Origin: Allorhizocola rhizosphaerae
Lineage (GTDB): Bacteria > Actinomycetota > Actinomycetes > Mycobacteriales > Micromonosporaceae
DNA length: 64,000 nt
Direction of reading: 5' to 3'
Assembly: GCF_003426775.1 (NCBI RefSeq)
Contig: NZ_QJUG01000008.1
Span: 1 to 64,000, forward strand
Shown: piece by piece, positions 1-64,000 of the stretch
Layout of the letters: each line of letters begins with the position of its first letter
How positions within the stretch are numbered: the first letter of the stretch is position 1
The notes under the pieces: model-generated
The model's input: the letters and a program-made list of their open reading frames with translations, nothing else
Databases searched by the model: none
What the model was told of the DNA's origin: nothing
Translations under genes and position numbers: made by a program

Positions 1-13
1 CGCGGGCGATTGC

Positions 14-164
14 CCCGGCCGTCAGCGGCGGTGGGCGGCCAGGCCCGGCCGCCGGTTGGTGGGGAGTGCGGGTGGTGAGCCCGGCCGTCAGCGGCGGTGG
101 GCGGCGAGGCCGGCCGCCGGTTGGTGGGGAGTGCGGGTGGTGAGCCCGGCCGTCAGCGGCGGTG
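14..164. repeat. 65-66 bp tandem repeat of the CDF gene 3' end
   Basis: Two full units (from 14 and from 80) and the first 20 bases of a third (from 145) follow each other. The third unit contains the stop codon and last codons of the CDF gene that ends at 153. The repeat therefore looks like a local tandem duplication of that gene's 3' end and the bases after it. Unit lengths are 66 and 65 bp with few differences, so the event looks recent or homogenised. The window begins inside or just before the array, so the copy number is not known. Confidence 0.8.
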
Positions 165-1085
165 CACGACGCCGTGGGGCTGGGCGCAGTGCTTCTCGGT
201 GATCGGTGTGCTGTCGTGTTCGGAGCAGTGGTCGACCTGCAGTGTGGCGTGGTGGATGTGAAAGTCGTCGGCCAGCAGGCGTTCCAGCCCGACCCGCACC
301 GCGTGGCAGTCGGCCTGCTCGTTGACCAGCACGTGCGCCGACAGGGCCGGCTGCCCGGAGGTGATCAGCCACAGGTGCAGGTCGTGCACCTCGACCACGG
401 CGCGGTCGTCGAGCAGTCGCTGGCCCACCTCGTCCGGGTCCAGCCCCGCGGGTGCGGCCTCCAGCAGGATGCGGGTGGAGTCGCGCAGCAGCTGCCAGCC
501 TGCCCGGAGCATGAGCACCACGACGATGAGCGTGGCGATGGCGTCGGCCCGGTTGAATCCGGTCAGTGCGACGGCGGCACCGGCGGCCACGGCCGCCAGT
601 GAGGCGAACGCGTCCATGAGCACGTGCTGGTATGCGCCCTGCACGTTGAGGCTCGTGCGGTTGGCCTTGCCGATGGCCCATGCCGCGAGCGCGTTGATGC
701 CCAGGCCCGCGAGGCCGGTGACAATCACGATCCAGCCGGTCACCTGTGGCGGGGCGATGAGCCGCTGCACCGCCTCGTAGGCCAGCCACGCCGCGAGCAC
801 CAGCAGGCTCACGCCGTTGAGTTGGGCCGACAGGATTTCGGCGCGCTTGAGCCCGTAGGTGTAGGAGCCCTTGGCAGGCTTGGCGGCAAGGCGCATGGCC
901 ACCAGTGCGAGCGCGATCGCGGCCGCGTCGGTGAGCATGTGTGCGGCATCGGAAATCAGCGCCAGCGACCGGGCCGCGATGCCCGCGCCCACCTCGACGG
1001 CCATGAATGCACCGATCGCGATGAGCGCCACGGCCAGCCAGCGTCGATCGGCGTGGTGGTCGATGCCGTGGTCGTGGTCATGCAT
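153..1085 (-). CDS. Cation diffusion facilitator (CDF) family metal efflux protein
   Basis: A 310-residue membrane protein of the CDF family (CzcD/ZitB type), expected to export divalent cations such as zinc or cobalt in exchange for protons. The N-terminus is His-rich (residues 2-11, HDHDHGIDHH). Six hydrophobic segments follow. The transport-site pairs appear as HMLTD (H49, D53) and HVLMD (H154, D158). The C-terminal cytoplasmic domain is about 100 residues and ends His/Cys-rich. The ATG at 1085 overlaps the stop of the upstream ArsR-type gene (TGATG), so the two are translationally coupled. That pairing points to metal-responsive efflux. The metal cannot be read from the sequence. Confidence 0.92.
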   Translation of the reverse strand: MHDHDHGIDHHADRRWLAVALIAIGAFMAVEVGAGIAARSLALISDAAHMLTDAAAIALALVAMRLAAKPAKGSYTYGLKRAEILSAQLNGVSLLVLAAWLAYEAVQRLIAPPQVTGWIVIVTGLAGLGINALAAWAIGKANRTSLNVQGAYQHVLMDAFASLAAVAAGAAVALTGFNRADAIATLIVVVLMLRAGWQLLRDSTRILLEAAPAGLDPDEVGQRLLDDRAVVEVHDLHLWLITSGQPALSAHVLVNEQADCHAVRVGLERLLADDFHIHHATLQVDHCSEHDSTPITEKHCAQPHGVVHRR

Positions 1086-1402
1086 CAGTGGTCCTCGTGG
1101 TGCGGGTCGACCGCCAGCACGACGCCCAGCAGGTCGCCCAGGGCGTGGGCCAGGCGCGGGTCGGCGAGCTCGTAGCGCGAGCGCCTGCCCTCGGGCACCG
1201 ACACGACCAATCCGCACCCGCGAAGGCAGGCCAGATGATTGGAGAGGTTTTGCCGGGACACACTGAGCAGGTCGGCCAGCTCCGCGGGATAGGCGGGGCC
1301 CTCGCGCAGGGCAAGCAGGAGCCGTGCGCGCGTGGGATCGGACAGCGCGTGCCCGAACCGTGCCAGCACCTGCCCGTTCGTTGCGACCTGGAGCGTCTTC
1401 AC
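1085..1402 (-). CDS. ArsR/SmtB-family metal-sensing repressor
   Basis: A 105-residue winged-helix protein of the ArsR/SmtB family. It has the typical run ALSDPTRARLLLALREG, then helix-turn-helix LADLLSVSRQNLSNHLACL, then a beta-wing ending RRSRYELAD. It is probably an autorepressor of the regulator/CDF operon, released by metal. I chose the GTG at 1402 over an ATG 51 bases upstream. A TATTGT -10 box sits 7 nt before this GTG, with TTGGGT 17 bp further up, so the transcript would be leaderless. The ATG lies upstream of that promoter. C-terminal His residues (HHEDH) and the recognition-helix region could bind metal. The metal is not predictable by eye. Confidence 0.9.
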   Translation of the reverse strand: MKTLQVATNGQVLARFGHALSDPTRARLLLALREGPAYPAELADLLSVSRQNLSNHLACLRGCGLVVSVPEGRRSRYELADPRLAHALGDLLGVVLAVDPHHEDH

Positions 1403-1406
1403 CCGG

Positions 1407-1438
1407 CAAACAATACAGGTTTGACTGAATTCACCCAA
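1407..1438 (-). promoter_or_regulatory. Leaderless promoter and candidate ArsR operator
   Basis: Read on the minus strand, a -35 box TTGGGT (1433-1438) is followed after 17 bp by -10 TATTGT (1410-1415) and 7 bp later by the GTG start. The inverted repeat CAAAC-N7-GTTTG (1407-1423) covers the -10 box, which is where an ArsR-type repressor would block transcription. Seen directly; regulator binding is inferred. Confidence 0.6.
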
Positions 1439-1476
1439 ATATGAACATGACAACGGTTCCCAGAATCACCGCACGG

Positions 1477-1899
1477 CTACGAGATCGAGGCACAGACGAT
1501 CGCCGAGATCGCGAGGTTGGCGGCCGACGAGACCCAGACCGCCGGGTGCGACTCGGTGTCGACCAGCATCTCGCCGAGCCGCCCGGGGGTCAGCACATCG
1601 ACGATCCAGAACGCGGCGGCCTTGAGCGCCAGGCCCAGCAGCCCGAACGCGACGGTCGAAATGAGCCCGACGGTCAGGTCGGAATAGGTGGTCAGGATGG
1701 ACGTGAAGACGATCCCACCGGTACCGAGTAAAGAAGAGGAAAGATAGAGGGCCGCGTTGCGGTTGCGGTCCACCCAGATCTGCTGCCGCAGCGCTCCGGG
1801 CGTCAGGATGTCGACCAGAACGAAGCCAAGCAGCAGGAGCACCAGCCCGACCGCCGCGAAGATCGTGGCGTTGACCATGCCCGGGAGAATGTCGCTCAT
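1477..1899 (-). CDS. DUF350 family membrane protein
   Basis: A 140-residue protein with four hydrophobic segments arranged as two similar halves. Each half carries the phrase VDxLTPG (VDILTPG near residue 30, VDVLTPG near residue 102), the internal duplication typical of DUF350 (UPF0719). The function of the family is unknown; members are small integral membrane proteins. The gene stands alone on the minus strand, 75 bases upstream of the ArsR gene start, and may or may not be cotranscribed with it. Family assignment rests on the duplication, size and sequence style. Confidence 0.8.
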   Translation of the reverse strand: MSDILPGMVNATIFAAVGLVLLLLGFVLVDILTPGALRQQIWVDRNRNAALYLSSSLLGTGGIVFTSILTTYSDLTVGLISTVAFGLLGLALKAAAFWIVDVLTPGRLGEMLVDTESHPAVWVSSAANLAISAIVCASIS

Positions 1900-2041
1900 A
1901 AGGCGGGAACGTTACCGGAACCTGTCAAGTCAGAAGACTGCTTTCCGACCGCTCAAAATTTTTTCGGCCCGGCGTGAATATCCGCCGCCGATGTGGGGTA
2001 GCCCCCGTGGTCCCTTCCAGAAGCTCGAAAGGCATGCAGGC

Positions 2042-2245
2042 GTGTTTACCTCCTTGTTGATCCCGGCTGCTCAGCTTGACGACTCCCAACTGCGCCAGGA
2101 GCTCGTCACCACCCATCAGGTGGAAGCGGCCGTGCGAGATCATTGCCTGCCCGAGCAGCGAGCCGTGCTCCAGGCCCGCCTGGCCGACCTGGACGCGGAA
2201 TATCTGCGCAGGTATCCAGACGCCAGGGCTAAATGGCCTTGGTAA
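2042..2245 (+). CDS. DUF6158 family small protein
   Basis: A 67-residue soluble protein with the pattern LDDSQLRQEL near the start, an acidic/helical middle and LADLDAEYLRRYP near the end. This is the style of the DUF6158 family of small actinobacterial proteins. No biochemical role is known. I start it at GTG 2042 with GAAAGG 9 bases upstream; an in-frame ATG at 1991 is possible, but the added 17 residues look unrelated. The glycosyltransferase gene follows after 16 bases on the same strand. Confidence 0.65.
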   Translation: MFTSLLIPAAQLDDSQLRQELVTTHQVEAAVRDHCLPEQRAVLQARLADLDAEYLRRYPDARAKWPW

Positions 2246-2261
2246 TGGGTAGCCGGGGGGC

Positions 2262-3368
2262 ATGAGCAACCATCAGAGCCTGCGCGTGGCGCTGGTGGCA
2301 CCGCCTTACTTCAGCGTGCCGCCAGCCGCCTACGGCGGGGTGGAGGCGGTCGTCGCCGATCTGGCCGATGCGCTCGTGGAGCGCGGTCACAGGGTCACGC
2401 TCATCGGGGCGGGGCAATGCCACACGCGAGCGCGGTACCTGCCGGTCTGGGAGAAAACCATTCCCGAAGGCCTGGGGCATCCGCTGCCCGAGGTGCTGCA
2501 CGCGGCCGCGAGCCTGCGGGCCGTGCAGCAGCTCGCGTGCGCCGATGGGCTGGACGTCGTGCATGATCACACGTTGGCGGGCCCGCTCAACGCGCCCGCG
2601 TACGGCGCGCTGCGCCTGCCCACGGTCGTCACCATGCACGGGCCGGTCGACCCGGCGCGGCAGCGGCTCTTCGCCCTGCTCGGCCGGGACGTGCACCTGG
2701 TCGCGATCAGCGACCGGCAGCGCCACCTGGCGCCCGGCCTCAACTGGGTCGGCACCGTGCACAACGCGTTGCGCGTGCAGACCTGGCCGTTCCGCGCGTC
2801 CAAAGAGGACTATGCGCTGTTTCTCGGCCGGTTCGACCCGGACAAGGGCCCGCATCTCGCGCTGGACGCCGCGCACGAGGCCGGTTTGCCGCTCGTGCTG
2901 GCGGGCAAGTGCGCAGAGCCGCGCGAGCGGGCCTACTTCGAGCGCGAGATCCGGCCCCGGCTCGGCGCCCGCGACACCTACGTGGGTGAGGCCGACGCCG
3001 TGGCCAAGCGCGAACTCCTGGCCGGGGCGCGCTGCCTGCTGTTCCCCGTGCAATGGGAGGAACCGTTCGGCATGGTGATGATCGAGGCGATGGCGTGCGG
3101 GACGCCGGTCGTGGCGCTGCGTGCCGGGTCGGTGCCCGAGGTCGTGGTGGACGGCGTCACCGGATTCGTGCTCGACGATCCGTCCGAGCTTGTTCCGGCT
3201 TTGCAGCGGGTTGGCGAGATCAACCCGCACGCGTGCCGCTGGCACGTCGTGGAGAACTTCTCGGCCGAGCAGCTGGCCGTCGGTTACGAGGCCGCCTACG
3301 GAACAGCGATGAGTTTCGCGGGCCGGCATCGTCTAACCGAGCATGAATACGTACTTGCCAGGTTCTGA
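2262..3368 (+). CDS. GT4-family glycosyltransferase
   Basis: A 368-residue GT-B fold glycosyltransferase. The N-terminal domain has the nucleotide-sugar enzyme opening VALVAPPYFS and the glycine-rich loop AYGGVE. The C-terminal domain has the retaining GT4 E-x7-E region EEPFGMVMIEAMACGTPVV. Donor and acceptor are unknown; relatives work on glycans, glycolipids or small molecules. A GGGG-rich ribosome site precedes the ATG. The gene overlaps the following flavin oxidase gene by 26 bases, so the two are probably cotranscribed. Confidence 0.88.
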   Translation: MSNHQSLRVALVAPPYFSVPPAAYGGVEAVVADLADALVERGHRVTLIGAGQCHTRARYLPVWEKTIPEGLGHPLPEVLHAAASLRAVQQLACADGLDVVHDHTLAGPLNAPAYGALRLPTVVTMHGPVDPARQRLFALLGRDVHLVAISDRQRHLAPGLNWVGTVHNALRVQTWPFRASKEDYALFLGRFDPDKGPHLALDAAHEAGLPLVLAGKCAEPRERAYFEREIRPRLGARDTYVGEADAVAKRELLAGARCLLFPVQWEEPFGMVMIEAMACGTPVVALRAGSVPEVVVDGVTGFVLDDPSELVPALQRVGEINPHACRWHVVENFSAEQLAVGYEAAYGTAMSFAGRHRLTEHEYVLARF

Positions 3369-4617
3369 CGGATACGAAGCACACCGCAAGCCGCTGCGCG
3401 CCGACCTTGACCCGCGCCCGGCGATGGTGGTCGAGGCGTTCAACGCACAGGATGTGCGCCGGGCCGTGCTGACGGCCCGGGGGGCGGGCCTGCCGTTCGC
3501 GGTGCAGTCGACCGGGCACGGCACCCACGTGGCGGCCGACGGCGCGCTGCTGTTGAAGACGTCGGCCATGGGGACCGTGCTGGTCGATCCGGTGCGGCGC
3601 GTGGCGCGGGTGGGTGCCGGTGCCCGGTGGGGTGCGGTGCTTGAGGCGGCTGCGCCGTTCGGGTTGGCCCCGCTTTCGGGGTCGTCCAAGGACGTGGGCG
3701 TGGTCGGGTATACCGTGGGTGGGGGCATGGGGTGGCTGGCCCGCAGGCACGGGTTTGCCGCCGACAGTGTGCTGCGGGCGGAGGTCGTGCTCGCCGACGG
3801 GCGCGTCGTCGTGGCCGGGCGTGACCAATACCCCGATCTGTTCTGGGCGCTGATGGGCGGCGGCGGCAACTACGGTGTCGTGACGGCCCTCGAATTCCAG
3901 CTCTTTGAAATTCCTTCTGTCGTTGCCGGTACCGTGTCCTTCTCGCGCGACAACGCCGCCGAAACCCTTGCGGCGTATAGCGACTGGGCTGCCGGCGTGC
4001 CTGACTCGATGAGCACTGCCGTCGTGCTGCGCGGCGACGAGCTGGTCATCAAGGCCATGTATACGGGCCCGGCCGCCTCAGCCAAGCGGCTGCTGCGTCC
4101 ACTGTGGAGGGTGGCCGGTCGTCCGGTGGCGTCGGACATGCGCCAGATGCGTTACGCGGACGCGGCGATGGGCGGCACCGCGGCCCGCTACTTCGACTAC
4201 TTCAAGGCGGTGCCCACGTCGCTGGCCGATATCACGGACGCGACCGTGGAGGTGCGGCACTGGGCGGGCGCCATGTCGGCTTCGCAGAGCGCGGTCGGGC
4301 ATCGCACCATGCCGTTCTCCGTCATCGTGGACAACGCCGCATCCGCGTCGGCGGTGGGGCTCAGCGGTGAGGGCGGCGCGTTCCTGAACTTCCTCGGCGA
4401 CCCGACGCAGACCCGCAGGGCCTACACCGCCGACAACTATCGCCGGCTCGTGGCGGCCAAGCGGTTCTACGACCCGGACAACTTCTTCGGCATGACCCAC
4501 AACATCGATCCGCGCACTACCGCACAAGAAACGCGCGCAGCACGGTCTGTGTCGCGTGGCTTGCGTGCCGGCCGGAGGCCGCGGCTCGCAGCGACACCGC
4601 ACCCGGTGGCAGCGTGA
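3343..4617 (+). CDS. FAD-linked oxidoreductase, BBE/PCMH type
   Basis: A 424-residue protein with a PCMH-type FAD-binding domain (STGHGTHVAADG near residue 52; VGYTVGGGMGWLARRHG near residue 122) and a C-terminal berberine-bridge-enzyme segment (YDPDNFFGMTHNID). Such enzymes oxidise alcohols, sugars or alkaloid-like substrates with covalent FAD. The substrate here is unknown. About 35 Arg/Ala-rich residues follow the usual end of the family and are encoded entirely across the 3' end of the convergent protease gene. The original stop codon may have been lost. Confidence 0.85.
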   Translation: MNTYLPGSDGYEAHRKPLRADLDPRPAMVVEAFNAQDVRRAVLTARGAGLPFAVQSTGHGTHVAADGALLLKTSAMGTVLVDPVRRVARVGAGARWGAVLEAAAPFGLAPLSGSSKDVGVVGYTVGGGMGWLARRHGFAADSVLRAEVVLADGRVVVAGRDQYPDLFWALMGGGGNYGVVTALEFQLFEIPSVVAGTVSFSRDNAAETLAAYSDWAAGVPDSMSTAVVLRGDELVIKAMYTGPAASAKRLLRPLWRVAGRPVASDMRQMRYADAAMGGTAARYFDYFKAVPTSLADITDATVEVRHWAGAMSASQSAVGHRTMPFSVIVDNAASASAVGLSGEGGAFLNFLGDPTQTRRAYTADNYRRLVAAKRFYDPDNFFGMTHNIDPRTTAQETRAARSVSRGLRAGRRPRLAATPHPVAA

Positions 4618-7462
4618 CGGTCCGGCCCGTGACGACCGTCCAGGTACGACCGTCGTCAAAGGACAGTTCGAGCGAGTCCAGGCGACCCCCGTCCACGTTG
4701 ATGTCAAGGCGGATCGGGACACCGGACGGGAGCGTGTTGCGCTCATCGACCGGTGCGCTGATGGCGATGTCCACAAGCGACTCCGGGTCGGTGAAGGTCC
4801 AGCTGGATTCGACCCGGCTCGAAATCGCGAGCAGGCCGGGGCGCGGTTGCACCACGCGGTCGAGCCGGAAGGTTGCCGGGCCCTTGGGCACCGTGACGCT
4901 GCCGAACGCCTCGGTGCCCTCGGCGATGCGGATTCCGTTGCGGTACAGGGCATATGCGCGATGGTCCAACGTGTGCCCCGACAGCGAGCCCGTGTTGGGC
5001 CCGTCCGCGAGGTCGTCCATGCCGAACTGCAGCTGCGTCGGAGTGCGGAAGACACCCACCCGGGTGCGCAGCGGCGCCGTGAGCCAGCTGTGGGTGCGGG
5101 TCAGCTCCGGCTGGCAGTAGGAGCCGACGCCCTCGCCCTCCGGCGTGGCCAGGTTGACGCACTGATGCCAGTGCCAGCTCCGGTCGGTGGTGACGTATTC
5201 GTGCCGGTGCGTGGGCGCGGGCGGTACCCCCTGAAAAATGGCGACACTGACCGGATTGATCTCGGTGTAGGCGAAGCGCCCGTCCGAAAAGTCCAGCCGC
5301 GGCCCGGCGGTGCGATAGGTGGTGGACACGGCGGTCAGGTCGCGCCGCCGCGCGGAATAGGCCGGCGAGTCGGGAAAGGACGGCCCGGCGAACAGCAGGT
5401 CGTATGTTGACGAGACGCCGTTGAGCCGCCACTTGGACGAAAGCTCCAGGCGCCCGTTGCGTGGGGCACGGGTGGGCGACACGAAAAGCTTGCCCTCGAT
5501 GACATCCTGCGCGCTGGTGGCGTAGCCCAGCGCGAACTGGTCATCGTCGCGATCCGTTGCCGCCACGAACATCTGGACGTCCACCGGGGTAGTCTCCTCG
5601 CCCTCAACGGTCGCCGAGACGGGCTTGGCCGTGCGTGCGTCGAGCACCACCTCGGTGTCGGCGAACACCGCCGTCTCCGCGACGGTCACGATGGACACGG
5701 ACGTGACCACCGGATCGTCGTCCGGGTCGGGGATGCCCTCCTCGACCGTCGGGACCGCCGCCGTGACGGCGTAAAACCCCGGCGGCACGCGAACCGTCGC
5801 GGCGCCGTCGACCAGCAGCACCGGGTCGGGCGGGCCCGCCGAGATCTCGCGCAGGTTGATGACCGTGGCCAGGGTCTCCACTTTGGACGACCCGAGCCGG
5901 TCGTTGGCACGGATGTGCAGCAGGTGTTTCGCCGGCTCCTTGAACCAGCCCACGGGCACGCGCAGTCCACCGGCCCGGACCGCGCCGCCGTTTTGCGTGA
6001 CGTCCGCTGACACGACCGCTGTGGCGCTTGCCCCGGCAGGGATGGTCAGCCGGGCCGGGGCGGCCGTGACCGTTTCGGTGCGCAGATCGACAGTCACGGT
6101 GGTTTGACCGGTGTTGCGCAGCGTGAGCTCCTGCTGCCTTATGCCCGTAGGCGGGTAGGGCACGAACCCCAGGCCGATAGCGGGCCGCTGTGCGATGATC
6201 GTCTGGTCGATGACGCGGGCCAGGTCGAGCCGCCCGGCGCCCGTGTCGAAGACCGCGCCCACTTGGTCGGCCGTGCCCATGAGCGCGGATTTGAGCATCG
6301 CACCGGTCCACTGTGGACGGTGCTGCGCCAGCAGGGCCGCGCCGCCCGCCACGTGCGGTGCGGCCATGGACGTGCCGCTGAGGCGGGTGTAGTGCCTGCC
6401 CAACGGCCGGCCCAGCGCGGTGTCACGGGCTCGCGCGCCGACGATGTCCACACCCGGCGCGACGATGTCGGGCTTGATGGCGTAGTCACCCGTGCGCGGC
6501 CCACGGCTGGAGAAGTCGGCGAGCCGGTCTCGGCTGTCCACTGCGCCAACGGTAAGGGCCTCGTCGGCGGCGCCCGGTGCGCCGACGGTGCTCGCGCCCG
6601 GCCCGCGATTGCCCGCGCTCGCGATGAACAGCGTGCCCGCCTTGGACAGCTCGTTGACCGCGCGGCTGAGCGGGTCCTGCCCGGTGCTTGGCGTGTCTGA
6701 GCTCAGGCTCAGGTTGACCACCTGGGCACCGCGTGTCACCGCCCATTCGATGCCCTCGATGACGTCGGAGAGCGTGCCCGTGCCGTCGTCGCCCAAGACC
6801 TTGGCGGACAGCAGGGTCGCGCCCGGCGCCACGCCCCTGCGCCCGGCGGCGATCGAGGCGACGTGCGTGCCGTGGCCATACAGGTCCGCGACGGTCGGAC
6901 TGTCGGTGAAGTTGGCCGACTCGGCGACCCGCCCGGCGAGGTCGGGATGGGTGGCGTCGATGCCGGTGTCGAGGACGGCGACGCGAACCCCTTGCCCGGT
7001 AAGCCCTCCGGGCCACGCTGCCGGGGCTTCGATCTGCTCGATGTTGCCCGGTGTCTGGTCTATGCGGTCGGCACGCACCGGCGCGTCAAGCCAGACATCC
7101 TCGTGGAGGAGCCTGTTAGACAGGGTCGCGCGGGCGCGGCCGTTGGTGATGACGGGCACCGCGCCGTCGCCGTAGCGGGCAAGCACGCTGATGTCGAACA
7201 GTTGCGGGTCGAGGCGCTTGCCGATCAGATGGGCCACATCGCTTGGCACGACCCGGATCGCGCCGCCGATGCGAGTCGTCTGGAACGACACGCCCGACCG
7301 CTTCGATTCGATCGCCACCCGGCCGGCGCGCAGCATCACCCGGTCGCCGGTGATGAGCGTGACCGTGGTCGATGGGCCGGCGGGGGAGGGGCGGTCCGCC
7401 GCGCTCGCCGAGGCCGGTGGGGTCAGGGTGATCAGCAGCAACACGGCAAGCAGGCGCTTCAT
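4517..7462 (-). CDS. Secreted subtilisin-like serine peptidase (S8)
   Basis: A 981-residue secreted protease. A signal peptide covers about residues 1-22, then a prodomain-like segment (VTLITGD). The S8 catalytic domain spans about 145-400 with Asp165 (VLDTGID), His197 (GHGTHV), oxyanion Asn285 and Ser365 (GTSMAAPH). About 550 beta-rich residues follow, typical of large actinobacterial extracellular subtilases. I start at ATG 7462, which has AGGTGG five bases upstream, not at GTG 7471. The 3' end overlaps the convergent flavin oxidase gene by 101 bases. Confidence 0.93.
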   Translation of the reverse strand: MKRLLAVLLLITLTPPASASAADRPSPAGPSTTVTLITGDRVMLRAGRVAIESKRSGVSFQTTRIGGAIRVVPSDVAHLIGKRLDPQLFDISVLARYGDGAVPVITNGRARATLSNRLLHEDVWLDAPVRADRIDQTPGNIEQIEAPAAWPGGLTGQGVRVAVLDTGIDATHPDLAGRVAESANFTDSPTVADLYGHGTHVASIAAGRRGVAPGATLLSAKVLGDDGTGTLSDVIEGIEWAVTRGAQVVNLSLSSDTPSTGQDPLSRAVNELSKAGTLFIASAGNRGPGASTVGAPGAADEALTVGAVDSRDRLADFSSRGPRTGDYAIKPDIVAPGVDIVGARARDTALGRPLGRHYTRLSGTSMAAPHVAGGAALLAQHRPQWTGAMLKSALMGTADQVGAVFDTGAGRLDLARVIDQTIIAQRPAIGLGFVPYPPTGIRQQELTLRNTGQTTVTVDLRTETVTAAPARLTIPAGASATAVVSADVTQNGGAVRAGGLRVPVGWFKEPAKHLLHIRANDRLGSSKVETLATVINLREISAGPPDPVLLVDGAATVRVPPGFYAVTAAVPTVEEGIPDPDDDPVVTSVSIVTVAETAVFADTEVVLDARTAKPVSATVEGEETTPVDVQMFVAATDRDDDQFALGYATSAQDVIEGKLFVSPTRAPRNGRLELSSKWRLNGVSSTYDLLFAGPSFPDSPAYSARRRDLTAVSTTYRTAGPRLDFSDGRFAYTEINPVSVAIFQGVPPAPTHRHEYVTTDRSWHWHQCVNLATPEGEGVGSYCQPELTRTHSWLTAPLRTRVGVFRTPTQLQFGMDDLADGPNTGSLSGHTLDHRAYALYRNGIRIAEGTEAFGSVTVPKGPATFRLDRVVQPRPGLLAISSRVESSWTFTDPESLVDIAISAPVDERNTLPSGVPIRLDINVDGGRLDSLELSFDDGRTWTVVTGRTVTLPPGAVSLRAAASGRHASHATQTVLRAFLVR

Positions 7463-7705
7463 CGCATCCACCTGGGGGATCGAAGTTCGTCAGCGGACTG
7501 CCATTCAGCATGGTGGCGGCGGCCGCGCTCGTCAACGCTGCTTGCGGCCTAGCTCGCATGCCAGATGCGGTTGGCGGTCAGCCCACCACGCGGGCGGCCC
7601 GGCCCATGGTTGGCAGGCTCCCCGCGTCTGGTACAACAGCGCGGGAGTCGCCTTCGTTCAGCCATGCTGAGTGTCTGGCCGGCTGCTCAGCAATAAGCCG
7701 GAGCG
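7463..7705. other. Intergenic stretch with a possible LysR terminator
   Basis: No gene is supported in these 243 bases. The only clear structure is a perfect 7-bp inverted repeat TGCTGAG/CTCAGCA with a 14-nt loop (7665-7692), placed just after the minus-strand LysR gene. It could terminate that transcript but has no T-run. The protease promoter should lie at the left end; no convincing -10 box was found. Confidence 0.4.
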
Positions 7706-8575
7706 CTAGCCGCGTGCGTCAATGACGGCCCGCATCGCCGACGCGAAGGCGACGACGGCCGGGTGAGTGGCTCCGCCCTGGCGGTATGCGATCCGCGTCC
7801 GGCGCCGCACGGGCAGCGGCGTCAGCCGCACGCCCTTGGGCGGGTGCTCGGTGGCGAGCTCGGGCACGAGCGACACGCCCTGCCCGGCGGCGACCAGGGC
7901 GAGCACGGTGGCGAAGTCGTCGGCGTGGTGCCGGGCCCTCGGCACGAAGCCCGCCGAGCGGCACACGTGCAGCGTCATGGTGTGGCACAGCGTGCCGGGC
8001 GTGGCCAGAATCCAAAGGGCGTCACGGAAATCGCCGAGTGCGCCGGAGTCTTGCGCGGCCAGATAGACGGTCTCCTCCAGCAGCGGCACGGAGTCCAGGC
8101 GGGAGTCCGGCGGGTCGGGCGCGACGTCGTAATCCTGCAGCAGCCCCACGTCCAGCCGGCGCTCGCGCAGCGCGCCCGGCACGCCGACCGGGTCGAGCTC
8201 GGTCACCATCAGTTCCAGCCCCGGGTGATCGCGGCCGAGTGCGACCAGCGCCGCGGGCAGCAGCGTGCGCACAGCGGTCGGGAAGGCGCCGATGCGCAGC
8301 GGGCCGGACAGCGTGGCCATCGAGGCGAGCGCGGCCGACGTCTGCTCCAGCGCGGCGATCACGACCTCGGCGTGCTGCACGAGCATGCGCCCGGCCGCGG
8401 TCAGCCTGACTCGGCGGCCGGTGCGCTCCAGTAGGGGCATGCGCGCCTCGCGCTCCAATATGGACAGTTGCTGGGACACGGCCGACGGGGTGTAGTTGTG
8501 CGCCTGCGCCACGGCCGCGATGGTGCCGAGGCGGGACAGGTCGCACAGCAGGCGCAATCGATGCACGTCGAGCAT
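7706..8575 (-). CDS. LysR-family transcriptional regulator
   Basis: A 289-residue LysR-type regulator. The N-terminal winged helix (residues 1-60: LGTIAAVAQAHNYTPSAVSQ, then LEREARMPLLERTGR) is followed by a type 2 periplasmic-binding-like effector domain (from about residue 88, GPLRIGAFPT). It is transcribed divergently from the DapA-like gene with only 71 bases between starts, so it most likely controls that gene and itself. No inducer can be named. Confidence 0.92.
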   Translation of the reverse strand: MLDVHRLRLLCDLSRLGTIAAVAQAHNYTPSAVSQQLSILEREARMPLLERTGRRVRLTAAGRMLVQHAEVVIAALEQTSAALASMATLSGPLRIGAFPTAVRTLLPAALVALGRDHPGLELMVTELDPVGVPGALRERRLDVGLLQDYDVAPDPPDSRLDSVPLLEETVYLAAQDSGALGDFRDALWILATPGTLCHTMTLHVCRSAGFVPRARHHADDFATVLALVAAGQGVSLVPELATEHPPKGVRLTPLPVRRRTRIAYRQGGATHPAVVAFASAMRAVIDARG

Positions 8576-8646
8576 TAGCTCAGCTTACGCTCGGGATGAG
8601 AAATGTGAACTGGACCTTACGGTCGTGCGGGCTGGACGCTGGAGGC

Positions 8647-9453
8647 ATGTTGCATGTCCCTCTCATCACCCCTTTCGATGCCACGGGCGCCGTGGCCTAC
8701 GACGCGCTTGAGGCGCTGGCAAACGAGGTCTTGGCGTCGGGCGCGGCGGGAATCGTGGCGCTGGGCACGACCGCCGAGCCGGGCTCGCTGAGCGACTCGG
8801 AGAAGCGGACCGTGGTTGACCTCATCGCGGGCGTGTGCGTGTCGCGGCGCGCACACCTGATCGTCGGCGCGGGCGTGGAGCATGCCGATGCCACTGCCGC
8901 TCTCGCCCTGGTGCCACCGTTTGTGCGTCCGGGCGAGGCGGGTGTCATCGCGTACTTCGATGCGCTCGCGGAGGCTAGCCCGGTACCGCTAATCATTTAT
9001 CACGTCCCATATCGGACAGGGCAGCCGCTCTCGGCGGCCGCGATCCGCCGCCTGGCGGAAATCCCCGGCGTGGTGGGCATGAAGTACGCCCCCGGTGGGA
9101 TCGACGCCGACACCATCGCGCTGCTGGCCGACCCGCCTTTCCAGATGCTCTGCGGAGACGACCTCTTCCTGGCGCCCATGCTCGCGCTCGGCGCGCATGG
9201 CGGCATCCTCGCGTCCGCGCACATTGCCACGGCCCAATTCGCCGAGCTCGTCAGCGCGCCGTCGCGGGAGCTTGGGCACCGGCTGGCGCGGCTGTCGAGT
9301 GCGCTGTTCGCCGAGCCCAATCCCACGGTCATCAAGGGCGTGCTGCACGCGCAGGGCCGCATCCCCACCCCCGACGTCCGGCTGCCCCTCCTGCCGGCCG
9401 CGAAAAGCAACTTGACCCTCCCGCTGCGGGAGTCTTTAGCGTCGAGCACATGA
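8647..9453 (+). CDS. Dihydrodipicolinate synthase (DapA)-family lyase/aldolase
   Basis: A class I aldolase of the DHDPS/NAL family, 268 residues from this start. It has VPLITPFD, the loop GTTAEPGSLSDSEK (family GTTGE-x3-LS-x2-E), the catalytic-Tyr region IIYHVPYRTG, and the Schiff-base Lys in VVGMKYAPGG. Members cleave or condense pyruvate-type substrates; this one probably acts in catabolism, because it pairs with a divergent LysR gene. The start is uncertain: ATG 8647 has GGAGG only one base away, while the frame is open to ATG 8596. The protein appears about 15 residues short between residues 85 and 92 compared with relatives. Confidence 0.85.
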   Translation: MLHVPLITPFDATGAVAYDALEALANEVLASGAAGIVALGTTAEPGSLSDSEKRTVVDLIAGVCVSRRAHLIVGAGVEHADATAALALVPPFVRPGEAGVIAYFDALAEASPVPLIIYHVPYRTGQPLSAAAIRRLAEIPGVVGMKYAPGGIDADTIALLADPPFQMLCGDDLFLAPMLALGAHGGILASAHIATAQFAELVSAPSRELGHRLARLSSALFAEPNPTVIKGVLHAQGRIPTPDVRLPLLPAAKSNLTLPLRESLASST

Positions 9454-10304
9454 AAGTGAAGGTCCACGAAACCATCTCCGGCATGCGGCGGCTGATCGGC
9501 CTGCCGCTCGACCAGCGCCCGGCCGCGCTGCGCGACCTGCTCCAGCCGATGTACGCCCACGTTCCCGTCCCCGGCGACCCGGTCGACCTGCACCATGGGG
9601 GTGGCGGATTCCGCGTGGACCAGGACGACGCACGATACGGGCCCGCGCTGGATCGCCTGTCCGGCATCGAGGAGCGCATCGAGTCGGCCCTGCACCGCGC
9701 GGCCGACGCCCTGGCTCACGTCAAGCTGCCGGAACAGGTCCAGGTCCTGCTCGTCCTCGGAAACCCGGACGACAGCCACCTCATGACCACAGCCGGTGGC
9801 TACTACGGCATGGGCAGCGTGCCCGGCTGGATCTATCTGCTGGCGTGGCCAAGCGACGAGGTCGTCAACCGCATCGAGCACTGCGCGGTGCACGAGTTCC
9901 ACCACCAGGCGCGCTACAGCAACGTGACGTGGGATCCCGTGCACGTCACGGTCGGCGAGCACGTGGTGGCCGAGGGCCTGGCGGAGGCGTTTGTGCGTGA
10001 GCTGTCCGGGCCGCAGGCGATGGGCCCGTGGTCGGGCATGGTCACGGGCGAGGCATTCGACCGGGCCTATGAAATCACCACGCGCGACATCTGGCTGGAA
10101 GGCATGCAGCACACACTGTCCTATGTGCTCGGTGACACGTCCGCGCGCAAGTTCGGGCGGGACCCACGCGGGATCCCGGACATGGCGGGCTACGCCGTGG
10201 GCCTGCACCTCGTCGACGCCCACCTGGCCGCTTCGGGCCTCACCGCCGCAGCCAGCACAGCCCTACCCAGCAAGGAAATCCTCGCCGCCACCCTGTCCCG
10301 TTGA
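9450..10304 (+). CDS. DUF2268 putative zinc-dependent protease
   Basis: A 284-residue protein with the zincin-like motif HEFHHQ near residue 149 (HExxH) and a downstream EGLAEAF that can supply the third ligand. This fits DUF2268, predicted Zn-dependent proteases. It is probably cytoplasmic: no signal peptide is seen. The ATG overlaps the aldolase stop (ATGA). Its own TGA stop lies in the first bases of a 60-bp hairpin repeat, so the present C-terminus may have been set by arrival of that repeat. Confidence 0.75.
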   Translation: MKVKVHETISGMRRLIGLPLDQRPAALRDLLQPMYAHVPVPGDPVDLHHGGGGFRVDQDDARYGPALDRLSGIEERIESALHRAADALAHVKLPEQVQVLLVLGNPDDSHLMTTAGGYYGMGSVPGWIYLLAWPSDEVVNRIEHCAVHEFHHQARYSNVTWDPVHVTVGEHVVAEGLAEAFVRELSGPQAMGPWSGMVTGEAFDRAYEITTRDIWLEGMQHTLSYVLGDTSARKFGRDPRGIPDMAGYAVGLHLVDAHLAASGLTAAASTALPSKEILAATLSR

Positions 10305-10360
10305 TCATGAACTTACGTCCATGTTCGGCGCGGCGTGTGGTTGCGTTAACTTCATGATCA
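10301..10360. repeat. 60-bp hairpin repeat, copy 1
   Basis: Ends are near-perfect inverted repeats: left TTGATCATGAACTTACG, right complementary to TGATCATGAAGTTAACG. The middle CGTCCATGTTCG is shared with the copies at 21466 and 36826. The preceding CDS uses the TGA of the leading TTGATC as its stop. The right end runs into a separate long hairpin. Confidence 0.85.
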
Positions 10361-10399
10361 GCCTGGGCTCCGCCACCACGGTGGCGGAGCCCAGGCTGA
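10358..10399. terminator. Perfect 20-bp stem hairpin between convergent genes
   Basis: The left arm (10358-10377) and right arm (10380-10399) are perfectly complementary over 20 bp with a 2-nt AC loop. It sits between the convergent DUF2268 and ABC permease genes and so can end both transcripts. There is no T-tract, as is usual in high-GC actinomycetes. Confidence 0.75.
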
Positions 10400-10409
10400 C
10401 GTGATCGGG

Positions 10410-11168
10410 TCAGGCGTCCCGTCTGACCAGCAGTGCCCCGCCGGCCAGCAGGCAGCCTACCGACCAGACGGCGAGCACGCCGAGTCCTTTCCACGGTGCG
10501 ATGGGCAGTTCGGTCAGGTGTTTGGTGGCCTGGATGGTCAGGCCGGCCGTCATGGGCCCGAGCTTTGTCAGGTACCGCTGCCACTTCTCGTCCGAAACCG
10601 CCTGGGCCATGATGGGAAACAGATACAGCAGGCCGAGCACGGCACCAATCGCCGCGGCCGAGTGGCGCACCGCGGTGGCCACGCCCAGGGCGAGCAGCGC
10701 GACGAGCGTGAGATAGAGCACCGAGCCGACCGCAGCGCGGACCGCCCCACCGTCGTCCATGGACAGTGCCGGCAAACCGTTGCGGCGCAAGAGGGGGCGG
10801 GTCGCGAGCAGGCTGCCCGCGACGGCGGCGGCCGAGGCCGCCACGATGACCGCGCTCACCACGACGGCTTTGGCGACGAGCACGACGCCGCGCCGGGGCA
10901 CTGCGGTGAGCGTGATCCGGTGCATCCCCGTGCCGTACTCCCCGCCGATCACCAGCACGGCCAGGATCGCCGCGACGGCCTGGCCCAGTTGCACGCCGGT
11001 CAGGGCGAGCCTGGCCGGGTCCACGTCGCATCCGCCCCAGCGGCACGTGGTGCCGGCGACCGCGGCCGCACTGACCGCGACGGTCGCCACGACCACCGCG
11101 AGCAGCAGCCAGATCGTGCCGGGCGAGGTGCGCAGCTTCGTCCACTCCGACCGCAGCGCCCCAATCAT
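10410..11168 (-). CDS. ABC-2 type transporter permease
   Basis: A 252-residue permease with six predicted membrane segments. It begins MIGALRSEWTKLRTSPG, the usual opening of actinobacterial ABC-2 permeases, and carries GGEYGTGMHRITLTAVPRR between segments. It is the last gene of a three-gene exporter operon and overlaps its upstream partner by four bases (ATGA at 11165-11168), which fixes this start against longer frames. It is likely a half of a heteromeric exporter for lipids, peptides or antibiotics. Confidence 0.9.
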   Translation of the reverse strand: MIGALRSEWTKLRTSPGTIWLLLAVVVATVAVSAAAVAGTTCRWGGCDVDPARLALTGVQLGQAVAAILAVLVIGGEYGTGMHRITLTAVPRRGVVLVAKAVVVSAVIVAASAAAVAGSLLATRPLLRRNGLPALSMDDGGAVRAAVGSVLYLTLVALLALGVATAVRHSAAAIGAVLGLLYLFPIMAQAVSDEKWQRYLTKLGPMTAGLTIQATKHLTELPIAPWKGLGVLAVWSVGCLLAGGALLVRRDA

Positions 11169-12655
11169 GCGTCCCTCCGGCGCAAGAAGCAGGCGGCTGC
11201 AACGAGGGCTGCCACGGCCCACCCGGCGAGCACGGCGCCCCCGGCCAAGGGCGACAACGGGAAGTATCCGTCGACCGGGAGGTAAAGGTTGGCGACCTGT
11301 TCGTACTCAACAAGGCTCTGCTGCATCGAAAACGCCGCCGCAGGGGCGATCCGCAGCAGCCACTGGCCGGCCGTCGGCGGAAGCACGCTCATCACCAGCA
11401 GGTAGGGCAGCGCGGTGGTGACGATCGCCACGGTGACGGCGGTCGTGCCGCGCCGCAGCAGCGCACCGAGCCCGACCGCCAGCATCGCGGTCACGCCGAG
11501 CAAAACCCCGGTGCCCACGATGACCCGCAGCTCGGTCGCGGTCGACGCGAGATGCACATAGGCCCCGTTGTCCCGCAATACCTTCTGGCCCAGCGTGATG
11601 ACCACCGCGGCGGCGAGGACACCGACCACAAACGACACCGCCCCGACCACCGCCGCCTTCGCGACCAACACGCGGCCCCGGCGCGGGCTCGCGGCAAGCG
11701 TCGTGCGCATCATGCCGCGGCGGTACTCGGCGGTGACGAACATCGTCGAGATCACCACTACCATGATCAGCCCGGCGAACGTGCCCAGCAATGTGTCGGA
11801 GATGCTGGCGCCGATGCCGGCCGGACCGCCGACCGCGGGGGCGATGTCGCCGGTGCCGGTGATGGTGAACACGCCCTCGCCGGTCTCCTCGAACCCGCCC
11901 AGCTCATCGGCGTACTTGTTGGCGGGGCCGCCGATCCTGGTGCCGGTCAACGATCCCACCGGCGTCACGTGGTCGAAGACCGCCGTGGCCATGGTCGGCC
12001 CGCCGTAGGAGCCGAACGACCCGAGCGACTCATTGGCCCCCTCGGCATGCTGCGGGGAGGTGACGAACAGGCCGATCTGCACGGTCTGGGGCAGCCCGGC
12101 GAGAGTGACGGTGCCGACGGTGGTCCAGGTGGTGCCGTCGGCCGACTCCTCAGCCGTGATTTTTTCTTTGGTACGGGTCAGCCTTAGCCAGCGCGCCGAC
12201 CCCGGCGGGCCGGGCTTGCCGGCCTTGTCGTGCACGAAGTTGTGTTGCAGCCGCACGCCGTGTGCGCCGGTGAGCATGACAGCGGCGTAGGCCGATCCCT
12301 GCGTGGTGCCGTCCTTGATGAGCAGGCCCGCCTTCGCCCACGGCGCCACGCCCTCGCGCATCTTGTCGTCGTTGGGGCCGGGCGGCAGCATGCCGGTCAT
12401 CGAGGCCACGCGCGCCGTGATGCTGCCGTCGCCGCTCAGCGGCCGGTGGACAAACATGAAGCCGTCGCTCACCTCCTGCCCCTCCGGCCCGACCGGCAGC
12501 ACGCACTCCGAGCCCGAGCCGGGCTGGCCGCACGAGCCCTGGATCCCCGGCAGCAGCCCGAACGCCACGATCAGGACACCGCCGATCGCCATGCCGATCA
12601 CCCAGCCGGGTACGGTGCGAAACTTCGTCCACTCCGCCTGAATAAGCGCCCTCAT
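11165..12655 (-). CDS. ABC-2 permease with large extracytoplasmic beta-sandwich insert
   Basis: A 496-residue permease, about twice the size of its partner. Residues 1-37 match the usual opening (MRALIQAEWTKFRTVPGW plus helix 1). Residues about 38-285 form an extracytoplasmic insert resembling DUF1349/concanavalin-like sandwiches: GDGSITARVASM, WAKAGLLIKDG, GARWLRLTR-type runs. The remaining five segments then resume with AEYRRGMMRTTLAASPRRGR. The insert could bind a sugar or envelope ligand. Four-base overlaps join it to both neighbours. Confidence 0.88.
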   Translation of the reverse strand: MRALIQAEWTKFRTVPGWVIGMAIGGVLIVAFGLLPGIQGSCGQPGSGSECVLPVGPEGQEVSDGFMFVHRPLSGDGSITARVASMTGMLPPGPNDDKMREGVAPWAKAGLLIKDGTTQGSAYAAVMLTGAHGVRLQHNFVHDKAGKPGPPGSARWLRLTRTKEKITAEESADGTTWTTVGTVTLAGLPQTVQIGLFVTSPQHAEGANESLGSFGSYGGPTMATAVFDHVTPVGSLTGTRIGGPANKYADELGGFEETGEGVFTITGTGDIAPAVGGPAGIGASISDTLLGTFAGLIMVVVISTMFVTAEYRRGMMRTTLAASPRRGRVLVAKAAVVGAVSFVVGVLAAAVVITLGQKVLRDNGAYVHLASTATELRVIVGTGVLLGVTAMLAVGLGALLRRGTTAVTVAIVTTALPYLLVMSVLPPTAGQWLLRIAPAAAFSMQQSLVEYEQVANLYLPVDGYFPLSPLAGGAVLAGWAVAALVAAACFLRRRDA

Positions 12656-13569
12656 CGCGATACCGCCTTGAACTCCACGGCGTCGCGGGTCAGCTCAAGA
12701 TAGGCCTCTTCGAGCGTGGCCCGGTGCGCGGACACCTCCGAAAACCCGATCCCGTTCGCGTTCATCAGCGCCACCACCGCATCGGTGGCCAGCCCGGAGA
12801 CGCTCAGCACGCCAACGCCGGCCGCCGCCACGGTCCCGCCCGCGTCGGCCAGAACCGTTGCTGCCCTTGCCGAATCGGTGCGCAACGTGACCCGCCCGTT
12901 GGCCGTGGCGGCCAGCAGTTGCACGACGCTCGCGTCGGCGATGACCCGGCCGCGCCCGACCACCACGACATGGTCGGCGGTATCCTGCAGTTCGCTCATC
13001 AGATGGCTGGAAACCAGGACCGCACGCCCTTGGGCGGCAAGGGTTTTGAGGAAGCCACGCATCCAGATGATGCCTTCGGGATCCATGCCGTTGAACGGCT
13101 CGTCCAGCACGAGCACCGGCGGGTCGCCCAGCAGCGCGGCCGCGAGGCCGAGCCGTTGGCGCATGCCGAGGGAGAATCCGCCGGCCCGGCGCCGGGCCAC
13201 GGTCGTCAGGCCCGCGCCCTCGAGCACCTCGTCGACCCGGCGGGCGGTCAGGCCCTGCGAGTGGGCCAGCCACAACAGGTGGTTGCGTGCGGTCCGGCTG
13301 GGCTGCAACGCACCCGCGTCCAGCAGGGAACCGACGTGGCACAGCGGGCGGCGCAGGGCGCGGTACGGCTGGCCGCCGATGAGCGCGGTCCCCGAGTCGG
13401 GTGCGTCCAGGCCGAGGATCACCCGCATGGTGGTGGTCTTGCCCGCGCCGTTGGGGCCGACGAACCCCGTGACTCGGCCGGGCTGGACGGTGAAGGACAT
13501 GCCGTCGAGCGCGACGGTGCGCCCGAAGCGCTTGCGCAATCCGTCGACGGCGATGATCGTCTTGTTCAT
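12652..13569 (-). CDS. ABC transporter ATP-binding protein
   Basis: A 305-residue ATPase of the DrrA/BcrA type. It shows Walker A GPNGAGKTT (residues 38-46), Q-loop replaced in this subgroup, signature FSLGMRQRLG (near 145), Walker B VLVLDEPFNGMD and H-loop SSHLM. A further 90-residue C-terminal domain is typical of drug exporters. It starts 23 bases from the 41-bp palindrome that also controls the two-component genes, so export is probably under their control. Confidence 0.94.
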   Translation of the reverse strand: MNKTIIAVDGLRKRFGRTVALDGMSFTVQPGRVTGFVGPNGAGKTTTMRVILGLDAPDSGTALIGGQPYRALRRPLCHVGSLLDAGALQPSRTARNHLLWLAHSQGLTARRVDEVLEGAGLTTVARRRAGGFSLGMRQRLGLAAALLGDPPVLVLDEPFNGMDPEGIIWMRGFLKTLAAQGRAVLVSSHLMSELQDTADHVVVVGRGRVIADASVVQLLAATANGRVTLRTDSARAATVLADAGGTVAAAGVGVLSVSGLATDAVVALMNANGIGFSEVSAHRATLEEAYLELTRDAVEFKAVSR

Positions 13570-13592
13570 GTTTTCGTTTGTACGCGGCGGGC

Positions 13593-13633
13593 GGTGTCAG
13601 CACGGTGTCGCCGGATGACACCTCGCTGACACC
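13593..13633. promoter_or_regulatory. 41-bp palindromic operator between ABC and two-component genes
   Basis: GGTGTCAGC, two bases, GGTGTC, then the mirror half GACACC, two bases, GCTGACACC. The whole is nearly self-complementary over 41 bp and each half is a direct repeat, as expected for a dimeric OmpR-class regulator. It lies 23 bases from each gene's start (ABC ATPase at 13569, regulator GTG at 13656). Binding by the adjacent regulator is inferred. Confidence 0.7.
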
Positions 13634-13655
13634 TTTCACCTGGCATCTTTGGTGG

Positions 13656-14321
13656 GTGCGTGTGCTTGTCGTGGAGGACTTCGAGATCCTGGCCCGGACC
13701 ATCGCCACCGGTCTGCGCCGTGAAGGCATGGCGGTGGATGTGGTGCTCGACGGCGACGGCGCGCTCGAGCGCGTGACGACCACCCGATATGACGTGGTGG
13801 TGCTGGATCGCGACATTCCGGGCGTTCACGGCGATGAGGTGTGCCGGCGGATAGCCTTCGACCACGGCGGGCACAGCCGGGTGCTGATGCTCACGGCGGC
13901 CGGCACGGTGCGGCAGCGGATCGACGGCCTGGGTCTTGGCGCCGACGATTACCTGCCCAAGCCGTTCGACTTCGATGAGCTGGTCGCCCGCATCCGCGCG
14001 CTCGGCAGGCGCAGCACGGCGGCGTTGCCGCCGATTCTGCAGCGCGCAGACCTGACGCTGGATCCCACCCGCCGCGTCGCGACCCGGGCCGGGCTCCGGC
14101 TTGACTTGAGCCCCAAGGAGTTCGCCGTCCTGGAGTGCCTGCTGGCCGCGGACGGGCGGCTGGTGTCCACCGAGGAGTTGCTGGAACGGGTGTGGGACGA
14201 GGCGGCAGACCCGTTCACCACGGCGGTCAAGACCACCGTCAAGCGCTTGCGCGCCAAACTCGGCGAACCTCCGATCATCCATACCGTGCGCGAGGCCGGT
14301 TACCGGATCGGAGAGCCGTGA
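13656..14321 (+). CDS. OmpR-family response regulator
   Basis: A 221-residue response regulator. The receiver domain (1-115) has the acidic pair VVED, the phosphoacceptor in VVVLDRDIPG and the Lys in LPKPFDF. The C-terminal winged helix has LSPKEFAVLECLLAADGRLVS and ends REAGYRIGEP. The GTG at 13656 is chosen because VRVLVVEDFE is the family's normal first strand; the upstream open frame covers the operator. It overlaps the kinase gene by one base (GTGATG). Confidence 0.94.
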   Translation: MRVLVVEDFEILARTIATGLRREGMAVDVVLDGDGALERVTTTRYDVVVLDRDIPGVHGDEVCRRIAFDHGGHSRVLMLTAAGTVRQRIDGLGLGADDYLPKPFDFDELVARIRALGRRSTAALPPILQRADLTLDPTRRVATRAGLRLDLSPKEFAVLECLLAADGRLVSTEELLERVWDEAADPFTTAVKTTVKRLRAKLGEPPIIHTVREAGYRIGEP

Positions 14322-15409
14322 TGCCGCGGCTCGCGCTGCGTTCCCAACTGACCCTGCTCTATGCGGTCCCCTTCCTCCTGTCCGGGGTGGCGCTGGTCGC
14401 CGTCCCGATCCTGCAGACCAGCGAGTCGGCGCCCGCCGGGCCACTGGACGGCTCCTGGTCGCCCCCTCCCGGCGGCACACACGTCGAGGAGTCCACCACC
14501 GACCTGGCCCCGGTGCTGACCGCCACCGCCGTGGGCCTGGCCGTCATGGTGGTGGTGGCGGTCGTGCTCGGCTGGCTCATCGCCGGGAGGTTCCTGCGCC
14601 CACTGCGCACCATCACCGCCACCGCACGCGACATCTCCGCCAACAACCTGCACCGGCGGCTGGGCCGCACCGGGCACAACGACGAGTTCACGGTGCTCGC
14701 GGCGACCCTGGACGACCTTTTCGAGCGGCTCGAAGCCTCCTTCGAGTCGCAACGGCACTTCGTCGCCAACGCCTCGCACGAATTGCGCACCCCGCTGACC
14801 GCCGAGCGCACCCTCCTTCAGGTGGCGTTGGCCGACCCGGACGGCAACGCCGACACGCTACGCGCGGTGTGCCGCGAGGTGCTGGCGCTCGGTGAGTCGC
14901 AGGAACGGCTCATCAACGCCCTGCTCACCCTGGCGAGCAGCGAGCAGGGCGTCGAGCGGCGCGAGCCGTTCGACCTGGCCGCCATTGCCGGCGCCGTCGT
15001 GAATGGACGGTTGAACGAGGCGCGGCGGCGCGGCGTCCGGGTCCATACCGATCTGGCGCCCGCGCACACGGCCGGTGACCACAGCCTCGTGGAGAGTTTG
15101 GTGGCCAATCTCGTGGACAACGCCTTGCGGCACAACGTGCCCGGGGGAAGCGTCGAGGTGAGCACGTTTGGTGGCCTCGGACAGGCTCGCCTGCGGGTGC
15201 GCAACACCGGCCCGGTGGTACCGGCCGGTGCCCTCGCGCAACTCTTCCAGCCCTTCCAACGTCTTGGCGCCCAACGCCTGCGGCACACCGACGGGCACGG
15301 CCTGGGCCTGGCCATCGTGCGTGCCATCGCCAACGCGCACGGCGCGACGCTGACCCCGCGGGCCCGCCCCGATGGCGGGCTCGACATCGAGGTCTGCTTC
15401 TTCCGCTAG
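14321..15409 (+). CDS. Sensor histidine kinase
   Basis: A 362-residue membrane kinase. Two hydrophobic segments (about 9-30 and 66-88) enclose a short Pro/Gly-rich extracytoplasmic loop of about 35 residues. HAMP-like linker, then H-box ASHELRTPLT, N-box NLVDNALRHN and G-box HGLGLAIV. The short sensor loop suggests intramembrane or transporter-mediated sensing, as in kinases paired with ABC exporters. It is translationally coupled to the response regulator. Confidence 0.92.
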   Translation: MPRLALRSQLTLLYAVPFLLSGVALVAVPILQTSESAPAGPLDGSWSPPPGGTHVEESTTDLAPVLTATAVGLAVMVVVAVVLGWLIAGRFLRPLRTITATARDISANNLHRRLGRTGHNDEFTVLAATLDDLFERLEASFESQRHFVANASHELRTPLTAERTLLQVALADPDGNADTLRAVCREVLALGESQERLINALLTLASSEQGVERREPFDLAAIAGAVVNGRLNEARRRGVRVHTDLAPAHTAGDHSLVESLVANLVDNALRHNVPGGSVEVSTFGGLGQARLRVRNTGPVVPAGALAQLFQPFQRLGAQRLRHTDGHGLGLAIVRAIANAHGATLTPRARPDGGLDIEVCFFR

Positions 15410-15413
15410 GGAG

Positions 15414-15827
15414 TCAACGGAACAGATGGGCGTGCTCGGCCGCCCAGTCCACAAGCGACAGCGCCGGCCGGCCCGTGATCTGCTCGACGGTCGGCAGCAC
15501 GGTCCAGGCCGCCTCCGGCGGATTGCCGTGCGCCATCACGAAAAACTCGATGACCTCCGGCGGCAGGCCCTCGGCCGCCCACTTCGCCCGCGCCTCGGCC
15601 TCCGACAGCTCCACGAACTCGATCGGTTCGCCGATCGCCGCCGCGATCGCGGCCTCCTTGTCCGGCACGGGCAGCGAAAGGTCGCCCGCCACCACCTCGA
15701 CGCGCTCCGGAAGACGGGCGTTTTGGGGGTCGCGCGAGAGGGCACGCACGGCGTGCCCGCCCGCGACAAGGTGCTTCACGACGTTGCGGCCGACATTTCC
15801 GGTGGCTCCGGTAACAAGGATCGTCAT
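15414..15827 (-). pseudogene. NmrA-like NAD(P)-binding protein with internal deletion
   Basis: The 137-residue frame has the start of an NmrA-type SDR (MTILVTGATGNVGRNVVKHL, then VVAGDLS by residue 50). It then jumps straight to the C-terminal part of the same family (AIAAAIGEPIEFVELSEAEA to WAAEHAHLFR). Family members are about 280 residues, so roughly 130-140 residues from the middle are missing while the frame is kept. Catalysis and substrate binding should be lost. It is either a pseudogene or a shortened protein of new use. Confidence 0.75.
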
Positions 15828-15875
15828 GCCCGCAACGTCAGGGGTCTATTAGGAACGGTTTGCTCCTAAGCGTGC

Positions 15876-17420
15876 TCAGACCCCGATCTTTTTCCACGGT
15901 CCCCAGATGGCGAACGTCATGCCCGCGCCCGCCTGGATGTTGACGAACAGGGTGTGCCCGTCCGGGCTGAACGTCGAACCGGCGAACTCGTCGTTGGACC
16001 GGTCCGCCCCGCCGCTGCTGCGCAGCCGGTTCAGCGCGATGTTGAACAGCCGCCCGTTGCGCGTCAGCCCACGCACGTAGTTGTCGTTCACGTTGTCCTC
16101 GCACACCACCAACGTCCCGCGCGGCGACGTGGTGATGTTGTCGGGCAGGTCCAGCGTATCCGGACCCGGCGACTGATAGGCCAGCTTCAGCGTGCGTGAG
16201 CGGATGTGGTAGGCCCAAATCTGGCCGCTGCCGTTTCCGTATCCGTCGGCGATCGGGCCCGGCCCGGCCTCCGGCGCGCCTCCGCCCTGGGTCGAGGTGA
16301 AGTACACGACGCCGTCCTCGTAGACCGCGCCCTCCAGCCGCGAGAAATGCGCGGCGCCAAGCGAACGGCCCTGGTTGCCCACATGGGTCAGCGCCTGATC
16401 GTTCGTGGTGGGCGCGGGTTGGCCCGGTGTGTAAGGAAAACTGGGCGCCGGATCGTCGATGTCCACCCACTCGACCCGGTAGCGCGCATCGGGCTCCTGC
16501 TGGGCGGCCAGCTCCGCGTTGGGCATGCCGCGCACGGCGAGCATCTGCAACCGGCCCCCGTCCTCCAGTCTGCCCGCCCGCATCGGGTGGCGCTTCGGCC
16601 GGTACCGATAAAATCCTGAAGCGAATCCGAAGTTGTCCTCGGTCAGGTAGAGATCGCCCTCCCGTGGGTCGAAGGCCACGGATTCGTGGGCGAACCGCCC
16701 GGCCGCGGTGATCGGCTGGCGATCCGACTGTCCACTGGCGGGCACCTCGAAGATGAACCCGTGCCGCTGCCGCAGCGACGTGTTGGGCACACCCGTGAAG
16801 TCGGCCCCCACGTCCGGCCCGTTGACCGTCTCCTCGCAAGTGATCCAGCTGCGCCAGGGCATCGGCCCGCCCGAGCAGTTCATCTGCGTCCCATTGAGGC
16901 TCGTGTACGACTCGAGCACCTCACCTTGCTTGGTGACCCGCACGGTGGTCGTGCCACCGCGCGCCATCGCGTCATAGGGCGTGCCCGGCCCGAACGCCGC
17001 GCCCGGCCCGTTCACCTCGTGGTTGCGCACCAGCACGATCGAGCCGTCCCGCCCCTGGAACGCGGCCATGCCGTCGTGCCGTCCGGGCAGCCTGGTCCCA
17101 TCGTCCAAGGTGACGGGGGCCTCGGTGTCGTGGAAGGACCGATATTGGAAGCCGTCGGGCAGCCACAGCCGCACCTGCCCGTCGCGCAGATCGGGCACCG
17201 GCCCGAGCACCGGATCGAAACCATCGGAAGAGGGCGAAGCGTGCGCCGCACGTGCGGCAAAACCCGCGAGCGGGCCGCCGAGTAAGGCCCCGGCGGCCGC
17301 GCCCCTCATCAGCGCTCTCCTGCTGAAGACTCCGTTCAAGCGAAGCCGTGCTTTTGGCGTGTCCGGGGTTGATCGCGAAGCGTTCAACCCCGGACGCTGC
17401 TGAAATGGACTGACCATCAC
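15876..17420 (-). CDS. Tat-exported PhoX/DUF839-type phosphatase
   Basis: A 514-residue PhoX-like protein (DUF839). A twin-arginine signal FSRRALMRGAAAGALLGG lies near residues 32-50, and the mature beta-propeller has GPMPWRSWITCEET and NITTSPRGTLVVCEDN. Relatives are Ca/Fe-dependent alkaline phosphatases, which suggests phosphate scavenging outside the cell. The start is uncertain. The first 30 codons run through a hairpin (17361-17395), and a TTG at 17339 after the hairpin would still leave a complete Tat signal. Confidence 0.85.
   Translation of the reverse strand: MMVSPFQQRPGLNASRSTPDTPKARLRLNGVFSRRALMRGAAAGALLGGPLAGFAARAAHASPSSDGFDPVLGPVPDLRDGQVRLWLPDGFQYRSFHDTEAPVTLDDGTRLPGRHDGMAAFQGRDGSIVLVRNHEVNGPGAAFGPGTPYDAMARGGTTTVRVTKQGEVLESYTSLNGTQMNCSGGPMPWRSWITCEETVNGPDVGADFTGVPNTSLRQRHGFIFEVPASGQSDRQPITAAGRFAHESVAFDPREGDLYLTEDNFGFASGFYRYRPKRHPMRAGRLEDGGRLQMLAVRGMPNAELAAQQEPDARYRVEWVDIDDPAPSFPYTPGQPAPTTNDQALTHVGNQGRSLGAAHFSRLEGAVYEDGVVYFTSTQGGGAPEAGPGPIADGYGNGSGQIWAYHIRSRTLKLAYQSPGPDTLDLPDNITTSPRGTLVVCEDNVNDNYVRGLTRNGRLFNIALNRLRSSGGADRSNDEFAGSTFSPDGHTLFVNIQAGAGMTFAIWGPWKKIGV
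17361..17395 (-). terminator. Hairpin with conserved loop, copy A
   Basis: A perfect 10-bp stem GTCCGGGGTT/AACCCCGGAC surrounds a loop read on the minus strand as GAACGCTTCGCGATC. The same loop is found in two other hairpins at 24986 and 25066 on unrelated stems. It lies 44 bases after the stop of the trehalose operon and so may terminate it, although it also lies in the 5' part of the open frame used for the PhoX gene. Confidence 0.65.
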
Positions 17421-17438
17421 GTCACATTAACGAGGCGT

Positions 17439-19970
17439 TCACTTTCCGGAAAGCAGCTGGGCACAGCGAATCAAGCCCAGGTGGCTGTATGCCTGCGGAT
17501 GGTTGCCCAGCCCGCGTTCCAAATCCGGATCGTATTGCTCCGGCAGCAGCCCGGTCGGGCCCGCCGTCGCGAGCAGCTGCTCGAACAGCTCCTCGGCGTC
17601 GGCCCGCCGCCCGGTGCGCAGGTATGCCTCGACGAGCCAGGCGGTGCAGATGTGGAACCCGCCCTCCTTGCCCGGCATGCCGTCGTCCCACTTGTAGCGG
17701 TAAACCGTTGGGCCGGAACGCAATTCGGCCTCGACCGCGAGCACCGTGGCCAGGAAGCGCGGATCGTCGTCGGCGAGCAGGCCCGACAGCCCGATCCACA
17801 GCGAGGAGGCGTCCATCTCTGGAAAACCGAACGCCACCGTGTACGCACCCGTGCCCTCATGCCACCCCTGGGTGAGCACGTTGTCGGCGATCCGGTCGCG
17901 CAACTCCTCCCATTCCTTGTTGGTGTCGGAGGTGTGCCGGGTCAGAGTCTTGATCGCCCGGTCGACGGTCATCCAGCACATCACCTTGGAATACACGTGG
18001 TGCCGCGGAGGCAGACGCGCCTCCCACAGCCCGTGGTCGGGCTCGTGCCACCGCTGCGACACCGCGTGCACCATCGCCTCAAGCACACGCCACTCGTCGT
18101 ACTTCACCTTGCCCCGCTTGTCGGCCACCGCCATGAGCACATCCGCCACCGGACCGAACACGTCCAGCTGCAGCTGCCTGTTGGCCGCGTTGCCCACGCG
18201 CACCGGCCGCGACCCGGCATAGCCGGGCAGCGTCTCGATAACCGCCTCCGGTCCGAGCTCGTAACCGTCCACTGTGTAAAGCGGGTGCAGCCGTTCCGGG
18301 TGTCCACCGGTCCGCTCGACGCACACGCCCACCCACCGCAGGAACGCCTCGGCCTCGGTCAGCGAGCCGAGGTCCACCAGCGCCTTGACGCTCATGGCCG
18401 CGTCGCGCAGCCAGCTGAAGCGATAGTCCCAGTTTCTGATCCCACCAAGCGTTTCCGGCAGCGACGTGGTGGCCGCGGCCAGCACACCGCCGCCCTCGGC
18501 GTGGCACAGGCCCTTGAGCGTGAGCGCGCTGCGCAGCACGACGTCGGTCTCCAGCGGCGGCAGCGCGAGCGACTGCGACCACTCCTTCCAAGGCCGCTCG
18601 GCCCGGGACAGCCGCTGCTCCGTGGTTTCCTGGTACGGCAAGAGATCCTGGCTGCGCATGCGCAGGTCCAGGAGCACCTCGCCACCCATCGCGGCCAGGT
18701 CGATCACCGCACGGGCCACGTCATGCCCACCGTCGTTGACCACGTCCCACTCGACGCCGGCCGAGTGCAGCACGAAATGGTCACTGGTCCCGAGCACCAT
18801 CAGGCAGTCGCCGAGCTCCTGCAGCGTCGTGGGCACCTGCCCGAACTCGGGTCGCGGCGCGAACTCCACCCGGACCACCGAGTTGCCGGTGAGCCGGCGC
18901 AGCAGGTGATCGCCGTCGAGCCAGTCGGTCACGGTCAGGCCCGACCACCGCGTCTCCACGGTCATCGTGCCGGGGCGGTAGCGCTGCCCGAGCGCGCGCC
19001 CGCCCTTGAGCGGCGACACCGTGAAGTGCCCGGCCGGCGCGCCGCCGAGCAGGTCGGCGAACAGCGCCGCCGAGTCCGGCCGGGGGTGGCACAGCCAGCT
19101 GATCCGCGCGTCGGGGGTCACCAGCGCCACCGTCCTGCCATCGGACAGCATCGAGTGGCGTTCAATAGGGACCGCCCGCTCGCCGAACAGCCAGTTGCGC
19201 CGGGTCTCCAGCAGCAGCGCGAGCACCCGCACGGCCTGCATCGGATCGTCGACCCGGAACAGCGCGCTGGTTTCGCCCGGCCCGACCTTGATCCCGACGT
19301 CCTTGCCGGACAGCGTCTTGAACGCGTTTTCGTCGGTGACGTCGTCGCCGATGAACAGGGTGGCTCCGGCCGACACCTGGCGGCGCAGCTCCTCGATTGC
19401 CGTGCCCTTGTGCCGGGCGAGCACCGACAGCTCGATGACCTCTTTGCCCTCGGTCGTGTGCACGTCCGGCCACATCGCCGGCCCGGTGCGCACTTTGTCC
19501 ATAATGGACTGTGTGACCGGCTCCGACGCGGTTCGGGTGTGCACGGCGATCGATGCGGGTTTGTGCTCAAGCCGGACCCCGGGGTGGTCCTTGATCAGGT
19601 GTTCCAGCGCGGCGGCGAGCTTGCCGCGCAGCTCCACCAGATGGGGCTCCAGTCGTGTGACGAAGCCCACATCAAACTCCGAGCCGTGGCTTCCCACCAA
19701 GTGGACCTCGCTCGGAAGCCGCGACAGGGCGGCCAGATCGCGTAGGGCGCGCCCCGAGACCACGGCCACCGTGGTCTGGGGAAGCGCCGCCAGCGAACGC
19801 AGGGCGGCGACCGCCTCTGGCAGGGGTGCGGCCGCTGCGGGATCTTCGACGATCGGGGCGAGCGTGCCGTCGTAGTCGCAGGCGACGAGGATCTGCGGGG
19901 TTCGGGCCAGCAGTGTGATGGCCGAACGCATCGCAGGCTCGAAGCCGTCGCGATCCACATCAATGGTCAT
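17439..19970 (-). CDS. otsB: Trehalose-6-phosphate phosphatase fused to GH15 glycosidase
   Basis: An 843-residue fusion. Residues 1-250 are a HAD-type trehalose-6-phosphate phosphatase (CDYDGTLAPI near 29; GDDVTDENAF near 208). Residues 260-843 are a GH15 protein of the trehalase/glucoamylase type (GGIRNWDYRFSWLRDA, then WIGLSGLLADDDPRF). The two halves suggest making trehalose and hydrolysing it, or a second sugar step, in one protein. The ATG at 19970 has GGGAG upstream and overlaps otsA by 11 bases. The GH15 substrate is not certain. Confidence 0.9.
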   Translation of the reverse strand: MTIDVDRDGFEPAMRSAITLLARTPQILVACDYDGTLAPIVEDPAAAAPLPEAVAALRSLAALPQTTVAVVSGRALRDLAALSRLPSEVHLVGSHGSEFDVGFVTRLEPHLVELRGKLAAALEHLIKDHPGVRLEHKPASIAVHTRTASEPVTQSIMDKVRTGPAMWPDVHTTEGKEVIELSVLARHKGTAIEELRRQVSAGATLFIGDDVTDENAFKTLSGKDVGIKVGPGETSALFRVDDPMQAVRVLALLLETRRNWLFGERAVPIERHSMLSDGRTVALVTPDARISWLCHPRPDSAALFADLLGGAPAGHFTVSPLKGGRALGQRYRPGTMTVETRWSGLTVTDWLDGDHLLRRLTGNSVVRVEFAPRPEFGQVPTTLQELGDCLMVLGTSDHFVLHSAGVEWDVVNDGGHDVARAVIDLAAMGGEVLLDLRMRSQDLLPYQETTEQRLSRAERPWKEWSQSLALPPLETDVVLRSALTLKGLCHAEGGGVLAAATTSLPETLGGIRNWDYRFSWLRDAAMSVKALVDLGSLTEAEAFLRWVGVCVERTGGHPERLHPLYTVDGYELGPEAVIETLPGYAGSRPVRVGNAANRQLQLDVFGPVADVLMAVADKRGKVKYDEWRVLEAMVHAVSQRWHEPDHGLWEARLPPRHHVYSKVMCWMTVDRAIKTLTRHTSDTNKEWEELRDRIADNVLTQGWHEGTGAYTVAFGFPEMDASSLWIGLSGLLADDDPRFLATVLAVEAELRSGPTVYRYKWDDGMPGKEGGFHICTAWLVEAYLRTGRRADAEELFEQLLATAGPTGLLPEQYDPDLERGLGNHPQAYSHLGLIRCAQLLSGK

Positions 19971-21414
19971 CGAGATCTCCCAGAGAACGCAGGAAGTCTG
20001 ACGCCCACGCGGCCACATCGTGTCGGCGAAGGTGCCGCTGCATAATGCCCATCCGTCGGCGGGCCTCTGCCGGGTCAACGTTTACAGCTCGAATGAGGGC
20101 GTCTTTGACCCCATCGAGGTCGTGCGGGTTACACAGAAAAGCTTGCCGCAGCTCGCCGGCCGCACCGGCAAACTCGCTGAGCACCAGCGCGCCGCCGTGT
20201 TCGGCGCGCGCGGCAACGTACTCCTTGGCCACCAGGTTCATGCCATCTCGTAGTGGGGTCACCATCATCACGTCGGCCGCGCAATACAGCGCGGCCAACT
20301 CGCTACGACTGTACGACTGATGAAGGTAGTGAACCGCAGGCACGCCGACCCTCCCGAAGTCGCCGTTAATGCGCCCCACCTCACGCTCCACCTTGACCCT
20401 CAATGCCTGGTAGTGCTCCACACGCTCCCGGCTCGGGGTGGCCACCTGAACCATCACCGCTTCGGGAACAGACAGTCTGCCCTCCCCCAGAAGTTCACGG
20501 AAGGCCTTTAGCCGATGTTCGATACCTTTCGTGTAATCAAGTCGATCGACGCCGAGAATGACAGTTTTCGGATCGCCCAGTTCGGCGCGGATCTGGGCGG
20601 CGCGCTCGCGCACCAACGGGTTGTCGGCCAGCCGCTGCATCTCCGCCACATCGATCGAAATCGGGAAGGCTTCAGCCTTGACCTTCCGCCCCTCATATTC
20701 AAGGGTGCTTCCCGAATAGGGGGTACCCAGCAGGTGCCGCGCCAACCGGAGGAAGTTCTGCGCAGCCAGCCGCTGCTGGAACCCGACGAGATCGGCGCCG
20801 AGCAGCCCGCGCAACACCTCCGTGCGCTGCGGCAGCTGCATGAACAACTCGATCGGCGGAAACGGGATGTGCAGAAAGAACCCGATGCGCAGGTCCGGCC
20901 GCAGCTCCCGGAGCATGGCCGGCACCAGCTGGAGCTGATAGTCCTGCACCCACACGGTCGCCCGGTATGCCGCGACCTCGGCGGCCGCCTCCGCGTAACG
21001 GCGGTTGACCTCGCGATAGGCGTCGCGCCAGCGCCGCCGGAACACGGGCGGCTCCACGGCGTCGTGGTAGAGCGGCCAGATGGTCGCGTTGGACTGACCC
21101 TCGTAATAGCGCTCCACCTCATCGTCGGACAGCGCCATCGGCACCAGCGTGATGCCGTCCATCTCGAACGGTTCCGGCGCGTCCCCGGCCGTCCCCGACC
21201 AACCGATCCAGGTGCCCTTGTGTTCCACGAGCACCGGGTGCAGCGCCGTGACCAGCCCCCCTGGGCTTGGGCGCCATCTGCGGCCGCCGCTCATGCGGGC
21301 GGCCGGCGTGTCGTCGGTCACCTCGTCCACCGGCAGGCGGTTAGCGACCACTACGAATGGGCTCTTCCCGGCCAAAGTCTGTTCGCCTCCGTAGTCCGAT
21401 CGGATGATCTCCAC
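19960..21414 (-). CDS. otsA: Alpha,alpha-trehalose-phosphate synthase
   Basis: A 484-residue GT20 enzyme that makes trehalose-6-phosphate from glucose-6-phosphate and a nucleotide-glucose. It shows VVVANRLP, SPGGLVTAL, WVQDYQLQLVP, FFLHIPFPP, GVDRLDYTKG and the C-terminal TPLRDGMNLVAKEY. I start it at GTG 21414 with AAAGGA just upstream. A longer frame to 21525 exists, but its first 20 codons are the reverse strand of a hairpin repeat. The next gene encodes the matching phosphatase. Confidence 0.95.
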   Translation of the reverse strand: MEIIRSDYGGEQTLAGKSPFVVVANRLPVDEVTDDTPAARMSGGRRWRPSPGGLVTALHPVLVEHKGTWIGWSGTAGDAPEPFEMDGITLVPMALSDDEVERYYEGQSNATIWPLYHDAVEPPVFRRRWRDAYREVNRRYAEAAAEVAAYRATVWVQDYQLQLVPAMLRELRPDLRIGFFLHIPFPPIELFMQLPQRTEVLRGLLGADLVGFQQRLAAQNFLRLARHLLGTPYSGSTLEYEGRKVKAEAFPISIDVAEMQRLADNPLVRERAAQIRAELGDPKTVILGVDRLDYTKGIEHRLKAFRELLGEGRLSVPEAVMVQVATPSRERVEHYQALRVKVEREVGRINGDFGRVGVPAVHYLHQSYSRSELAALYCAADVMMVTPLRDGMNLVAKEYVAARAEHGGALVLSEFAGAAGELRQAFLCNPHDLDGVKDALIRAVNVDPAEARRRMGIMQRHLRRHDVAAWASDFLRSLGDLDDH

Positions 21415-21465
21415 CCGTCCTTTGAGCCTACTGATCCTCTCTCCCCCCGCCCCACCCACCTCCCG

Positions 21466-21525
21466 TTGATCATGAACATAAAGTCCATGTTCGACGGCGT
21501 GTCGTGTATATAACTTCATGGTCAA
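21466..21525. repeat. 60-bp hairpin repeat, copy 2
   Basis: Ends TTGATCATGAAC and, inverted, TTGACCATGAAGTTA; the middle contains TCCATGTTCGACGGCGTGTC, identical to copy 3. It sits in the divergent region between otsA and ettA, not after a gene. Its presence makes otsA appear to have a longer N-terminus. Confidence 0.85.
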
Positions 21526-21580
21526 CTGGCGGTGAGGCCCCAGCGGAGCCGCCTCGCCGGAGGGCTGGAAAGATTGGAGC

Positions 21581-23257
<1,677 letters not shown>

Positions 23258-23259
23258 CC

Positions 23260-23661
23260 TTGCGCTTCATGTACCACTGCCCGCTGCGATGGTCCGATTT
23301 GGACGCCTACGGGCACGTCAACAACGCGCGCTTCCTCACGCTGTACGAGGAGGCGCGCGTGGCCATGATGTTCGTCAACGCCCGCGAGGCGGGGCTCACC
23401 TCGTTCGAGGAGGGGATAGTCGTGGCCCGGCACGAGGTGGACTACCTGCGCCCGGTGGACTACGGCGACCCCGTGCGGATCGAGCTGTGGATCGACGAGA
23501 TGCGGCCCTCTCGATTTACCATCGCCTATGAGCTGTTCGACGGGGACCTGCTGGCCAGCCGGGCCAAGTCGGTGCTGGTGCCCTACGACCTGGTCAGGCA
23601 GCGGCCGCGCCGGCTCACCGAGCAGGAACAGGCGTTTCTCAAGCCATGGTTGAAGACATAG
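23260..23661 (+). CDS. Acyl-CoA thioesterase, hotdog fold
   Basis: A 133-residue 4-hydroxybenzoyl-CoA-thioesterase-type protein. It has CPLRWSDLDAYGHVNNARFL, with the family's catalytic Asp and HVNN, followed by VVARHEVDYLRPVDYGDPV. TTG 23260 is chosen because relatives begin a few residues before YxCPLRWSD; ATG 23269 is the alternative. It lies two bases after ettA and overlaps the next gene by 16 bases, so the three form an operon. Confidence 0.9.
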   Translation: MRFMYHCPLRWSDLDAYGHVNNARFLTLYEEARVAMMFVNAREAGLTSFEEGIVVARHEVDYLRPVDYGDPVRIELWIDEMRPSRFTIAYELFDGDLLASRAKSVLVPYDLVRQRPRRLTEQEQAFLKPWLKT

Positions 23662-24194
23662 CGTCGTTCACCGAGCGGCTGCTGCGGTTCGACCCGGGGG
23701 CGTTGGTCCGGCTGCGCGACGGGCGGGCCTGGGGCCGCCTGCCGTGGGAAGTCCTGGTGTCGGTGGAGTACGAGTGCGCGGGCGATGTCGTGGTGTCGGC
23801 CGCGTCGGGGGAGAAGCGCGACGCCGACTGGCACTGGCCGCTGCCGCCGATCGGTAAGGCCCGGGTCGTCGAGGTACTGCCCGCATCGCAGATCGTTGAT
23901 CTCGCCTCGGCTGCGGCGCGGACGTTGCGCGAGGCCAGTGCCGGTCGGCGGGTCGGGGAGCGCGCGATCCGCGATGCCCTGCTGGATCACCCTGTGATCA
24001 CGGGCACGTCTGACGTCGACGGTACGCAATTCGTTGTCCCGCAGCGTATTGTGCAGGGAATTGTTCGGATGCGCCTGAATTGGCCCGGCGGTGTGGACGT
24101 TCTCGTGGCCGGTCCATGGACGGGGCTCCGAACGCGGATCGGCGAGGCCTGGCATCGCGCGCCCGCAGGACTCACGGTACGTCCGCTACGTTGA
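23646..24194 (+). CDS. Conserved hypothetical protein downstream of thioesterase
   Basis: A 182-residue soluble protein I cannot assign. It has no signal peptide or membrane helix. The first half contains ALVRLRDGRAWGRLPWEVLVSV, the middle is Ala-rich and helical, and the end WPGGVDVLVAGPWTGLRT resembles a beta-rich closing domain. The start overlaps the thioesterase by 16 bases. Proteins of this size following ettA and a thioesterase occur in other actinobacteria, so a linked role is possible. Confidence 0.75.
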   Translation: MVEDIASFTERLLRFDPGALVRLRDGRAWGRLPWEVLVSVEYECAGDVVVSAASGEKRDADWHWPLPPIGKARVVEVLPASQIVDLASAAARTLREASAGRRVGERAIRDALLDHPVITGTSDVDGTQFVVPQRIVQGIVRMRLNWPGGVDVLVAGPWTGLRTRIGEAWHRAPAGLTVRPLR

Positions 24195-24199
24195 CTATC

Positions 24200-24233
24200 G
24201 GCCAAACGGCCAATAGGGATGGGCCGTTTGGTC
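24200..24233 (+). terminator. Hairpin terminator after the ettA operon
   Basis: GGCCAAACGGCC, a 10-nt loop, then GGCCGTTTGGTC: a 12-bp stem with one G-T style mismatch. It begins six bases after the operon's last stop codon. Confidence 0.75.
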
Positions 24234-24399
24234 AGCGACTCGCGGTAAGGGGCTGACGAATGTGGGGCTGTACGGGTAGCCTCACGCCTCGGGATCTACT
24301 GAGGGTAGGCGGCTCACTCCACTGAGCATTCTCTATCCCTCGGCATCGATCTACGGGGGGAGGGGACCTTTCCGAACAATGGAGAAGGGGGCGTGGACG

Positions 24400-24981
24400 A
24401 TGGCGTGGTGGTCGTGGCGGTGGTCTGATCAGCCTGACCCGGCAACACCGGAGAAGGCCCGTGAGCGGGCAATACCATCCCAGCGCGATTCAATGCATTG
24501 TCCAGACGATCTGTCCATGTTGGACTCTTTGCCGCCGGCACCGACACTGATCACCGACATCAATCCACCGGTGACGCTCAAGCGGGTGAGCGCGACCCTC
24601 GACCTGCTCGATGTGCGGCATCTCTCAGACGGGGACTCGAGCCTGCTCGCGCTGTGGGAACGGCACGCACTACTGTTCGCCATCGAAGGACCTGACGACG
24701 AGATATTGGTCATCCGCACCAGGCCGCACGCGACCGTACCCCCGGAGCTGTCGGAGCTGGCCTACCGCGCCGTCAACGAGTGGAACCACTCCCGCCGATT
24801 CGCCAAGGCCTACGTGGGCGACCCGACCGAGCGGGGGCAGCTGCCGCTGTATGCGGAGTGGCAGATCCCGCTGGGAGCGGGCATCCACGACGCGCTCCTG
24901 CTCGAAATCGTCGACACCGCCGCATCCGTGTCCACCACGTTCGTGGACTGGCTCCACGGCGACGGCGGGCTCCTCTTCTGA
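24400..24981 (+). CDS. YbjN domain-containing protein
   Basis: A 193-residue protein whose C-terminal 130 residues resemble YbjN/type III chaperone-like domains (ISDVRHLSDG-type start, LFAIEGPDDEILVIRTRP, VNEWNHSRRFAKAYV). In other bacteria such proteins affect motility and stress tolerance, but the mechanism is unknown. ATG 24400 has the strong site AGAAGGGGG upstream; ATG 24379 is in frame. Two hairpins follow the stop. Confidence 0.8.
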   Translation: MAWWSWRWSDQPDPATPEKARERAIPSQRDSMHCPDDLSMLDSLPPAPTLITDINPPVTLKRVSATLDLLDVRHLSDGDSSLLALWERHALLFAIEGPDDEILVIRTRPHATVPPELSELAYRAVNEWNHSRRFAKAYVGDPTERGQLPLYAEWQIPLGAGIHDALLLEIVDTAASVSTTFVDWLHGDGGLLF

Positions 24982-24985
24982 CGCA

Positions 24986-25024
24986 GTGGCCTGCGTTCAA
25001 CGCTTCGCGATGAACGCAGGCCAC
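24986..25024 (+). terminator. Hairpin with conserved loop, copy C
   Basis: A perfect 13-bp stem GTGGCCTGCGTTC/GAACGCAGGCCAC encloses AACGCTTCGCGAT. It is placed five bases after the YbjN stop and reads in that gene's direction. The loop matches copies A and B. It can form CGC-UUC-GCG inside. Confidence 0.8.
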
Positions 25025-25065
25025 GCGAAAGACGTCAGCCACACCGGGTGCCACACGTCCCTGGT

Positions 25066-25104
25066 GCGGGTGAGGTTGATCGCGAAGCGCTAAACCTCAC
25101 CCGC
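25066..25104 (-). terminator. Hairpin with conserved loop, copy B
   Basis: A perfect 12-bp stem GCGGGTGAGGTT/AACCTCACCCGC. Read on the minus strand the loop is TAGCGCTTCGCGATC. It contains the stop codon of the minus-strand beta-propeller gene. Its loop is complementary to the loop of copy C, 60 bases away, over about 11 bases. Confidence 0.8.
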
Positions 25105-26356
25105 TGCCGGAACGAAACGGGAACAACCCCAGGCGGCCGTGGTATTCGTGGGCGAGCTCGTCGGTGTCGGAGCCGACAAGCAGGCCCCGGTCGGTGAGCA
25201 GCAGGGCGCGTGCGCCGATGCCACGCTTGCGGGTCGGGTTCCAGTCGTTGGCGAGCCCCGAATCCGGGTCGATCGCGGCCAGGCCCTCGCGGTCGATCGC
25301 GCCCGGCCCGGCCGACTCGTCGCCGTACGGGTTGTCCATCCAGCGTTGGTGCCCGCCGACGTAGACGGCATGATTGCTGATCTCGACCGCGTACAGCGAG
25401 TCGCCGCCGGTGTGGTTGACCCATGTGGCGCCCGTCTCGCCCACGGCATAGGTCTCAAACCGTGCGGCCGTGTCGCACAACAACTCCGGCCTGCTGTGCC
25501 GGCCGGTCGTGACGATGACCAGATATGAGCCGTCGGGGGAGAAGTCCACCGCGCGCAGCCAGGTGTCGAAGCCGTCGCGGCACCTGTGGTCGAACGCCCG
25601 CGTCCACCAGTCGGCCAGCTGGGGCTGTTCGGGTGTGAGGTCGAACATGGCGGCCTGTGCCCGGTACGCCCCGCCCACCTCGGTCAGCGCGCCGATGACC
25701 ATCATGCGGTCGCCGTTGGGCGAGACCGCGAGGTCCTCCACCTTCACGCGGCCGAGCTCGTCGGCCGACAGGTGGGCGTCGAACTCGTCGACGGCTCCCG
25801 TGGTCGCGTCAAGCCGGGCCAGCCCGGCGCGCGGGATGCCCGACACGTCCTCGAACGTCCCTCCAATGTAGAGCTTGCCGTGGGACCGGGCGATAGCGCG
25901 CACATCGCCCCATCCGATGCTCGCGGCGAACTCCTTCACGGGCTTGCCCGTCGCGAGATCGACCTGCGCGATGCCGCGTTGCTTGCGATCCCCGACGTGA
26001 CGGAACCGCCCGCCCACGTAAACGGTGTTGTCCGGGCCGGGCTCCAGTGCCAGCACCGGACCATCTAGCCAGGGCGAGAAGTTGAGGACTTTTCCGGTAC
26101 CAAATTGGAAAGCAAATAAAAACGAGAAATCACGCTTTTTTCGGCCAGCATGGTCGGTCACGGACGTGAAATCCCCACCGACCACGACCGTGTCGCCCAC
26201 CACAGCCAGCGCCCGAACCTCGCCGTCCAGCACGTGCGGAGTCCAGCCGACCGGGTTGTCGCTGACAAGCCAGCCGGGCTCGGGGATCAAGGCCGCAGCG
26301 GCCGGGGCCGACAGCGCGAACAGACCCGCCAGAAGCGCGAGGTACAAACGCCGCAT
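25097..26356 (-). CDS. Secreted beta-propeller protein
   Basis: A 419-residue exported protein with a signal peptide (residues 1-21, ending APAAA). The body is a series of beta-propeller blades of the delta-60/YVTN style: VVGDTVVVGGDFTSV, DNTVYVGGRFRHV, GKLYIGGTFEDV, HAVYVGGHQRW. Each blade pairs an xVYVGGxF strand with a Val/Ala-rich strand. No enzymatic motif is seen, so binding or a structural role outside the cell is likely. The last codons lie in a terminator hairpin. Confidence 0.8.
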   Translation of the reverse strand: MRRLYLALLAGLFALSAPAAAALIPEPGWLVSDNPVGWTPHVLDGEVRALAVVGDTVVVGGDFTSVTDHAGRKKRDFSFLFAFQFGTGKVLNFSPWLDGPVLALEPGPDNTVYVGGRFRHVGDRKQRGIAQVDLATGKPVKEFAASIGWGDVRAIARSHGKLYIGGTFEDVSGIPRAGLARLDATTGAVDEFDAHLSADELGRVKVEDLAVSPNGDRMMVIGALTEVGGAYRAQAAMFDLTPEQPQLADWWTRAFDHRCRDGFDTWLRAVDFSPDGSYLVIVTTGRHSRPELLCDTAARFETYAVGETGATWVNHTGGDSLYAVEISNHAVYVGGHQRWMDNPYGDESAGPGAIDREGLAAIDPDSGLANDWNPTRKRGIGARALLLTDRGLLVGSDTDELAHEYHGRLGLFPFRSGSG

Positions 26357-26433
26357 GCCTCAGATAACGAGGCGTGCCTAGATTAGTGAGCGCGGCATGT
26401 CATCGGCGGAGTTGACCATGCTGTGATTCTGCT

Positions 26434-26862
26434 TCATGGCCCAACGGTGCTGACCGGAAAGCCCCGATCATCGCCAGCAGCGTTGACCATGAAGTGCGCG
26501 GCCCGCTCAAGGTAGTCCCAGAGCATCTTGTCCAGCTCGGGTGAGAGCTCGAGCACATCGACGGCGTGGCGCATGTGCTTGAGCCAGGCGTCGCGCTCGG
26601 CGTAGCCGATTTTGAACGGCGCGTGCCGCAGGCGCAGCCGCGGATGCCCGCGCTGCTGCGAATAGGTGTTGGGGCCGCCCCAATACTGGATGAGGAACAG
26701 GCGCAGGCGCTCGTTGGCCGGGCCCAGGTCCTCCTCGGGATAGAGCGGGCGCAGCAGCGGATCGGTCGCCACGCCGGCGTAAAACTCGTCCACGAGCAGC
26801 CGAAACGTCTCCTCGCCGCCCAGCGCCTTGAAATAATCGGCCGCAGTCGCCTGCTCAGTCAC
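26434..26862 (-). CDS. glbO: Group II truncated haemoglobin (trHbO)
   Basis: A 142-residue truncated globin. It has the B-helix Phe-Tyr pair (DEFYAGV, residues 27-28), YWGGP with Tyr60, the proximal His80 in RLRLRHAPFKIG, and Trp93 (AERDAWLKHM), the Trp at G8 that marks group II. The family binds O2/NO and is linked to respiration and oxidative stress. GTG 26862 is chosen because a TATTGT box lies six bases upstream (26869-26874), indicating a leaderless mRNA. Confidence 0.93.
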   Translation of the reverse strand: MTEQATAADYFKALGGEETFRLLVDEFYAGVATDPLLRPLYPEEDLGPANERLRLFLIQYWGGPNTYSQQRGHPRLRLRHAPFKIGYAERDAWLKHMRHAVDVLELSPELDKMLWDYLERAAHFMVNAAGDDRGFPVSTVGP

Positions 26863-26982
26863 CCGACAACAATAGCCGCCACGCCGCACCGCAATCCCTC
26901 CCGCAGGCTGCGGCCACCACCCTGCGCGCGGGCTACACGATCCGGGGTGTTGGTCGTGGCCCGGATCCGGCTTGCGTCGTGA

Positions 26983-27240
26983 CGCAGGGATGTGGGTGTT
27001 TGTCGCGTCTCAGGTCTGGGGGTTGTGGCGTGGCGCAGGGATGTGGGGCGCTTTCGCGTCCCAGGTCTGGGGGTTGTGACGTGGCGCAGGGATGTGGGGC
27101 GCTTTCGCGTCCCAGGTCTGGGGGCTGTGGTGTGCCGCAGGGTGTGGGGGCGCTAGTCGCGGCGCCAATCCAGGTTGTCTTGCCGCAGGAAGCTGGAGTG
27201 TTGTCGCGGCGCTGCTGCGGGTTGTGTCGTGTCGCAGGTT
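26983..27240. repeat. 51-bp tandem repeat array
   Basis: CGCAGGGATGTGGGGCGC-type units begin at 26983, 27034, 27085, 27136, 27184 and 27233. The first four are spaced exactly 51 bp; later ones are 48-49 bp and degenerate. Because 51 is a multiple of three, several frames remain open across the array (17-residue repeats), so an open frame alone is not evidence of coding. Confidence 0.8.
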
Positions 27241-27276
27241 CCGGTGTTGTCGCGGCGGTTGGTCGATTGAGTACAG

Positions 27277-27373
27277 GATCCCGGATATTGCAGGCGTTTC
27301 CGCCTGCGCCACGACGTTATCCCGGATGTTGTCGTGGGGTTCAGCGCACGTCACGACGTTATCCCGGATGTTG
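27277..27373. repeat. 42-bp spaced direct repeats
   Basis: CACGACGTTATCCCGGATGT occurs at 27310 and again at 27352. A weaker relative, GGATCCCGGATATTG, precedes them near 27277, and GTCATCCGGACTGTTG follows at about 27401. Distinct from the 51-bp array. Confidence 0.65.
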
Positions 27374-27777
27374 CGGCACCGAGCGGCCGCGGTCGGCGAC
27401 CGTCATCCGGACTGTTGCGTGCTTTGGCACGCGACGGTCTGCGGGCGCTGTTCGAGGCGCAGCGGCGTGGCTTGCGCGATGGCGCGGACATCGCCTTATG
27501 CGTGGGAGATCGCGTGGACGTGGCGTTGCCGGGCGTTTGGCAGGCCTGCGTGGGCTGCGGCGCGGTCGCGTGGGCGAGGCTGGCGCGGGTATCGCGACGT
27601 GGGCGGGCATGGCTGTGGCGGGGTCGCCGGGCGTGGCGTAGTTGTGGGGATGGCGTTGGTTGCGGCGCAGTCGGGTGGTGTGGGGTGAGGGCTGCGGCGC
27701 TGTCGGGTGGCTTGGCGTGGTCATGCGGGCATGGCTGCGGCGCGATCGGCCTGGGTGGCGGAGGATTTGGGCGCGGG

Positions 27778-29091
27778 CTAGGCGGCTGAGGCCTGGTTTA
27801 TCTGGCGGGCGCGCTCGATGGCGGCCGTGAAGCGTTCCTGTGCCGGCCACACGAGCAGCGCGACGACGAGCATGAGCCCGACTCCGGCCAGGCACCACAG
27901 GCCTACCACGGTCGGCAGCATCGACGCCGGGCGGGCCAGGAGGCCCACGATGAAGATGGAGCCGCCCTGCAACAGTTGCATGCCGCTCTGCATCACCCCG
28001 AACGCGCGCGACCGGTGGGTGTTGGGCAGCGCCTGCACGAACAGCCCGTTGGCGGCCGGCAGGATGCCCGCGACCGATGCTCCACACAGGAATCCCATGA
28101 GGCACACCGCCCACAGCGGCGGGTTGAGCAATGCCGGCACGAGCACCAGCGGGGTCAGCACGGCCAGCGGGCGGATCAGGCGGTTGCGGGTGTCGGGCCG
28201 GACGAGTCGGCCCACGAGGAGGCCGCCGACGATGAAGCCGAGCGCCGGCACCAGCATGATCAGGCCTTGGGTGAGGCCACGGGTGCGGTCGTCGGGCGGC
28301 CGCAGCGCGTCGGTCCAGATGACGCCGAGCCCTTCGGGCAATGTGGAAAAGAGCATGACGCCGAAGATGACCACGGCGATGCCGCGCAGGGCGGGCGTGC
28401 CGAACACCATTCGGAACCCGTCGATGGTCTCGCGGAGCAGGTTTTGCCGCGCGCCCCGCTCGACCGGGGGCCGCCGTTTCACGAACAGGCCGATGAGCAG
28501 GGCCGAAATGGCGAACGTCGCGGCGTCGATGAGCAGCGCGAGGTGGGGGTCGACCGCGGCGAGCAGGCCGCCGCCGAGGTAGCCGCCGATCTGCGCGGCC
28601 TGCCCGGCGCTGGCCGCGAAGGCGAGCCCCACCACGAGCTTGTCGCCGGGCAGCAGGGTGGCCGTGAGGGCGGAGCGGGCCGCGTCGTAGGGCGGGTTGC
28701 CCAGTGCGGTGAGGAAAAGCAGCACGATCATCAGCGGGACCGGCATGTCCACCAGCGCGACTAGGCCGATGAAGATCATGCGCGCAATATCGCTAATGAT
28801 CATCACGGTGCGCCTCGGCATGCGCTCTGCCAGCGCTGTGAGCACCGGTCCGATCAGGAGCCAGGGTGCGTAGCTGATGGCGAACGTGGCGGCCGCGACA
28901 CCGGCCGAACCGGTCTGCTGGAAGACCAGCACCGTCACTGCGATCTTGGCTAGGTAATCGCCCACCCAGGAGAGCACCGTCGCCGAAAACACCGCTCGGT
29001 ATTCGCCGTTGGCGAAGACGTCTCGAAAGGTCGCGGGTCGCTCGGGCGGATCGGAGGAAGCGGAAGAGCTGGTGCTGACGGGGTGAGGCAC
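27778..29091 (-). CDS. MFS transporter, exporter type
   Basis: A 437-residue major facilitator protein with 12 predicted membrane segments. It carries the EntS/MFS_3-like phrases NPPYDAARSALTATLLPGD and SRAFGVMQSGMQLLQGGSI. Relatives export siderophores or drugs. GTG 29091 is preferred over GTG 29112 because GGAGG lies seven bases upstream. The region in front has three copies of an ATCGATCAC-type motif, so it is probably regulated. Confidence 0.9.
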   Translation of the reverse strand: MPHPVSTSSSASSDPPERPATFRDVFANGEYRAVFSATVLSWVGDYLAKIAVTVLVFQQTGSAGVAAATFAISYAPWLLIGPVLTALAERMPRRTVMIISDIARMIFIGLVALVDMPVPLMIVLLFLTALGNPPYDAARSALTATLLPGDKLVVGLAFAASAGQAAQIGGYLGGGLLAAVDPHLALLIDAATFAISALLIGLFVKRRPPVERGARQNLLRETIDGFRMVFGTPALRGIAVVIFGVMLFSTLPEGLGVIWTDALRPPDDRTRGLTQGLIMLVPALGFIVGGLLVGRLVRPDTRNRLIRPLAVLTPLVLVPALLNPPLWAVCLMGFLCGASVAGILPAANGLFVQALPNTHRSRAFGVMQSGMQLLQGGSIFIVGLLARPASMLPTVVGLWCLAGVGLMLVVALLVWPAQERFTAAIERARQINQASAA

Positions 29092-29102
29092 CGACAATCC
29101 TC

Positions 29103-29152
29103 CATCGATCACGAGCTAGTTAACGACATCGATCACGAACATTGTGGTCGAT
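29103..29152 (-). promoter_or_regulatory. Candidate operator of the MFS gene
   Basis: CATCGATCACGA occurs at 29103 and 29127, exactly 24 bp apart, and an inverted relative TGTGGTCGATG at 29142. The second and third copies form ATCGATCAC-N7-GTGGTCGAT. Two helical turns between direct copies suit cooperative repressor binding. No regulator gene is adjacent. Confidence 0.55.
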
Positions 29153-29208
29153 GCCCGAAAGTCATCCGTGCGGTGATTCTGCCCGATTGGACGATGATTC
29201 GCTAGCCC

Positions 29209-30174
29209 CTACGGTTGAGCGCCGCCATCTTGTCGCACCGGCGGGCGTGCCAATCGGGCAGCCTGGATCTGCGCGGTGATCCCCGAGACCTCCAGCGCCT
29301 CCATCAGCCTGCGCCGCAGCTCGCGCTGGATGTCCCACTGCTTGTCCGAGCTGGTTTTGCAGGTGATGCGGACCATCACCCCGTCGACCGTGAGCTGCTC
29401 GATGCCCAGCACGTTGGGTGGTTCCAGGAACTCGGCCGCGTGTTCGGGATCGTTGGCGTAGGTATCGACCGCCTCGCGCAGCACGCGGGTGGCCTCGTCG
29501 ACCGGGGCGAAGCCGATCGGGATGTCGATGAGTAGTTGGGCCCAGCCCTGGCTCTTGTTGCCGATCCGGATGATCTCCCCGTTGCGCACGTACCACAGCA
29601 CGCCCCGCGCGTCGCGGATGGTCACCGTGCGCAGGCCGACCGACTCCACGACACCGACCGCCTCGCCCGTGTCGATCACGTCGCCGACCCCGTATTGGTC
29701 CTCAAGCAACATGAACAGCCCCGCGATCAGGTCCTTGACGAGCGTCTGCGCGCCGAAGCCGAGCGCGACCCCGGCGATGCCCAGGCTCGTGAGCACCGGC
29801 GCCAGGTTGAACCCGAACAGGTCGAGCACCATCAGGAAGGCGATCGAAAAGACGATCACCGTGACGAAGCTCTTGAGCAGCGAGCCGATCGCCGCCGCCC
29901 GCTGCACGCGCCGCTCCGGGAACAGGCCGTTGCCGTTGCCCGGCATCCGCGCCTTGAGCGGGCGCAGGAATCCTGGGATCTTGCCTTCCGCCGTGCGGTC
30001 GACCACCTTGTTGATCGCGTGGTTGAGCATCGCCCGCGCGATGATCGCGAGGACGATGATCAGGATGATCCGGACCGGATTGGCGAGCAGGAAATAGCCA
30101 TCCTGGAGCCAACCCCAGTTGGTCTGCTGGTAAAGCCATGTGCAGATGCCGTCCTGCGCGCACTTGTCGTCCAC
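29209..30174 (-). CDS. MscS-family mechanosensitive ion channel
   Basis: A 321-residue small-conductance channel. Segments near 33-52 and 100-125 precede the pore helix LTSLGIAGVALGFGAQTLVKDLIAG, the Gly/Ala-packed TM3 of MscS. A beta domain (YGVGDVIDTGEAVGVVESVGLRT) and C-terminal alpha/beta domain follow. It would release solutes on hypo-osmotic shock. Start is GTG 30174. Confidence 0.92.
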   Translation of the reverse strand: MDDKCAQDGICTWLYQQTNWGWLQDGYFLLANPVRIILIIVLAIIARAMLNHAINKVVDRTAEGKIPGFLRPLKARMPGNGNGLFPERRVQRAAAIGSLLKSFVTVIVFSIAFLMVLDLFGFNLAPVLTSLGIAGVALGFGAQTLVKDLIAGLFMLLEDQYGVGDVIDTGEAVGVVESVGLRTVTIRDARGVLWYVRNGEIIRIGNKSQGWAQLLIDIPIGFAPVDEATRVLREAVDTYANDPEHAAEFLEPPNVLGIEQLTVDGVMVRITCKTSSDKQWDIQRELRRRLMEALEVSGITAQIQAARLARPPVRQDGGAQP

Positions 30175-30215
30175 GACCGTTCACGATAATCGGCCGATTT
30201 AAGGGTGCATTCTCG

Positions 30216-30282
30216 GGATCAATCAGGGACGATGGTGCCAAGTTTTAGCCAATGGAGGGATCAATCAGGGACGATTGTCCCA
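30216..30282. promoter_or_regulatory. 42-bp spaced direct repeat upstream of the HNH gene
   Basis: GGATCAATCAGGGACGAT occurs at 30216 and 30258, with the next seven bases almost the same (GGTGCCA, TGTCCCA). The spacing of 42 bp is four helical turns. The pair lies between the divergent MscS and HNH genes. Confidence 0.65.
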
Positions 30283-30310
30283 AGGTGTATGTGACCGGAG
30301 GGTGAGAGCG

Positions 30311-30841
30311 ATGCCTGACATACGACCCACAACGTCTTCCGTAGCGTTGCTGTTGAACGCCACCTACGAGCCGCTGTGTGTCGTGTCAGTGCGAAGAGCC
30401 GCGATCCTGGTCCTCTCCGGCAAGGCGGTGTGCGTCGCCGACGGCGATGGCATGCTGCACAGCGCCCGCCAGCAGGTGCCGGTGCCCCTGGTGGTCCGGC
30501 TGAGCCGGTTTGTGCGTGTGCCCTACCGCACCCACGTCGGGCTGTCCCGGCGGGCCATCTTCGCCCGCGACGGTGGGCGCTGCCAATACTGCGCGGGCCC
30601 GGCCGAGACCATCGACCACGTGCATCCGCGCTCCAAGGGCGGCCTGCACGTCTGGGAGAACGTGGTCGCCGCGTGCGCCCGCTGCAACCACCACAAGGGC
30701 GACCGCACGCTGCGCGAGCTCGGCTGGAAGCCGATCACAAAACCGACCGTCCCCAACGGGGCTGCCTGGCGGATACTCGGGCACCGCACCCCCGACCCAC
30801 GCTGGGCGGCCTGGCTTGAGCCGGCCGCCCAACTCATTTAG
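30311..30841 (+). CDS. HNH endonuclease-type protein
   Basis: A 176-residue protein of the widespread actinobacterial HNH family. The core is CQYC, then TIDHVHPRSKGG, ENVVAACARCNHHKGDRT: two zinc-binding CxxC pairs around an HNH nuclease motif. The N-terminal 80 residues (LLLNATYEPLCVV) are typical of this family, whose biological role is unclear. ATG 30311 follows GGAGGGTGAG; an upstream GTG frame is less likely. Confidence 0.9.
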   Translation: MPDIRPTTSSVALLLNATYEPLCVVSVRRAAILVLSGKAVCVADGDGMLHSARQQVPVPLVVRLSRFVRVPYRTHVGLSRRAIFARDGGRCQYCAGPAETIDHVHPRSKGGLHVWENVVAACARCNHHKGDRTLRELGWKPITKPTVPNGAAWRILGHRTPDPRWAAWLEPAAQLI

Positions 30842-30849
30842 AGGCCAAT

Positions 30850-31452
30850 TCAGGTCTTGTAGGTGTCGACGAGGGACGCGAAGGCGATGACGTTGTCGGC
30901 GTACCCGTCGTCGCCGCCCACCCAGCTCCCGCCGCACGTGATCAGGCGCAGCGACGGGCGCGAGTAGTCCTGATAGACCTTTGCCACGGGCAGGCTCGCC
31001 TTGCTGTACTGCTCCACCGTGTTCACCTCGAACACGGCGATGGTCCGGTCCCGGCGCACGATCTCGACGCGTTCGCCGGGCTTGAGCTCCCTGACCCGGT
31101 GGAACACCGCGGGCCGGTCACGGGTGTCGACGTGCCCGACGACGATCGCGGGGCCATACTGCCCGGGGCTGGGCCCGTCCTTGTACCAACCGGCCTCGTT
31201 TTCCAGCTTCAGTGAGGGCGTGGCGATCGTGCCGTCGGGCTCGGTCCCGACCCCGTGGACGGGTGCATCGACTCCGATCGCTGGGATGCGGATCCGCTTG
31301 GGCGGGCTCGGATCCAGTACCGGGAACTCGCCCGGTGGCGGTTTCGCCCGCGACACGAACAGGTCGCCGAAGTGCAATCCCGTGGCCTGGCCGAATCCGA
31401 TGCTCGCGAGGAACAGTCCGATCAGGACCAGCGCACCGGACAGCAGTTTCAC
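30850..31452 (-). CDS. Class F sortase
   Basis: A 200-residue membrane-anchored transpeptidase. An N-terminal helix (residues 3-24) leads to a sortase domain with PAIGVDAPV, the catalytic His in VVGHVD and the catalytic Cys in LITCGG. Sortases join surface proteins to the wall or to each other. No Arg is found after the Cys, where the third catalytic residue normally lies. It overlaps the probable substrate gene by four bases. Confidence 0.9.
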   Translation of the reverse strand: MKLLSGALVLIGLFLASIGFGQATGLHFGDLFVSRAKPPPGEFPVLDPSPPKRIRIPAIGVDAPVHGVGTEPDGTIATPSLKLENEAGWYKDGPSPGQYGPAIVVGHVDTRDRPAVFHRVRELKPGERVEIVRRDRTIAVFEVNTVEQYSKASLPVAKVYQDYSRPSLRLITCGGSWVGGDDGYADNVIAFASLVDTYKT

Positions 31453-31937
31453 GCCTGCCTGCGCCTGCGCGCCAACACGAGCAGGAACGCGCCCGCCGCA
31501 AGGGAACCGGCGCCCGCGACGATCAGCCCGCTGTGCCCGCCGTTGTCACTCGCCAGCGCGCCACCGCCCGTCCGGGGCCCGCGCGAGGGCACGTTGAAGT
31601 TGACCACGTGCAGGGTCGTGGTCGCCGACTGGTTGCTCGGGCACGTCATCGTCACCGGGTATGCCCGCGCATGCTTGTCCTGCGGGATGGTCGCGGTGCC
31701 GCGGTGGACGAACTTGCCGCTGCGCGGATCCTGCTGGGGCGTGATGGTGACGACCCCGAAGGCCTCCGACTTGACGGTCGCGGGATTGACGTTGTCGCCG
31801 CAGAACGCCTCGATCTCGATCTGAAACCCGGCCTGGATCGTGCTCGGGGTGATCCTGATGTATTCGCCGTCGGCGTGGGCGGCGCTCGGTGCGGCGATGA
31901 CGGCAAGAGCCGCAGAGAGGGTCAAAAGCCACTTCAT
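31449..31937 (-). CDS. Secreted protein with C-terminal anchor, probable sortase substrate
   Basis: A 162-residue surface protein. A signal peptide (1-22, APSAAHA) is followed by an Ig-like beta domain with two Cys (FCGDN, MTCPSN), a Gly/Ser-rich linker and a final helix LIVAGAGSLAAGAFLLVLA followed by RRRR. There is no LPxTG; PRTGG lies before the helix and may be the sorting site. Its gene precedes and overlaps the class F sortase gene. Confidence 0.85.
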   Translation of the reverse strand: MKWLLTLSAALAVIAAPSAAHADGEYIRITPSTIQAGFQIEIEAFCGDNVNPATVKSEAFGVVTITPQQDPRSGKFVHRGTATIPQDKHARAYPVTMTCPSNQSATTTLHVVNFNVPSRGPRTGGGALASDNGGHSGLIVAGAGSLAAGAFLLVLARRRRQA

Positions 31938-31963
31938 GGTGAAAGCATCTCATTTGGGTCCGG

Positions 31964-31992
31964 GTGAGGAGCCCGAATCCTGCAGATAGAGT
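31964..31992 (+). promoter_or_regulatory. Leaderless promoter of the kynurenine operon
   Basis: -10 TAGAGT (31987-31992) lies seven bases before GTG 32000; a weak -35 GTGAGG (31964-31969) is 17 bp upstream. No clear operator was seen. The assignment rests on geometry only. Confidence 0.45.
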
Positions 31993-31999
31993 CGGTGAT

Positions 32000-33214
32000 G
32001 TGTCCGTCAGCGAAGACGACGCCAGGCGGCTTGACCAGGCCGACCCGGGTCACCGTGAACTCTTTCATGTGCCGCCTGCCACTGGCGGGCGCTATCCCGA
32101 GGTTGCCTATTTCGCGGGCAACTCGCTCGGCCTGCAGCCCAAGGCGACGCGGTCCGAGCTGCTGGAGGATCTGGACGCCTGGGCCGCGCTCGGCGTCGAG
32201 GCGCACCTTGAGGCCAAACGGCCGTGGCTGCCCTACCACGAGCTGCTGACGGATCTTGCCGCGCGGCTGGTGGGAGGGTTGCCCTCGGAGACGGTCGTGA
32301 TGAACTCGCTCACCGTCAATCTGCACCTGCTGATGGTCTCGTTCTATCGGCCGCGACCTCGGCGCGATCGCATCCTCGTGGAGGACACGACCTTTCCTTC
32401 AGATTCTTATGCGGTACGCAGTCAGGCTCGCTTTCATGGGCTCGACCCCGATGTCGCGGTGGTGCGGGTGCCCACCGATGGGATCGTCGATTTCCTTGAG
32501 CGCCAAGGGGAATCGGTCGCGCTGGTGTTGCTCGGCGGGGTGAACTACCTCACGGGGGAACTGCTGGACATCCCCGGCATCACCCAACTCGGCAAGGCAA
32601 AGGGCGCGATCGTCGGATGGGATCTCGCGCATGCCGCGGGAAATGTCGTACTGCGGCTTCATGATTGGGGCGTGGATTTCGCGAGTTGGTGTTCTTATAA
32701 ATACCTCAACGCGGGGCCCGGTGCGCTCGCCGGAGCCTTCGTGCACGAGCGGCACCTTTCAGACCCGTCGCTGCACCGGTTTGAGGGCTGGTGGAGCACC
32801 GATCCGGCGGTCCGTTTCGAGATGGCGCCGGTCGCCACCCCACCGCCCACGGTCGACGCGTGGCAGATCTCCAACCCGCCCATCTTCTCGATGAGCCCGG
32901 TGCGCACGTCGCTGGAAATCTTCGACCGGGTGGGCATGCCGGCGCTGCGCGAGCGCAGCGTGCGGCTGACCGACTTCCTGGAGGGTCTGCTCGCCGAGCG
33001 CGAGATCGTGACACCGCGCGATCCGGCCCGGCGCGGGTGTCAGCTGTCGGTCCGAGTGCGGGGCGGCGCGGGCGAGCTGTCCCGGCGCCTGCGGCACGAG
33101 TTCGGGGTGATCGCGGACACGCGGGAGCCCGACATCCTGCGGCTGGCTCCCGTGCCGCTCTATTCGTCCTATCACGACTGTTGGCGTGCGGCGGAAGCAT
33201 TGAGGCAGCTATGA
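32000..33214 (+). CDS. kynU: Kynureninase
   Basis: A 404-residue PLP enzyme that hydrolyses kynurenine or 3-hydroxykynurenine to (3-hydroxy)anthranilate and alanine. It has YFAGNSLGLQPK, MNSLTVNLHLLM, GWDLAHAAGN and the PLP-Lys in CSYKYLNAGPG, plus FEGWWS. It is the first gene of the operon, apparently leaderless from GTG 32000, and overlaps kmo by four bases. With the next gene present, 3-hydroxykynurenine is the likely in vivo substrate. Confidence 0.95.
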   Translation: MSVSEDDARRLDQADPGHRELFHVPPATGGRYPEVAYFAGNSLGLQPKATRSELLEDLDAWAALGVEAHLEAKRPWLPYHELLTDLAARLVGGLPSETVVMNSLTVNLHLLMVSFYRPRPRRDRILVEDTTFPSDSYAVRSQARFHGLDPDVAVVRVPTDGIVDFLERQGESVALVLLGGVNYLTGELLDIPGITQLGKAKGAIVGWDLAHAAGNVVLRLHDWGVDFASWCSYKYLNAGPGALAGAFVHERHLSDPSLHRFEGWWSTDPAVRFEMAPVATPPPTVDAWQISNPPIFSMSPVRTSLEIFDRVGMPALRERSVRLTDFLEGLLAEREIVTPRDPARRGCQLSVRVRGGAGELSRRLRHEFGVIADTREPDILRLAPVPLYSSYHDCWRAAEALRQL

Positions 33215-34560
33215 AAGTAGCCATTGTTGGGGCGGGACTCGCCGGGTGCTTGCTGGCGACATACCTGGCGCGCAGGGGATATGAGGTCGTGCTCTATGAG
33301 CGGCGGCCCGATCCGCGCGACGGCATGGGGGGTGGGCCCGCAGGGCTGGGGGGCGGGAGAAGCAAGGTGGAGCGCGGGCGTTCGATCAACCTCGCGCTGT
33401 CCGAGCGTGGGCTCGATGCCCTGCGCCGCGTGGGGCTGGCCGATCAGGTGATGAAGGGCGCGCTGCCGATGCGCGGGCGCATGATCCATCCGATCGAGGG
33501 CGAGCTCGACTTCCAGCCATACAGCGCAGACGGGCAGCGCGCGATCAACTCGATCAGCCGGGGCGCGCTCAACGACGCGCTCTTGGAGGCCGCGCTGGCG
33601 CACGAGGGTGTGATTGTCCACTTTGAACACCGGCTTACCGCGCTGGACGCCTTTTCCGGAGCCATGGAGTTCGAGGGGCGGCGGGCGCACGCCGATGTCG
33701 TGATCGGTGCGGATGGGGCGGGGTCGGCCGTGCGCGGGCAACTGCTTGCCGCCGGGCTGCTCGACGAGAGCCTGGACTTCCTGGACTACGGATATAAGGA
33801 GTTGACCATTCCGGCGCGCGACGGCGACTTCGCGCTCGACCCGGATGCCCTGCACATCTGGCCGCGCGGGAGCTCCATGATGATCGCGCTGCCCAACCCG
33901 GACCGGTCGTTCACGTGCACGCTGTTCTGGCCCAACGGCGGCACGTCCAGCTTCGCCTCGCTGTCGAGCCCGGCGGCCATCATGCGGCACTTCGATCGGG
34001 TCTATCCGGATGTGCCCGCGCTCGCGCCAGACCTGGTGTCCGACTATCAGCACAACCCGGTGGGCCTGCTCGGCACGGTGCGGTGCGACCCGTGGCAGGC
34101 GGGTGGGCGCGTGGCGTTGATCGGCGACGCGGCGCACGCGATCGTGCCGTTCTATGGGCAGGGGGCCAATGCGGCGTTCGAGGATGTGGTCGAGCTCGAC
34201 CGGTGCCTGGCGGACACGGGCGACCGGTGGGCGGCGGCGCTGCCCCTGTTCCAGGTGAGGCGGCAGGCCAATGCGGAGGCGATCGCCCGGATGGCACTGG
34301 ACAACTTTGTGGAGATGCGGGACCGCGTGGCTTCCCCCGGGTACCAGATGAAGAAAAAATTAGAACACGTTCTAGAAAGAGCCCTCCCGGGACGGTATGT
34401 TTCGCGGTATGAGCTGGTGTCGTTCACGACCGTGCCCTATGCGCAGGTGCAGCGGCGGGTGTGGCGTCAGCAGCGGGTGCTCGGCGCGATGCTGGGCGGT
34501 GCGGCCCTGCTCGCGGGGGTCGGCGTTGCGGCACTGGTGCGGAAGTTGAGGTCGTCATGA
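33211..34560 (+). CDS. kmo: Kynurenine 3-monooxygenase
   Basis: A 449-residue FAD-dependent aromatic hydroxylase, turning kynurenine into 3-hydroxykynurenine with NADPH and O2. It shows the GxGxxG fold VAIVGAGLAGCLLA, RGRSINLALSERG, and the second FAD motif GRVALIGDAAHAIVPFYGQGAN (given here in two parts: VALIGDAAHA and PFYGQGAN). The end carries a hydrophobic segment (about 423-441, LGGAALLAGVGVAALV) followed by RKLRSS, like a membrane tail. ATGA overlap with kynU. Confidence 0.93.
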   Translation: MKVAIVGAGLAGCLLATYLARRGYEVVLYERRPDPRDGMGGGPAGLGGGRSKVERGRSINLALSERGLDALRRVGLADQVMKGALPMRGRMIHPIEGELDFQPYSADGQRAINSISRGALNDALLEAALAHEGVIVHFEHRLTALDAFSGAMEFEGRRAHADVVIGADGAGSAVRGQLLAAGLLDESLDFLDYGYKELTIPARDGDFALDPDALHIWPRGSSMMIALPNPDRSFTCTLFWPNGGTSSFASLSSPAAIMRHFDRVYPDVPALAPDLVSDYQHNPVGLLGTVRCDPWQAGGRVALIGDAAHAIVPFYGQGANAAFEDVVELDRCLADTGDRWAAALPLFQVRRQANAEAIARMALDNFVEMRDRVASPGYQMKKKLEHVLERALPGRYVSRYELVSFTTVPYAQVQRRVWRQQRVLGAMLGGAALLAGVGVAALVRKLRSS

Positions 34561-36062
34561 CTCTGTGGGAGCCGCGGCTGATGCGCGGGGAGCCGGTGGG
34601 CAAGCCGGGCGTGCTGCGCAACTTCGTAGGCGGGTCGTTTGTGGACGCCGGGAAGACGTTTGCGAAGCGGAGCCCCGTGACCGGGGAGGTCATTTTCGAG
34701 GTGGCCGAGGCGGATCGGGGCACCGTTGACGCGGCGGTGAGCGCGGCGCGGGCGGCGTTGCGCGGGCCGTGGGGGCGCATGTCCGATCAGGAGCGGGCCG
34801 GTGTGCTGCGCCGGGTGGCCGACGAGCTGGAGCGGCGGTTCGACGATCTCGTGACCGCGGAGGTGGCCGACACCGGCAAGTCGATCTCGCAGGCGCGCAC
34901 CCTCGACATCCCGCGCGGGGCGGCCAACTTCCGGGCGTTCGCCGACATCGTGACGACCACGCCGACGGAGGCGTTCCAGACGGTCACGGCCGACGGGCGG
35001 CGGGCCCTCAACTACGCGGTGCGCAAACCCGTTGGCGTGGTGGCGATCATCGTGCCGTGGAACCTTCCGTTGCTGCTGTTGACGTGGAAGGTGGCCCCGG
35101 CGCTGGCGTGCGGCAACACGGTCGTGGTCAAGCCGTCGGAGGAGACACCGGCCTCGGCGACCGTGCTCGCCGAGGTGATGGCGGCGGCGGGTGTGCCGGA
35201 GGGGGTGTTCAACCTGGTGCACGGGTTTGGGCCGGACTCGGCGGGGGAGTTCCTGACCAGCCATCCCGGCGTCGATGCGATCACGTTCACCGGGGAGTCG
35301 GCGACCGGCAGCGCCATCATGCGGGCGGCGGCAGACGGGGTGAAGGCTGTTTCGTTCGAGCTGGGCGGCAAGAACGCCGGCCTGATTTTTGCCGACGCCG
35401 ATATGGACGCGGCCGTGGATGGGGCCGTGCGGTCGAGCTTCACCAATGGCGGGCAGGTGTGTTTGTGCACCGAGCGGCTGTATGTGCAGCGCGCGGTGTT
35501 CGACGAGTTCGCCTCCCGGTTGGCGAAGCGGGCGGCTTCACTGCCCTTCGGGTGGCCGCAGGATGAGTCGACGGCCAACATGCCGCTGATCTCGCACGAG
35601 CATCGGGAAAAGGTGCTGGGCTACTACGATCTGGCGCGCAAGGAGGGTGCCGAATTCCTTGCCGGTGGCGGGATTCCGGAGTTCGGCGACGCGCGGGACG
35701 GCGGGGCCTATGTGCAGCCGACCGTCCTGAGTGGACTGGCGCAGGGGGCGCGCACCAACCGGGAGGAGATCTTCGGGCCGGTGTGCAGCCTGATGCCGTT
35801 CGATGACGAGGAGGAGGCGTTCGCGCTCGCCAACGACAGCGACTACGGGCTGGCCGCGACCGTTTGGACGCGCGACGTGGGGCGGGCCCATCGTGCGGGG
35901 GCGCGGCTGGAGGCCGGGCTGGTGTGGGTCAACACGTGGTTCCTGCGCGACCTGCGCACACCGTTCGGCGGAGTCAAGGCCTCGGGAGTGGGGCGCGAGG
36001 GCGGCGTGCACTCGCTCGCGTTTTATTCGGAGCTGACGAATGTGTGTGTGGAGCTGACTTGA
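34557..36062 (+). CDS. nbaE: 2-Aminomuconate-6-semialdehyde dehydrogenase
   Basis: A 501-residue aldehyde dehydrogenase converting 2-aminomuconate semialdehyde to 2-aminomuconate with NAD. It has the active-site parts VPWNLPLLLLTWK, FTGESATGS, FELGGKNAG and Cys in NGGQVCLCTERLYV, and ends with TPFGGVKASGVGREGG. This matches hydroxymuconate/aminomuconate semialdehyde dehydrogenases. ATGA overlap with kmo. Symbol by analogy with the nba pathway. Confidence 0.9.
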   Translation: MTLWEPRLMRGEPVGKPGVLRNFVGGSFVDAGKTFAKRSPVTGEVIFEVAEADRGTVDAAVSAARAALRGPWGRMSDQERAGVLRRVADELERRFDDLVTAEVADTGKSISQARTLDIPRGAANFRAFADIVTTTPTEAFQTVTADGRRALNYAVRKPVGVVAIIVPWNLPLLLLTWKVAPALACGNTVVVKPSEETPASATVLAEVMAAAGVPEGVFNLVHGFGPDSAGEFLTSHPGVDAITFTGESATGSAIMRAAADGVKAVSFELGGKNAGLIFADADMDAAVDGAVRSSFTNGGQVCLCTERLYVQRAVFDEFASRLAKRAASLPFGWPQDESTANMPLISHEHREKVLGYYDLARKEGAEFLAGGGIPEFGDARDGGAYVQPTVLSGLAQGARTNREEIFGPVCSLMPFDDEEEAFALANDSDYGLAATVWTRDVGRAHRAGARLEAGLVWVNTWFLRDLRTPFGGVKASGVGREGGVHSLAFYSELTNVCVELT

Positions 36063-36829
36063 ACGAATTGTTTGAGGCCTACGAGAAGCGGGCCGCTATC
36101 CCACCCTTGCGCGAGCGGGTGATCCCGGTCGGCGACATCGACGCGGCCTACGCGGTGCAGCGGGCCATGACGGCCGACTGGGTGGCGCAGGGCCGACGCT
36201 TGGTCGGCGCGAAGATCGGGCTCACGAATCCGGCCGTGCAGAAGGTTTTCGGCGTGTTCCAGCCCGACTTTGGGGTCTTGTTCGCCGACATGGCGGTGCC
36301 GGATGGGGACGTGGTCGACGTGACCCGCCTGATCCAGCCGCGGGTGGAGGCGGAGATCGCTTTCGTGCTCGGGCGGGACCTGCCCGACGAGCAGGCGACG
36401 AGCGTCGACGTCATCCGGGCGACCGAATATCTGCTGCCGTCGATCGAGATCGTGGACTCGCGGATCGAAAACTGGGACATCTCCATCGTGGACACGGTGG
36501 CGGACAACGCGTCCAGTGGGCTATTCGTCCTGGGGACGCGGCCGGTGCGGCTGTCCGATGTGGACCTCCGGTTGTGTGGGATGGTGCTGGAGCACGCGGG
36601 CGAGCCGGTTTCGGTCGGCGCGGGGGCCGCTTGCCTGGGCAATCCGCTCAACGCGGTGGTGTGGCTGGCGTCCACGATGGCGCGCAACGGCACCCCGCTG
36701 CGTGCGGGCGACGTGGTGCTCTCGGGCGCGCTCGGCCCCATGGTCCCCGTGACCCCCGGCGCCTCCTACGAGGCCCGCATCTCCACCCTGGGCACGGTCC
36801 GTACCACCTTCTCCCCCCTTGCGGGTTGA
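36059..36829 (+). CDS. nbaH: 2-Oxopent-4-enoate hydratase
   Basis: A 256-residue member of the hydratase/decarboxylase family (MhpD/XylJ side). It has LVGAKIGLTNPAVQK, LIQPRVEAEIAFVLG, IEIVDSRIENW and DNASSGLFVLG. It adds water to 2-oxopent-4-enoate, giving 4-hydroxy-2-oxovalerate for the aldolase further down. Start TTG 36059 overlaps the dehydrogenase stop (TTGA). Its TGA stop is the first codon of a hairpin repeat. Confidence 0.88.
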   Translation: MNELFEAYEKRAAIPPLRERVIPVGDIDAAYAVQRAMTADWVAQGRRLVGAKIGLTNPAVQKVFGVFQPDFGVLFADMAVPDGDVVDVTRLIQPRVEAEIAFVLGRDLPDEQATSVDVIRATEYLLPSIEIVDSRIENWDISIVDTVADNASSGLFVLGTRPVRLSDVDLRLCGMVLEHAGEPVSVGAGAACLGNPLNAVVWLASTMARNGTPLRAGDVVLSGALGPMVPVTPGASYEARISTLGTVRTTFSPLAG

Positions 36830-36884
36830 TCATGAACTTACGTCCATGTTCGACGGCGTGTCGCGACCGTAACTTCATGGTCAA
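36826..36884. repeat. 59-bp hairpin repeat, copy 3
   Basis: Left end TTGATCATGAACTTACG and right end complementary to TTGACCATGAAGTTACG form a 17-bp stem with two mismatches. An inner CGAC-GGCGT-GTCG stem lies in the loop. The hydratase gene takes its TGA stop from the leading TTGATC, just as the DUF2268 gene does at copy 1. Confidence 0.85.
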
Positions 36885-37090
36885 CCGCGCCGGGTTCGGT
36901 GGTCCGGCCGGGATTCGCGGCGCCGGGTTCGGATGCGGCGGCGCTGGGTTCCGAGGCGGCTGGGCCCGGTGCGGTGGCGGCGCCGGGGTTCGAATGCGGC
37001 AGGGCCGGCTTCAGCGCGACGACACGCCGTCTACATGGACGTAGGTTCATGATCGGCGGGTAGGGCGGTAGAGAGGGAGAGGAGAGGGAG
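36885..37090. repeat. GC-rich repeats and inverted partial copy 4
   Basis: The stretch 36885-37010 holds about four degenerate units of the type GCGCCGGGTTCGGATGCGGC. At 37015-37054 comes an inverted 40-bp partial copy of the hairpin repeat. With copy 3 it makes a composite of about 230 bp with inverted ends. The last 20 bases before the next ATG are a purine run (GAGAGGGAGA twice in effect) acting as ribosome site. Confidence 0.7.
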
Positions 37091-37978
37091 ATGGGTCGGG
37101 TTGGGGTGGCGGTCGTTGGGTCGGGCAATATCGGGACCGACCTGATGTTCAAGGTGATGCGGCTGTCCGAGACGCTGCGGATGGTCGCGATGGTGGGCAT
37201 CGATCCGCAGTCGGACGGGCTGGCGCGGGCCAAGCGCATGGGTGTGGCCACGACGGACCGTGGGATCGAGGGGCTGCTTGAAATGCCGGAGTTCGATGAG
37301 GTCGAGATCGTGTTCGATGCGACTTCGGCCAGGGCGCATGGGCGGCACGATGTGGTGTTGCGGGAGCGTGGCAAGACCGTCATCGATCTGACTCCGGCGG
37401 CGATTGGGCCCTATGTGATTCCGCCCGTCAACTTGGACCAGCATCTGGGCGAGCGGAATTTGAACATGGTGAGCTGTGGGGGGCAGGCGACCGTGCCGAT
37501 CGTGGCGGCGGTCGCGGCGGTGACTCCCGTGTCGTACGGCGAAATTGTGGCGTCGATCAGCTCACGGTCGGCTGGACCCGGTACCAGACAGAATATTGAC
37601 GAATTTACGGAGACGACGGCGCGGGCGATTGAAGTCGTTGGGGGAGCGGCGAAGGGGAAGGCGATTATTGTGCTGAACCCGGCCGAACCGCCGTTGTTGA
37701 TGCGCGACACGATTTATTGCCTGTGCCCCGATATGGAGGCCGATCAAGCCGCGATAGCGAAGTCGGTGCAGGACATGGTGAGTGAAGTGCAGGCCTATGT
37801 GCCGGGGTATCGGCTGAAGCAGGAGGTTCAGTTTGACCGGCATGAGTTGGGGCTGCAGGTGTCGGTGTTCCTTGAGGTTTCGGGGGCGGGGCACTACTTG
37901 CCGGCGTATGCGGGGAATCTGGACATCATGACGTCGGCGGCCTTGCGGACGGCGGAGAGATTGGTGGCGCTGCGGTGA
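37091..37978 (+). CDS. nbaJ: Acetaldehyde dehydrogenase (acetylating)
   Basis: A 295-residue MhpF/DmpF-type enzyme making acetyl-CoA from acetaldehyde, NAD and CoA. It has [16 protein letters not shown] at the start, catalytic Cys in [12 protein letters not shown] and [14 protein letters not shown]. In this family it forms a channeling complex with the aldolase encoded next, with which it shares a GTGA overlap. A very purine-rich ribosome site precedes the ATG and may compensate for the repeat insertion. Confidence 0.95.
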
Positions 37979-38979
37979 CTGAGGTTTATGTGCAGGACGT
38001 GACGCTGCGCGATGGGATGCATGCCATCCGGCATCAATACACCGTCGAGCAGGTGCGGCAGATCACGGCCGCGTTGGATGCGGCGGGTGTGGCCGCGATC
38101 GAAGTCGCGCATGGGGATGGGCTGGCGGGGTCGAGCCTGAATTATGGGATGGGAAGGGCATCCGATCAGGAGTGGATCTCGGCGGCGGCCGAAGTGATCA
38201 AGCATGCGAAGCTGACGACGTTGATTTTGCCGGGGATCGCGACGATCAAGGATCTGCGGGCGGCACGGGATCTGGGCGTGCGGAGTGTGCGCGTGGCGAC
38301 GCACTGCACGGAGGCCGACATCGCGCAGCAACACATCAGCTGGGCGCGCGAGAACGGCATGGACGTCAGTGGATTCCTGATGATGTCGCACATGAACGAC
38401 CCGATCGGCCTGGCGAAGCAGGCGAAGCTGATGGAGTCCTATGGGGCGCACTGCGTCTACGTCGTGGACTCGGGTGGGCGGCTGCTGATGAGCGACGTGG
38501 CGCAGAGAGTGGACGCGTACAAGCAAGTGCTGGATGGTGGGACCCAGGTCGGGATTCATGCGCATCACAACCTGTCGTTTGGGGTGGCCAATAGTGTTGT
38601 GGCCGTTGAGCATGGGACGTACCGCGTGGACGCGTCGCTGGCCGGGATGGGTGCGGGCGCGGGCAACGCGCCGCTGGAGGTGTTCGCCGCCGTGGCCGAC
38701 CTGATGGGCTGGAAGCACGGCACGGACGTGTTCGCGCTCATGGACGCCGCCGACGACATCGTGCGCCCGCTGCAGGACCGGCCGGTGCAGGTCGATCGCG
38801 AGACGCTGTCGCTGGGCTACGCGGGCGTTTATTCCAGCTTCCTGCGGCATGCGGAGCGGGCTTCGAAGAAGTACGGGATCGATGTGCGCTCGATTCTGGT
38901 GGAGCTCGGAAAACGGCGCATGGTGGGTGGGCAGGAGGACATGATTGTGGACGTGGCATTGGATTTGAAGAATGGGTAG
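37975..38979 (+). CDS. nbaI: 4-Hydroxy-2-oxovalerate aldolase
   Basis: A 334-residue DmpG/MhpE aldolase splitting 4-hydroxy-2-oxovalerate into pyruvate and acetaldehyde. It has the HMGL-like TIM-barrel start [15 protein letters not shown] with catalytic Arg-Asp, metal-binding [14 protein letters not shown], and the C-terminal communication domain for its partner dehydrogenase. GTG start within the preceding stop. Confidence 0.95.
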
Positions 38980-39676
38980 CCCGCCTGCGGTCGTGCTCTA
39001 TGAGGCGGCGCGTGGGAGGAAGGCGATTGCGCAGCTGAACCTGGCCGGCGTGGACGAGGCGTATGAGGTGCAGGCGGAGCTGGTCGCGCTTTCGCAGGAG
39101 CGGGTCGTGGGCATGAAGATGGGGCTGACCAGCCGGGCCAAGATGGCGCAGGTCGGGGTCAACGAGGTGATCTGGGGGCGGTTGACGGAGGCGATGCGCG
39201 TGGCCGATGGGGGCGAGGTCGACGTGGGGCGGTTCATCCACCCGCGGGTCGAGCCGGAGGTCGCGTTTCTGGTGAAGGATGGCGCCATCGAACGGGTCGC
39301 ACCGGCACTGGAGATCATCGACTCGCGGTACGCGGACTTCAAGTTCACGCTGCCGGATGTGATCGCCGACAACACCTCCGCGGCGGCGTTCGTGATCGGG
39401 CCGTGGTGCGAGCTTCCGTCCGATGTGGACAATCTCGGTGTGCTGCTGGAGATCGACGGGCGCGTGGTGCAGGTCGGGTCCACGGCTGCGATCCTGGGCG
39501 ACCCGAGGCGTGCCTTCGAGGCGGGCGTCGCGCTGGCCGGGCGACACGGCGTGCGGCCGCAGGACGGCTGGGTGTTCCTGGCGGGAGCGGCGACGGCGGC
39601 GGTGCCCCTGCAGGCGGGTGTGCATGTGCGGGCCGTGGTCGAAAAGCTGGGCACCGCGGCGGTGAGAGCGTGTTAG
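38972..39676 (+). CDS. nbaG: 2-Oxohex-3-enedioate (4-oxalocrotonate) decarboxylase
   Basis: A 234-residue protein of the same hydratase/decarboxylase family as nbaH but of the DmpH/XylI branch: [43 protein letters not shown]. It decarboxylates 2-oxohex-3-enedioate. Length is slightly below the usual 260. The branch is assigned from local motifs and from the pathway needing one of each. Eight-base overlap with the aldolase. Confidence 0.85.
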
Positions 39677-40065
39677 TCACGCCGCGCGGGCGGTTCCCGC
39701 ACGTGAAGGTGGCGGGCGGGTTCGCGTTCGTGAGCGGCACGTCGAGCCGGCGGCCGGACAACACGATCGCGGGCGCGAGCGCCGACGAGCTGGGGACGAC
39801 ATCGCTCGATATCAGGGTGCAGACGCGTGCGGTGATCGAGAATATTCGCGCGATCCTGGGCACGGTCGGCTTGGACCTCCAGGATCTCGTGCAGATCACG
39901 GCGTACCTGGTGAATATGAATGATTTTGGCGGCTATAACGAGGTCTACGGATCGTATTTCGACGAGAATGGTCCTACCCGGACCACCGTCGCGGTGCATC
40001 AACTGCCACACCCGCATCTGCTGATCGAGATGCAGGCGGTGGCGGCGCTCAGGAGGGAATCGTGA
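39670..40065 (+). CDS. nbaF: 2-Aminomuconate deaminase (RidA family)
   Basis: A 131-residue RidA/YjgF-fold protein ([53 protein letters not shown]). In nba-type pathways a RidA-family enzyme deaminates 2-aminomuconate to 4-oxalocrotonate, and the operon position supports that role over general RidA housekeeping. Start GTG 39670 lies inside the preceding gene's end. Confidence 0.85.
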
Positions 40066-40580
40066 TGCAGGAACCAATCAACTTCCCGGAATGGCTCAAG
40101 GAAAACCAGCATCTGCTCAAGCCGCCGGTCGGCAACCAACAGCTGTTCAAGGCCAGCGACGACTTCGTCGTGATGATCGTCGGCGGGCCCAACCAGCGCA
40201 CGGATTACCACGTCGACCCGTACGAGGAGTACTTCTACCAGATCAAAGGCAACATGCACGTCAAGGTGATGACCAAGGACGGGCCCGAGGATGTGCACAT
40301 CCGTGAGGGCTCGATGTGGGTGCTGCCGCGCAACACCCCGCACTCGCCGCAGCGGCCCGAGCAGGGCTCGGTCGGGCTGGTCGTGGAGCGCGTGCGCGAG
40401 GAGGGCACGCTGGAGAAGTTCCAGTGGTACTGCTTCGAATGCAATCATCTGGTCCACGAGGTCGAGCTGCAGGTGCGCAGCATCGTCGACGACCTGCCGC
40501 CGCTGTTCCAGGCCTTTTACGAGGACGAGTCGGCGCGCAGATGCCCGAACTGCGGCGCCCTGCACCCGGGCAAGGGCTGA
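40065..40580 (+). CDS. nbaC: 3-Hydroxyanthranilate 3,4-dioxygenase
   Basis: A 171-residue cupin dioxygenase that opens 3-hydroxyanthranilate to 2-amino-3-carboxymuconate semialdehyde. Metal ligands lie in YHVDPYEEYFYQIKG (His, Glu) and RNTPHSPQRP (His). A second rubredoxin-like iron site is formed by CFEC and CPNC near the end, as in bacterial HAOs. AGGAGGG lies seven bases before ATG 40065; GTG 40062 is also possible. Confidence 0.94.
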   Translation: MQEPINFPEWLKENQHLLKPPVGNQQLFKASDDFVVMIVGGPNQRTDYHVDPYEEYFYQIKGNMHVKVMTKDGPEDVHIREGSMWVLPRNTPHSPQRPEQGSVGLVVERVREEGTLEKFQWYCFECNHLVHEVELQVRSIVDDLPPLFQAFYEDESARRCPNCGALHPGKG

Positions 40581-41560
40581 TGGTCCGGCCCGTCATCGAC
40601 GTGCATACCCATGTCGTGCCCCGGGGCTGGCCCCGGCTGGAGGGCGCCCCGTGGGTGCGGGTCGACTCCGAGCGCGAGGCCATGATTATGGTGGGCGAGA
40701 ACGAGTTCCGCGCCATCGGCGAGCAGTGCTGGGACTCGTATGTGCGCCTGACCGACATGGCCGACGACGGCGTCGACCGTCAGGTGATCTCGCCGACGCC
40801 GGTGTTCTTCTGCTATGACCGCCCGCCTGCGGTCGCGCTCAACGTGGCGAAGATCTTCAATGATCTGACGCTGGCCATGGCCGAGGGCGCTCCCGACCGG
40901 TTGATCCCGTTTTGTCAGGTACCGCTTCAGGACCCCGACCTCGCGTGCCGTGAGCTGGATCGGTGCCTGGCCAACGGCCATCGCGGTGTGGAGATCGGCA
41001 ACCACGTGGGCGAGCGGGACCTCGACGACCCCGGCATCGTGACGTTCCTGCAGCACTGCGCTTCGGTCGGGGCGCCCGTGTTCGTGCACCCGTGGGATAT
41101 GCCGGTCTCTTCGCGGGTGGCCAGGTGGATGGGGCAGTGGCTGGTGGGCATGCCCGCCGAGACCCACCTGTCGATCCTCGCGCTCATCCTGGGCGGCGTG
41201 TTCGACCGGGTGTCACCGGACTTGCGCATCTGTTTCGCGCACGGCGGGGGCAGCTTCGCGTTCTGGCTTGGGCGCGCCGACAACGCCTGGCACAAGCGCA
41301 ACGACGTGGTGCGCGGATTGTCCGAACGGCCCCCAAGCCACTACGTGGGCCGGTTCTATGTGGACAGTGTGGTGTTCGACCCGCCCGCGCTGCGCCTGCT
41401 GGTCGATGTCATGGGCGAGGATCGGGTCGTGCTCGGCAGCGACTATCCGTACCCGCTGGGCGAGCGGCCGGTGGGCCTGGTGGTGCGCAAGGCGCTGAGC
41501 CCGGCGCAGCAGGAAAAGGTGTTGTCCACCAACGCTTTGCGGTTTCTCGGGATGGCCTAG
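40580..41560 (+). CDS. nbaD: 2-Amino-3-carboxymuconate-6-semialdehyde decarboxylase (ACMSD)
   Basis: A 326-residue amidohydrolase-fold decarboxylase. Zn ligands appear in VIDVHTHVVPRGW (HxH), FVHPWDM and GSDYPYPLG (Asp). It removes CO2 from the unstable ring-opened product and so diverts it from quinolinate/NAD formation to catabolism. One-base overlap (TGATG) with the dioxygenase gene. Confidence 0.94.
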   Translation: MVRPVIDVHTHVVPRGWPRLEGAPWVRVDSEREAMIMVGENEFRAIGEQCWDSYVRLTDMADDGVDRQVISPTPVFFCYDRPPAVALNVAKIFNDLTLAMAEGAPDRLIPFCQVPLQDPDLACRELDRCLANGHRGVEIGNHVGERDLDDPGIVTFLQHCASVGAPVFVHPWDMPVSSRVARWMGQWLVGMPAETHLSILALILGGVFDRVSPDLRICFAHGGGSFAFWLGRADNAWHKRNDVVRGLSERPPSHYVGRFYVDSVVFDPPALRLLVDVMGEDRVVLGSDYPYPLGERPVGLVVRKALSPAQQEKVLSTNALRFLGMA

Positions 41561-42210
41561 TGGAAGACCGGTCCGTCCTGTCGCGGGAGGCCCCCGAGCC
41601 CGCGATCGAGTGGGAGCACGACGTTTACTTCAACGGGCCGGTGGTCGTGCTGATCCACGGTGGGTTCTGGCGGCCCTCATACGATCGCGTGCACCTGCGC
41701 CCGATGGCGTCGGCGCTGCCGTGGCCGGCGGTGTCGATCGAATATCGCCGCATTCCCGGCGATCCCTCCTCAGCCGTGGTCGATGTGCGCACCGCTGTGG
41801 AACGCATCCGCGGGCCGAAGGTGGTCGTCGGGCATTCGGCGGGCGGGCATCTCGCGCTGTGGGTGGCGGCCACGCTCGGCCTGCCGGCCGTGGCCCTCGC
41901 GCCGGTGGCCGACCTGAGGCTGGGCGAAGAGCTCGACCTCGATGGGGGAGCGGTGCGCGACTTCCTGGGCGGGCCGGCTGCCGACCGCCCCGACCTCGAT
42001 CCCGTGCGGATGGCCCCGGCGCCGGCTGCCGTGCTGATCCACGGCGAGCGCGACACGATCGTCCCCATTGGACTGTCGCTCGCATACACGAAGGCGCACC
42101 CGGCCGCCCGGTTGGTGGTCGTGCCGGATGCCGGACACTTCGAGCTGATCGACCCGGCGAGCAACGCCTGGCCCGTGGTGATCGGTGAGCTTGGCCGACT
42201 GCTAGCGTGA
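41560..42210 (+). CDS. Alpha/beta hydrolase, probable kynurenine formamidase
   Basis: A 216-residue alpha/beta hydrolase with oxyanion motif HGGFW (HGGYW in AFMID/Bna7 formamidases), nucleophile GHSAGGH, and C-terminal catalytic His in DAGHFELID. The pathway needs an N-formylkynurenine hydrolase before kynureninase, so this is the natural candidate. It is not of the KynB cyclase-like family. Starts at GTG overlapping the ACMSD stop. Confidence 0.8.
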   Translation: MEDRSVLSREAPEPAIEWEHDVYFNGPVVVLIHGGFWRPSYDRVHLRPMASALPWPAVSIEYRRIPGDPSSAVVDVRTAVERIRGPKVVVGHSAGGHLALWVAATLGLPAVALAPVADLRLGEELDLDGGAVRDFLGGPAADRPDLDPVRMAPAPAAVLIHGERDTIVPIGLSLAYTKAHPAARLVVVPDAGHFELIDPASNAWPVVIGELGRLLA

Positions 42211-42214
42211 GCAC

Positions 42215-42481
42215 GTGTCAACACCAGATACCCAGGATCTGCTGATCTTCGTGGGCATCCCGCTCGCGGTGATCGTGATCATCTTCGCTTTGGTCTACGC
42301 GTCCGGCTCGCGCGGCGCGAAGCGTTACCGGCCCGGCCGCCCCTATCATTTCGCGCCGGTGTGGTTCCTGGCCAAGCCGGAGTCTGACGGCCCCTCCCCT
42401 TCCGGGTTCACGGCGGCACTGGAGGCCGCGCCGGAGCGGGAGCACCCGGGCGTGACGGGAGGCGCAAGTGACCGCTGGTAA
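42215..42481 (+). CDS. ctaJ: Small membrane protein, CtaJ-like aa3 cytochrome oxidase subunit
   Basis: An 88-residue protein with one N-terminal membrane helix (LLIFVGIPLAVIVIIFALVYA) followed by RYRPGRPYHFAPVWFLAKPE, the pattern of the actinobacterial aa3-oxidase accessory subunit CtaJ. GTG 42215 has TAGCGT six bases upstream, suggesting a leaderless start independent of the operon before it. The 3' end overlaps the DUF5130 gene. Confidence 0.7.
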   Translation: MSTPDTQDLLIFVGIPLAVIVIIFALVYASGSRGAKRYRPGRPYHFAPVWFLAKPESDGPSPSGFTAALEAAPEREHPGVTGGASDRW

Positions 42482-42854
42482 CGACGAGATGGCGCAGAGC
42501 CCGTTCACGACCCGCCAGCTGCTGCGCATCGACGAGGCGCTGCGCGTGGCCGACCGCTCCACCGGGCTGACCTTCAGCATTTACGTCGGTGAGATCACCG
42601 AGCCGGTCCGCAAGGGCGCGGAGGACCTGCACGCCCAGTTGGCCCGCCCGGCCAGCTCGGTGCTGATCGCAGTGTCGCCGGAGCAGCGCCAGCTGGAGAT
42701 CGTGACGGGTTCGCTGGCCCGCCGTCGCCTTGCCGACCGCGACTGCAAGCTGGCCGCGCTGTCGATGGCCGCCGCATTCGGCGGGGGTGACCTCGCGGGC
42801 GGCATCGTCATCGGGCTGGCTCAGCTGGCCGACCACGCGGGCCGCGCTTCCTGA
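42468..42854 (+). CDS. DUF5130 family protein
   Basis: A 128-residue soluble protein with FTTRQLLRIDEALRVADRSTGLTFSIYVG-like content (two parts: QLLRIDEALRVAD and GLTFSIYVGEI). This fits DUF5130, a TPM-fold-like family conserved in actinobacteria beside CtaJ. Function unknown. GTG 42468 follows GGGAGG by five bases. Confidence 0.8.
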   Translation: MTAGNDEMAQSPFTTRQLLRIDEALRVADRSTGLTFSIYVGEITEPVRKGAEDLHAQLARPASSVLIAVSPEQRQLEIVTGSLARRRLADRDCKLAALSMAAAFGGGDLAGGIVIGLAQLADHAGRAS

Positions 42855-42913
42855 GGGGTGTCACCCTGCTGGGGTCTGGTTGGTGACAGGGCAAAGTTCG
42901 GTTCCTCCGCAAA

Positions 42914-42939
42914 ATCATTGAGCTACATGTCTCAATGAT
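42914..42939 (+). promoter_or_regulatory. Perfect 9-bp inverted repeat before the vWA gene
   Basis: ATCATTGAG-CTACATGT-CTCAATGAT ends 15 bases before the ATG and just ahead of the ribosome site GAGGAGGAG. AT-rich in a GC-rich region. It may be a repressor operator or an mRNA hairpin. Confidence 0.65.
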
Positions 42940-42954
42940 CTTGAGGAGGAGTGG

Positions 42955-45093
42955 ATGAGACGTCTGCTCATCACGACCGGGACCGTCCTGGTCACGCTGT
43001 TGGCCGCGACGCCCGCGCTCGCGGTCGACGGCAACCTTCCGGGCGGCACGAGCATCTCGGTCACCATCACCAGCCCGGCCAACGGGTCGGTACACCCGCC
43101 CGGGCCGGTGACCGTGACCGGGACGGCCTCGGTCGGCACGGGCGTGCCGGTGGCCAACACCTCGCTCACGTATGTGATCGACTCGTCCGGCAGCACGGGC
43201 AACCCGGGCCATCCGAGCTGCGGCAACATCCTGCAGTGCGAGATCGCTGCGGCGCTCGCGCTCAGCGCCGACACGCGCAACGGCACCATCGCCGAGGTCG
43301 GCGCGGTGACCTTCGGGGAGGCCGCGACGATCGCCGATGTCACGCCCGGCGGCGGGGACGACCGCAACACCGGGCCGTCGACGGACGCCAACGGCAACGG
43401 CACGCCCGACATCGACGAGGTGATCTCGTCGACGTTCAGCGCGGGGTTTGGGCAGTTCACCAACAGGAGCGTCGGTAGCGGCTCGACGAACTTCGCCGAC
43501 GCCATCGCCAAGGCGCGCACGGTCACCGACGCGCAGACCAAGGCGCGCAAGATTGTCGTGTTCATGTCGGACGGGTTCGCCAACACCGGCGGGAGCATCA
43601 ACGTGCCCCTGACCGGGATCCCCGACAACGTGGACATCTTCACGTTCGCGGTGGGCACCGGCGCCAACTGCACCAACACCGGGCAGAACGGCGAGGGCAG
43701 CCTCGAACAGATCACCGCCGGTACCGTCCCGGGTGGACACTGCGTGCAGGTGACCGATGTCGGACAGCTGCCCGACGTGCTGCCGGGGATCATCTCCTCG
43801 CAGCTTACGCAGCTGTCCATGCAGATCGACAACGGCTCGTTCAACCCGATCGGCAACGCCGACATCACACCGGATCTGCCACAGAACGGACCGGCGAGTG
43901 TCACCTACAGCGCCGTGACCCCTGCGCTCGCGGCCGGTACCCATCAAATCTGCGTGCGCGCCAACGGCACGGATGGAGGCGGCGCGGGGTTCGTCACCGA
44001 CTGCCGCACGATCATCATCAACGCGCCTCCGGTGGTGGATCCGGGCGGGCCGTTCTCCGGCCAGGAGGGCACGCCCGTGACGATCGCGGGCACGGTCACC
44101 GACCCGGACGGGCCCAGCCTCACCACGCTGTGGACGATCGCGCCGCAGTCCGGGGTGGACCCGGGGGCCACCTGCGCGTTCACCGACGCGAGCCTGCAGA
44201 TGACGACCGTGCGGTGTACCGATGACGGCGTCTACCGCCTGACCCTCACCGCCGACGACGGGGTCAACCCGCCGGTCTCGGCGGACACCACGCTCACGCT
44301 GACCAACGTCGCGCCACAGGTGTCGATATCGGCTCCGGTCAACAACCTGGCCGTGCCGCGCGGCACGAACGTCGCCTTCACCGCGCCGTTCACCGACATC
44401 GGTACCAACGACACCCACACCTGCACCATCGACTTCGACGACGGCACGCCGGTCGTGAACGGCACCGTCAACGAGGTCCCCGGTTCGGGCACGTGCACCA
44501 CGAGCCACGTGTTCACCGCGCTCGGCCCGCACAACGTGCTGGTGACGGTCACCGATGACGACGGCGCGTCGGCCACCGCGGTCGTGCGGGTGGTCGTGTT
44601 CCTCCCGGGCGGCGCGTTTGCCTTGGAGGCCAAGGGATTGCTCCTCACGGTCCCGCGCACACCCGACGTCAGGTGCCCGCCCAACGAGGCACGCACAGTG
44701 GTCAGGATCAGCGCACCGCCGCTGCTGTCCACGGGCGTGCTCAACGCCAGCTGCACCATCGACATGAACATCGGCAGGACCGTGGCATACGCCTCGGTTG
44801 ACGGCGCGACGCTGCTCGGGGGCGCGATCCAGCTCAGTCTCATCGAGAGCACATGCACCGCCGACGCTGACGGCATCACGCGTTCGTCGCGCGTTGTCGG
44901 CACCATCAACGGGCAACCGATCAGCGCCGGCCCGGCGACGATCGGCATCCCGGGGGTCGCGACCGTGCACCTCAACGAGTCAACCACCGGGCCAGGCGGC
45001 CTGCTCGTGCAGAACGCCGTCCGCGTGGAGGTGCTCGGGCTGCTCGGGATCGTCACCGAGACGATCATCCTGAGCAGCTGCTACCTCGGGTAG
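42955..45093 (+). CDS. Secreted vWA/PKD-domain protein
   Basis: A 712-residue exported protein. Signal peptide (1-23, ATPALA), then a bacterial Ig-like stretch, a von Willebrand A domain with a complete MIDAS site (DSSGS near 77, Thr in GSTNFADAI, Asp in FMSDGFANTG), two PKD-like domains (GPFSGQEGTPVTI; DFDDGTPV) and a C-terminal Cys-containing domain of choice-of-anchor type. Likely a metal-dependent surface adhesin or matrix-binding protein. Confidence 0.88.
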   Translation: MRRLLITTGTVLVTLLAATPALAVDGNLPGGTSISVTITSPANGSVHPPGPVTVTGTASVGTGVPVANTSLTYVIDSSGSTGNPGHPSCGNILQCEIAAALALSADTRNGTIAEVGAVTFGEAATIADVTPGGGDDRNTGPSTDANGNGTPDIDEVISSTFSAGFGQFTNRSVGSGSTNFADAIAKARTVTDAQTKARKIVVFMSDGFANTGGSINVPLTGIPDNVDIFTFAVGTGANCTNTGQNGEGSLEQITAGTVPGGHCVQVTDVGQLPDVLPGIISSQLTQLSMQIDNGSFNPIGNADITPDLPQNGPASVTYSAVTPALAAGTHQICVRANGTDGGGAGFVTDCRTIIINAPPVVDPGGPFSGQEGTPVTIAGTVTDPDGPSLTTLWTIAPQSGVDPGATCAFTDASLQMTTVRCTDDGVYRLTLTADDGVNPPVSADTTLTLTNVAPQVSISAPVNNLAVPRGTNVAFTAPFTDIGTNDTHTCTIDFDDGTPVVNGTVNEVPGSGTCTTSHVFTALGPHNVLVTVTDDDGASATAVVRVVVFLPGGAFALEAKGLLLTVPRTPDVRCPPNEARTVVRISAPPLLSTGVLNASCTIDMNIGRTVAYASVDGATLLGGAIQLSLIESTCTADADGITRSSRVVGTINGQPISAGPATIGIPGVATVHLNESTTGPGGLLVQNAVRVEVLGLLGIVTETIILSSCYLG

Positions 45094-46377
45094 TCACACA
45101 CCCGGCAGGCGCCCGTTCCTGAACAGGTCCACGAACAGCTGGTGGTCCGATCGGGCACGGGCGCCGTACGCGTGGGCGAACTCGGCGAGCTCGGTGATGA
45201 ACCCGCGCTCGTCGCGATCCAGCTCGGCCACGATGGCCTCCTCGGTGGAGTAGTCAACGAGGTCGTGGCTGGACTCGTCGTCGGCGACCGAGTGCGCCCG
45301 CGCGACCGCCCGGCCCAGCTCCCGCATGACGCTCAGCAGCTCGTCGGGCTCGTTGACGTCGGACCAGTCGAGGTCGGCGGCATAGGGCGAGACCTCGGCG
45401 ACGAGCTGGCCGACGCCGCCGAGCGTGGTGTAGCCCAGCCACTGGTCGGCGGCGGCCTGAAGCGCGCGTTGCGATTCGGCCGTGCGGTGGCCCTGATGCT
45501 GGAAGTACGACCGGACCCGCTCGTCGGCGATGTGCCGTGCGACGGCCGGGGTCTGTGCCTGCTTCATATAGATGATGACATCGTTTTCCAGGGCCTGGGT
45601 GTGGCCTTCGAGAAGCAGGTTGTAGGACGGGAGCCCGGCGGAACCGATGCCGACTCCCTTGCGCAGCACCACATCTTTGATCGTGTGTTCGATCTTCGCG
45701 TGCGGCGGGCGCGTTTCCAGGTACCGGATAAAAGCCTCTTCCACGGAATCTCGGTCGACGGCCGGGAACACGCCCTCGCCCCGGGCGAACCGCCGGTCGT
45801 AGTGGTCGATGACGGTCTCCCGCGAGAGCAGCTCGACGCGCGTGTTGAGCCGGGCCAGCTGCAGCACGCGATGCAGCGGGCCGGTCGTGGTGCGCAGCGT
45901 CAGCGATCCGATCGCGTCGTCGCCGCCGAGCGCGATGGCCCGCAGCTCGTCGACGTAGGCCCGCGCGAACACCGTGACCAGCGAACTGATCATCTCATCG
46001 GACAGCGCCTTGCCGTACCCGATCAAAGCCACGCTCGCCGCGAACCGCCGCAGATCCCAGAGGAACGGCCCGACATACGCCTCATCAAAATCATTGACAT
46101 TGAAGACGAGTATCCCGTCGGAGTTCATGTACGTGCCGAAGTTCTCCGCGTGCAGGTCGCCGTGGATCCACACCCGGCTGGTCCGCTCGTTCAGGAAGCG
46201 GGTGCCGGCGAACTCGCCCACCATGTCGGCATAGAAAAGGCAAGCGCTCCCGCGATAGAACGCGAAAGCGCTTGCCGCCATCTTGCGGAACTTGCGGCGG
46301 AACGCCGCCGGTTCGGCCGCCATCAACGAACCGAACTCGCGGACGAGGACCTCGACTATGTCGTCAGATCGGCTCAT
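45094..46377 (-). CDS. DUF2252 domain protein, kinase-like fold
   Basis: A 427-residue protein. Kinase/APH-like motifs are visible: HGDLHAENFG (catalytic-loop-like) and FNVNDFDEAYVG (DFD in place of DFG). DUF2252 substrate and activity are unknown. The stop codon abuts that of the convergent vWA gene with no base between. It begins four bases after pepN on the same strand, so the two are probably cotranscribed. Confidence 0.88.
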   Translation of the reverse strand: MSRSDDIVEVLVREFGSLMAAEPAAFRRKFRKMAASAFAFYRGSACLFYADMVGEFAGTRFLNERTSRVWIHGDLHAENFGTYMNSDGILVFNVNDFDEAYVGPFLWDLRRFAASVALIGYGKALSDEMISSLVTVFARAYVDELRAIALGGDDAIGSLTLRTTTGPLHRVLQLARLNTRVELLSRETVIDHYDRRFARGEGVFPAVDRDSVEEAFIRYLETRPPHAKIEHTIKDVVLRKGVGIGSAGLPSYNLLLEGHTQALENDVIIYMKQAQTPAVARHIADERVRSYFQHQGHRTAESQRALQAAADQWLGYTTLGGVGQLVAEVSPYAADLDWSDVNEPDELLSVMRELGRAVARAHSVADDESSHDLVDYSTEEAIVAELDRDERGFITELAEFAHAYGARARSDHQLFVDLFRNGRLPGV

Positions 46378-46381
46378 CCAC

Positions 46382-48937
46382 TCATTGTGACGCGGCGTCG
46401 CGAGCGCGGGCCTTCATCGAACGAAGGACACGGTCGTTGCCCTCCGCCACGAGCCGGCGCAGCGGGGCCGGGTGGCCCGCCTGGGCGAGCCATGCCTCGG
46501 CCGCGTCGACCGTGGCCTGCGACACCTGGTACACCGGATAGCCCAGCACCACGAAGTCCTGCCCCGGTTCGCTGTCGCGCATCTTCCACACGTTGGCGAC
46601 GTCCTCGAAGAAGCGCTGCGTGAACGGGGCCGTGAGCCCGACCTGCGCCGAGTGCTGGAAGCCCAGCACGAGCGCCCGGTTGCGCGAGTTGACCAGCTCG
46701 GGCTCGGTGGTCATCTCCCGCCAGACCGCCTCCTTGGACTCCGGCGTCGGGATGAGCGCGGTCGCCGTGGCCGCCCCGATGTCGCCGGCCGCGGTCTGAT
46801 CGGCGGCGTGCTCCGCGTCGATCACCTCCGGGTCGATGGCGCCGTTGGCCACCAGCGCCTGTATCAGCTGCCAGCGCAGCTCGCCCTCGACCCGCAAGCC
46901 CTGCGGGATGTCCACACCGGACAGCCAGTTCTGCAGCACGGCCAGGTCGCCGGTTGACCGCGCCGCGCCGATGAACGTGCGCGCCCACGCGAGCTGGAAC
47001 CCGCTGCCCGGCTCGGCGGCCTGCATCGCCTCCCGCGAAGCGGAGGCCAGCATCTGCCAGCCGGTCGGGCTCCACGACGCGTCCGCGTATTGGCTCAGCG
47101 CCACCCCGATATAGCGCAGGGTCGTGGTCACCAGGTTGATGTCCTGCTCGCCGGGCAGCGCGTTGGTCACGAGCCGGACGAAGTCGCGCGCGGCCATCTC
47201 GGCGTCGCGCACCATGTCCCACGTGGCGGCCCAGCACAGCGCGCGGGCGAGCGACGAGTCCACCCCGCCCAGGTGACGCACAAGTGTGGACAGTGAGCGC
47301 TCGTCGAGGCGCAGCTTGGTGTAGGACAGGTCCTCGTCGTTGAGCAGGAGCAGGTCGGGCACGCGCACGCCGGTGAGCTCGTCGATGGTGGTGGACTCGC
47401 CCGCGACGTCGACCTCCAGGAGCTGCCGCCGGGCCAGCTTGCCGTCCTCGCCCAGGTCGTAAAGGCCGATGCCGATGCGATGCGGGCGCAGGGTCGGGTA
47501 TCCCTCGGGCGCCTCCTGCAGCACCTCCACCCGCTCGTAAACATCACCATCGACGGAGACCCGCGGCCGCAGCGTGTTGACCTGTGCCGTCTCCAGCCAC
47601 GCCGCAGAGAACGCGTCGAGGCGCCGGCCGGACGCGCTCTCCAGCGCCGACAGCAGGTCGGAGAAGGTCGCGTTGCCCCAGGCGTGCTGCTTGAAGTACG
47701 CCCGCAGGCCGGTAACGAACGCGTCGATGCCGACGTAGGCGACCAGCTGCTTGATGACGCTCGCGCCCTTGGCGTAGGTGATGCCGTCGAAGTTCACCTC
47801 GACCGCGTTGACGTCGGGCATCTCGCAGTAGACCGGGTGCGTGCTGGACAGCTGATCCTGCCCGTAGCCCCAGTTTTTGCGCAGCGACAGGAACGTCGTC
47901 CAGGCGTCGGAGAAGCGGGTCGCCGCCGCGTTGCACCAATGCGAGGCCCACTCGGCGAACGACTCGTTGAGCCACAGGTCGTCCCACCACCGCATGGTCA
48001 CCAGGTCGCCGAACCACATGTGGGCCAGCTCGTGCAGGATCGTGTTGGCCCGCTGCTCGCGCTCGAAGTCGGTGACCGCGGAGCGGAAGATGTATGCGGC
48101 GTCGGCGTGCGTCACGCACCCGAAGTTCTCCATCGCGCCCGCGTTGAACTCGGGCACCCACAGCTGGTCGTATTTGGACAGTGGGTAGCGCACGCCGAAC
48201 TGGGCGTGGAAGAAGTCGAACCCCTGCTTGGTAATCTCGAACAGCTCGTCGGCCTCAAGGTGGGCGGCCACCGAGGCGCGGCAGAACACGCCGAGATCGA
48301 TACCGTCGTGCGTGGTGCGCTCCTCGTGATAGGGCCCGGCACACAGGGCCGTCACGTAGGTCGACATGCGGACCGACTGTTCGAAGTGGACGGTCTGGTC
48401 GAGCACGTTGTCGGTGATGTAGGCGACCGGTGCGTTCGAGACCACCTTCCAGTGGTTGGGGACGCGGGCGTGCCAGGTGTAGACCGCCTTCAGGTCGGGC
48501 TGGTCGAAACAGGCGAACACGCGCTGCGCGTCGTTCGTCTCGAACTGGCTGTAGAGATAGACCTCTTTGTCGGCCGGATCGACGGCGCGATGCATGCCCT
48601 GCCCGGACGACGAGAACGGGAAGCGGGCCTCGACCACGAGCGTGTTGTCCGCAGCGAGGTTGGGCAGGGCCAGCCCGGTCTCCGGGGTCCAGGAGCTCAG
48701 ATCCAGGTCGGCCCCGTTGAGCACGGCCCGCTGCACGGACTGCGCGGCCAGCTCGATAAACGTCGACTCGCCGGGTGACGCGCACGAAAAGCGCACCGTG
48801 GTGACTCCCGGGAAACTCGTGGCGCCGGGATTGCCTGAGCCGTCGGTCAGATCCAGGGCAATGTCATAAGAGATCACGTCCAGCAACTTGGCCCTGGTGA
48901 TGGCCTCGCTCTGGGTGAGGTTACGGATACCGGTCAC
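46382..48937 (-). CDS. pepN: Aminopeptidase N
   Basis: An 851-residue M1 zinc aminopeptidase. It has the exopeptidase motif GAMENFG, the zinc site HELAHMWFG followed by NESFAEW 18 residues on, and the C-terminal ERAP1-like helical domain. It removes N-terminal residues from peptides in the cytoplasm. Length and motifs match the actinobacterial PepN. Confidence 0.96.
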   Translation of the reverse strand: MTGIRNLTQSEAITRAKLLDVISYDIALDLTDGSGNPGATSFPGVTTVRFSCASPGESTFIELAAQSVQRAVLNGADLDLSSWTPETGLALPNLAADNTLVVEARFPFSSSGQGMHRAVDPADKEVYLYSQFETNDAQRVFACFDQPDLKAVYTWHARVPNHWKVVSNAPVAYITDNVLDQTVHFEQSVRMSTYVTALCAGPYHEERTTHDGIDLGVFCRASVAAHLEADELFEITKQGFDFFHAQFGVRYPLSKYDQLWVPEFNAGAMENFGCVTHADAAYIFRSAVTDFEREQRANTILHELAHMWFGDLVTMRWWDDLWLNESFAEWASHWCNAAATRFSDAWTTFLSLRKNWGYGQDQLSSTHPVYCEMPDVNAVEVNFDGITYAKGASVIKQLVAYVGIDAFVTGLRAYFKQHAWGNATFSDLLSALESASGRRLDAFSAAWLETAQVNTLRPRVSVDGDVYERVEVLQEAPEGYPTLRPHRIGIGLYDLGEDGKLARRQLLEVDVAGESTTIDELTGVRVPDLLLLNDEDLSYTKLRLDERSLSTLVRHLGGVDSSLARALCWAATWDMVRDAEMAARDFVRLVTNALPGEQDINLVTTTLRYIGVALSQYADASWSPTGWQMLASASREAMQAAEPGSGFQLAWARTFIGAARSTGDLAVLQNWLSGVDIPQGLRVEGELRWQLIQALVANGAIDPEVIDAEHAADQTAAGDIGAATATALIPTPESKEAVWREMTTEPELVNSRNRALVLGFQHSAQVGLTAPFTQRFFEDVANVWKMRDSEPGQDFVVLGYPVYQVSQATVDAAEAWLAQAGHPAPLRRLVAEGNDRVLRSMKARARDAASQ

Positions 48938-49184
48938 GAAGCAAGTCTTTCATACGTCCCCCTCGTTGGTGAGAACGTGGACATACCAAAGGAAGCCGTG
49001 GCCCGCTTTACGGGTCGCGGATACGTGAGCTTTGCCGACAATCGGTGGGCGGTGGACGCCTATCGCGGGAGGCATCGAACCCTCGGCAGCGGCGGCGCAC
49101 CCGCCGACGGGGAGAGGCTCAGGAGCCGGGCGGGTGAGGGGCCGAAGGCTGCGAGCCCGACGGCGCACGCTAGCGTGGGCAGTC
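48938..49184. other. Intergenic region between pepN and DUF1015 gene
   Basis: A frame from GTG 48977 (95 codons, first residues MDIPKEAVARFTGRGY) is open on the plus strand but has no recognisable family and runs into the next gene, so I do not call it. The leaderless -10 TAGCGT (49171-49176) of the DUF1015 gene lies at the right end. Confidence 0.4.
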
Positions 49185-50312
49185 GTGACAGTCGTGCATC
49201 CGATTCGGGCGGCCTGGTTGACCAAGGGCGGTACAGGCGCGCAGAACTACGACGAGTTCGCTGACGAAACCGAGATTACTTCGATCATCGCGGCCAACCC
49301 GCGCAGTGCGCTTGCCATCGAGATGCCGCACTACGCTCCGGACAGCCTGGGCAAGACGTTCGCTGCCGCGTTGCCGGACGCTTCGTCGCGCTTGTCCTGC
49401 GCGAAGGAGGACGGGCTCTACGCGCCACACGAGAACGTCGTCGTGCTCTATCGGATCACGCGCGGGGACCGGGTGTCGTACGGCCTGTGGTGCATGGTCG
49501 ACACCGACCAGATCTCGACCAGCGCCGACGAGCCGGGTCTGGTGATCCGCAACGAGGACGTGTTCCCGGAGAAGGTACGCGAGCGGGTCATGCTCGCCGA
49601 GACCCTCGGCCACCTGCTGTCGCCCGTCCTGCTGCTGCAGACCGCCCGCGGCGAAGAGCTCCATGCCGCACTCGCACGTGCTTGCTCGGCTCAGGGCCCG
49701 GCCGTCACGGACGCGGATGCCGCCGGCGGTCGGCATGAGATCTGGCCACTGGACGGGTCGGCGCCACTCGCCCGGGAGCTGATCGCGCTCGCCGGGGGCG
49801 GGGAGCTTGTGGTGGCCGACGGCAACCACCGCAGCCTCGCCGCGCAGACGGGCGGCCTGCCCCGGTTCCTTGCGGTGGTGACCACGCCCGCGTCGGTCGA
49901 GATCGCGCCCTACAACCGGCTCGTGCGCGACGTGGTCGTGCCGTCGTTCGAGCCCGGCGAGACGGTCCGCGTCTACACGCGCGACGGTGGCATGCGCTCC
50001 ATCGGCCTGCCGCGCGACCCCGCGCTCGGGTTCGTCGAAAACCTGGATCATGCGCTCGTCGAGCGCGTGCTGTTGGGCGCATCGCTGGCGCTGCAGCCGG
50101 GCGACAAGCGCATCACCTACGTGGGCGGCGACTATCCCGAGTCGTGGCTCATGGGCGAGGTCGACGCCGGCCGGGCGGACCTGGCCATCCTCATCGCGCC
50201 CGTGACCGTGGACGACTTCATCGAGGTCAACCTCGCCCGGCGCAAGATGCCCCGCAAGAGCACGTGGTTCGTGCCCAAGGCGCGGGCCGGCCTTGTCGTG
50301 GCCCAACTATGA
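49185..50312 (+). CDS. DUF1015 family protein
   Basis: A 375-residue protein of the DUF1015 (SerC-linked) family: VADGNHRSLAAQTGGLP corresponds to the family's central DGHHRYAAA motif, and VHPIRAAW to its start. Function unknown. GTG 49185 has TAGCGT eight bases upstream, so a leaderless start is likely; GTG 49194 is an alternative. ATGA overlap with rpiB. Confidence 0.8.
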   Translation: MTVVHPIRAAWLTKGGTGAQNYDEFADETEITSIIAANPRSALAIEMPHYAPDSLGKTFAAALPDASSRLSCAKEDGLYAPHENVVVLYRITRGDRVSYGLWCMVDTDQISTSADEPGLVIRNEDVFPEKVRERVMLAETLGHLLSPVLLLQTARGEELHAALARACSAQGPAVTDADAAGGRHEIWPLDGSAPLARELIALAGGGELVVADGNHRSLAAQTGGLPRFLAVVTTPASVEIAPYNRLVRDVVVPSFEPGETVRVYTRDGGMRSIGLPRDPALGFVENLDHALVERVLLGASLALQPGDKRITYVGGDYPESWLMGEVDAGRADLAILIAPVTVDDFIEVNLARRKMPRKSTWFVPKARAGLVVAQL

Positions 50313-50770
50313 TCGGCGCCATGCGCGTTTACGTGGCCGCGGACCACGCCGGATACGAGCTCAAGACCCACCTGGTCGGGTTCCTCGGCGAGCAGGGATA
50401 CGACGTCGTCGATGTCGGCGCGTCCGCATACGATCCCGAGGACGACTATCCCGCCTTCTGCATCGACGCGGGGCAGCGCGTGGTCGCCGACCCGGGCAGC
50501 CTGGGCGTGGTGATCGGCGGTTCGGGCAACGGCGAGCAGATCGCGGCCAACAAGGTGCCCGGCGTGCGGGCGGCGCTGGCGTGGAGCGTCGAGACCGCCC
50601 ATCTCGCCCGCGAGCACAACGACGCCAACGTGGCGGGCATCGGCGCCCGCCAGCACTCCACCGCCGAGGCGTCCGACATCGTGCTCGAGTTCCTCCGCAC
50701 GCCATACTCCGGCAACGAACGCCACACCCGCCGCATCCACCAGATCGCCGACTACGAGAAGTCCCGCTAA
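50309..50770 (+). CDS. rpiB: Ribose-5-phosphate isomerase B
   Basis: A 153-residue RpiB: VYVAADHAGYELK, then the anion loop GGSGNGEQIAANK and catalytic region HNDANVAGIGAR. It interconverts ribose-5-P and ribulose-5-P in the pentose phosphate pathway. The ATG at 50309 overlaps the DUF1015 stop; ATG 50321 (MRVYVAAD) is the usual family start and equally possible. Confidence 0.95.
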   Translation: MIGAMRVYVAADHAGYELKTHLVGFLGEQGYDVVDVGASAYDPEDDYPAFCIDAGQRVVADPGSLGVVIGGSGNGEQIAANKVPGVRAALAWSVETAHLAREHNDANVAGIGARQHSTAEASDIVLEFLRTPYSGNERHTRRIHQIADYEKSR

Positions 50771-50856
50771 GGCGTTATCGCTGTCCGGACCGATGCACCG
50801 GTTGGGTAGGCTGTGAAGCGCGGAGGTGCTCCGTCGGCGACTGGAGGATGGCTGTC

Positions 50857-51437
50857 GTGAGTGTCCAGGGTGCATACCGATGGCCGGTGCCCCCACCGGA
50901 CGGATTTACGGCGGCTGATCTGGACCGGATCGCTGACCTTCCGCCCCACACCGAGCTCATCGACGGCGGCCTGGTCTTCGTGAGCCCGCAGAAGCTGTTT
51001 CACATGCGCGCCGTCGACCTGTTGACCTCCGGGCTGCGCCGCCAGGCGCCCGACAACCTGCGGGCGCGGCGGGAGATGACGGTCACCATCAGCGAGCGCC
51101 AGCGTCCGGAGCCGGACGTTCCGTGGTTCACGCGGATGCGGACACCGACGCCGATCTGACCACCTATCCGCCGCAGGCCGTGGTGTTGACCGTCGAGGTG
51201 GTGTCGCCCGACTCGCAGGAGCGTGACCGGAAACGCAAGCCGCACCTCTACGCCGAGGCCGGGATCAAACACTTCTGGCTCGTCGAGAACACCGGCGGCG
51301 GAAAAATGGCCGTCTACGTTTACGAGCTCGACCCGATCGCCCGTCGATACACGATGACGGGCATCTATCACAACACATTGAAGCTGAATGCCCCGTTCGA
51401 CATCGACATCGACCTCACCGAGATCGACCGCCTCTAA
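50857..51437 (+). pseudogene. Uma2 (DUF820) nuclease-like gene with frameshift
   Basis: The first part (GTG 50857 to about 51117) has Uma2 features (TELIDGGLVFVSP, HMRAVDLLTSGLR, QRPEPDV). It then runs into a stop at 51159. A second frame (from about 51120 to 51437) continues the same domain exactly (VVHADAD, LTVEVVSPDSQERDRKRK, YAEAGIKHFWLVE). One missing base near GACGTTCCGTGG would restore PDVxVVHADAD. The gene is therefore frameshifted or the base call is wrong. Confidence 0.85.
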
Positions 51438-51736
51438 AGCCCCAGCAGGCGGCGCAGGCCACTGTCCACTTTGGCCATGAGGTCGGCGTCGACGCGGCCG
51501 TGGTGTTGGCCGATCGCGGTGGGGTCGGCGAAGCGGATGCGGGACAGGTCGATGGTGCCGCCGCCCGCGATCTCGCGCGGCAGCGGGAGCAGGATGCCTG
51601 GCACGTTGCCGTCGGCGCGGTCGTGGATGAGCACGACGACGGGGTAGTGCTCGCTGTAGATGGTGTCGCTGACGATCAGAGCCCGGACCCGCCAGCTGCC
51701 GTGCGTGTAGTCGACGACGTCACCGCGTTCTACCAC
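51434..51736 (-). CDS. PemK/MazF-family toxin
   Basis: A 100-residue toxin of the PemK/MazF fold: VERGDVVDYTHGSWRVRALIV-type start (GDVVDYTHGSWRV), VLLPLPREIAGGGTIDLSRIRF. Family members are mRNA interferases. It follows and overlaps a ribbon-helix-helix antitoxin gene by seven bases. The Arg/Ser active residues cannot be confirmed by eye, and the usual RPVLV motif is altered (RALIV). Confidence 0.8.
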   Translation of the reverse strand: MVERGDVVDYTHGSWRVRALIVSDTIYSEHYPVVVLIHDRADGNVPGILLPLPREIAGGGTIDLSRIRFADPTAIGQHHGRVDADLMAKVDSGLRRLLGL

Positions 51737-51936
51737 GTCGCGTCGAACCTGGCGAGCTTGGCGGCGTCGTCGGCGGCCAAGGAGGCGTGCCAGGCGGCGG
51801 CCGCGGCGATGTTGCGACGGTCCAGATATTCGCGGACCGCCTGGGAGATTATGGCCGATCGATTGCCGCCCGCCACGGCGTCGTTGAGGTCGCGGCAGAG
51901 GTCCTCGTCCATGGTGATCGACACGGTGACGGCCAC
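51730..51936 (-). CDS. Ribbon-helix-helix antitoxin
   Basis: A 68-residue protein with an N-terminal RHH DNA-binding strand (VTVSITMDEDL), helices up to SQAVREYLDRR and a C-terminal toxin-binding tail rich in Ala/Asp. It precedes the PemK-like toxin gene. GTG 51936 is the start. It should repress its own promoter, where three ATATC-type sites are phased by 12 and 24 bp. Confidence 0.82.
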   Translation of the reverse strand: MAVTVSITMDEDLCRDLNDAVAGGNRSAIISQAVREYLDRRNIAAAAAWHASLAADDAAKLARFDATW

Positions 51937-51944
51937 GTCGCAGA

Positions 51945-51988
51945 CGATATCAGTCCCAATATCATCAGCAATGCCGGCGGCAATATCG
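51945..51988 (-). promoter_or_regulatory. Candidate antitoxin operator sites
   Basis: CGATATC (51945), CAATATCA (51957) and CAATATCG (51981) share AATATC/GATATC and are spaced 12 and 24 bp. They lie directly upstream of the antitoxin start, the usual place for RHH autoregulation. Confidence 0.5.
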
Positions 51989-52029
51989 CTGGTCGTGCCG
52001 CGTGGCGCGAGCCTTCCCCCAAAAGCGGT

Positions 52030-52236
52030 TCAGCGCAGGGGGTCGCGGGGTTGCCAGCCGCGGCGCACGATTTCGAGCTCGGCCTCCGCGCGGGCCAGGT
52101 CTTCGTCGGTCGGCCGCGCGGCATCGCGCGCCCGCAGCGCGGCCGAGATGCTCACCTGCGACGCGCCGGGCCCGATGAGCCCGCGCAGCCCGCGCTCAAG
52201 GTCCTGGTCGTCCGGATGCATGCCCACGATGTCCAT
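52030..52236 (-). CDS. Small hypothetical protein coupled to Eis-like gene
   Basis: A 68-residue protein of no family I know. Middle and end are charged and helical (ALRARDAARPTDEDLARAEAELEIVRRG). ATG overlaps the stop of the Eis-like gene (TAATG), so it is translated after it. Confidence 0.65.
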   Translation of the reverse strand: MDIVGMHPDDQDLERGLRGLIGPGASQVSISAALRARDAARPTDEDLARAEAELEIVRRGWQPRDPLR

Positions 52237-53441
52237 TAGAACATCTCGATCCCGGCAGGAGCCCGATGCCACCGGAACGCGGCGTCGACCCGGGCCAGCG
52301 TCTCTTCACTCGCGGATTGGAGCCGCCCGGCCATGGCCAGCGCGCCGGCCTGCCCTCCGCCCAGGTACAACGCGGCCAGTGCGCCGACGTCCATGGTCAC
52401 GTCGGCGGGAGCGGACGTGCGCTCGCCGCTGAGCCGGTAACTGCCCGTGTTGTGCGGGAGCAGCTCATCGCGCACCTCGATCACGAGGTCGTCACCGGTG
52501 AGGAAGCCGCGCGCCGCAAGCGCGGCGGGCACGTCGACGACGCGCAGCCACAGCCCGTCCTTGACGGTGGTGCCCAGTCGCCGCGGCTCGTTGACCATCT
52601 CGAAGAGTGGCTCGTCGACGGCGCCGTAGGACAACGATGCCGTCCGGGTCAGGTCGACGCTCATCAGGTATCGCCAGATCTCTTGATAGGCAACGTGATT
52701 GGCCGCGGTGACATGCTGCACCCAGACCTCCCCGTTGGGTCCGGCGGCTTCCCACGAGCCCTTGATCCGGAACAGCGCGAAACCGTCCACTCCGGACGGT
52801 CCCTCGTGCACGATCGCCTGCCGCTCGCCGGCACCGTGCCGGCGCGACGTCGGGTCGGTCATGACGTAGTCCCACCAGGCTTCGGTCCGGCCGGCGTATC
52901 CGGGCCGGTGCAACCGCACGGCCTCGTAGACCTCGGTCAGCTCCTTGCGCAGCGCGGCCGGTTTGCCCACCCGGATGCGGCTGCCGGACGCCGGGGCCTG
53001 GGCGTGCAGCCGCACCTCGCGCGTGTCGACGTTCATCGACAGCATGCGGGCCGCGCTCCCGTAGCCGAACCGCTGATAGATCCGGCCCTCGCTGGCCCAC
53101 AGCACGGCCAGCGGGTCGGGCATGTCGCGCAGCTGCCGCACCAACAGCTCCCGTGCGATGCCCCGGCGCCGCGCCTGCGGCGCGACCGCGACCATCGTCA
53201 CGAAGGCGGTCGGCACCGCGGCCCCGCCCGGCACGGTGAGCTCCCGGCCGAACGCCGAAACGTGGCCCAGGATCTGCTCGTCGTCATCCGCGACCGCCAG
53301 CAGCGACCGCTCCGGTTCGTAGACCAGCCGCGTGGCCTCGACCGCCTCGGCGTCGTAGGACTCGTTGTGGAATGCGGTGAACAGCAGCTGCATGACCGGT
53401 TCGAGATCGCTTGCCGCCCCCGTGCGCACGGTGTACCCCAT
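52236..53441 (-). CDS. Eis-like GNAT acetyltransferase
   Basis: A 401-residue protein with two GNAT-like domains and an SCP2-like C-terminal domain, as in mycobacterial Eis. The acetyl-CoA site is in VTMVAVAPQARRRGIARELL; YQRFGYG and the C-terminal FRWHRAPAGIEMF with a free carboxylate end are typical. Eis acetylates lysines and aminoglycosides; the substrate here is unknown. Start ATG 53441 lies six bases from a TAAGAA -10. Confidence 0.9.
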   Translation of the reverse strand: MGYTVRTGAASDLEPVMQLLFTAFHNESYDAEAVEATRLVYEPERSLLAVADDDEQILGHVSAFGRELTVPGGAAVPTAFVTMVAVAPQARRRGIARELLVRQLRDMPDPLAVLWASEGRIYQRFGYGSAARMLSMNVDTREVRLHAQAPASGSRIRVGKPAALRKELTEVYEAVRLHRPGYAGRTEAWWDYVMTDPTSRRHGAGERQAIVHEGPSGVDGFALFRIKGSWEAAGPNGEVWVQHVTAANHVAYQEIWRYLMSVDLTRTASLSYGAVDEPLFEMVNEPRRLGTTVKDGLWLRVVDVPAALAARGFLTGDDLVIEVRDELLPHNTGSYRLSGERTSAPADVTMDVGALAALYLGGGQAGALAMAGRLQSASEETLARVDAAFRWHRAPAGIEMF

Positions 53442-53495
53442 ACGTGCTTCTTAGTCGGCTCGGCAAAGTTGAGCAAGCCAGTTACGCTTCCAAAC
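53442..53495. promoter_or_regulatory. Overlapping divergent leaderless promoters
   Basis: Minus strand: TTGCTC (53471-53476), 17 bp, TAAGAA (53448-53453), 6 bp, ATG of the Eis-like gene. Plus strand: TCGGCA (53460-53465), 17 bp, TACGCT (53483-53488), 7 bp, GTG 53496. The two promoters interleave. Confidence 0.55.
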
Positions 53496-53975
53496 GTGAA
53501 TAACCGTCTGGACCGCACCAGGGAATTTCCGACGGAAAAGCTGTACCGGCCGGGCAAGGCGACGATTCCGGAGCAGCCCGATCCCACGCACGTGCTGATT
53601 TCCGACCCGACGATGACCGGTCGTCAGCCGCAGCTGCCGCTGCGCGTGCGCCTGCGCAATCTGCGCAAGGGCGGGCGCTGGAGCGTGTTCGGTGCGGTCG
53701 TGCTGTTCGTGTGCTGGGCGATGTGGGCCGCCCAGTCGACGACCACCGGGGCCGCACTGGTCCTGTTTCTGATCATGATCATCGCGGCCGGCCTGTTCGC
53801 CGTGGCCCGCCTCGCCGGCAGCGTGATCGTGGAGCGCGTGCTGCACCGCCCCCGGCGGGGCGCCATCCTGTCTCATGTCGCGATTGGACTGTTCCTGGTC
53901 GCCGCCGGCCTGTCGTTGCTGGGACAGGTCGAGTGGGTGGTCACGGCATGGAATCAGGTTCGGGGCATGCGCTGA
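53496..53975 (+). CDS. Hypothetical membrane protein, three or four helices
   Basis: A 159-residue protein. The first 60 residues are soluble and Pro/Arg-rich; hydrophobic segments follow (FGAVVLFVCWAMWAA, LVLFLIMIIAAGLFAVA, HVAIGLFLVAAGLSLLG). Nothing identifies a function. GTG 53496 appears leaderless. The last codons lie in a 24-bp triplicated sequence. Confidence 0.7.
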   Translation: MNNRLDRTREFPTEKLYRPGKATIPEQPDPTHVLISDPTMTGRQPQLPLRVRLRNLRKGGRWSVFGAVVLFVCWAMWAAQSTTTGAALVLFLIMIIAAGLFAVARLAGSVIVERVLHRPRRGAILSHVAIGLFLVAAGLSLLGQVEWVVTAWNQVRGMR

Positions 53976-54020
53976 GTCACGGTTCGGGGCATGCGCCTCA
54001 TCACGGTTCGAGGTATGAGC
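53954..54020. repeat. 24-bp triplicated sequence
   Basis: GGTTCGGGGCATGCGC at 53957 and 53981 and the related GGTTCGAGGTATGAGC at 54005, spaced exactly 24 bp. It covers the 3' ends of two convergent genes and all the DNA between them. Confidence 0.75.
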
Positions 54021-54366
54021 TGATCTCGCGGAGGGCGTCGTCGCGTGCGACGCCCAACCGCCGCGCCAGCAGCGCGTAGTCGCGCGCCGCCTCGCGCAGC
54101 AGCGCGCGTGACGAGTTGCTCGAAGCGACCGTCGTGCCGTGCCTCGGCCGGGTGTGGATAAGCCCGGCCGATTCGAGCTCACGGTAGGCGTGGGCCACCG
54201 TATTGACCGCGAGGCCGAGCTGCGCCGCCAGCGCCCGGATGGTGGGCAGCTTCGTGCCGGCGGGCAGCTCCTGCTTGGCGATCTGCTCAGCTAGCTGACT
54301 CCGGATCTGCTCATAGACCGGTGTCGAACTCGTCGCCTCGATAACCAGGTGCACGGTCGGAATCAC
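54001..54366 (-). CDS. GntR-family regulator, YtrA type
   Basis: A 121-residue short GntR protein: STPVYEQIRSQLAEQI, then winged helix LPTIRALAAQLGLAVNTVAHAYRELE, and a short helical tail as in YtrA, which controls ABC exporters. GTG 54366 overlaps the SRPBCC gene by 56 bases; a GTG at 54354 is an alternative. Targets are not evident. Confidence 0.85.
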   Translation of the reverse strand: MIPTVHLVIEATSSTPVYEQIRSQLAEQIAKQELPAGTKLPTIRALAAQLGLAVNTVAHAYRELESAGLIHTRPRHGTTVASSNSSRALLREAARDYALLARRLGVARDDALREISSYLEP

Positions 54367-54778
54367 GGCCTGACTCTACAAACTCCTTGAAGCGTTCGAG
54401 GTCACCCTCGATCCGCTGCTCGATGATGTTGGTCGCGTCGCCGACCGTCTCGGCCACGCCCTTGGGCTCGAACTGCATGGTCAGGGCGACGCGGGTGGTG
54501 GTCGGGTCGAGCTGGTCGAACGTCACGACGCCGGCCTGCTGCGGGCCGTTGACGGTCCGCCACTCGATGCGGCGGTCGGGCGTCTGCTCGGTGATCTCGG
54601 CGTCGAACTCGCGCGTCACGCCGGCGATCTTCGTGACCCAGTGCGTGCGGGTGCCGCTGGTCTGCTCGACCCGCTCGACACCCTCCATGAACTTCGGGAA
54701 CGTCTCGAACTGAGCCCACTGGTCGTAGGCCGTGCGGACGGGAACATGTACGTCGATTGTCTTCTCAATGGTGCTCAT
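54311..54778 (-). CDS. SRPBCC (polyketide cyclase/dehydrase-like) protein
   Basis: A 155-residue START/SRPBCC fold protein: IDVHVPVRTAYDQWAQFETFP, FMEGVERVEQ, RIEWRTVNG and FEPKGVAETVGD. This is the cyclase/dehydrase family that binds hydrophobic ligands; here it is probably a general stress or lipid-binding protein. It overlaps recD2 by 14 bases and the GntR gene by 56. Confidence 0.85.
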   Translation of the reverse strand: MSTIEKTIDVHVPVRTAYDQWAQFETFPKFMEGVERVEQTSGTRTHWVTKIAGVTREFDAEITEQTPDRRIEWRTVNGPQQAGVVTFDQLDPTTTRVALTMQFEPKGVAETVGDATNIIEQRIEGDLERFKEFVESGRDSDRAPGYRGDEFDTGL

Positions 54779-56978
54779 GAAATGGGGTTACCCCATTCAG
54801 CCGGTGTTCTAAAGCAGTATGTCGCCTTCCAGCACCCAAGGTTTTCACGGCGACCCCGAGCGCCTTGGCCGAACCCGCGATGACCACCAGTTTCTTGGCC
54901 CGGGTGATGGCCGTGTAGAGCAGGTTTCGCTGCAGCATCATCCAGCTCGCTGTGGTGATCGGCACAATTACGGCGGGATATTCGGAGCCCTGCGAGCGGT
55001 GGATGCTGATCGCGTACGCGTGGATCAGCTCATCGAGCTCGTCGAACGAGTAGATGATGTCCTCGTCCTCGTCCGTGCGCACGGTCAGGCTGTGGCCCTC
55101 GGTGTCCAGCGCCGTGACCACGCCGACCGTGCCGTTGAACACCCCGGCCCGGCCCTTCTCATAGTTGTTGCGGATCTGGGTCACCTTGTCGCCGACCCGG
55201 AAAACCCTTGCCCCAAACTTTTTTTCCGGTACCGAGTCGCGCCCCGGTGTCAACGCCTCCTGCAGCATGGTGTTGAGGTTGCCCGCGCCCGCTTGCCCGC
55301 GGTGCATCGGCGCGAGCACTTGGATGTCGCGCCTCGCGTCGAGGTTGAAGCGACGGGGCACCCGCTTGGCCGCCAGATCGACGATCAGCGGCGCCACCGC
55401 GTCGTTGTCCTCGCACGAGAAGAAAAAGAAGTCGGGGAAGCCCTTCAGCTGCGGGAACTCGCCCCGGTTGATCCGGTGCGCGTTGACAACGATGCCCGAC
55501 TCGCTGGCCTGCCGGAAGATGTGCGTCAGCCGCACATGCGGGATTGCCTCGGTGGCGAGCATGTCCTTGAGCACCTCGCCCGCGCCCACGCTCGGCAACT
55601 GGTCCACGTCGCCCACGAACACCAGGTGCGCGCCCAACGCCACGGCCTTCACCAGCTTGTTGGCCAGCAGCAGGTCGAGCATGGACGCCTCATCGACAAC
55701 CACCAGATCGGCGTCGAGCGGGTTGTCCCGGTCGAACGAAGGCTCGCCGCCCGGCTGCAGCTTGAGCAGGCGATGCACGGTGGTCGCCTCGTGCCCGGTG
55801 AGCTCGGTCAGGCGTTTCGCGGCCCGTCCGGTGGGCGCGGCGAGCACGATTTTGGCCCGCTTGGCGCGGGCCAGCTGCACGATCGACCGCACGGTGAAGC
55901 TCTTGCCGCAGCCCGGCCCGCCCGTGAGCACGCCCACCCTGCGGGTGAGCGCCATCTGCACGGCCTGCCTCTGCTCGGGAGCCAAATCGGCCGCCGACTT
56001 CCCGCTCCCCGGCCCCGTGGGCCCACTCCCCTTCAGCCACGCGAACGCCTTGTCCCAGTCGACCTCTTGGAAGACCGCCAGCCGGTCTTTGTCGACACTC
56101 AGCAGGCCCAACAGCGAGGAGGCCAGATTGGTCTCGGCCCGGTGGAAAGGGGTCAGATACACGGCGGGCACGCCGCCGATGTGCTCGTGGGTCAGGCCCT
56201 CGGCGTCGGCGAGGCACGGCTCGATCAGCGTGGCCGGGACGTCGAGGATCTTCGCGGCGTCGCCGATCAGGTTGGGCCGGGGCAGGTAGGTGTGCCCGTT
56301 GTCGGCCGCCTCGCTGAGCGTGTAGAGGAGTCCCGCCTTTATCCTTTGCGGACTGTCGTGGGGGATGCCCACGGCCTTCGCGATCGTGTCGGCCGTTTTG
56401 AAACCGATCCCCCAGACGTCGGCGGCAAGCCTGTAGGGCTCATTGCGTACCACAGAAATAGAAGCATCTTTATATTGCTTGTAGATCCGCACGGCCAGGG
56501 AGGTCGACACCCCCACGCCCTGCAAAAAGACCATGACCTCCTTGATCTGCTTCTGCTCCTCCCACGCCTGCCCGATCATCTTGGTGCGCTTGGGTCCCAG
56601 CTTGGGCACCTCAACCAGGCGTGCCGGCTCCTCCTCGATGACGCGCAGGGTGTCGACGCCGAAGTGCCCGACGATGCGCTCGGCCAGCCGGGGCCCGATT
56701 CCCTTGATGAGCCCGGAGCCCAGATAGCGCTCGATGCCCTTGATCGTGGCTGGCAGCACGGTCGTGTAGGACTCGACCTCGAACTGCCGCCCGTAGCGCG
56801 GATGTGTGGTCCAGCGCCCTTGCAGCCGAAGGCTTTCGCCGGGCTGTGCGCCCAGCAGCGGCCCGACAACGGTCAGCAGATCGCTGCCGGAGCGATCGGT
56901 GGCGACCCTCGCTATCGTGTAGCCGGTCTCCTCGTTTGCATAGGTGATGCGCTCAAGGACGGCCTCAAGAACCTGCAC
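54765..56978 (-). CDS. recD2: RecD2-type SF1B DNA helicase
   Basis: A 737-residue ATP-dependent 5'-3' helicase. N-terminal OB/HhH regions ([34 protein letters not shown]) precede Walker A GGPGCGKS, motif [10 protein letters not shown], motif [16 protein letters not shown] and motif VI VAITRAKK-type [11 protein letters not shown]. RecD2 works apart from RecBC in repair and recombination. GTG 56978 appears leaderless and is 18 bases from a divergent start. Confidence 0.95.
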
Positions 56979-57013
56979 GCAGATATTTTGGACGGCGTGG
57001 AGATTCTTGTCTT
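56979..57013. promoter_or_regulatory. Shared divergent leaderless promoter, recD2/epimerase
   Basis: Only 18 bases separate two GTG starts. Minus strand: AAGACA (57008-57013), 17 bp, CAAAAT (56985-56990), 6 bp, GTG. Plus strand: TATTTT (56984-56989), 7 bp, GTG 56997. The two -10 boxes occupy the same AT-rich bases. Confidence 0.65.
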
Positions 57014-57986
57014 GGGTGGCACCGCCTGGCTCGGACGTGAGATCGCGAGCCAGGCCCATGCGCGTGGACACGCGGTGACCTGCCTCGCGCGAGGCGAAAG
57101 CGGGACAGTGGCCGAGGGGGTGACCCTGGTCACGGCAGACCGCACACAGCCCGGCGCCTACGGGCGGCTGGCCGGGCGCGCGTTCGACGCGGTGTTCGAG
57201 GTGAGCTGGCAGCCCGGCATGGTGCGCGGTGCCCTGCAGGCGTTGGGCACGCGCGCTGGACACTGGACATATGTGTCGTCGGGCAACGTGTATGCCTCCC
57301 ACTCCGTTGTCGACGCCGACGAATCGGCCCCGCTGCTCGCGCCTACAGCGTTGGAAGCCGTCGATCGCTCGGACTACGGCGCGGCGAAGGTCGCGTGCGA
57401 GCTGGCCTCGCTCTCGGCAGTGGGCGATCGTCTGCTCATCGCGCGGGCCGGGCTGATCGGTGGGCCGGGCGACGCCAGCGACCGCGCCGGCTACTGGGTC
57501 GCGCGGGCGGCACGGGCTCCACGCTCGCCGATGCTCGCGCCCGCCGCGCAGCTGGCGCCCACCCAGGTCATCGACGTGCGCGACCTGGCCGCATGGCTGC
57601 TCGACTGCGCCGAGGCCGGCACCACCGGCACGTTCAACGCGGTCGGCCAGGTCGTCCCGTTCGGGCAGTTCCTGGAGCTGGCGCGCGAGGTGGGCGGGCA
57701 CACCGGCGCGGTCGTGTGGGCCGATCCCCAGTGGTTGCTCGCGCAGGGCGTCGAGCCGTACATGGGCCACGAGTCGCTGCCGCTGTGGCTGCCCGACCCC
57801 GACTATGCGGGCTGGTCGGCCCGCAATGGCACCGCGGCCGCCAACGCCGGTCTGCGCCACCGCCCGCTGGCGCAGCTCCTCGCCGATACACTCGTCTGGG
57901 AGCGCACGCTGGGCCTGGATCGCTCGCGCAGGGCGGGTCTCAGCCCGGCCCGCGAGAGTGAGCTGCTCGCCGGTTGGCCGGTTTGA
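56997..57986 (+). CDS. NAD-dependent epimerase/dehydratase family protein
   Basis: A 329-residue extended SDR-fold protein. The Rossmann start is [25 protein letters not shown] and the active-site YxxxK-like [10 protein letters not shown] follow. The C-terminal half differs from sugar epimerases, and the substrate is unknown. GTG 56997 appears leaderless. Confidence 0.88.
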
Positions 57987-58012
57987 ATTCGCGTCAAGAT
58001 GACCTTTATCCT
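57983..58012 (+). promoter_or_regulatory. Promoter with inverted repeat before NrtR-like gene
   Basis: -35 TTGAAT (57983-57988), 18 bp, -10 TATCCT (58007-58012), 6 bp, GTG 58019. GTCA-AGA-TGAC (57993-58003) lies between the boxes, suited to a repressor. Confidence 0.6.
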
Positions 58013-58018
58013 CGTGCC

Positions 58019-58720
58019 GTGACCAAGCAAGAGGTGCAAGTCGCGGTCGACCCGGTCCTGCTGACCATCCGGGAGGATCAGCTGCAGGTGCTGCTGATCG
58101 TGCGGCGGCACGAGCCGTGCAAGGGGGAGCTGTCGTTTCCGGGCGGGTTCCTGTGGAGCACGGACAACGATCTCGACGCGGCGGCCGCGCGCAAGCTGGC
58201 CACCGAAACCGGACTGGACACCAGCGACATCCACATGGAGCAGTTGCACGCCTACGGCGCGCGTGACCGGGATCCCCGGGGGCGCGTGGTGGCCGTGGCA
58301 TACCTTGCCATCCAGCCCAGCGTGAGCGACCACGCCAGCGACACCGAAGCGGGCCGGCCCAACTGGCATCCGGTCGCGTCACTGCTGTCCGGGCAGGTGC
58401 CGCTGGCCTTCGACCATCGCAGGATCCTCGCCGATGCGGTGGAGGCGGCGCGGCGCAAGCTTGAGCACACCACGCTGGCGACCGCGTTCTGCCCGCCCCG
58501 GTTCACGATGGCGGACCTGCGCCGGGTCTATGAGATCGTGTGGGGCGTGGGCGGGCTGGACCCGCGCAACTTCCATCGCAAGGTGTTGAGCACCAAGGGT
58601 TTCGTCGTGGCCACGCGTGCCAAGCGGCAGCAGGCCAACGGCCGCCCGGCGACGCTCTATCGCAAGGCGTCGGCGCAGGCGGTCACGCTCTATCCGCCGA
58701 TGCTGCGAGAGCGCTATTGA
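58019..58720 (+). CDS. NrtR-like Nudix-domain transcriptional regulator
   Basis: A 233-residue protein. The N-terminal Nudix domain has a degenerate catalytic box (AAAARKLATETGL in place of the REUxEExG consensus), and a C-terminal winged helix includes FTMADLRRVYEIVWG and NFHRKVLSTKGFV. This is the layout of NrtR regulators, which sense ADP-ribose-type ligands and control NAD genes. It probably represses its own promoter. The 3' end overlaps the convergent gene by 38 bases. Confidence 0.88.
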   Translation: MTKQEVQVAVDPVLLTIREDQLQVLLIVRRHEPCKGELSFPGGFLWSTDNDLDAAAARKLATETGLDTSDIHMEQLHAYGARDRDPRGRVVAVAYLAIQPSVSDHASDTEAGRPNWHPVASLLSGQVPLAFDHRRILADAVEAARRKLEHTTLATAFCPPRFTMADLRRVYEIVWGVGGLDPRNFHRKVLSTKGFVVATRAKRQQANGRPATLYRKASAQAVTLYPPMLRERY

Positions 58721-59090
58721 GCTCACTGACCGCAGCGATGGCAAGCATCGGCATATAGAAGAACGCGTCACCGCTTAGCCGGGTCGCGCCGAGCAGCACG
58801 AACGTGACCGCCACGAGCAGGATCAGCGGCTGCGTGACGGTCTGCTGCACCTGTGCCTCGGGCCAGGCCCTGACGATGGCGTCGACCCGGAAGAACCACT
58901 CGCGCAGCGCGCCGATCACCGGCAGCGGCGTGAACCCGGCGATGAGCTGCCCGACGCCGCCGGCGAAGAGCAACTCGTAGGCGTGTGCCAGATCGCCGGA
59001 CGCGGGCCGGCCGAGGTCGCGGCCGGTCAGCGCGGGGGACTCGAGCAGCAAAGCCAAGAGCGGCAAGGGAATCGCCACCCGATGGGGCAA
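58683..59090 (-). CDS. Hypothetical membrane protein
   Basis: A 135-residue protein with hydrophobic segments at both ends (IPLPLLALLLESP; LILLVAVTFVLLGAT; FFYMPMLAIAAVSEL). No family is recognised. Start TTG 59090 or GTG 59078. It overlaps the NrtR-like gene's end by 38 bases. Confidence 0.5.
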   Translation of the reverse strand: MPHRVAIPLPLLALLLESPALTGRDLGRPASGDLAHAYELLFAGGVGQLIAGFTPLPVIGALREWFFRVDAIVRAWPEAQVQQTVTQPLILLVAVTFVLLGATRLSGDAFFYMPMLAIAAVSELNSALAASADRA

Positions 59091-59124
59091 CAGCCGTATC
59101 GCGTCACTGTCACATGCACGTCGT

Positions 59125-59177
59125 AAGTTTGTGACGGCAGCGTAGGATAGTAGCTATCGTCAGTTAGACACAAACTT
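59125..59177 (+). promoter_or_regulatory. Concentric inverted repeats before nucleosidase genes
   Basis: The outer pair AAGTTTGTG (59125-59133) and CACAAACTT (59169-59177) is perfect, and the inner GATAG-TAG-CTATC (59146-59158) has its centre within one base of the outer centre. AT-rich relative to its surroundings; 28 bases before the start codon. Confidence 0.7.
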
Positions 59178-59204
59178 GCGCCTGGCGGAAGGGGAGGCAC
59201 AGCC

Positions 59205-59978
59205 ATGTCTGGGATCTCGATCCTGATTCTCGTGGTGACGCAGGGCGAGCGCGACGCCGTGCTGCGGGCCGTGCGCGCGGCCAACGGCACCGCCCATGAG
59301 CGGCAAACCTTCGGCGATCACGCGGTCTTCCGGTTAGGCAGCCTGGGCGGGGCAGAGATCCTGCTGGCCCAGGCGGGGGAGCAGGGTGGGGTGGGCCCGG
59401 CCGGCACGATGCTGACGGCGGCGTCGCTGCTGCGCGCGTGCCGGCCGGATTATCTGATCCTGGTCGGCATCTGCTACGGCCTGCTCGAAAACGAGCAGCG
59501 CATCGGCGACATCCTGGTGTCGCGCAACGTCCAGGAGCTCGACCATCAACGCGTGGTCGACAGCCCGTCGGGAGCCACGATCGCGATCCGGCGCGGCGCT
59601 CGGGTGCAGGCATCGGTGCTGTTGCTCGATCGGTTCAACGCCGCGACGATCGGGCGGGGTGCGCGGCCGAGCATCCATTTCGGACTCGTGTTGTCGGCCA
59701 ACACCCTCGTGGACTCAAAGCGGTACAGAGAAAATTGCAAGAAGGAGTTCCCGGACGCGATCGGCGGCGACATGGAGGGTGCTGCGCTCTACGCGGCGGC
59801 GGCCAAGGACCGGGTCGATTGGATCGTCGTCAAGGCCATCGCCGATTGGGGGTTCAACAAGACCAACGAGCATCAGGCTCTCGCCGCGGGCAACGCGGCG
59901 CAGTTCGTGGTGCACACGTTGATGATGAGCAGCCTGCCACCGCGGACGCCCCGGCTTGCGGTGACCCTGTGCGACTGA
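59205..59978 (+). CDS. MTA/SAH nucleosidase-like phosphorylase-family protein
   Basis: A 257-residue PNP_UDP_1-fold protein. It has ILILVVTQGERDAVL, the ribose-binding region RPDYLILVGICYGL, and the catalytic GDMEGAALYAAA followed by VVKAIADWG with the proton-donor Asp. It should cleave the N-glycosidic bond of a purine nucleoside or nucleotide. Similar domains are attached to NACHT/STAND proteins elsewhere; here it stands alone. GGAAGGGGAGG is the ribosome site. Confidence 0.82.
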   Translation: MSGISILILVVTQGERDAVLRAVRAANGTAHERQTFGDHAVFRLGSLGGAEILLAQAGEQGGVGPAGTMLTAASLLRACRPDYLILVGICYGLLENEQRIGDILVSRNVQELDHQRVVDSPSGATIAIRRGARVQASVLLLDRFNAATIGRGARPSIHFGLVLSANTLVDSKRYRENCKKEFPDAIGGDMEGAALYAAAAKDRVDWIVVKAIADWGFNKTNEHQALAAGNAAQFVVHTLMMSSLPPRTPRLAVTLCD

Positions 59979-60012
59979 CGAGCAGCACGACACCCACAGG
60001 AGGGGGAGTTTC

Positions 60013-60675
60013 GTGACGACAATCATGCAGCAATGGGAGGTGGCCGTGCCCGCCCGGGTCGTGGTGTTGGGGGTGAAGGAGATCCTTCTCGTGGTCGGCG
60101 ACAGCGCCGCCCACGACGCGGTGAGGCGGGCCGCGGCGCGCGTGCTTGGGGCGGTCCCCCACATCGCCATGGTCCGGGGCGACGAAGCGGCGGAGGCCGA
60201 CGCGCTCATCCGGTCGTTGCGTCCGCACATGGTGATCGGCGTGGGCACGGCCGTCGGCCTCGGCCCGCTGGAGCACCACCGGCCCGGCGACATCGTCGTC
60301 GCCACCGCCCTGCGGCCGGTCGGCAGCCGGTTCGAGCCGCTGGAGACCGGCCCGAGCCGGCTGATGCCGCCGTCGGTGCGGCTGCTGGACCGCTGCACCC
60401 TGGCCACCGTCGGCTGGCGGCGGGGCAGAGTCCACTTTGGACCGATCCTGTCGATGGACCCCGCCGCGGAGTCCGTCGTGGACACGCCCGCCCAGTGCGC
60501 GGCGGCGCTCGACGCGCATCCGGGCGCCATGGCCGCGGAAAACGAAGGCACGGCGGTGTTCGCGGCAGCACAGCGGGCGGGCATCGACTGGCTGGTGGTC
60601 AAGGCCGTCGGCGGCACCAGCGATCCGGCCGCCGAGTTCGCGATGCACGTGGTGAAGGCAAGCTCTTTGGTTTGA
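60013..60675 (+). CDS. Degenerate nucleosidase paralogue
   Basis: A 220-residue relative of the preceding protein. Aligning regions: RPHMVIGVGTAVGL against RPDYLILVGICYGL; VHFGPILS against IHFGLVLS; AENEGTAVFAAA against GDMEGAALYAAA; WLVVKAVGGTSD against WIVVKAIADWGF. The Asp of the last motif is missing, so it is probably inactive alone. GGAGGGGGAG lies five bases before GTG 60013. It may form a complex with the upstream enzyme. Confidence 0.75.
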   Translation: MTTIMQQWEVAVPARVVVLGVKEILLVVGDSAAHDAVRRAAARVLGAVPHIAMVRGDEAAEADALIRSLRPHMVIGVGTAVGLGPLEHHRPGDIVVATALRPVGSRFEPLETGPSRLMPPSVRLLDRCTLATVGWRRGRVHFGPILSMDPAAESVVDTPAQCAAALDAHPGAMAAENEGTAVFAAAQRAGIDWLVVKAVGGTSDPAAEFAMHVVKASSLV

Positions 60676-60693
60676 CGACGCGGCCGGCCGGCC

Positions 60694-61833
60694 TCAGCGG
60701 GGGATGAGGTCGGCCGCTATCTGCTCCCGGATCTCGTCCTGCACGTCCCAGACGTTGACGTTCATGCCGCCGATGACCCGTTCACCCTTCATCCAGTACG
60801 CGATGAACTCACGGTTGCCGACGTCCCCGCGGAACTCGACCCGGTCGTATCCACCCGGCTCGACAAAGCCCGAATACTCCATGCCGAGGTCGTACTGGTC
60901 GCTGAAGAAGTACGGGATCCAGTCGTAGGACACGTTCTTGCCCAGCATGGCGCGTGCGGCGGCCTGGCCGCTGCGGCGCGCGTTTTCCCAGTGCTCGACC
61001 CGGATCCGGGCCCCGGTCAGCGGGTGCTGCCAGTTCGCCACGTCACCGCACGCGAAGATGTCCGGATCGGACGTGCGCAGATCGGGCCCGACCAGCACGC
61101 CGTTGCCGACCGCGAGCCCCGCCTGCTGGGCCAGCTCGACGTTGGGCGCCACACCCACTCCCACGATCACGAGGTCGGCGGCCAGCACGGAGCCGTCGTC
61201 GAGGAGCACTGACTCGTCCTCGATCGCGGCGACGGCACGTCCAAAGTGGAACATCACGCCGTGCGCCTCGTGCAGGTCGCGGAACACGGTGGCCAGCTCG
61301 TCGCCGAGCACCGTGCGCAGCGGGAGCCTGTCCTGCTCGACCACGTTTACGCTGGAGCCGTAATGCCTTGCGGCCGCGGCGGTTTCCAGGCCGATCCAGC
61401 CCGCGCCGACGACGACCACCTGCGTGCCCTGCTGCATGTCGGCGCGAAGCTGGACGCTGTCGGCGAGCGTGCGAAGGTAGCGCACGTGCGGCAGGTCGCC
61501 GCCCGGCACGTCAAGCCGCTTGGGGCCGGCTCCCGTTGCCAGCAACAGCTTTTCGTAGCCGAGCACGGTGCCGTCGGCCAGGGTCACGGTGTGCCCGGCC
61601 GGGTCGAGCGACATTGCGGCCGTCCCGAGGTAGAGGTCCACGTCGTCGGGCACGTTGACGTAGAGCGATTTACGATCCTGATTTCCTATGAGGTACCCCT
61701 TGGAAAGCGGCGGTCGCTCGTAGGGCCGCTCCGGCTCGGCTCCGATCATGGTCAGCGGGCCGGTGAAGCCTTCGGCGCGCAGCGTCTCGGCCGCGTTGGC
61801 GCCGGCAAGCGACGCCCCAACGATCACAAACAT
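60694..61833 (-). CDS. Ferredoxin reductase-type FAD oxidoreductase
   Basis: A 379-residue NAD(P)H:ferredoxin/rubredoxin reductase of the Rieske-type oxygenase class. FAD site FVIVGASLAGANAAE, NAD site VVVVGAGWIGLETAA, and the second FAD motif SDPDIFACGDVANW, plus a C-terminal reductase domain. ATG 61833 has GAGG six bases upstream and lies two bases after folE, so they are cotranscribed. Its electron acceptor is not in the window. Confidence 0.92.
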   Translation of the reverse strand: MFVIVGASLAGANAAETLRAEGFTGPLTMIGAEPERPYERPPLSKGYLIGNQDRKSLYVNVPDDVDLYLGTAAMSLDPAGHTVTLADGTVLGYEKLLLATGAGPKRLDVPGGDLPHVRYLRTLADSVQLRADMQQGTQVVVVGAGWIGLETAAAARHYGSSVNVVEQDRLPLRTVLGDELATVFRDLHEAHGVMFHFGRAVAAIEDESVLLDDGSVLAADLVIVGVGVAPNVELAQQAGLAVGNGVLVGPDLRTSDPDIFACGDVANWQHPLTGARIRVEHWENARRSGQAAARAMLGKNVSYDWIPYFFSDQYDLGMEYSGFVEPGGYDRVEFRGDVGNREFIAYWMKGERVIGGMNVNVWDVQDEIREQIAADLIPR

Positions 61834-61835
61834 GG

Positions 61836-62477
61836 CTAGCCTCGATTCCCAGTGAGGGTGAAAAACTCGGCGCGCGAACGGGCGTCTTCGCGCAGGCATC
61901 CGAGCAGGGTGGAGGTGACTGTGCGGGCACCCGCGGCGCGCACCCCGCGCAGCGTCATGCACAGGTGTTCGGCCTCGATGACGACACCCACACCGCTCGG
62001 GTCGAGTTGGTCGCACAGCCAGTCGGCGATCTGCTTGGTGAGCCGCTCCTGGACCTGTGGGCCGTGCGCGAACTTCTCGACCACCCGGGCCAGTTTGGAC
62101 AGCCCGAGGATCCGCTTGCCCGGGAAGTACCCCACGTGGGCGACCCCGATGAACGGGAGCAGGTGGTGCTCGCAGACGGAGCGGATCGGGATGTCGCGGG
62201 CCAGCACGAGCTCGTCGTAGCCCTCGTCGTTGTCGAACGTGGTGAGCTGGAAGTCGCGCGGGGTCAACAATTCGGCGTAGGCGCGGGCCATCCGGCCCGG
62301 GGTCTCCGGGTCGAGCTCGAGCCCGAGCGCCCGCACGAACGCGGCCGCCGCAATCTGCGCGGCCGCGAGGTCGCGAATGGGCGCAGCTTCATCGCGGCGG
62401 GCGTTTCGCCTCGGCCTCGCGCCGGCCGCGTGGTCTTCTATCGCGCCCGCCCGGCCGTCTGCGGTGGTGATGGTCAT
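61836..62477 (-). CDS. folE: GTP cyclohydrolase I
   Basis: A 213-residue type I enzyme making dihydroneopterin triphosphate from GTP, the first step of folate and pterin synthesis. Zn site Cys-His-His in SVCEHHLLPF and second Cys in EAEHLCMTLRGV; GKRILGLSKLARVV is the family core. A 30-residue Arg/Ala-rich N-terminus is extra. It is divergent from a Cys-rich HTH regulator gene. Confidence 0.95.
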   Translation of the reverse strand: MTITTADGRAGAIEDHAAGARPRRNARRDEAAPIRDLAAAQIAAAAFVRALGLELDPETPGRMARAYAELLTPRDFQLTTFDNDEGYDELVLARDIPIRSVCEHHLLPFIGVAHVGYFPGKRILGLSKLARVVEKFAHGPQVQERLTKQIADWLCDQLDPSGVGVVIEAEHLCMTLRGVRAAGARTVTSTLLGCLREDARSRAEFFTLTGNRG

Positions 62478-62527
62478 AGGTCGTCATCCTGCACCGACAT
62501 CCCGATAATTTCAACAACGACGGTTAG

Positions 62528-62538
62528 TGATATTATCA
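62528..62538. promoter_or_regulatory. Palindrome over the -10 box of the HTH regulator gene
   Basis: TGATATTATCA overlaps the -10 TATTAT (62531-62536), which is seven bases before ATG 62544. It is a likely autoregulatory operator. A related CGATAATTTC lies at 62503 toward folE. Confidence 0.5.
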
Positions 62539-62543
62539 TCGCC

Positions 62544-63137
62544 ATGGTTGACCCGTGGAGTGCGGTTACGACGCTCGCCGATGCCTCCCGTCGCGCGCTG
62601 TTCGACTACGTCCGGCGCCAGGATCATGCCGTGAGCAGGGAAGAGGCCGCCGACGCGACCGGGATGTCGCGCGGGCTGGCCGCGTTTCACCTCGACAAGC
62701 TGGCCGAGGTGGGGCTGCTTTCGACGCGCTATGCGGCGACCCCGGGGCGAGGTCGCTCGCCCAAGGTCTATTTCGCGCCGGTCGCGGTCAACGTGTCCAT
62801 CCCGCAGCGCCACTACGAGATCCTCGCGCGGATCCTGGCCGGGGCGGTGGCCGACGAGCCGTCCAATGTGGAGCGTGCGGCGCATCGGGCGGCGCATGAT
62901 CTGGGCGCGGCCTACGGGGTGGGCGCGCTGGACGGGCTCGGGTTCGAGCCCGAGCGGCGCGGTGACCGGATCGTGCTGCGCAACTGCCCGTTCCAGGAGC
63001 TGGCGCAGGCGCACACCGAGCTCATCTGCGCGCTGAACCTGTCGTTTGTGGCAGGCATGCTCCAGGGCTCACCCGCGCGCGCCGAGCTCGCACCGCAACC
63101 CGGCTGCTGCTGCGTCGCAGTGACCGGCACGGTTTGA
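62544..63137 (+). CDS. HTH transcriptional regulator with Cys-rich C-terminus
   Basis: A 197-residue regulator. The N-terminal winged helix (LADASRRALFDYVRRQ, then VSREEAADATGMSRGLAAFHL) resembles ArsR/SufR-type proteins. The C-terminal half has NCPFQELA, ELICAL and GCCCV, a set of cysteines that could bind an Fe-S cluster or metal. It is divergent from folE. ATG 62544 appears leaderless. Confidence 0.85.
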   Translation: MVDPWSAVTTLADASRRALFDYVRRQDHAVSREEAADATGMSRGLAAFHLDKLAEVGLLSTRYAATPGRGRSPKVYFAPVAVNVSIPQRHYEILARILAGAVADEPSNVERAAHRAAHDLGAAYGVGALDGLGFEPERRGDRIVLRNCPFQELAQAHTELICALNLSFVAGMLQGSPARAELAPQPGCCCVAVTGTV

Positions 63138-63383
63138 GCGCATGCGTTCGCCGGGGCGCCCGGTGTCCAAAAGCGACACGGCGACGCCGGTGAAGAACCC
63201 GTCCGCGGCCGGCTTGGTCTCGCTGCGAGCCAAGGTCGAGGACGCGCCGGAAATACAGTTGACCAGATCGTCATCTGCGCCTACGAAGTCAAGTAACCCT
63301 TTCGCACACACCGAAGAGCCGGGCCTGCCATCCCGGCTCTTCGGTCATGCGTAGTCGGCCGTCCGTGTGTCAGGATGCAGATC
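63138..63383. other. Intergenic region with a strong terminator
   Basis: No gene is called. A frame continuing in phase after the regulator's TGA stays open to TAA 63294-63296 but has only about 63 percent GC at third positions. A minus-strand frame is also open and unrecognised. A -10-like CAGGAT (63371-63376) lies seven bases before the acyl-CoA dehydrogenase ATG. Confidence 0.5.
63310..63345. terminator. 14-bp stem terminator
   Basis: ACCGAAGAGCCGGG and CCCGGCTCTTCGGT pair perfectly around CCTGCCAT. It lies 173 bases after the regulator's stop. Confidence 0.85.
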
Positions 63384-64000
63384 ATGACACCGTCCCCATT
63401 GGACCCGCCCACCGCCGAGATGTCCTGGGCCGAGCGCGCCACCGTGCTGGCCGCCGATTTCGCGCAGCGTGCAGCCGAGCTTGACGAGACGGCGCAGTTG
63501 CCGATCGAGAACCTGCGTGCACTGCACGAAGCCGGGTTCGATGTGGCATGGCTGCCGGAAAGCTTTGGTGGGCAAGGACTTTCGTGGGTCACGTTCGGGC
63601 GCGTGCTGGCCACGATAGCCAAGGCGTGCCCGTCCACGGCCACGATCTGGCTCATGCACCTGGGCGCGGCGTACGGCCTGGTCCACATGAGCGACGACGA
63701 CAACGCACGCTTTTTCGCGCACGAGCTGGCGGGCGGCAAGCGTTTCGCCAACGCGCTTTCGGAGCCCACGGGCGGCAACCTGTTCCTCATGCCGCTGCAG
63801 GCCGCGCGCCCCGTCGACGCCGGGTTCGTCCTCGATGGGGCGAAGCGGTTCGTGTCGGGCTGCGAGATCGCCGACTATCTGCTGGTCAATGCGCTGGTCG
63901 AGGACGTTCCGGCGTTCTTCGGGATCACGCCGGACGACACGCTGCGGCTCGTGCCGATCTGGGACAGTGTCGGGCTGCGTGCCACCCGCAGTCAGCTGAT
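63384..64000 (+). CDS. Acyl-CoA dehydrogenase family protein, partial
   Basis: The first 205 residues of an acyl-CoA dehydrogenase, cut by the window edge. The N-terminal helical domain has FDVAWLPESFGGQGLSWV; the middle beta domain begins NALSEPTGGNLF and GAKRFVSGCEIAD, where FAD and substrate bind. The active-site base lies beyond the edge. ATG 63384 is chosen, with ATG 63375 in frame. Confidence 0.88.
   Translation, partial: MTPSPLDPPTAEMSWAERATVLAADFAQRAAELDETAQLPIENLRALHEAGFDVAWLPESFGGQGLSWVTFGRVLATIAKACPSTATIWLMHLGAAYGLVHMSDDDNARFFAHELAGGKRFANALSEPTGGNLFLMPLQAARPVDAGFVLDGAKRFVSGCEIADYLLVNALVEDVPAFFGITPDDTLRLVPIWDSVGLRATRSQL

Follow-up and report, generated by a model that had tools for sequence, protein, structure and literature searches.

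Analysis of the spacer between the ABC exporter genes and the two-component genes of Allorhizocola rhizosphaerae indicated that the 41 bp at positions 13593-13633 are probably a shared operator of two divergent promoters, which the adjacent response regulator would bind and from which it would activate both. The operator holds four copies of GGTGTC at offsets 0/11/24/35, two per direction, and this four-hexamer layout was found again in many related soil bacteria. The window referred to below is the whole stretch of 64,000 nucleotides that was analysed.

Operator and neighbouring genes

The nucleotide sequence of the operator reads GGTGTCAGCACGGTGTC GCCGGAT GACACCTCGCTGACACC, with GGTGTC starting at positions 13593 and 13604, and with GACACC, the reverse complement, starting at 13617 and 13628. 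A preliminary description had placed a 41-bp palindrome of direct-repeat halves here, in an 86-bp divergent spacer between exporter and two-component genes; both were recovered, the spacer running from the ATG of the ABC-ATPase gene (complement of 13567-13569) to the GTG of the regulator gene at 13656. The second half, which had been called a mirror image, is so as reverse complement except at two bases of the N2 of the half site as it was then written, and the two arms (13593-13609 and 13617-13633, with 7 nt between them) pair at 15 of 17 positions (88%). The features of the locus are given in Table 1.

Table 1. Coordinates of the operator, the predicted promoter elements and the neighbouring genes in the window
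Feature	Position	Strand	Basis
LysR-type gene, 5 kb from the palindrome	7706-8575		
Second ABC-2 type permease; both Pfam matches under the curated cut-off	10410..11222	-	domain search
ABC-2 type permease with DUF1349-like stretch (DUF1349 below cut-off)	11165..12655	-	domain search
ABC transporter ATPase	12652..13569	-	domain search
-10-like box TACAAA of the predicted exporter promoter; 10 nt from operator, 7 nt before ATG	13577..13582	-	conservation
Four-hexamer operator, offsets 0/11/24/35	13593..13633	.	window sequence and conservation
Exporter-facing half, GACACC-N5-GACACC; hexamers 13593-13598 and 13604-13609	13593..13609	-	sequence; absent in L062, L074, L101 (far gene unrelated)
Regulator-facing half, GACACC-N5-GACACC; hexamers 13617-13622 and 13628-13633	13617..13633	+	sequence
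-10-like box CATCTT of the predicted regulator promoter, TGG before it; 10 nt from operator, 6 nt before GTG	13644..13649	+	conservation
OmpR/PhoB-type response regulator; begins with GTG; recognition helix at about 188-201	13656..14321	+	PF00072 and PF00486 above cut-off
Histidine kinase sensor with HAMP, HisKA and HATPase_c; begins at GTG 14318 or ATG 14321 and overlaps the regulator stop	14318..15409	+	domains

The regulator carries a receiver domain (PF00072) and a Trans_reg_C winged helix (PF00486), and belongs with the OmpR/PhoB-type proteins. The DUF1349 match in the first permease scored 27.9 bits against a cut-off of 32.4, and this permease, with its DUF1349-like stretch, might take part in sensing. 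By eye, the outside loop of the kinase looks short. A perfect inverted repeat of 20 bp, with a loop of 2 nt, was also noted at 10358-10399, between the convergent genes 9450-10304 (plus strand) and 10410-11222 (minus strand), and is probably a two-way transcription terminator.

Predicted promoters and proposed mechanism

A scan for sigma-70-type -35/-10 pairs returned none, and a sigma-70-type promoter with a -35 box was rejected on that ground. Alignment of 115 rows on the operator revealed a regulator-side block, TGGCATnnT, whose A and last T were each conserved at 97%, and a far-side block on the minus strand, TA(C/G)AA, whose first two bases were conserved at 99% and 97%. A predicted -10-like box starting exactly 10 nt outside the operator was found on the regulator side (NAnnnT) in 131 of 138 operators, on the far side (TAnnnn) in 123 and on both sides in 118. 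Since these boxes lie so close to the two start codons (Table 1), the transcripts are predicted to be leaderless in both directions.

In the mechanism that we favour, each half, with its 11-bp period, would take one head-to-tail dimer of the regulator and would occupy the -35 position, 10 nt before the -10. The kinase, on its presumed signal, would phosphorylate the regulator and two dimers would bind back to back, one of them helping RNA polymerase to start the regulator-kinase operon (positive autoregulation) and the other helping it to start the exporter operon. As each dimer would touch the polymerase at its own promoter, one signal would raise both sensor and exporter. The earlier proposal that the direct-repeat halves face both ways, with room for four monomers, and form one switch for exporter and sensor is supported as a model by the comparative evidence below. 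The two dimers would sit on different faces of the DNA helix, a point that we count against this explanation.

The same regulator might instead repress by covering the -35 region on both sides until the signal releases it, and the operator, which does cover that region of both predicted promoters, would also suit a repressor. We consider this unlikely, since the absence of a -35 hexamer in the scan makes the promoters appear to need help, and the constant distance of one helical turn to the -10 is that of the activating PhoP boxes (PMC3335776).

Chance expectation and occurrence in the genome

Of 100 dinucleotide shuffles made from the 64-kb window, 43 contained a 17-bp inverted repeat with at least 15 pairs and any gap of 0-30 nt, and 2 contained one of the same quality at exactly the 7-nt gap. 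The palindrome alone is therefore weak evidence and was dropped as a significant feature. This frequency is what speaks for a chance repeat in a G+C-rich genome, the least credible of the explanations considered: the mutual agreement of the four hexamers was 36 of 36, while the next best place in the window reached 27 and the maximum over 100 shuffles was 30, and the arrangement is conserved in related loci.

The preliminary description had called for a search of the genome for the half site elsewhere. When the 8.8-Mb genome was searched for TGACACC-N4-TGACACC with at most one mismatch, only the two places in the operator were found, and a wider regulon in this genome was rejected because half sites of this quality are confined to the operator. 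Two mismatches gave 39 further places; 28 of these were examined (L003-L030; L005, L022 and L027 were not re-located), and a -10-like box at 10 nt stood beside one, L028. At up to three mismatches the half site occurred at 550 places versus 464 for the reversed control pattern. The half site seems, from these counts, to be private to the exporter/two-component locus in its own genome.

Conservation among related regulators

Relatives were sampled from 200 genomes of the family, from at least 80 named loci and from 60 further stretches, and the sample was then widened to 394 genomes of the class with 40 more stretches. The core set comprised 94 distinct upstream regions from 110 loci, and the enlarged set 159 distinct regions from 179 loci whose regulator was nearly complete; weaker and partial matches were excluded, among them the own-genome paralogues L148, L151 and L152. 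The class-wide addition brought 65 new distinct loci of 69. The branch of interest was defined by K192 and R197 in the regulator, a definition that excludes at least one true relative (L086, W197), and an upstream region was taken to have the exact geometry when at least 13 of 16 anchors were present (in each hexamer, G at positions 1 and 2, T at 3 and C at 6).

The fitted four-hexamer model scored above 12 in 89 of the 94 core upstream regions; for 940 shuffles the 99th percentile was 0.1 and the single maximum 14.6. A motif-free scan, which used only the agreement among four hexamers, picked period 11 with central offset 13 in 81 of the 94 core loci and each other period in at most 6. Orthologous loci lacking the site had been named beforehand as evidence against it, and this expectation was not borne out: the exact geometry was present in 138 of 167 K192/R197-branch regulators versus 3 of 57 other regulators, and one of these three is the true relative L086. 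Among the first 134 branch regulators 115 reached the threshold, and of the 670 shuffles none did. The four sites were unequal: the full GGT..C frame was intact at sites 1 to 4 in 133, 88, 128 and 119 of 138 rows, respectively, the second site being the least conserved.

Nine paralogues from the window's own genome were scored (L141-L147, L149 and L150), and the four-hexamer geometry was absent from all of them. By eye, the region upstream of paralogue L151 reads CGTAAG-N5-TGTTAG-N7-CCTTAT-N5-CCTTAC, similar facing direct repeats with another hexamer, and the facing direct-repeat layout may be wider than the K192/R197 branch.

Central spacing and half-operators

The exact geometry was absent from 29 of the 167 branch regulators, 14 of which passed, some weakly, once the central spacing was allowed to differ and the 11-bp period was kept; L186, L199, L205 and L213 gave full 16/16 matches at a centre offset of 14. 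When any offset from 8 to 19 was allowed, 9 of the 57 other regulators passed.

The far half was assessed in 64 loci, where the regulator-side half with its -10 set the register and at least 7 of 8 anchors counted as intact. It was intact in 54 of the 57 loci whose far gene encodes an ATPase, a permease or a recurrent secreted protein, and in one of the seven with another far gene (L127). The category 'recurrent secreted protein' was set after seven such loci had been seen, and leaving it out turns the counts into 47 of 50 and 8 of 14. In these seven loci (L078, L081, L085, L091, L093, L096 and L112) the far-side exporter is replaced by a secreted protein of the TAT-signal type containing AIGESHGQQEHGDAQQMLLADPRL; a search with its first 90 residues gave no Pfam family and only sub-threshold TAT-type signals. 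Perhaps this protein is a further product of the same response.

Three of the 57 lack an intact far half in the fixed register (L061, L115 and L132); their four-hexamer arrangement has another register or spacing. In L061 (Lentzea terrae) a full four-hexamer operator lies 63 nt from the regulator gene and an extra half operator lies nearer, giving at least six sites. Among the loci with another far gene, no operator was recognisable in L116, and the regulators of L123 and L135 are of the V193/S196 class, in which the second hexamer is often CGGAAC or GGGAAC; these three are hence uninformative on loss of the far half. The evidence for half-operators is thus that of three clean loci, L062, L074 and L101 (a Sphaerisporangium and two Actinoplanes), which have kept the near half and its -10 and have lost the far half and the far -10. 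Together, the variable central spacing and the lone half operators suggest that the working units are the halves.

The same loci bear on whether the inverted repeat acts as an RNA or DNA structure (hairpin, terminator or cruciform). In favour of such a structure, the arms are complementary at 88%, and matching changes in the two arms would also preserve a hairpin. We regard a structural role as very improbable, and rejected an RNA hairpin or terminator, because the two -10-like boxes flank the palindrome, which would therefore be missing from the predicted transcripts, because one arm has been lost alone in these three loci, and because a terminator scan of 13400-13800 found nothing at the palindrome.

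Recognition helix and hexamer sequence

Alignment to MtrA placed residues 193 and 196 of the regulator within the helix ending in RLR. T193 went with G at base 4 of the hexamer in 240 of 252 hexamers and A193 with C in 72 of 72, and H193 had C in 87 of 116 and T in 25. At base 5, R196 was mostly accompanied by T (153/228), N196 by A (58/76) and G196 by A (37/48). The resulting classes of bases 4-5 were GT in most cases for T193 with K196 or R196, and otherwise GA for T193 with G196, CA for A193 with N196, CG or TC for H193, AT for Q193, and TA or AA for V193 with S196. Bases 4-5 were identical in all four sites of only 30 of 138 operators, and in three or more sites of 91, which weakens the idea that the four copies change together.

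A rule linking helix and hexamer was fixed before the class-wide search. In the new loci it was correct for base 4 in 10 of 12 cases (misses L240 and L243) and for base 5 in 19 of 23 (misses L240, L241, L243 and L282); the V193 and S196 class (GGTTAC/GGTAAC), for which the rule makes no base-4 prediction, was numerous among them. Overall agreement was 134 of 138 between residue 193 and base 4, and 131 of 138 between residue 196 and base 5. Independent helix-hexamer changes numbered 3-5 on all branches and 1-2 on well-supported ones, and for this reason no significance is claimed for the match.

The tracking of residues 193 and 196 by the hexamer points to the neighbouring response regulator as the binder of the operator. 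Another DNA-binding protein, such as a TetR- or LysR-type dimer, would own the palindrome if the regulator were a bystander; the inner pair GGTGTC-N7-GACACC is a palindrome in its own right, and a LysR-type gene lies 5 kb away (Table 1). We think this improbable. The sites were collected by their position before the regulator gene and their hexamer class follows the recognition helix of that regulator, 11-bp direct repeats are typical of OmpR/PhoB proteins, and the 11-bp period is constant among relatives, some of which vary the central spacing. For PmrA, two histidines of the recognition helix have been named as likely specificity determinants in the account of PMC3973317.

We give roughly even chances to the broader reading that the family is a regulator-operator series on a rigid scaffold, with a two-residue specificity code for one OmpR/PhoB branch, back-to-back promoters and halves that can be lost one at a time. 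In that series the GGTnnC frame, the 11-bp period and the 10 nt to the -10 would stay constant and bases 4 and 5 would shift with the two helix residues.

Comparison with known systems

The Salmonella PhoP-box promoters of architectures I and II, as described in PMC3335776, resemble the present locus in having a direct hexamer repeat (5-nt spacer) that has a fixed orientation, lies roughly one helical turn before the -10 and is bound, as proposed for the window, by a head-to-tail dimer. In that account expression is driven by a box in direct orientation that lies 12 nt, in one case 11 nt, from the -10. Architecture II has a second box further upstream, which in ybjX is reversed and whose mutation cut expression more than 8-fold (PMC3335776). 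The locus in the window likewise has a direct hexamer repeat with a 5-nt spacer, one helical turn upstream of a -10 that is predicted from conservation, and its layout is by analogy that of a PhoP-box-like class II promoter, the box replacing the -35. It differs in the distance to the -10 (10 nt in the window), in the hexamer, and in that its second box doubles as the first box of the opposite gene (PMC3335776). A box in place of the -35 is thus of an already known kind.

In CopRS of Corynebacterium glutamicum and CusRS of E. coli, according to PMC3140484, two-component genes are divergent from resistance or export genes and both sides are activated from one common intergenic site, and the locus in the window likewise has one common site between two-component and export genes. 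The C. glutamicum CopRS site consists, as described there, of just one direct repeat with units of 9-10 bp (TGAAGATTT-N2-TGAAGATTT), without two facing halves. The OmpR-type regulator AgrR of Cupriavidus metallidurans has, in the account of PMC7380067, an inverted repeat with extra direct-repeat half sites and one divergent intergenic target, type II activation being proposed. Its core is a 6-4-6 inverted repeat, while the constant unit in the window is the 11-bp direct repeat and the central spacing may vary. An AgrR-like single symmetric operator with a constant 4-bp centre was rejected: the centre in the window is N7, the 11-bp period within halves is constant, other centres occur in some relatives, and lone halves are found in L062, L074 and L101. 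Divergent autoregulated two-component/export systems with one common site are therefore already known from CopRS, CusRS and the AgrR targets (PMC3140484, PMC7380067).

The closest regulator with a solved structure is VanR of Streptomyces coelicolor (PDB 7lz9 and 7lza; residues 1-219 aligned, E 5.7e-65), which serves vancomycin resistance (PMC9739842) and whose helix reads AVRITVSALR versus AVKTTVKRLR in the window regulator. Identity with VanR was rejected, the window regulator scoring 227.3 bits with the NCBIfam VanR-O model against a curated cut-off of 505. Membership of the CutR regulon was also rejected, as the TAWATAAA site (PMC12802291) is absent from both strands of the 86-bp spacer. 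In the open-licence papers searched we found no description of the four-hexamer geometry with two outward-facing halves, and none of a helix-hexamer specificity series.

Significance

Cells carry many paralogues of OmpR/PhoB regulators, and since the sites are usually degenerate, it is difficult to test how these paralogues come to recognise different DNA sites. The operator described here is rigid, four-fold and placed beside the regulator gene, and its roughly six versions are associated with few helix changes, which makes the outcome of helix swaps predictable and testable. Where the far gene is unrelated, the loci provide natural half-operators with which the contributions of the two dimers could be told apart. 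If the reading given above is true, the family would offer a specificity code of two residues that can be read for one branch of the OmpR/PhoB regulators.

Follow-up and report, generated by a model that had tools for sequence, protein, structure and literature searches.

A predicted Nudix-regulated nucleosidase and its degenerate paralogue in Allorhizocola rhizosphaerae

Genes A and B: an intact and a dismantled active site

In this work we describe two adjacent genes, A and B, together with the regulatory gene and sequence features that surround them, in a 64,000-nucleotide stretch of the genome of Allorhizocola rhizosphaerae, a member of the Micromonosporaceae (contig NZ_QJUG01000008.1, positions 1 to 64,000; hereafter the window). 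The features considered are as follows:

57987 to 58009, unstranded: predicted operator box 1, ATTCGCGTCAAGATGACCTTTAT
58019 to 58720, plus strand: NrtR-type Nudix and winged-helix regulator
58683 to 59090, minus strand: hydrophobic open reading frame of 135 aa, coding by GC3
59122 to 59180, unstranded: imperfect inverted repeat CGTAAGTTTGTG...CACAAACTTGCG, overlapping box 2
59153 to 59175, unstranded: predicted operator box 2, GCTATCGTCAGTTAGACACAAAC, in the A-B promoter region
59205 to 59978, plus strand: gene A, standalone PNP/MTAN-fold nucleosidase, 257 aa, ATG start
59998 to 60003, plus strand: Shine-Dalgarno-like AGGAGG, 9 nt 5' of the gene B GTG
60013 to 60675, plus strand: gene B, PNP-fold paralogue and putative pseudoenzyme, 220 aa, GTG start

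Both proteins exceed the Pfam gathering cut-off of 25.1 bits for PF01048 (66 bits for A, in which it is the sole domain above cut-off, and 34.9 bits for B) and align with each other at 33% identity over 179 residues (E 3e-17), which bears out their placement in the nucleoside-phosphorylase family by the first-pass annotation. Gene A carries the equivalents of MTAN residues Glu12, Glu174 and Asp197 as E15, E191 and D214, the latter two being the active-site Glu and Asp by alignment to solved MTANs, along with a Gly-rich loop at G61 and the Met-Glu pair M190-E191. All five positions are invariant or nearly so in alignments of its clade, with E15, G61, E191 and D214 invariant or more than 90% conserved. 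An AF2 model of A (pLDDT 95) finds MTANs as its best Foldseek matches (TM 0.70-0.75 by query length). A is very likely to be a catalytically intact, active nucleosidase. Gene A shares with MTANs the fold and the Glu / Met-Glu / Asp pattern, and MTANs head the PDB matches for A and B alike; A differs from them in its clade, a separate one made up largely of fused domains, and in falling below the NCBIfam equivalog cut-offs for MTAN (62.9 against 169 bits), futalosine hydrolase (47.3 against 124.7) and AMP nucleosidase (20.9 against 364.7). Its substrate would be an adenine nucleotide or nucleoside.

Gene B, unlike MTANs, is without the catalytic residues. The AIADWG of A has become AVGGTSD, placing Gly at the position of Asp197 when B is aligned to E. 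coli MTAN, as the first-pass annotation had noticed, and the damage extends further than it described: profile alignment places Ala33 opposite A's E15, most of profile positions 32-64 (the beta2-beta3 hairpin and the Gly-rich loop) have no counterpart, the Met of the MEG motif is replaced by Asn177, and in the full alignment about a dozen residues of the Asp loop are deleted. With the equivalents of Glu12 and Asp197 absent, only the ribose-side Glu174 is retained, as E178. At least one of E15, E191 and D214 is missing in 5 of 110 compared domains; gene B alone among these lacks both E15 and D214.

These losses have not been accompanied by a loss of coding character. The deletions in B are multiples of three and leave the reading frame intact, its position-specific GC is 0.76/0.52/0.91, and its synonymous codon log-odds of 0.43 per codon are on par with those of its neighbours; the +1 frame gives 0.16 and an overlapping open reading frame at 60033-60707 gives -0.16. 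A chance open reading frame is excluded by the in-frame homology to A across most of B's length. The structural invariants G78, G82, W193 and K197 are retained, and an AF2 model of B (pLDDT 84, pTM 0.83, residues 1-19 disordered) has MTANs as its nearest solved structures (Foldseek, TM about 0.6-0.7). We take gene B to encode a folded pseudoenzyme, in all likelihood inactive as a glycosidase, and the earlier picture of an active-looking enzyme encoded beside an inactive-looking one stands. That B has changed rather than died, with Asp204 (four residues further along than the missing Asp) or another residue supplying acid catalysis toward a new substrate, could draw on the retention of E178 and on the presence of an Asp so soon after the strand, but E15, the Gly-rich loop, the Met and the Asp loop have been lost together, and in the B model a helix begins at residue 204 itself where about ten residues separate strand and helix in A. 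We regard this explanation as very improbable.

No ortholog of B was found in a pattern scan of genome contigs, in 201 genomes of the family, or in 298 of the order and 395 of the class, nor among the plasmids and phages searched; the version of the locus with a dead twin was seen here only among the searched genomes. The best partial match, a 666-aa PNP protein from another family of the order (41% over residues 61-208), also has Gly in place of the Asp. Pairs of PNP genes in G009 (convergent), G114 (a cluster) and Thermogemmatispora were considered as analogues of the two-gene arrangement and set aside, as both members seem active or the second comes from another PNP clade. The first-pass annotation had proposed a heteromeric complex of the two proteins and named co-occurrence of their genes in relatives as a test; this expectation failed, and the result counts against a conserved two-subunit complex while leaving a lineage-specific partner possible.

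With no ortholog found in the genomes searched, B could instead be an expendable remnant. On this view an A-like domain was duplicated in tandem, the copy lost its active site and now drifts, its frame surviving through shortness of time, and A and the Nudix protein do the work. Beyond the absence of orthologs, such a history would suit the long branch of B (1.93 changes per site, with its placement in the tree not resolved) and the losses of catalytic residues elsewhere within A's clade. However, neutral drift at 1.9 changes per site should have left stop codons or frameshifts, and B instead has an intact frame with deletions in threes, coding GC and codon statistics matching those of its neighbours, conserved G78, G82, W193 and K197, and a confidently predicted fold. 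On this evidence a relic appears unlikely, although a more serious contender than an altered enzyme.

The 34-nt gap between A and B, with AGGAGG ahead of the GTG of B, suggests that the two genes are carried on a single transcript. On the other side of A, the 135-aa open reading frame runs divergently and has a common intergenic region with it. This frame has no family match and no homologue in the fetched loci, and was for that reason set aside as a member of the system; it may nonetheless share operator control with the promoter region of A.

The Nudix regulator and its predicted operators

Immediately upstream of A lies a gene whose product combines a NUDIX domain (48.5 bits) with an NrtR winged helix (52.1 bits), the domain pair that characterizes NrtR-type regulators, and whose relatives of solved structure in the PDB are AraR and NrtR. 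The open reading frame was listed from a TTG at 57974; GTG 58019 was taken as the likely start because a predicted operator occupies the gap ahead of it. Its Nudix catalytic signature is degenerate (RKLATETGL against RELxEETGL), and REL-x-EE is kept in 20 compared relatives, which suggests that the window protein should act purely as a sensor. The NrtR proteins characterised elsewhere repress their own genes until ADP-ribose releases them, and M. smegmatis NrtR no longer has hydrolase activity (PMC6800001).

This regulator, the most informative of the neighbours, and the predicted operator ahead of A were missed by the first-pass annotation. NrtR-type Nudix genes occur about 1.5 times per genome (61 family genomes), and among 33 A-like PNP places in genomes having them, we found one within 5 kb of the PNP gene at five family loci besides the window, against 0.09 expected (Poisson P 5e-8). 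Independent fetches contributed cases in Nonomuraea, Sphaerisporangium, Paractinoplanes, Asanoa and one uncultured actinobacterium, and the neighbourhood recurs in at least 12 other actinobacterial loci; several other PNP types also adjoin this Nudix family. The host genome itself holds a second such unit (G000:C480:17875-19441, locus L193), in which the Nudix gene and a PNP gene distantly related to A are divergently transcribed.

Regions upstream of these Nudix genes in other loci, PNP-linked or not, have in common the palindrome CTTAnTGTCAnnnTGACAnTAAG. A position weight matrix for this 23-bp operator was built from 27 sites, 26 from other genomes and one from contig C480, with none from the window. 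Its best site in the 64-kb window (20.1 bits) is box 1, inside the 32-bp gap between the stop of the upstream gene at 57986 and the Nudix GTG at 58019, and its second best (18.9 bits) is box 2, which ends 29 nt before the ATG of A; the third-best site scores 9.8 bits. A score of 18.9 bits was reached anywhere in only 1 of 200 block-shuffled 64-kb windows, and 1.2 Mb of loci contain 37 sites of at least 17 bits, against 6 in the reversed-sequence control. Boxes are present in 15 of 16 Nudix-PNP loci, often paired at 34-bp spacing, these loci partly overlapping the training set; in some (L134, L105) they lie directly ahead of the PNP gene itself. The C480 unit has a box between its two genes (31.5 bits, a site that is also in the training set), and a strict-consensus scan of the host genome returned this unit and one likely chance site only.

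Given that matches lie ahead of both genes, Nudix and A, the Nudix protein is very probably the direct regulator of its own expression and of A-B, with box 1 as the predicted site of autoregulation. The imperfect inverted repeat overlapping box 2 was considered as a stand-alone operator, a 12-nt inverted repeat upstream of A, and rejected: the left arm makes a poor match to the box, and we therefore claim box 2 alone. The half-site score of this arm puts it no higher than the top 0.25% of positions, and the arm may, weakly, be what is left of a second box, set at the 34-bp distance found in other loci. Paired boxes 33-34 bp apart occur in L082, L108, L113, L114, L117 and L119, a separation of about three helical turns that suggests two repressor dimers on the same face of the DNA. 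Relative to the NrtR regulators of NAD metabolism (PMC6800001), the window protein is alike in its domains, in the predicted palindromic site upstream of its own gene and, for M. smegmatis NrtR, in the lost hydrolase signature; it differs in its operator type, CTTAnTGTCAnnnTGACAnTAAG being unlike GTTTTCGA-N7-TCGAAAAC, and in its target, which is a PNP operon rather than nadABC.

Relatives of A and the context of conflict systems

For the clade of A, 80 named loci were kept of 190, drawn from Actinomycetota, Chloroflexota, Cyanobacteriota, Planctomycetota, Bacteroidota and Pseudomonadota. Most actinobacterial relatives are proteins of about 620-770 aa in which the PNP domain makes up the C-terminal third and the N-terminal part has hydrophobic stretches judged by sequence; outside the actinobacteria it is often N-terminal in long proteins. 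Fusion partners across the clade are long, hydrophobic, HEAT-like or unidentified domains, and a standalone homologue close to A is found in G030 (44%). Gene A matches the PADLOC models 'Effector PN-superfamily' (23.9 bits) and 'PDC-M60C', a candidate model (41.9 bits), as do its relatives. Among four other PNPs of the host genome used as controls, two gave no match, one a weak match of 20.8 bits and one, within a 1145-aa frame with an NTPase-like part, a match of 87.9 bits; since the 20.8-bit match comes from an ordinary PNP, these models are not fully specific. The multidomain relatives and the PADLOC matches together agree with the earlier suggestion that A's nearest relatives are PNP domains of conflict type.

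Several features of these relatives deserve mention in their own right. The PNP proteins of loci L105-L141, about 640 aa long, share at their N-termini a domain that contains hydrophobic segments and a CxxxxDCxGRPxTW-like loop, with no Pfam match in the one tested; this domain is probably the membrane sensor part of a PNP effector. On Rhizobium etli plasmid pA, a protein deposited as hypothetical (RHECIAT_PA0000107; L073, 7185-8735) is a PNP fusion, the N-terminal part of which resembles that of the Micromonosporaceae locus L055 and in which the match to A continues beyond the annotated end. BTAD-NB-ARC-TPR (SARP/STAND-like) regulators adjoin the Nudix-PNP pair in two genera (L075, 5308-8145; L076, 9217-12168). 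In L076, from Dactylosporangium vinaceum (G114), a degenerate PNP gene (7561-8361, minus strand) in which MEG has become EPNDG is divergent from the Nudix gene with a box between them, and active PNPs lie 18-30 kb away. Further catalytic losses are seen in L106 (Asp to Asn), L205 (Asp to Gly) and L119, such that inactivation recurs around A's clade.

Inactive versions of enzymes recur in known conflict systems, where they have been proposed to serve as dominant negatives or decoys (PMC7159879), and in CBASS and Detocs the PNP effectors break down ATP (PMC10952713; PMC11249213). Taken together, these precedents make a role for A and B in stress or the phage response possible. Our literature search found no papers on PNP pseudoenzymes in defence and none describing the Nudix-PNP pairing, most subscription literature lying outside its reach. 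Gene A resembles the effector and signal-generating PNP domains of MoxR-vWA, TRADD-N and death-domain systems (PMC7159879, PMC8195603) in that its clade lies within large proteins and matches PADLOC PN-superfamily models, and departs from them in being standalone, in being paired with a pseudoenzyme and in its surroundings: no STAND, MoxR-vWA, SLOG or two-component partner was found in the 64-kb window. The Cap17 (CBASS) and Detocs nucleosidases, which convert ATP to adenine and ribose triphosphate, come with a SLOG-type PF18178 partner and system genes, both absent from the A-B locus. Also comparable are the Nudix-HTH regulators of ADP-ribosylglycohydrolase conflict systems (PMC9503650), where a Nudix sensor is also tied to nucleotide-processing conflict genes, the difference being that the controlled genes here are a PNP-fold nucleosidase and its dead paralogue.

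The genes around A and B in the window are those for RecD2 helicase, an epimerase-like protein, the Nudix protein, a reductase and FolE, and the neighbourhood is not a defence island. A rival reading is a purely metabolic unit, in which the Nudix protein would sense ADP-ribose or an NAD breakdown product and control a salvage nucleosidase acting on nicotinamide riboside, MTA or similar, with B as a regulatory subunit and no part in defence. The targets of characterised NrtR proteins, NAD synthesis or sugar use (PMC6800001), would fit such a role, as would the housekeeping-like immediate neighbours (RecD2 helicase, reductase, FolE) and the several other PNP types beside this Nudix family. However, the clade of A consists mostly of fusions and includes relatives near proteins typical of conflict systems, namely BTAD-NB-ARC-TPR (L075/L076), PP2C and FHA-ABC (L077), which have no equivalent in the window itself, and A scores far under the equivalog cut-offs of MTAN, futalosine hydrolase and AMP nucleosidase. 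A metabolic unit is accordingly possible though doubtful, and we lean slightly toward defence or stress, rather than salvage, as the role of the locus.

A pair resembling toxin and antitoxin was also weighed, in which A would drain the cell of an essential adenine nucleotide unless silenced by B, its dedicated inhibitor. The adjacency of the genes, the ribosome-binding site ahead of B and the nature of B as a folded, non-catalytic paralogue of A are compatible with this arrangement, as is the toxicity to the cell of ATP-cleaving PNP effectors (PMC10952713). Yet the enzyme gene comes first, the promoter is regulated and no B accompanies A's relatives, indicating no obligate antitoxin; such a pair seems to us distinctly improbable, though less so than a repurposed B.

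A proposed model for a probably Nudix-controlled unit

The reading that we put forward, and hold to be about evenly balanced, is that of a Nudix-repressed unit in which an active A is tempered by a non-catalytic B. This three-gene unit would be headed by an NrtR-type Nudix-winged-helix repressor whose Nudix chemistry has seemingly been lost, such that it senses only. The repressor would occupy palindromic boxes ahead of its own gene and ahead of the A-B operon until an ADP-ribose-like nucleotide signal released it from both, allowing A and B to be produced. A would then act as an N-glycosidase of the MTAN/PNP fold that strips an adenine nucleotide or nucleoside of its base. Its paralogue B, shortened in frame, has retained the fold and the ribose-side Glu, is predicted to lack catalysis, and would most likely restrain or tune A, either by replacing the second A subunit in the pair or by holding a ligand. 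That B works through contact with A is conceivable, at a likelihood somewhat below that of the unit as a whole.

The locus is a variation on known kinds of element, in which an NrtR-type circuit would govern a conflict-type nucleosidase that is accompanied by a dead twin specific to this lineage. More tentatively, it could represent a new signalling module of actinobacteria, an autoregulated circuit made of a Nudix repressor and a PNP-fold nucleosidase, where a signal frees the repressor and the nucleosidase alters the nucleotide pool; here the sensor would be non-hydrolysing and the nucleosidase a heteromer of live and dead subunits, the dead one binding nucleotide and gating the active one.

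In phage defence, PNP-fold domains are known to act as effectors that deplete the cell, and the control of many actinobacterial ones is little characterised. The recurrent Nudix-PNP pairing and its defined operator offer for these a concrete regulator, a DNA site and a probable class of signal. If the proposed model is true, the window would provide a clean natural case in which pseudoenzymes, namely a sensor without enzymatic activity and an inactive second nucleosidase, have been recruited to regulate an enzyme that destroys nucleotides.
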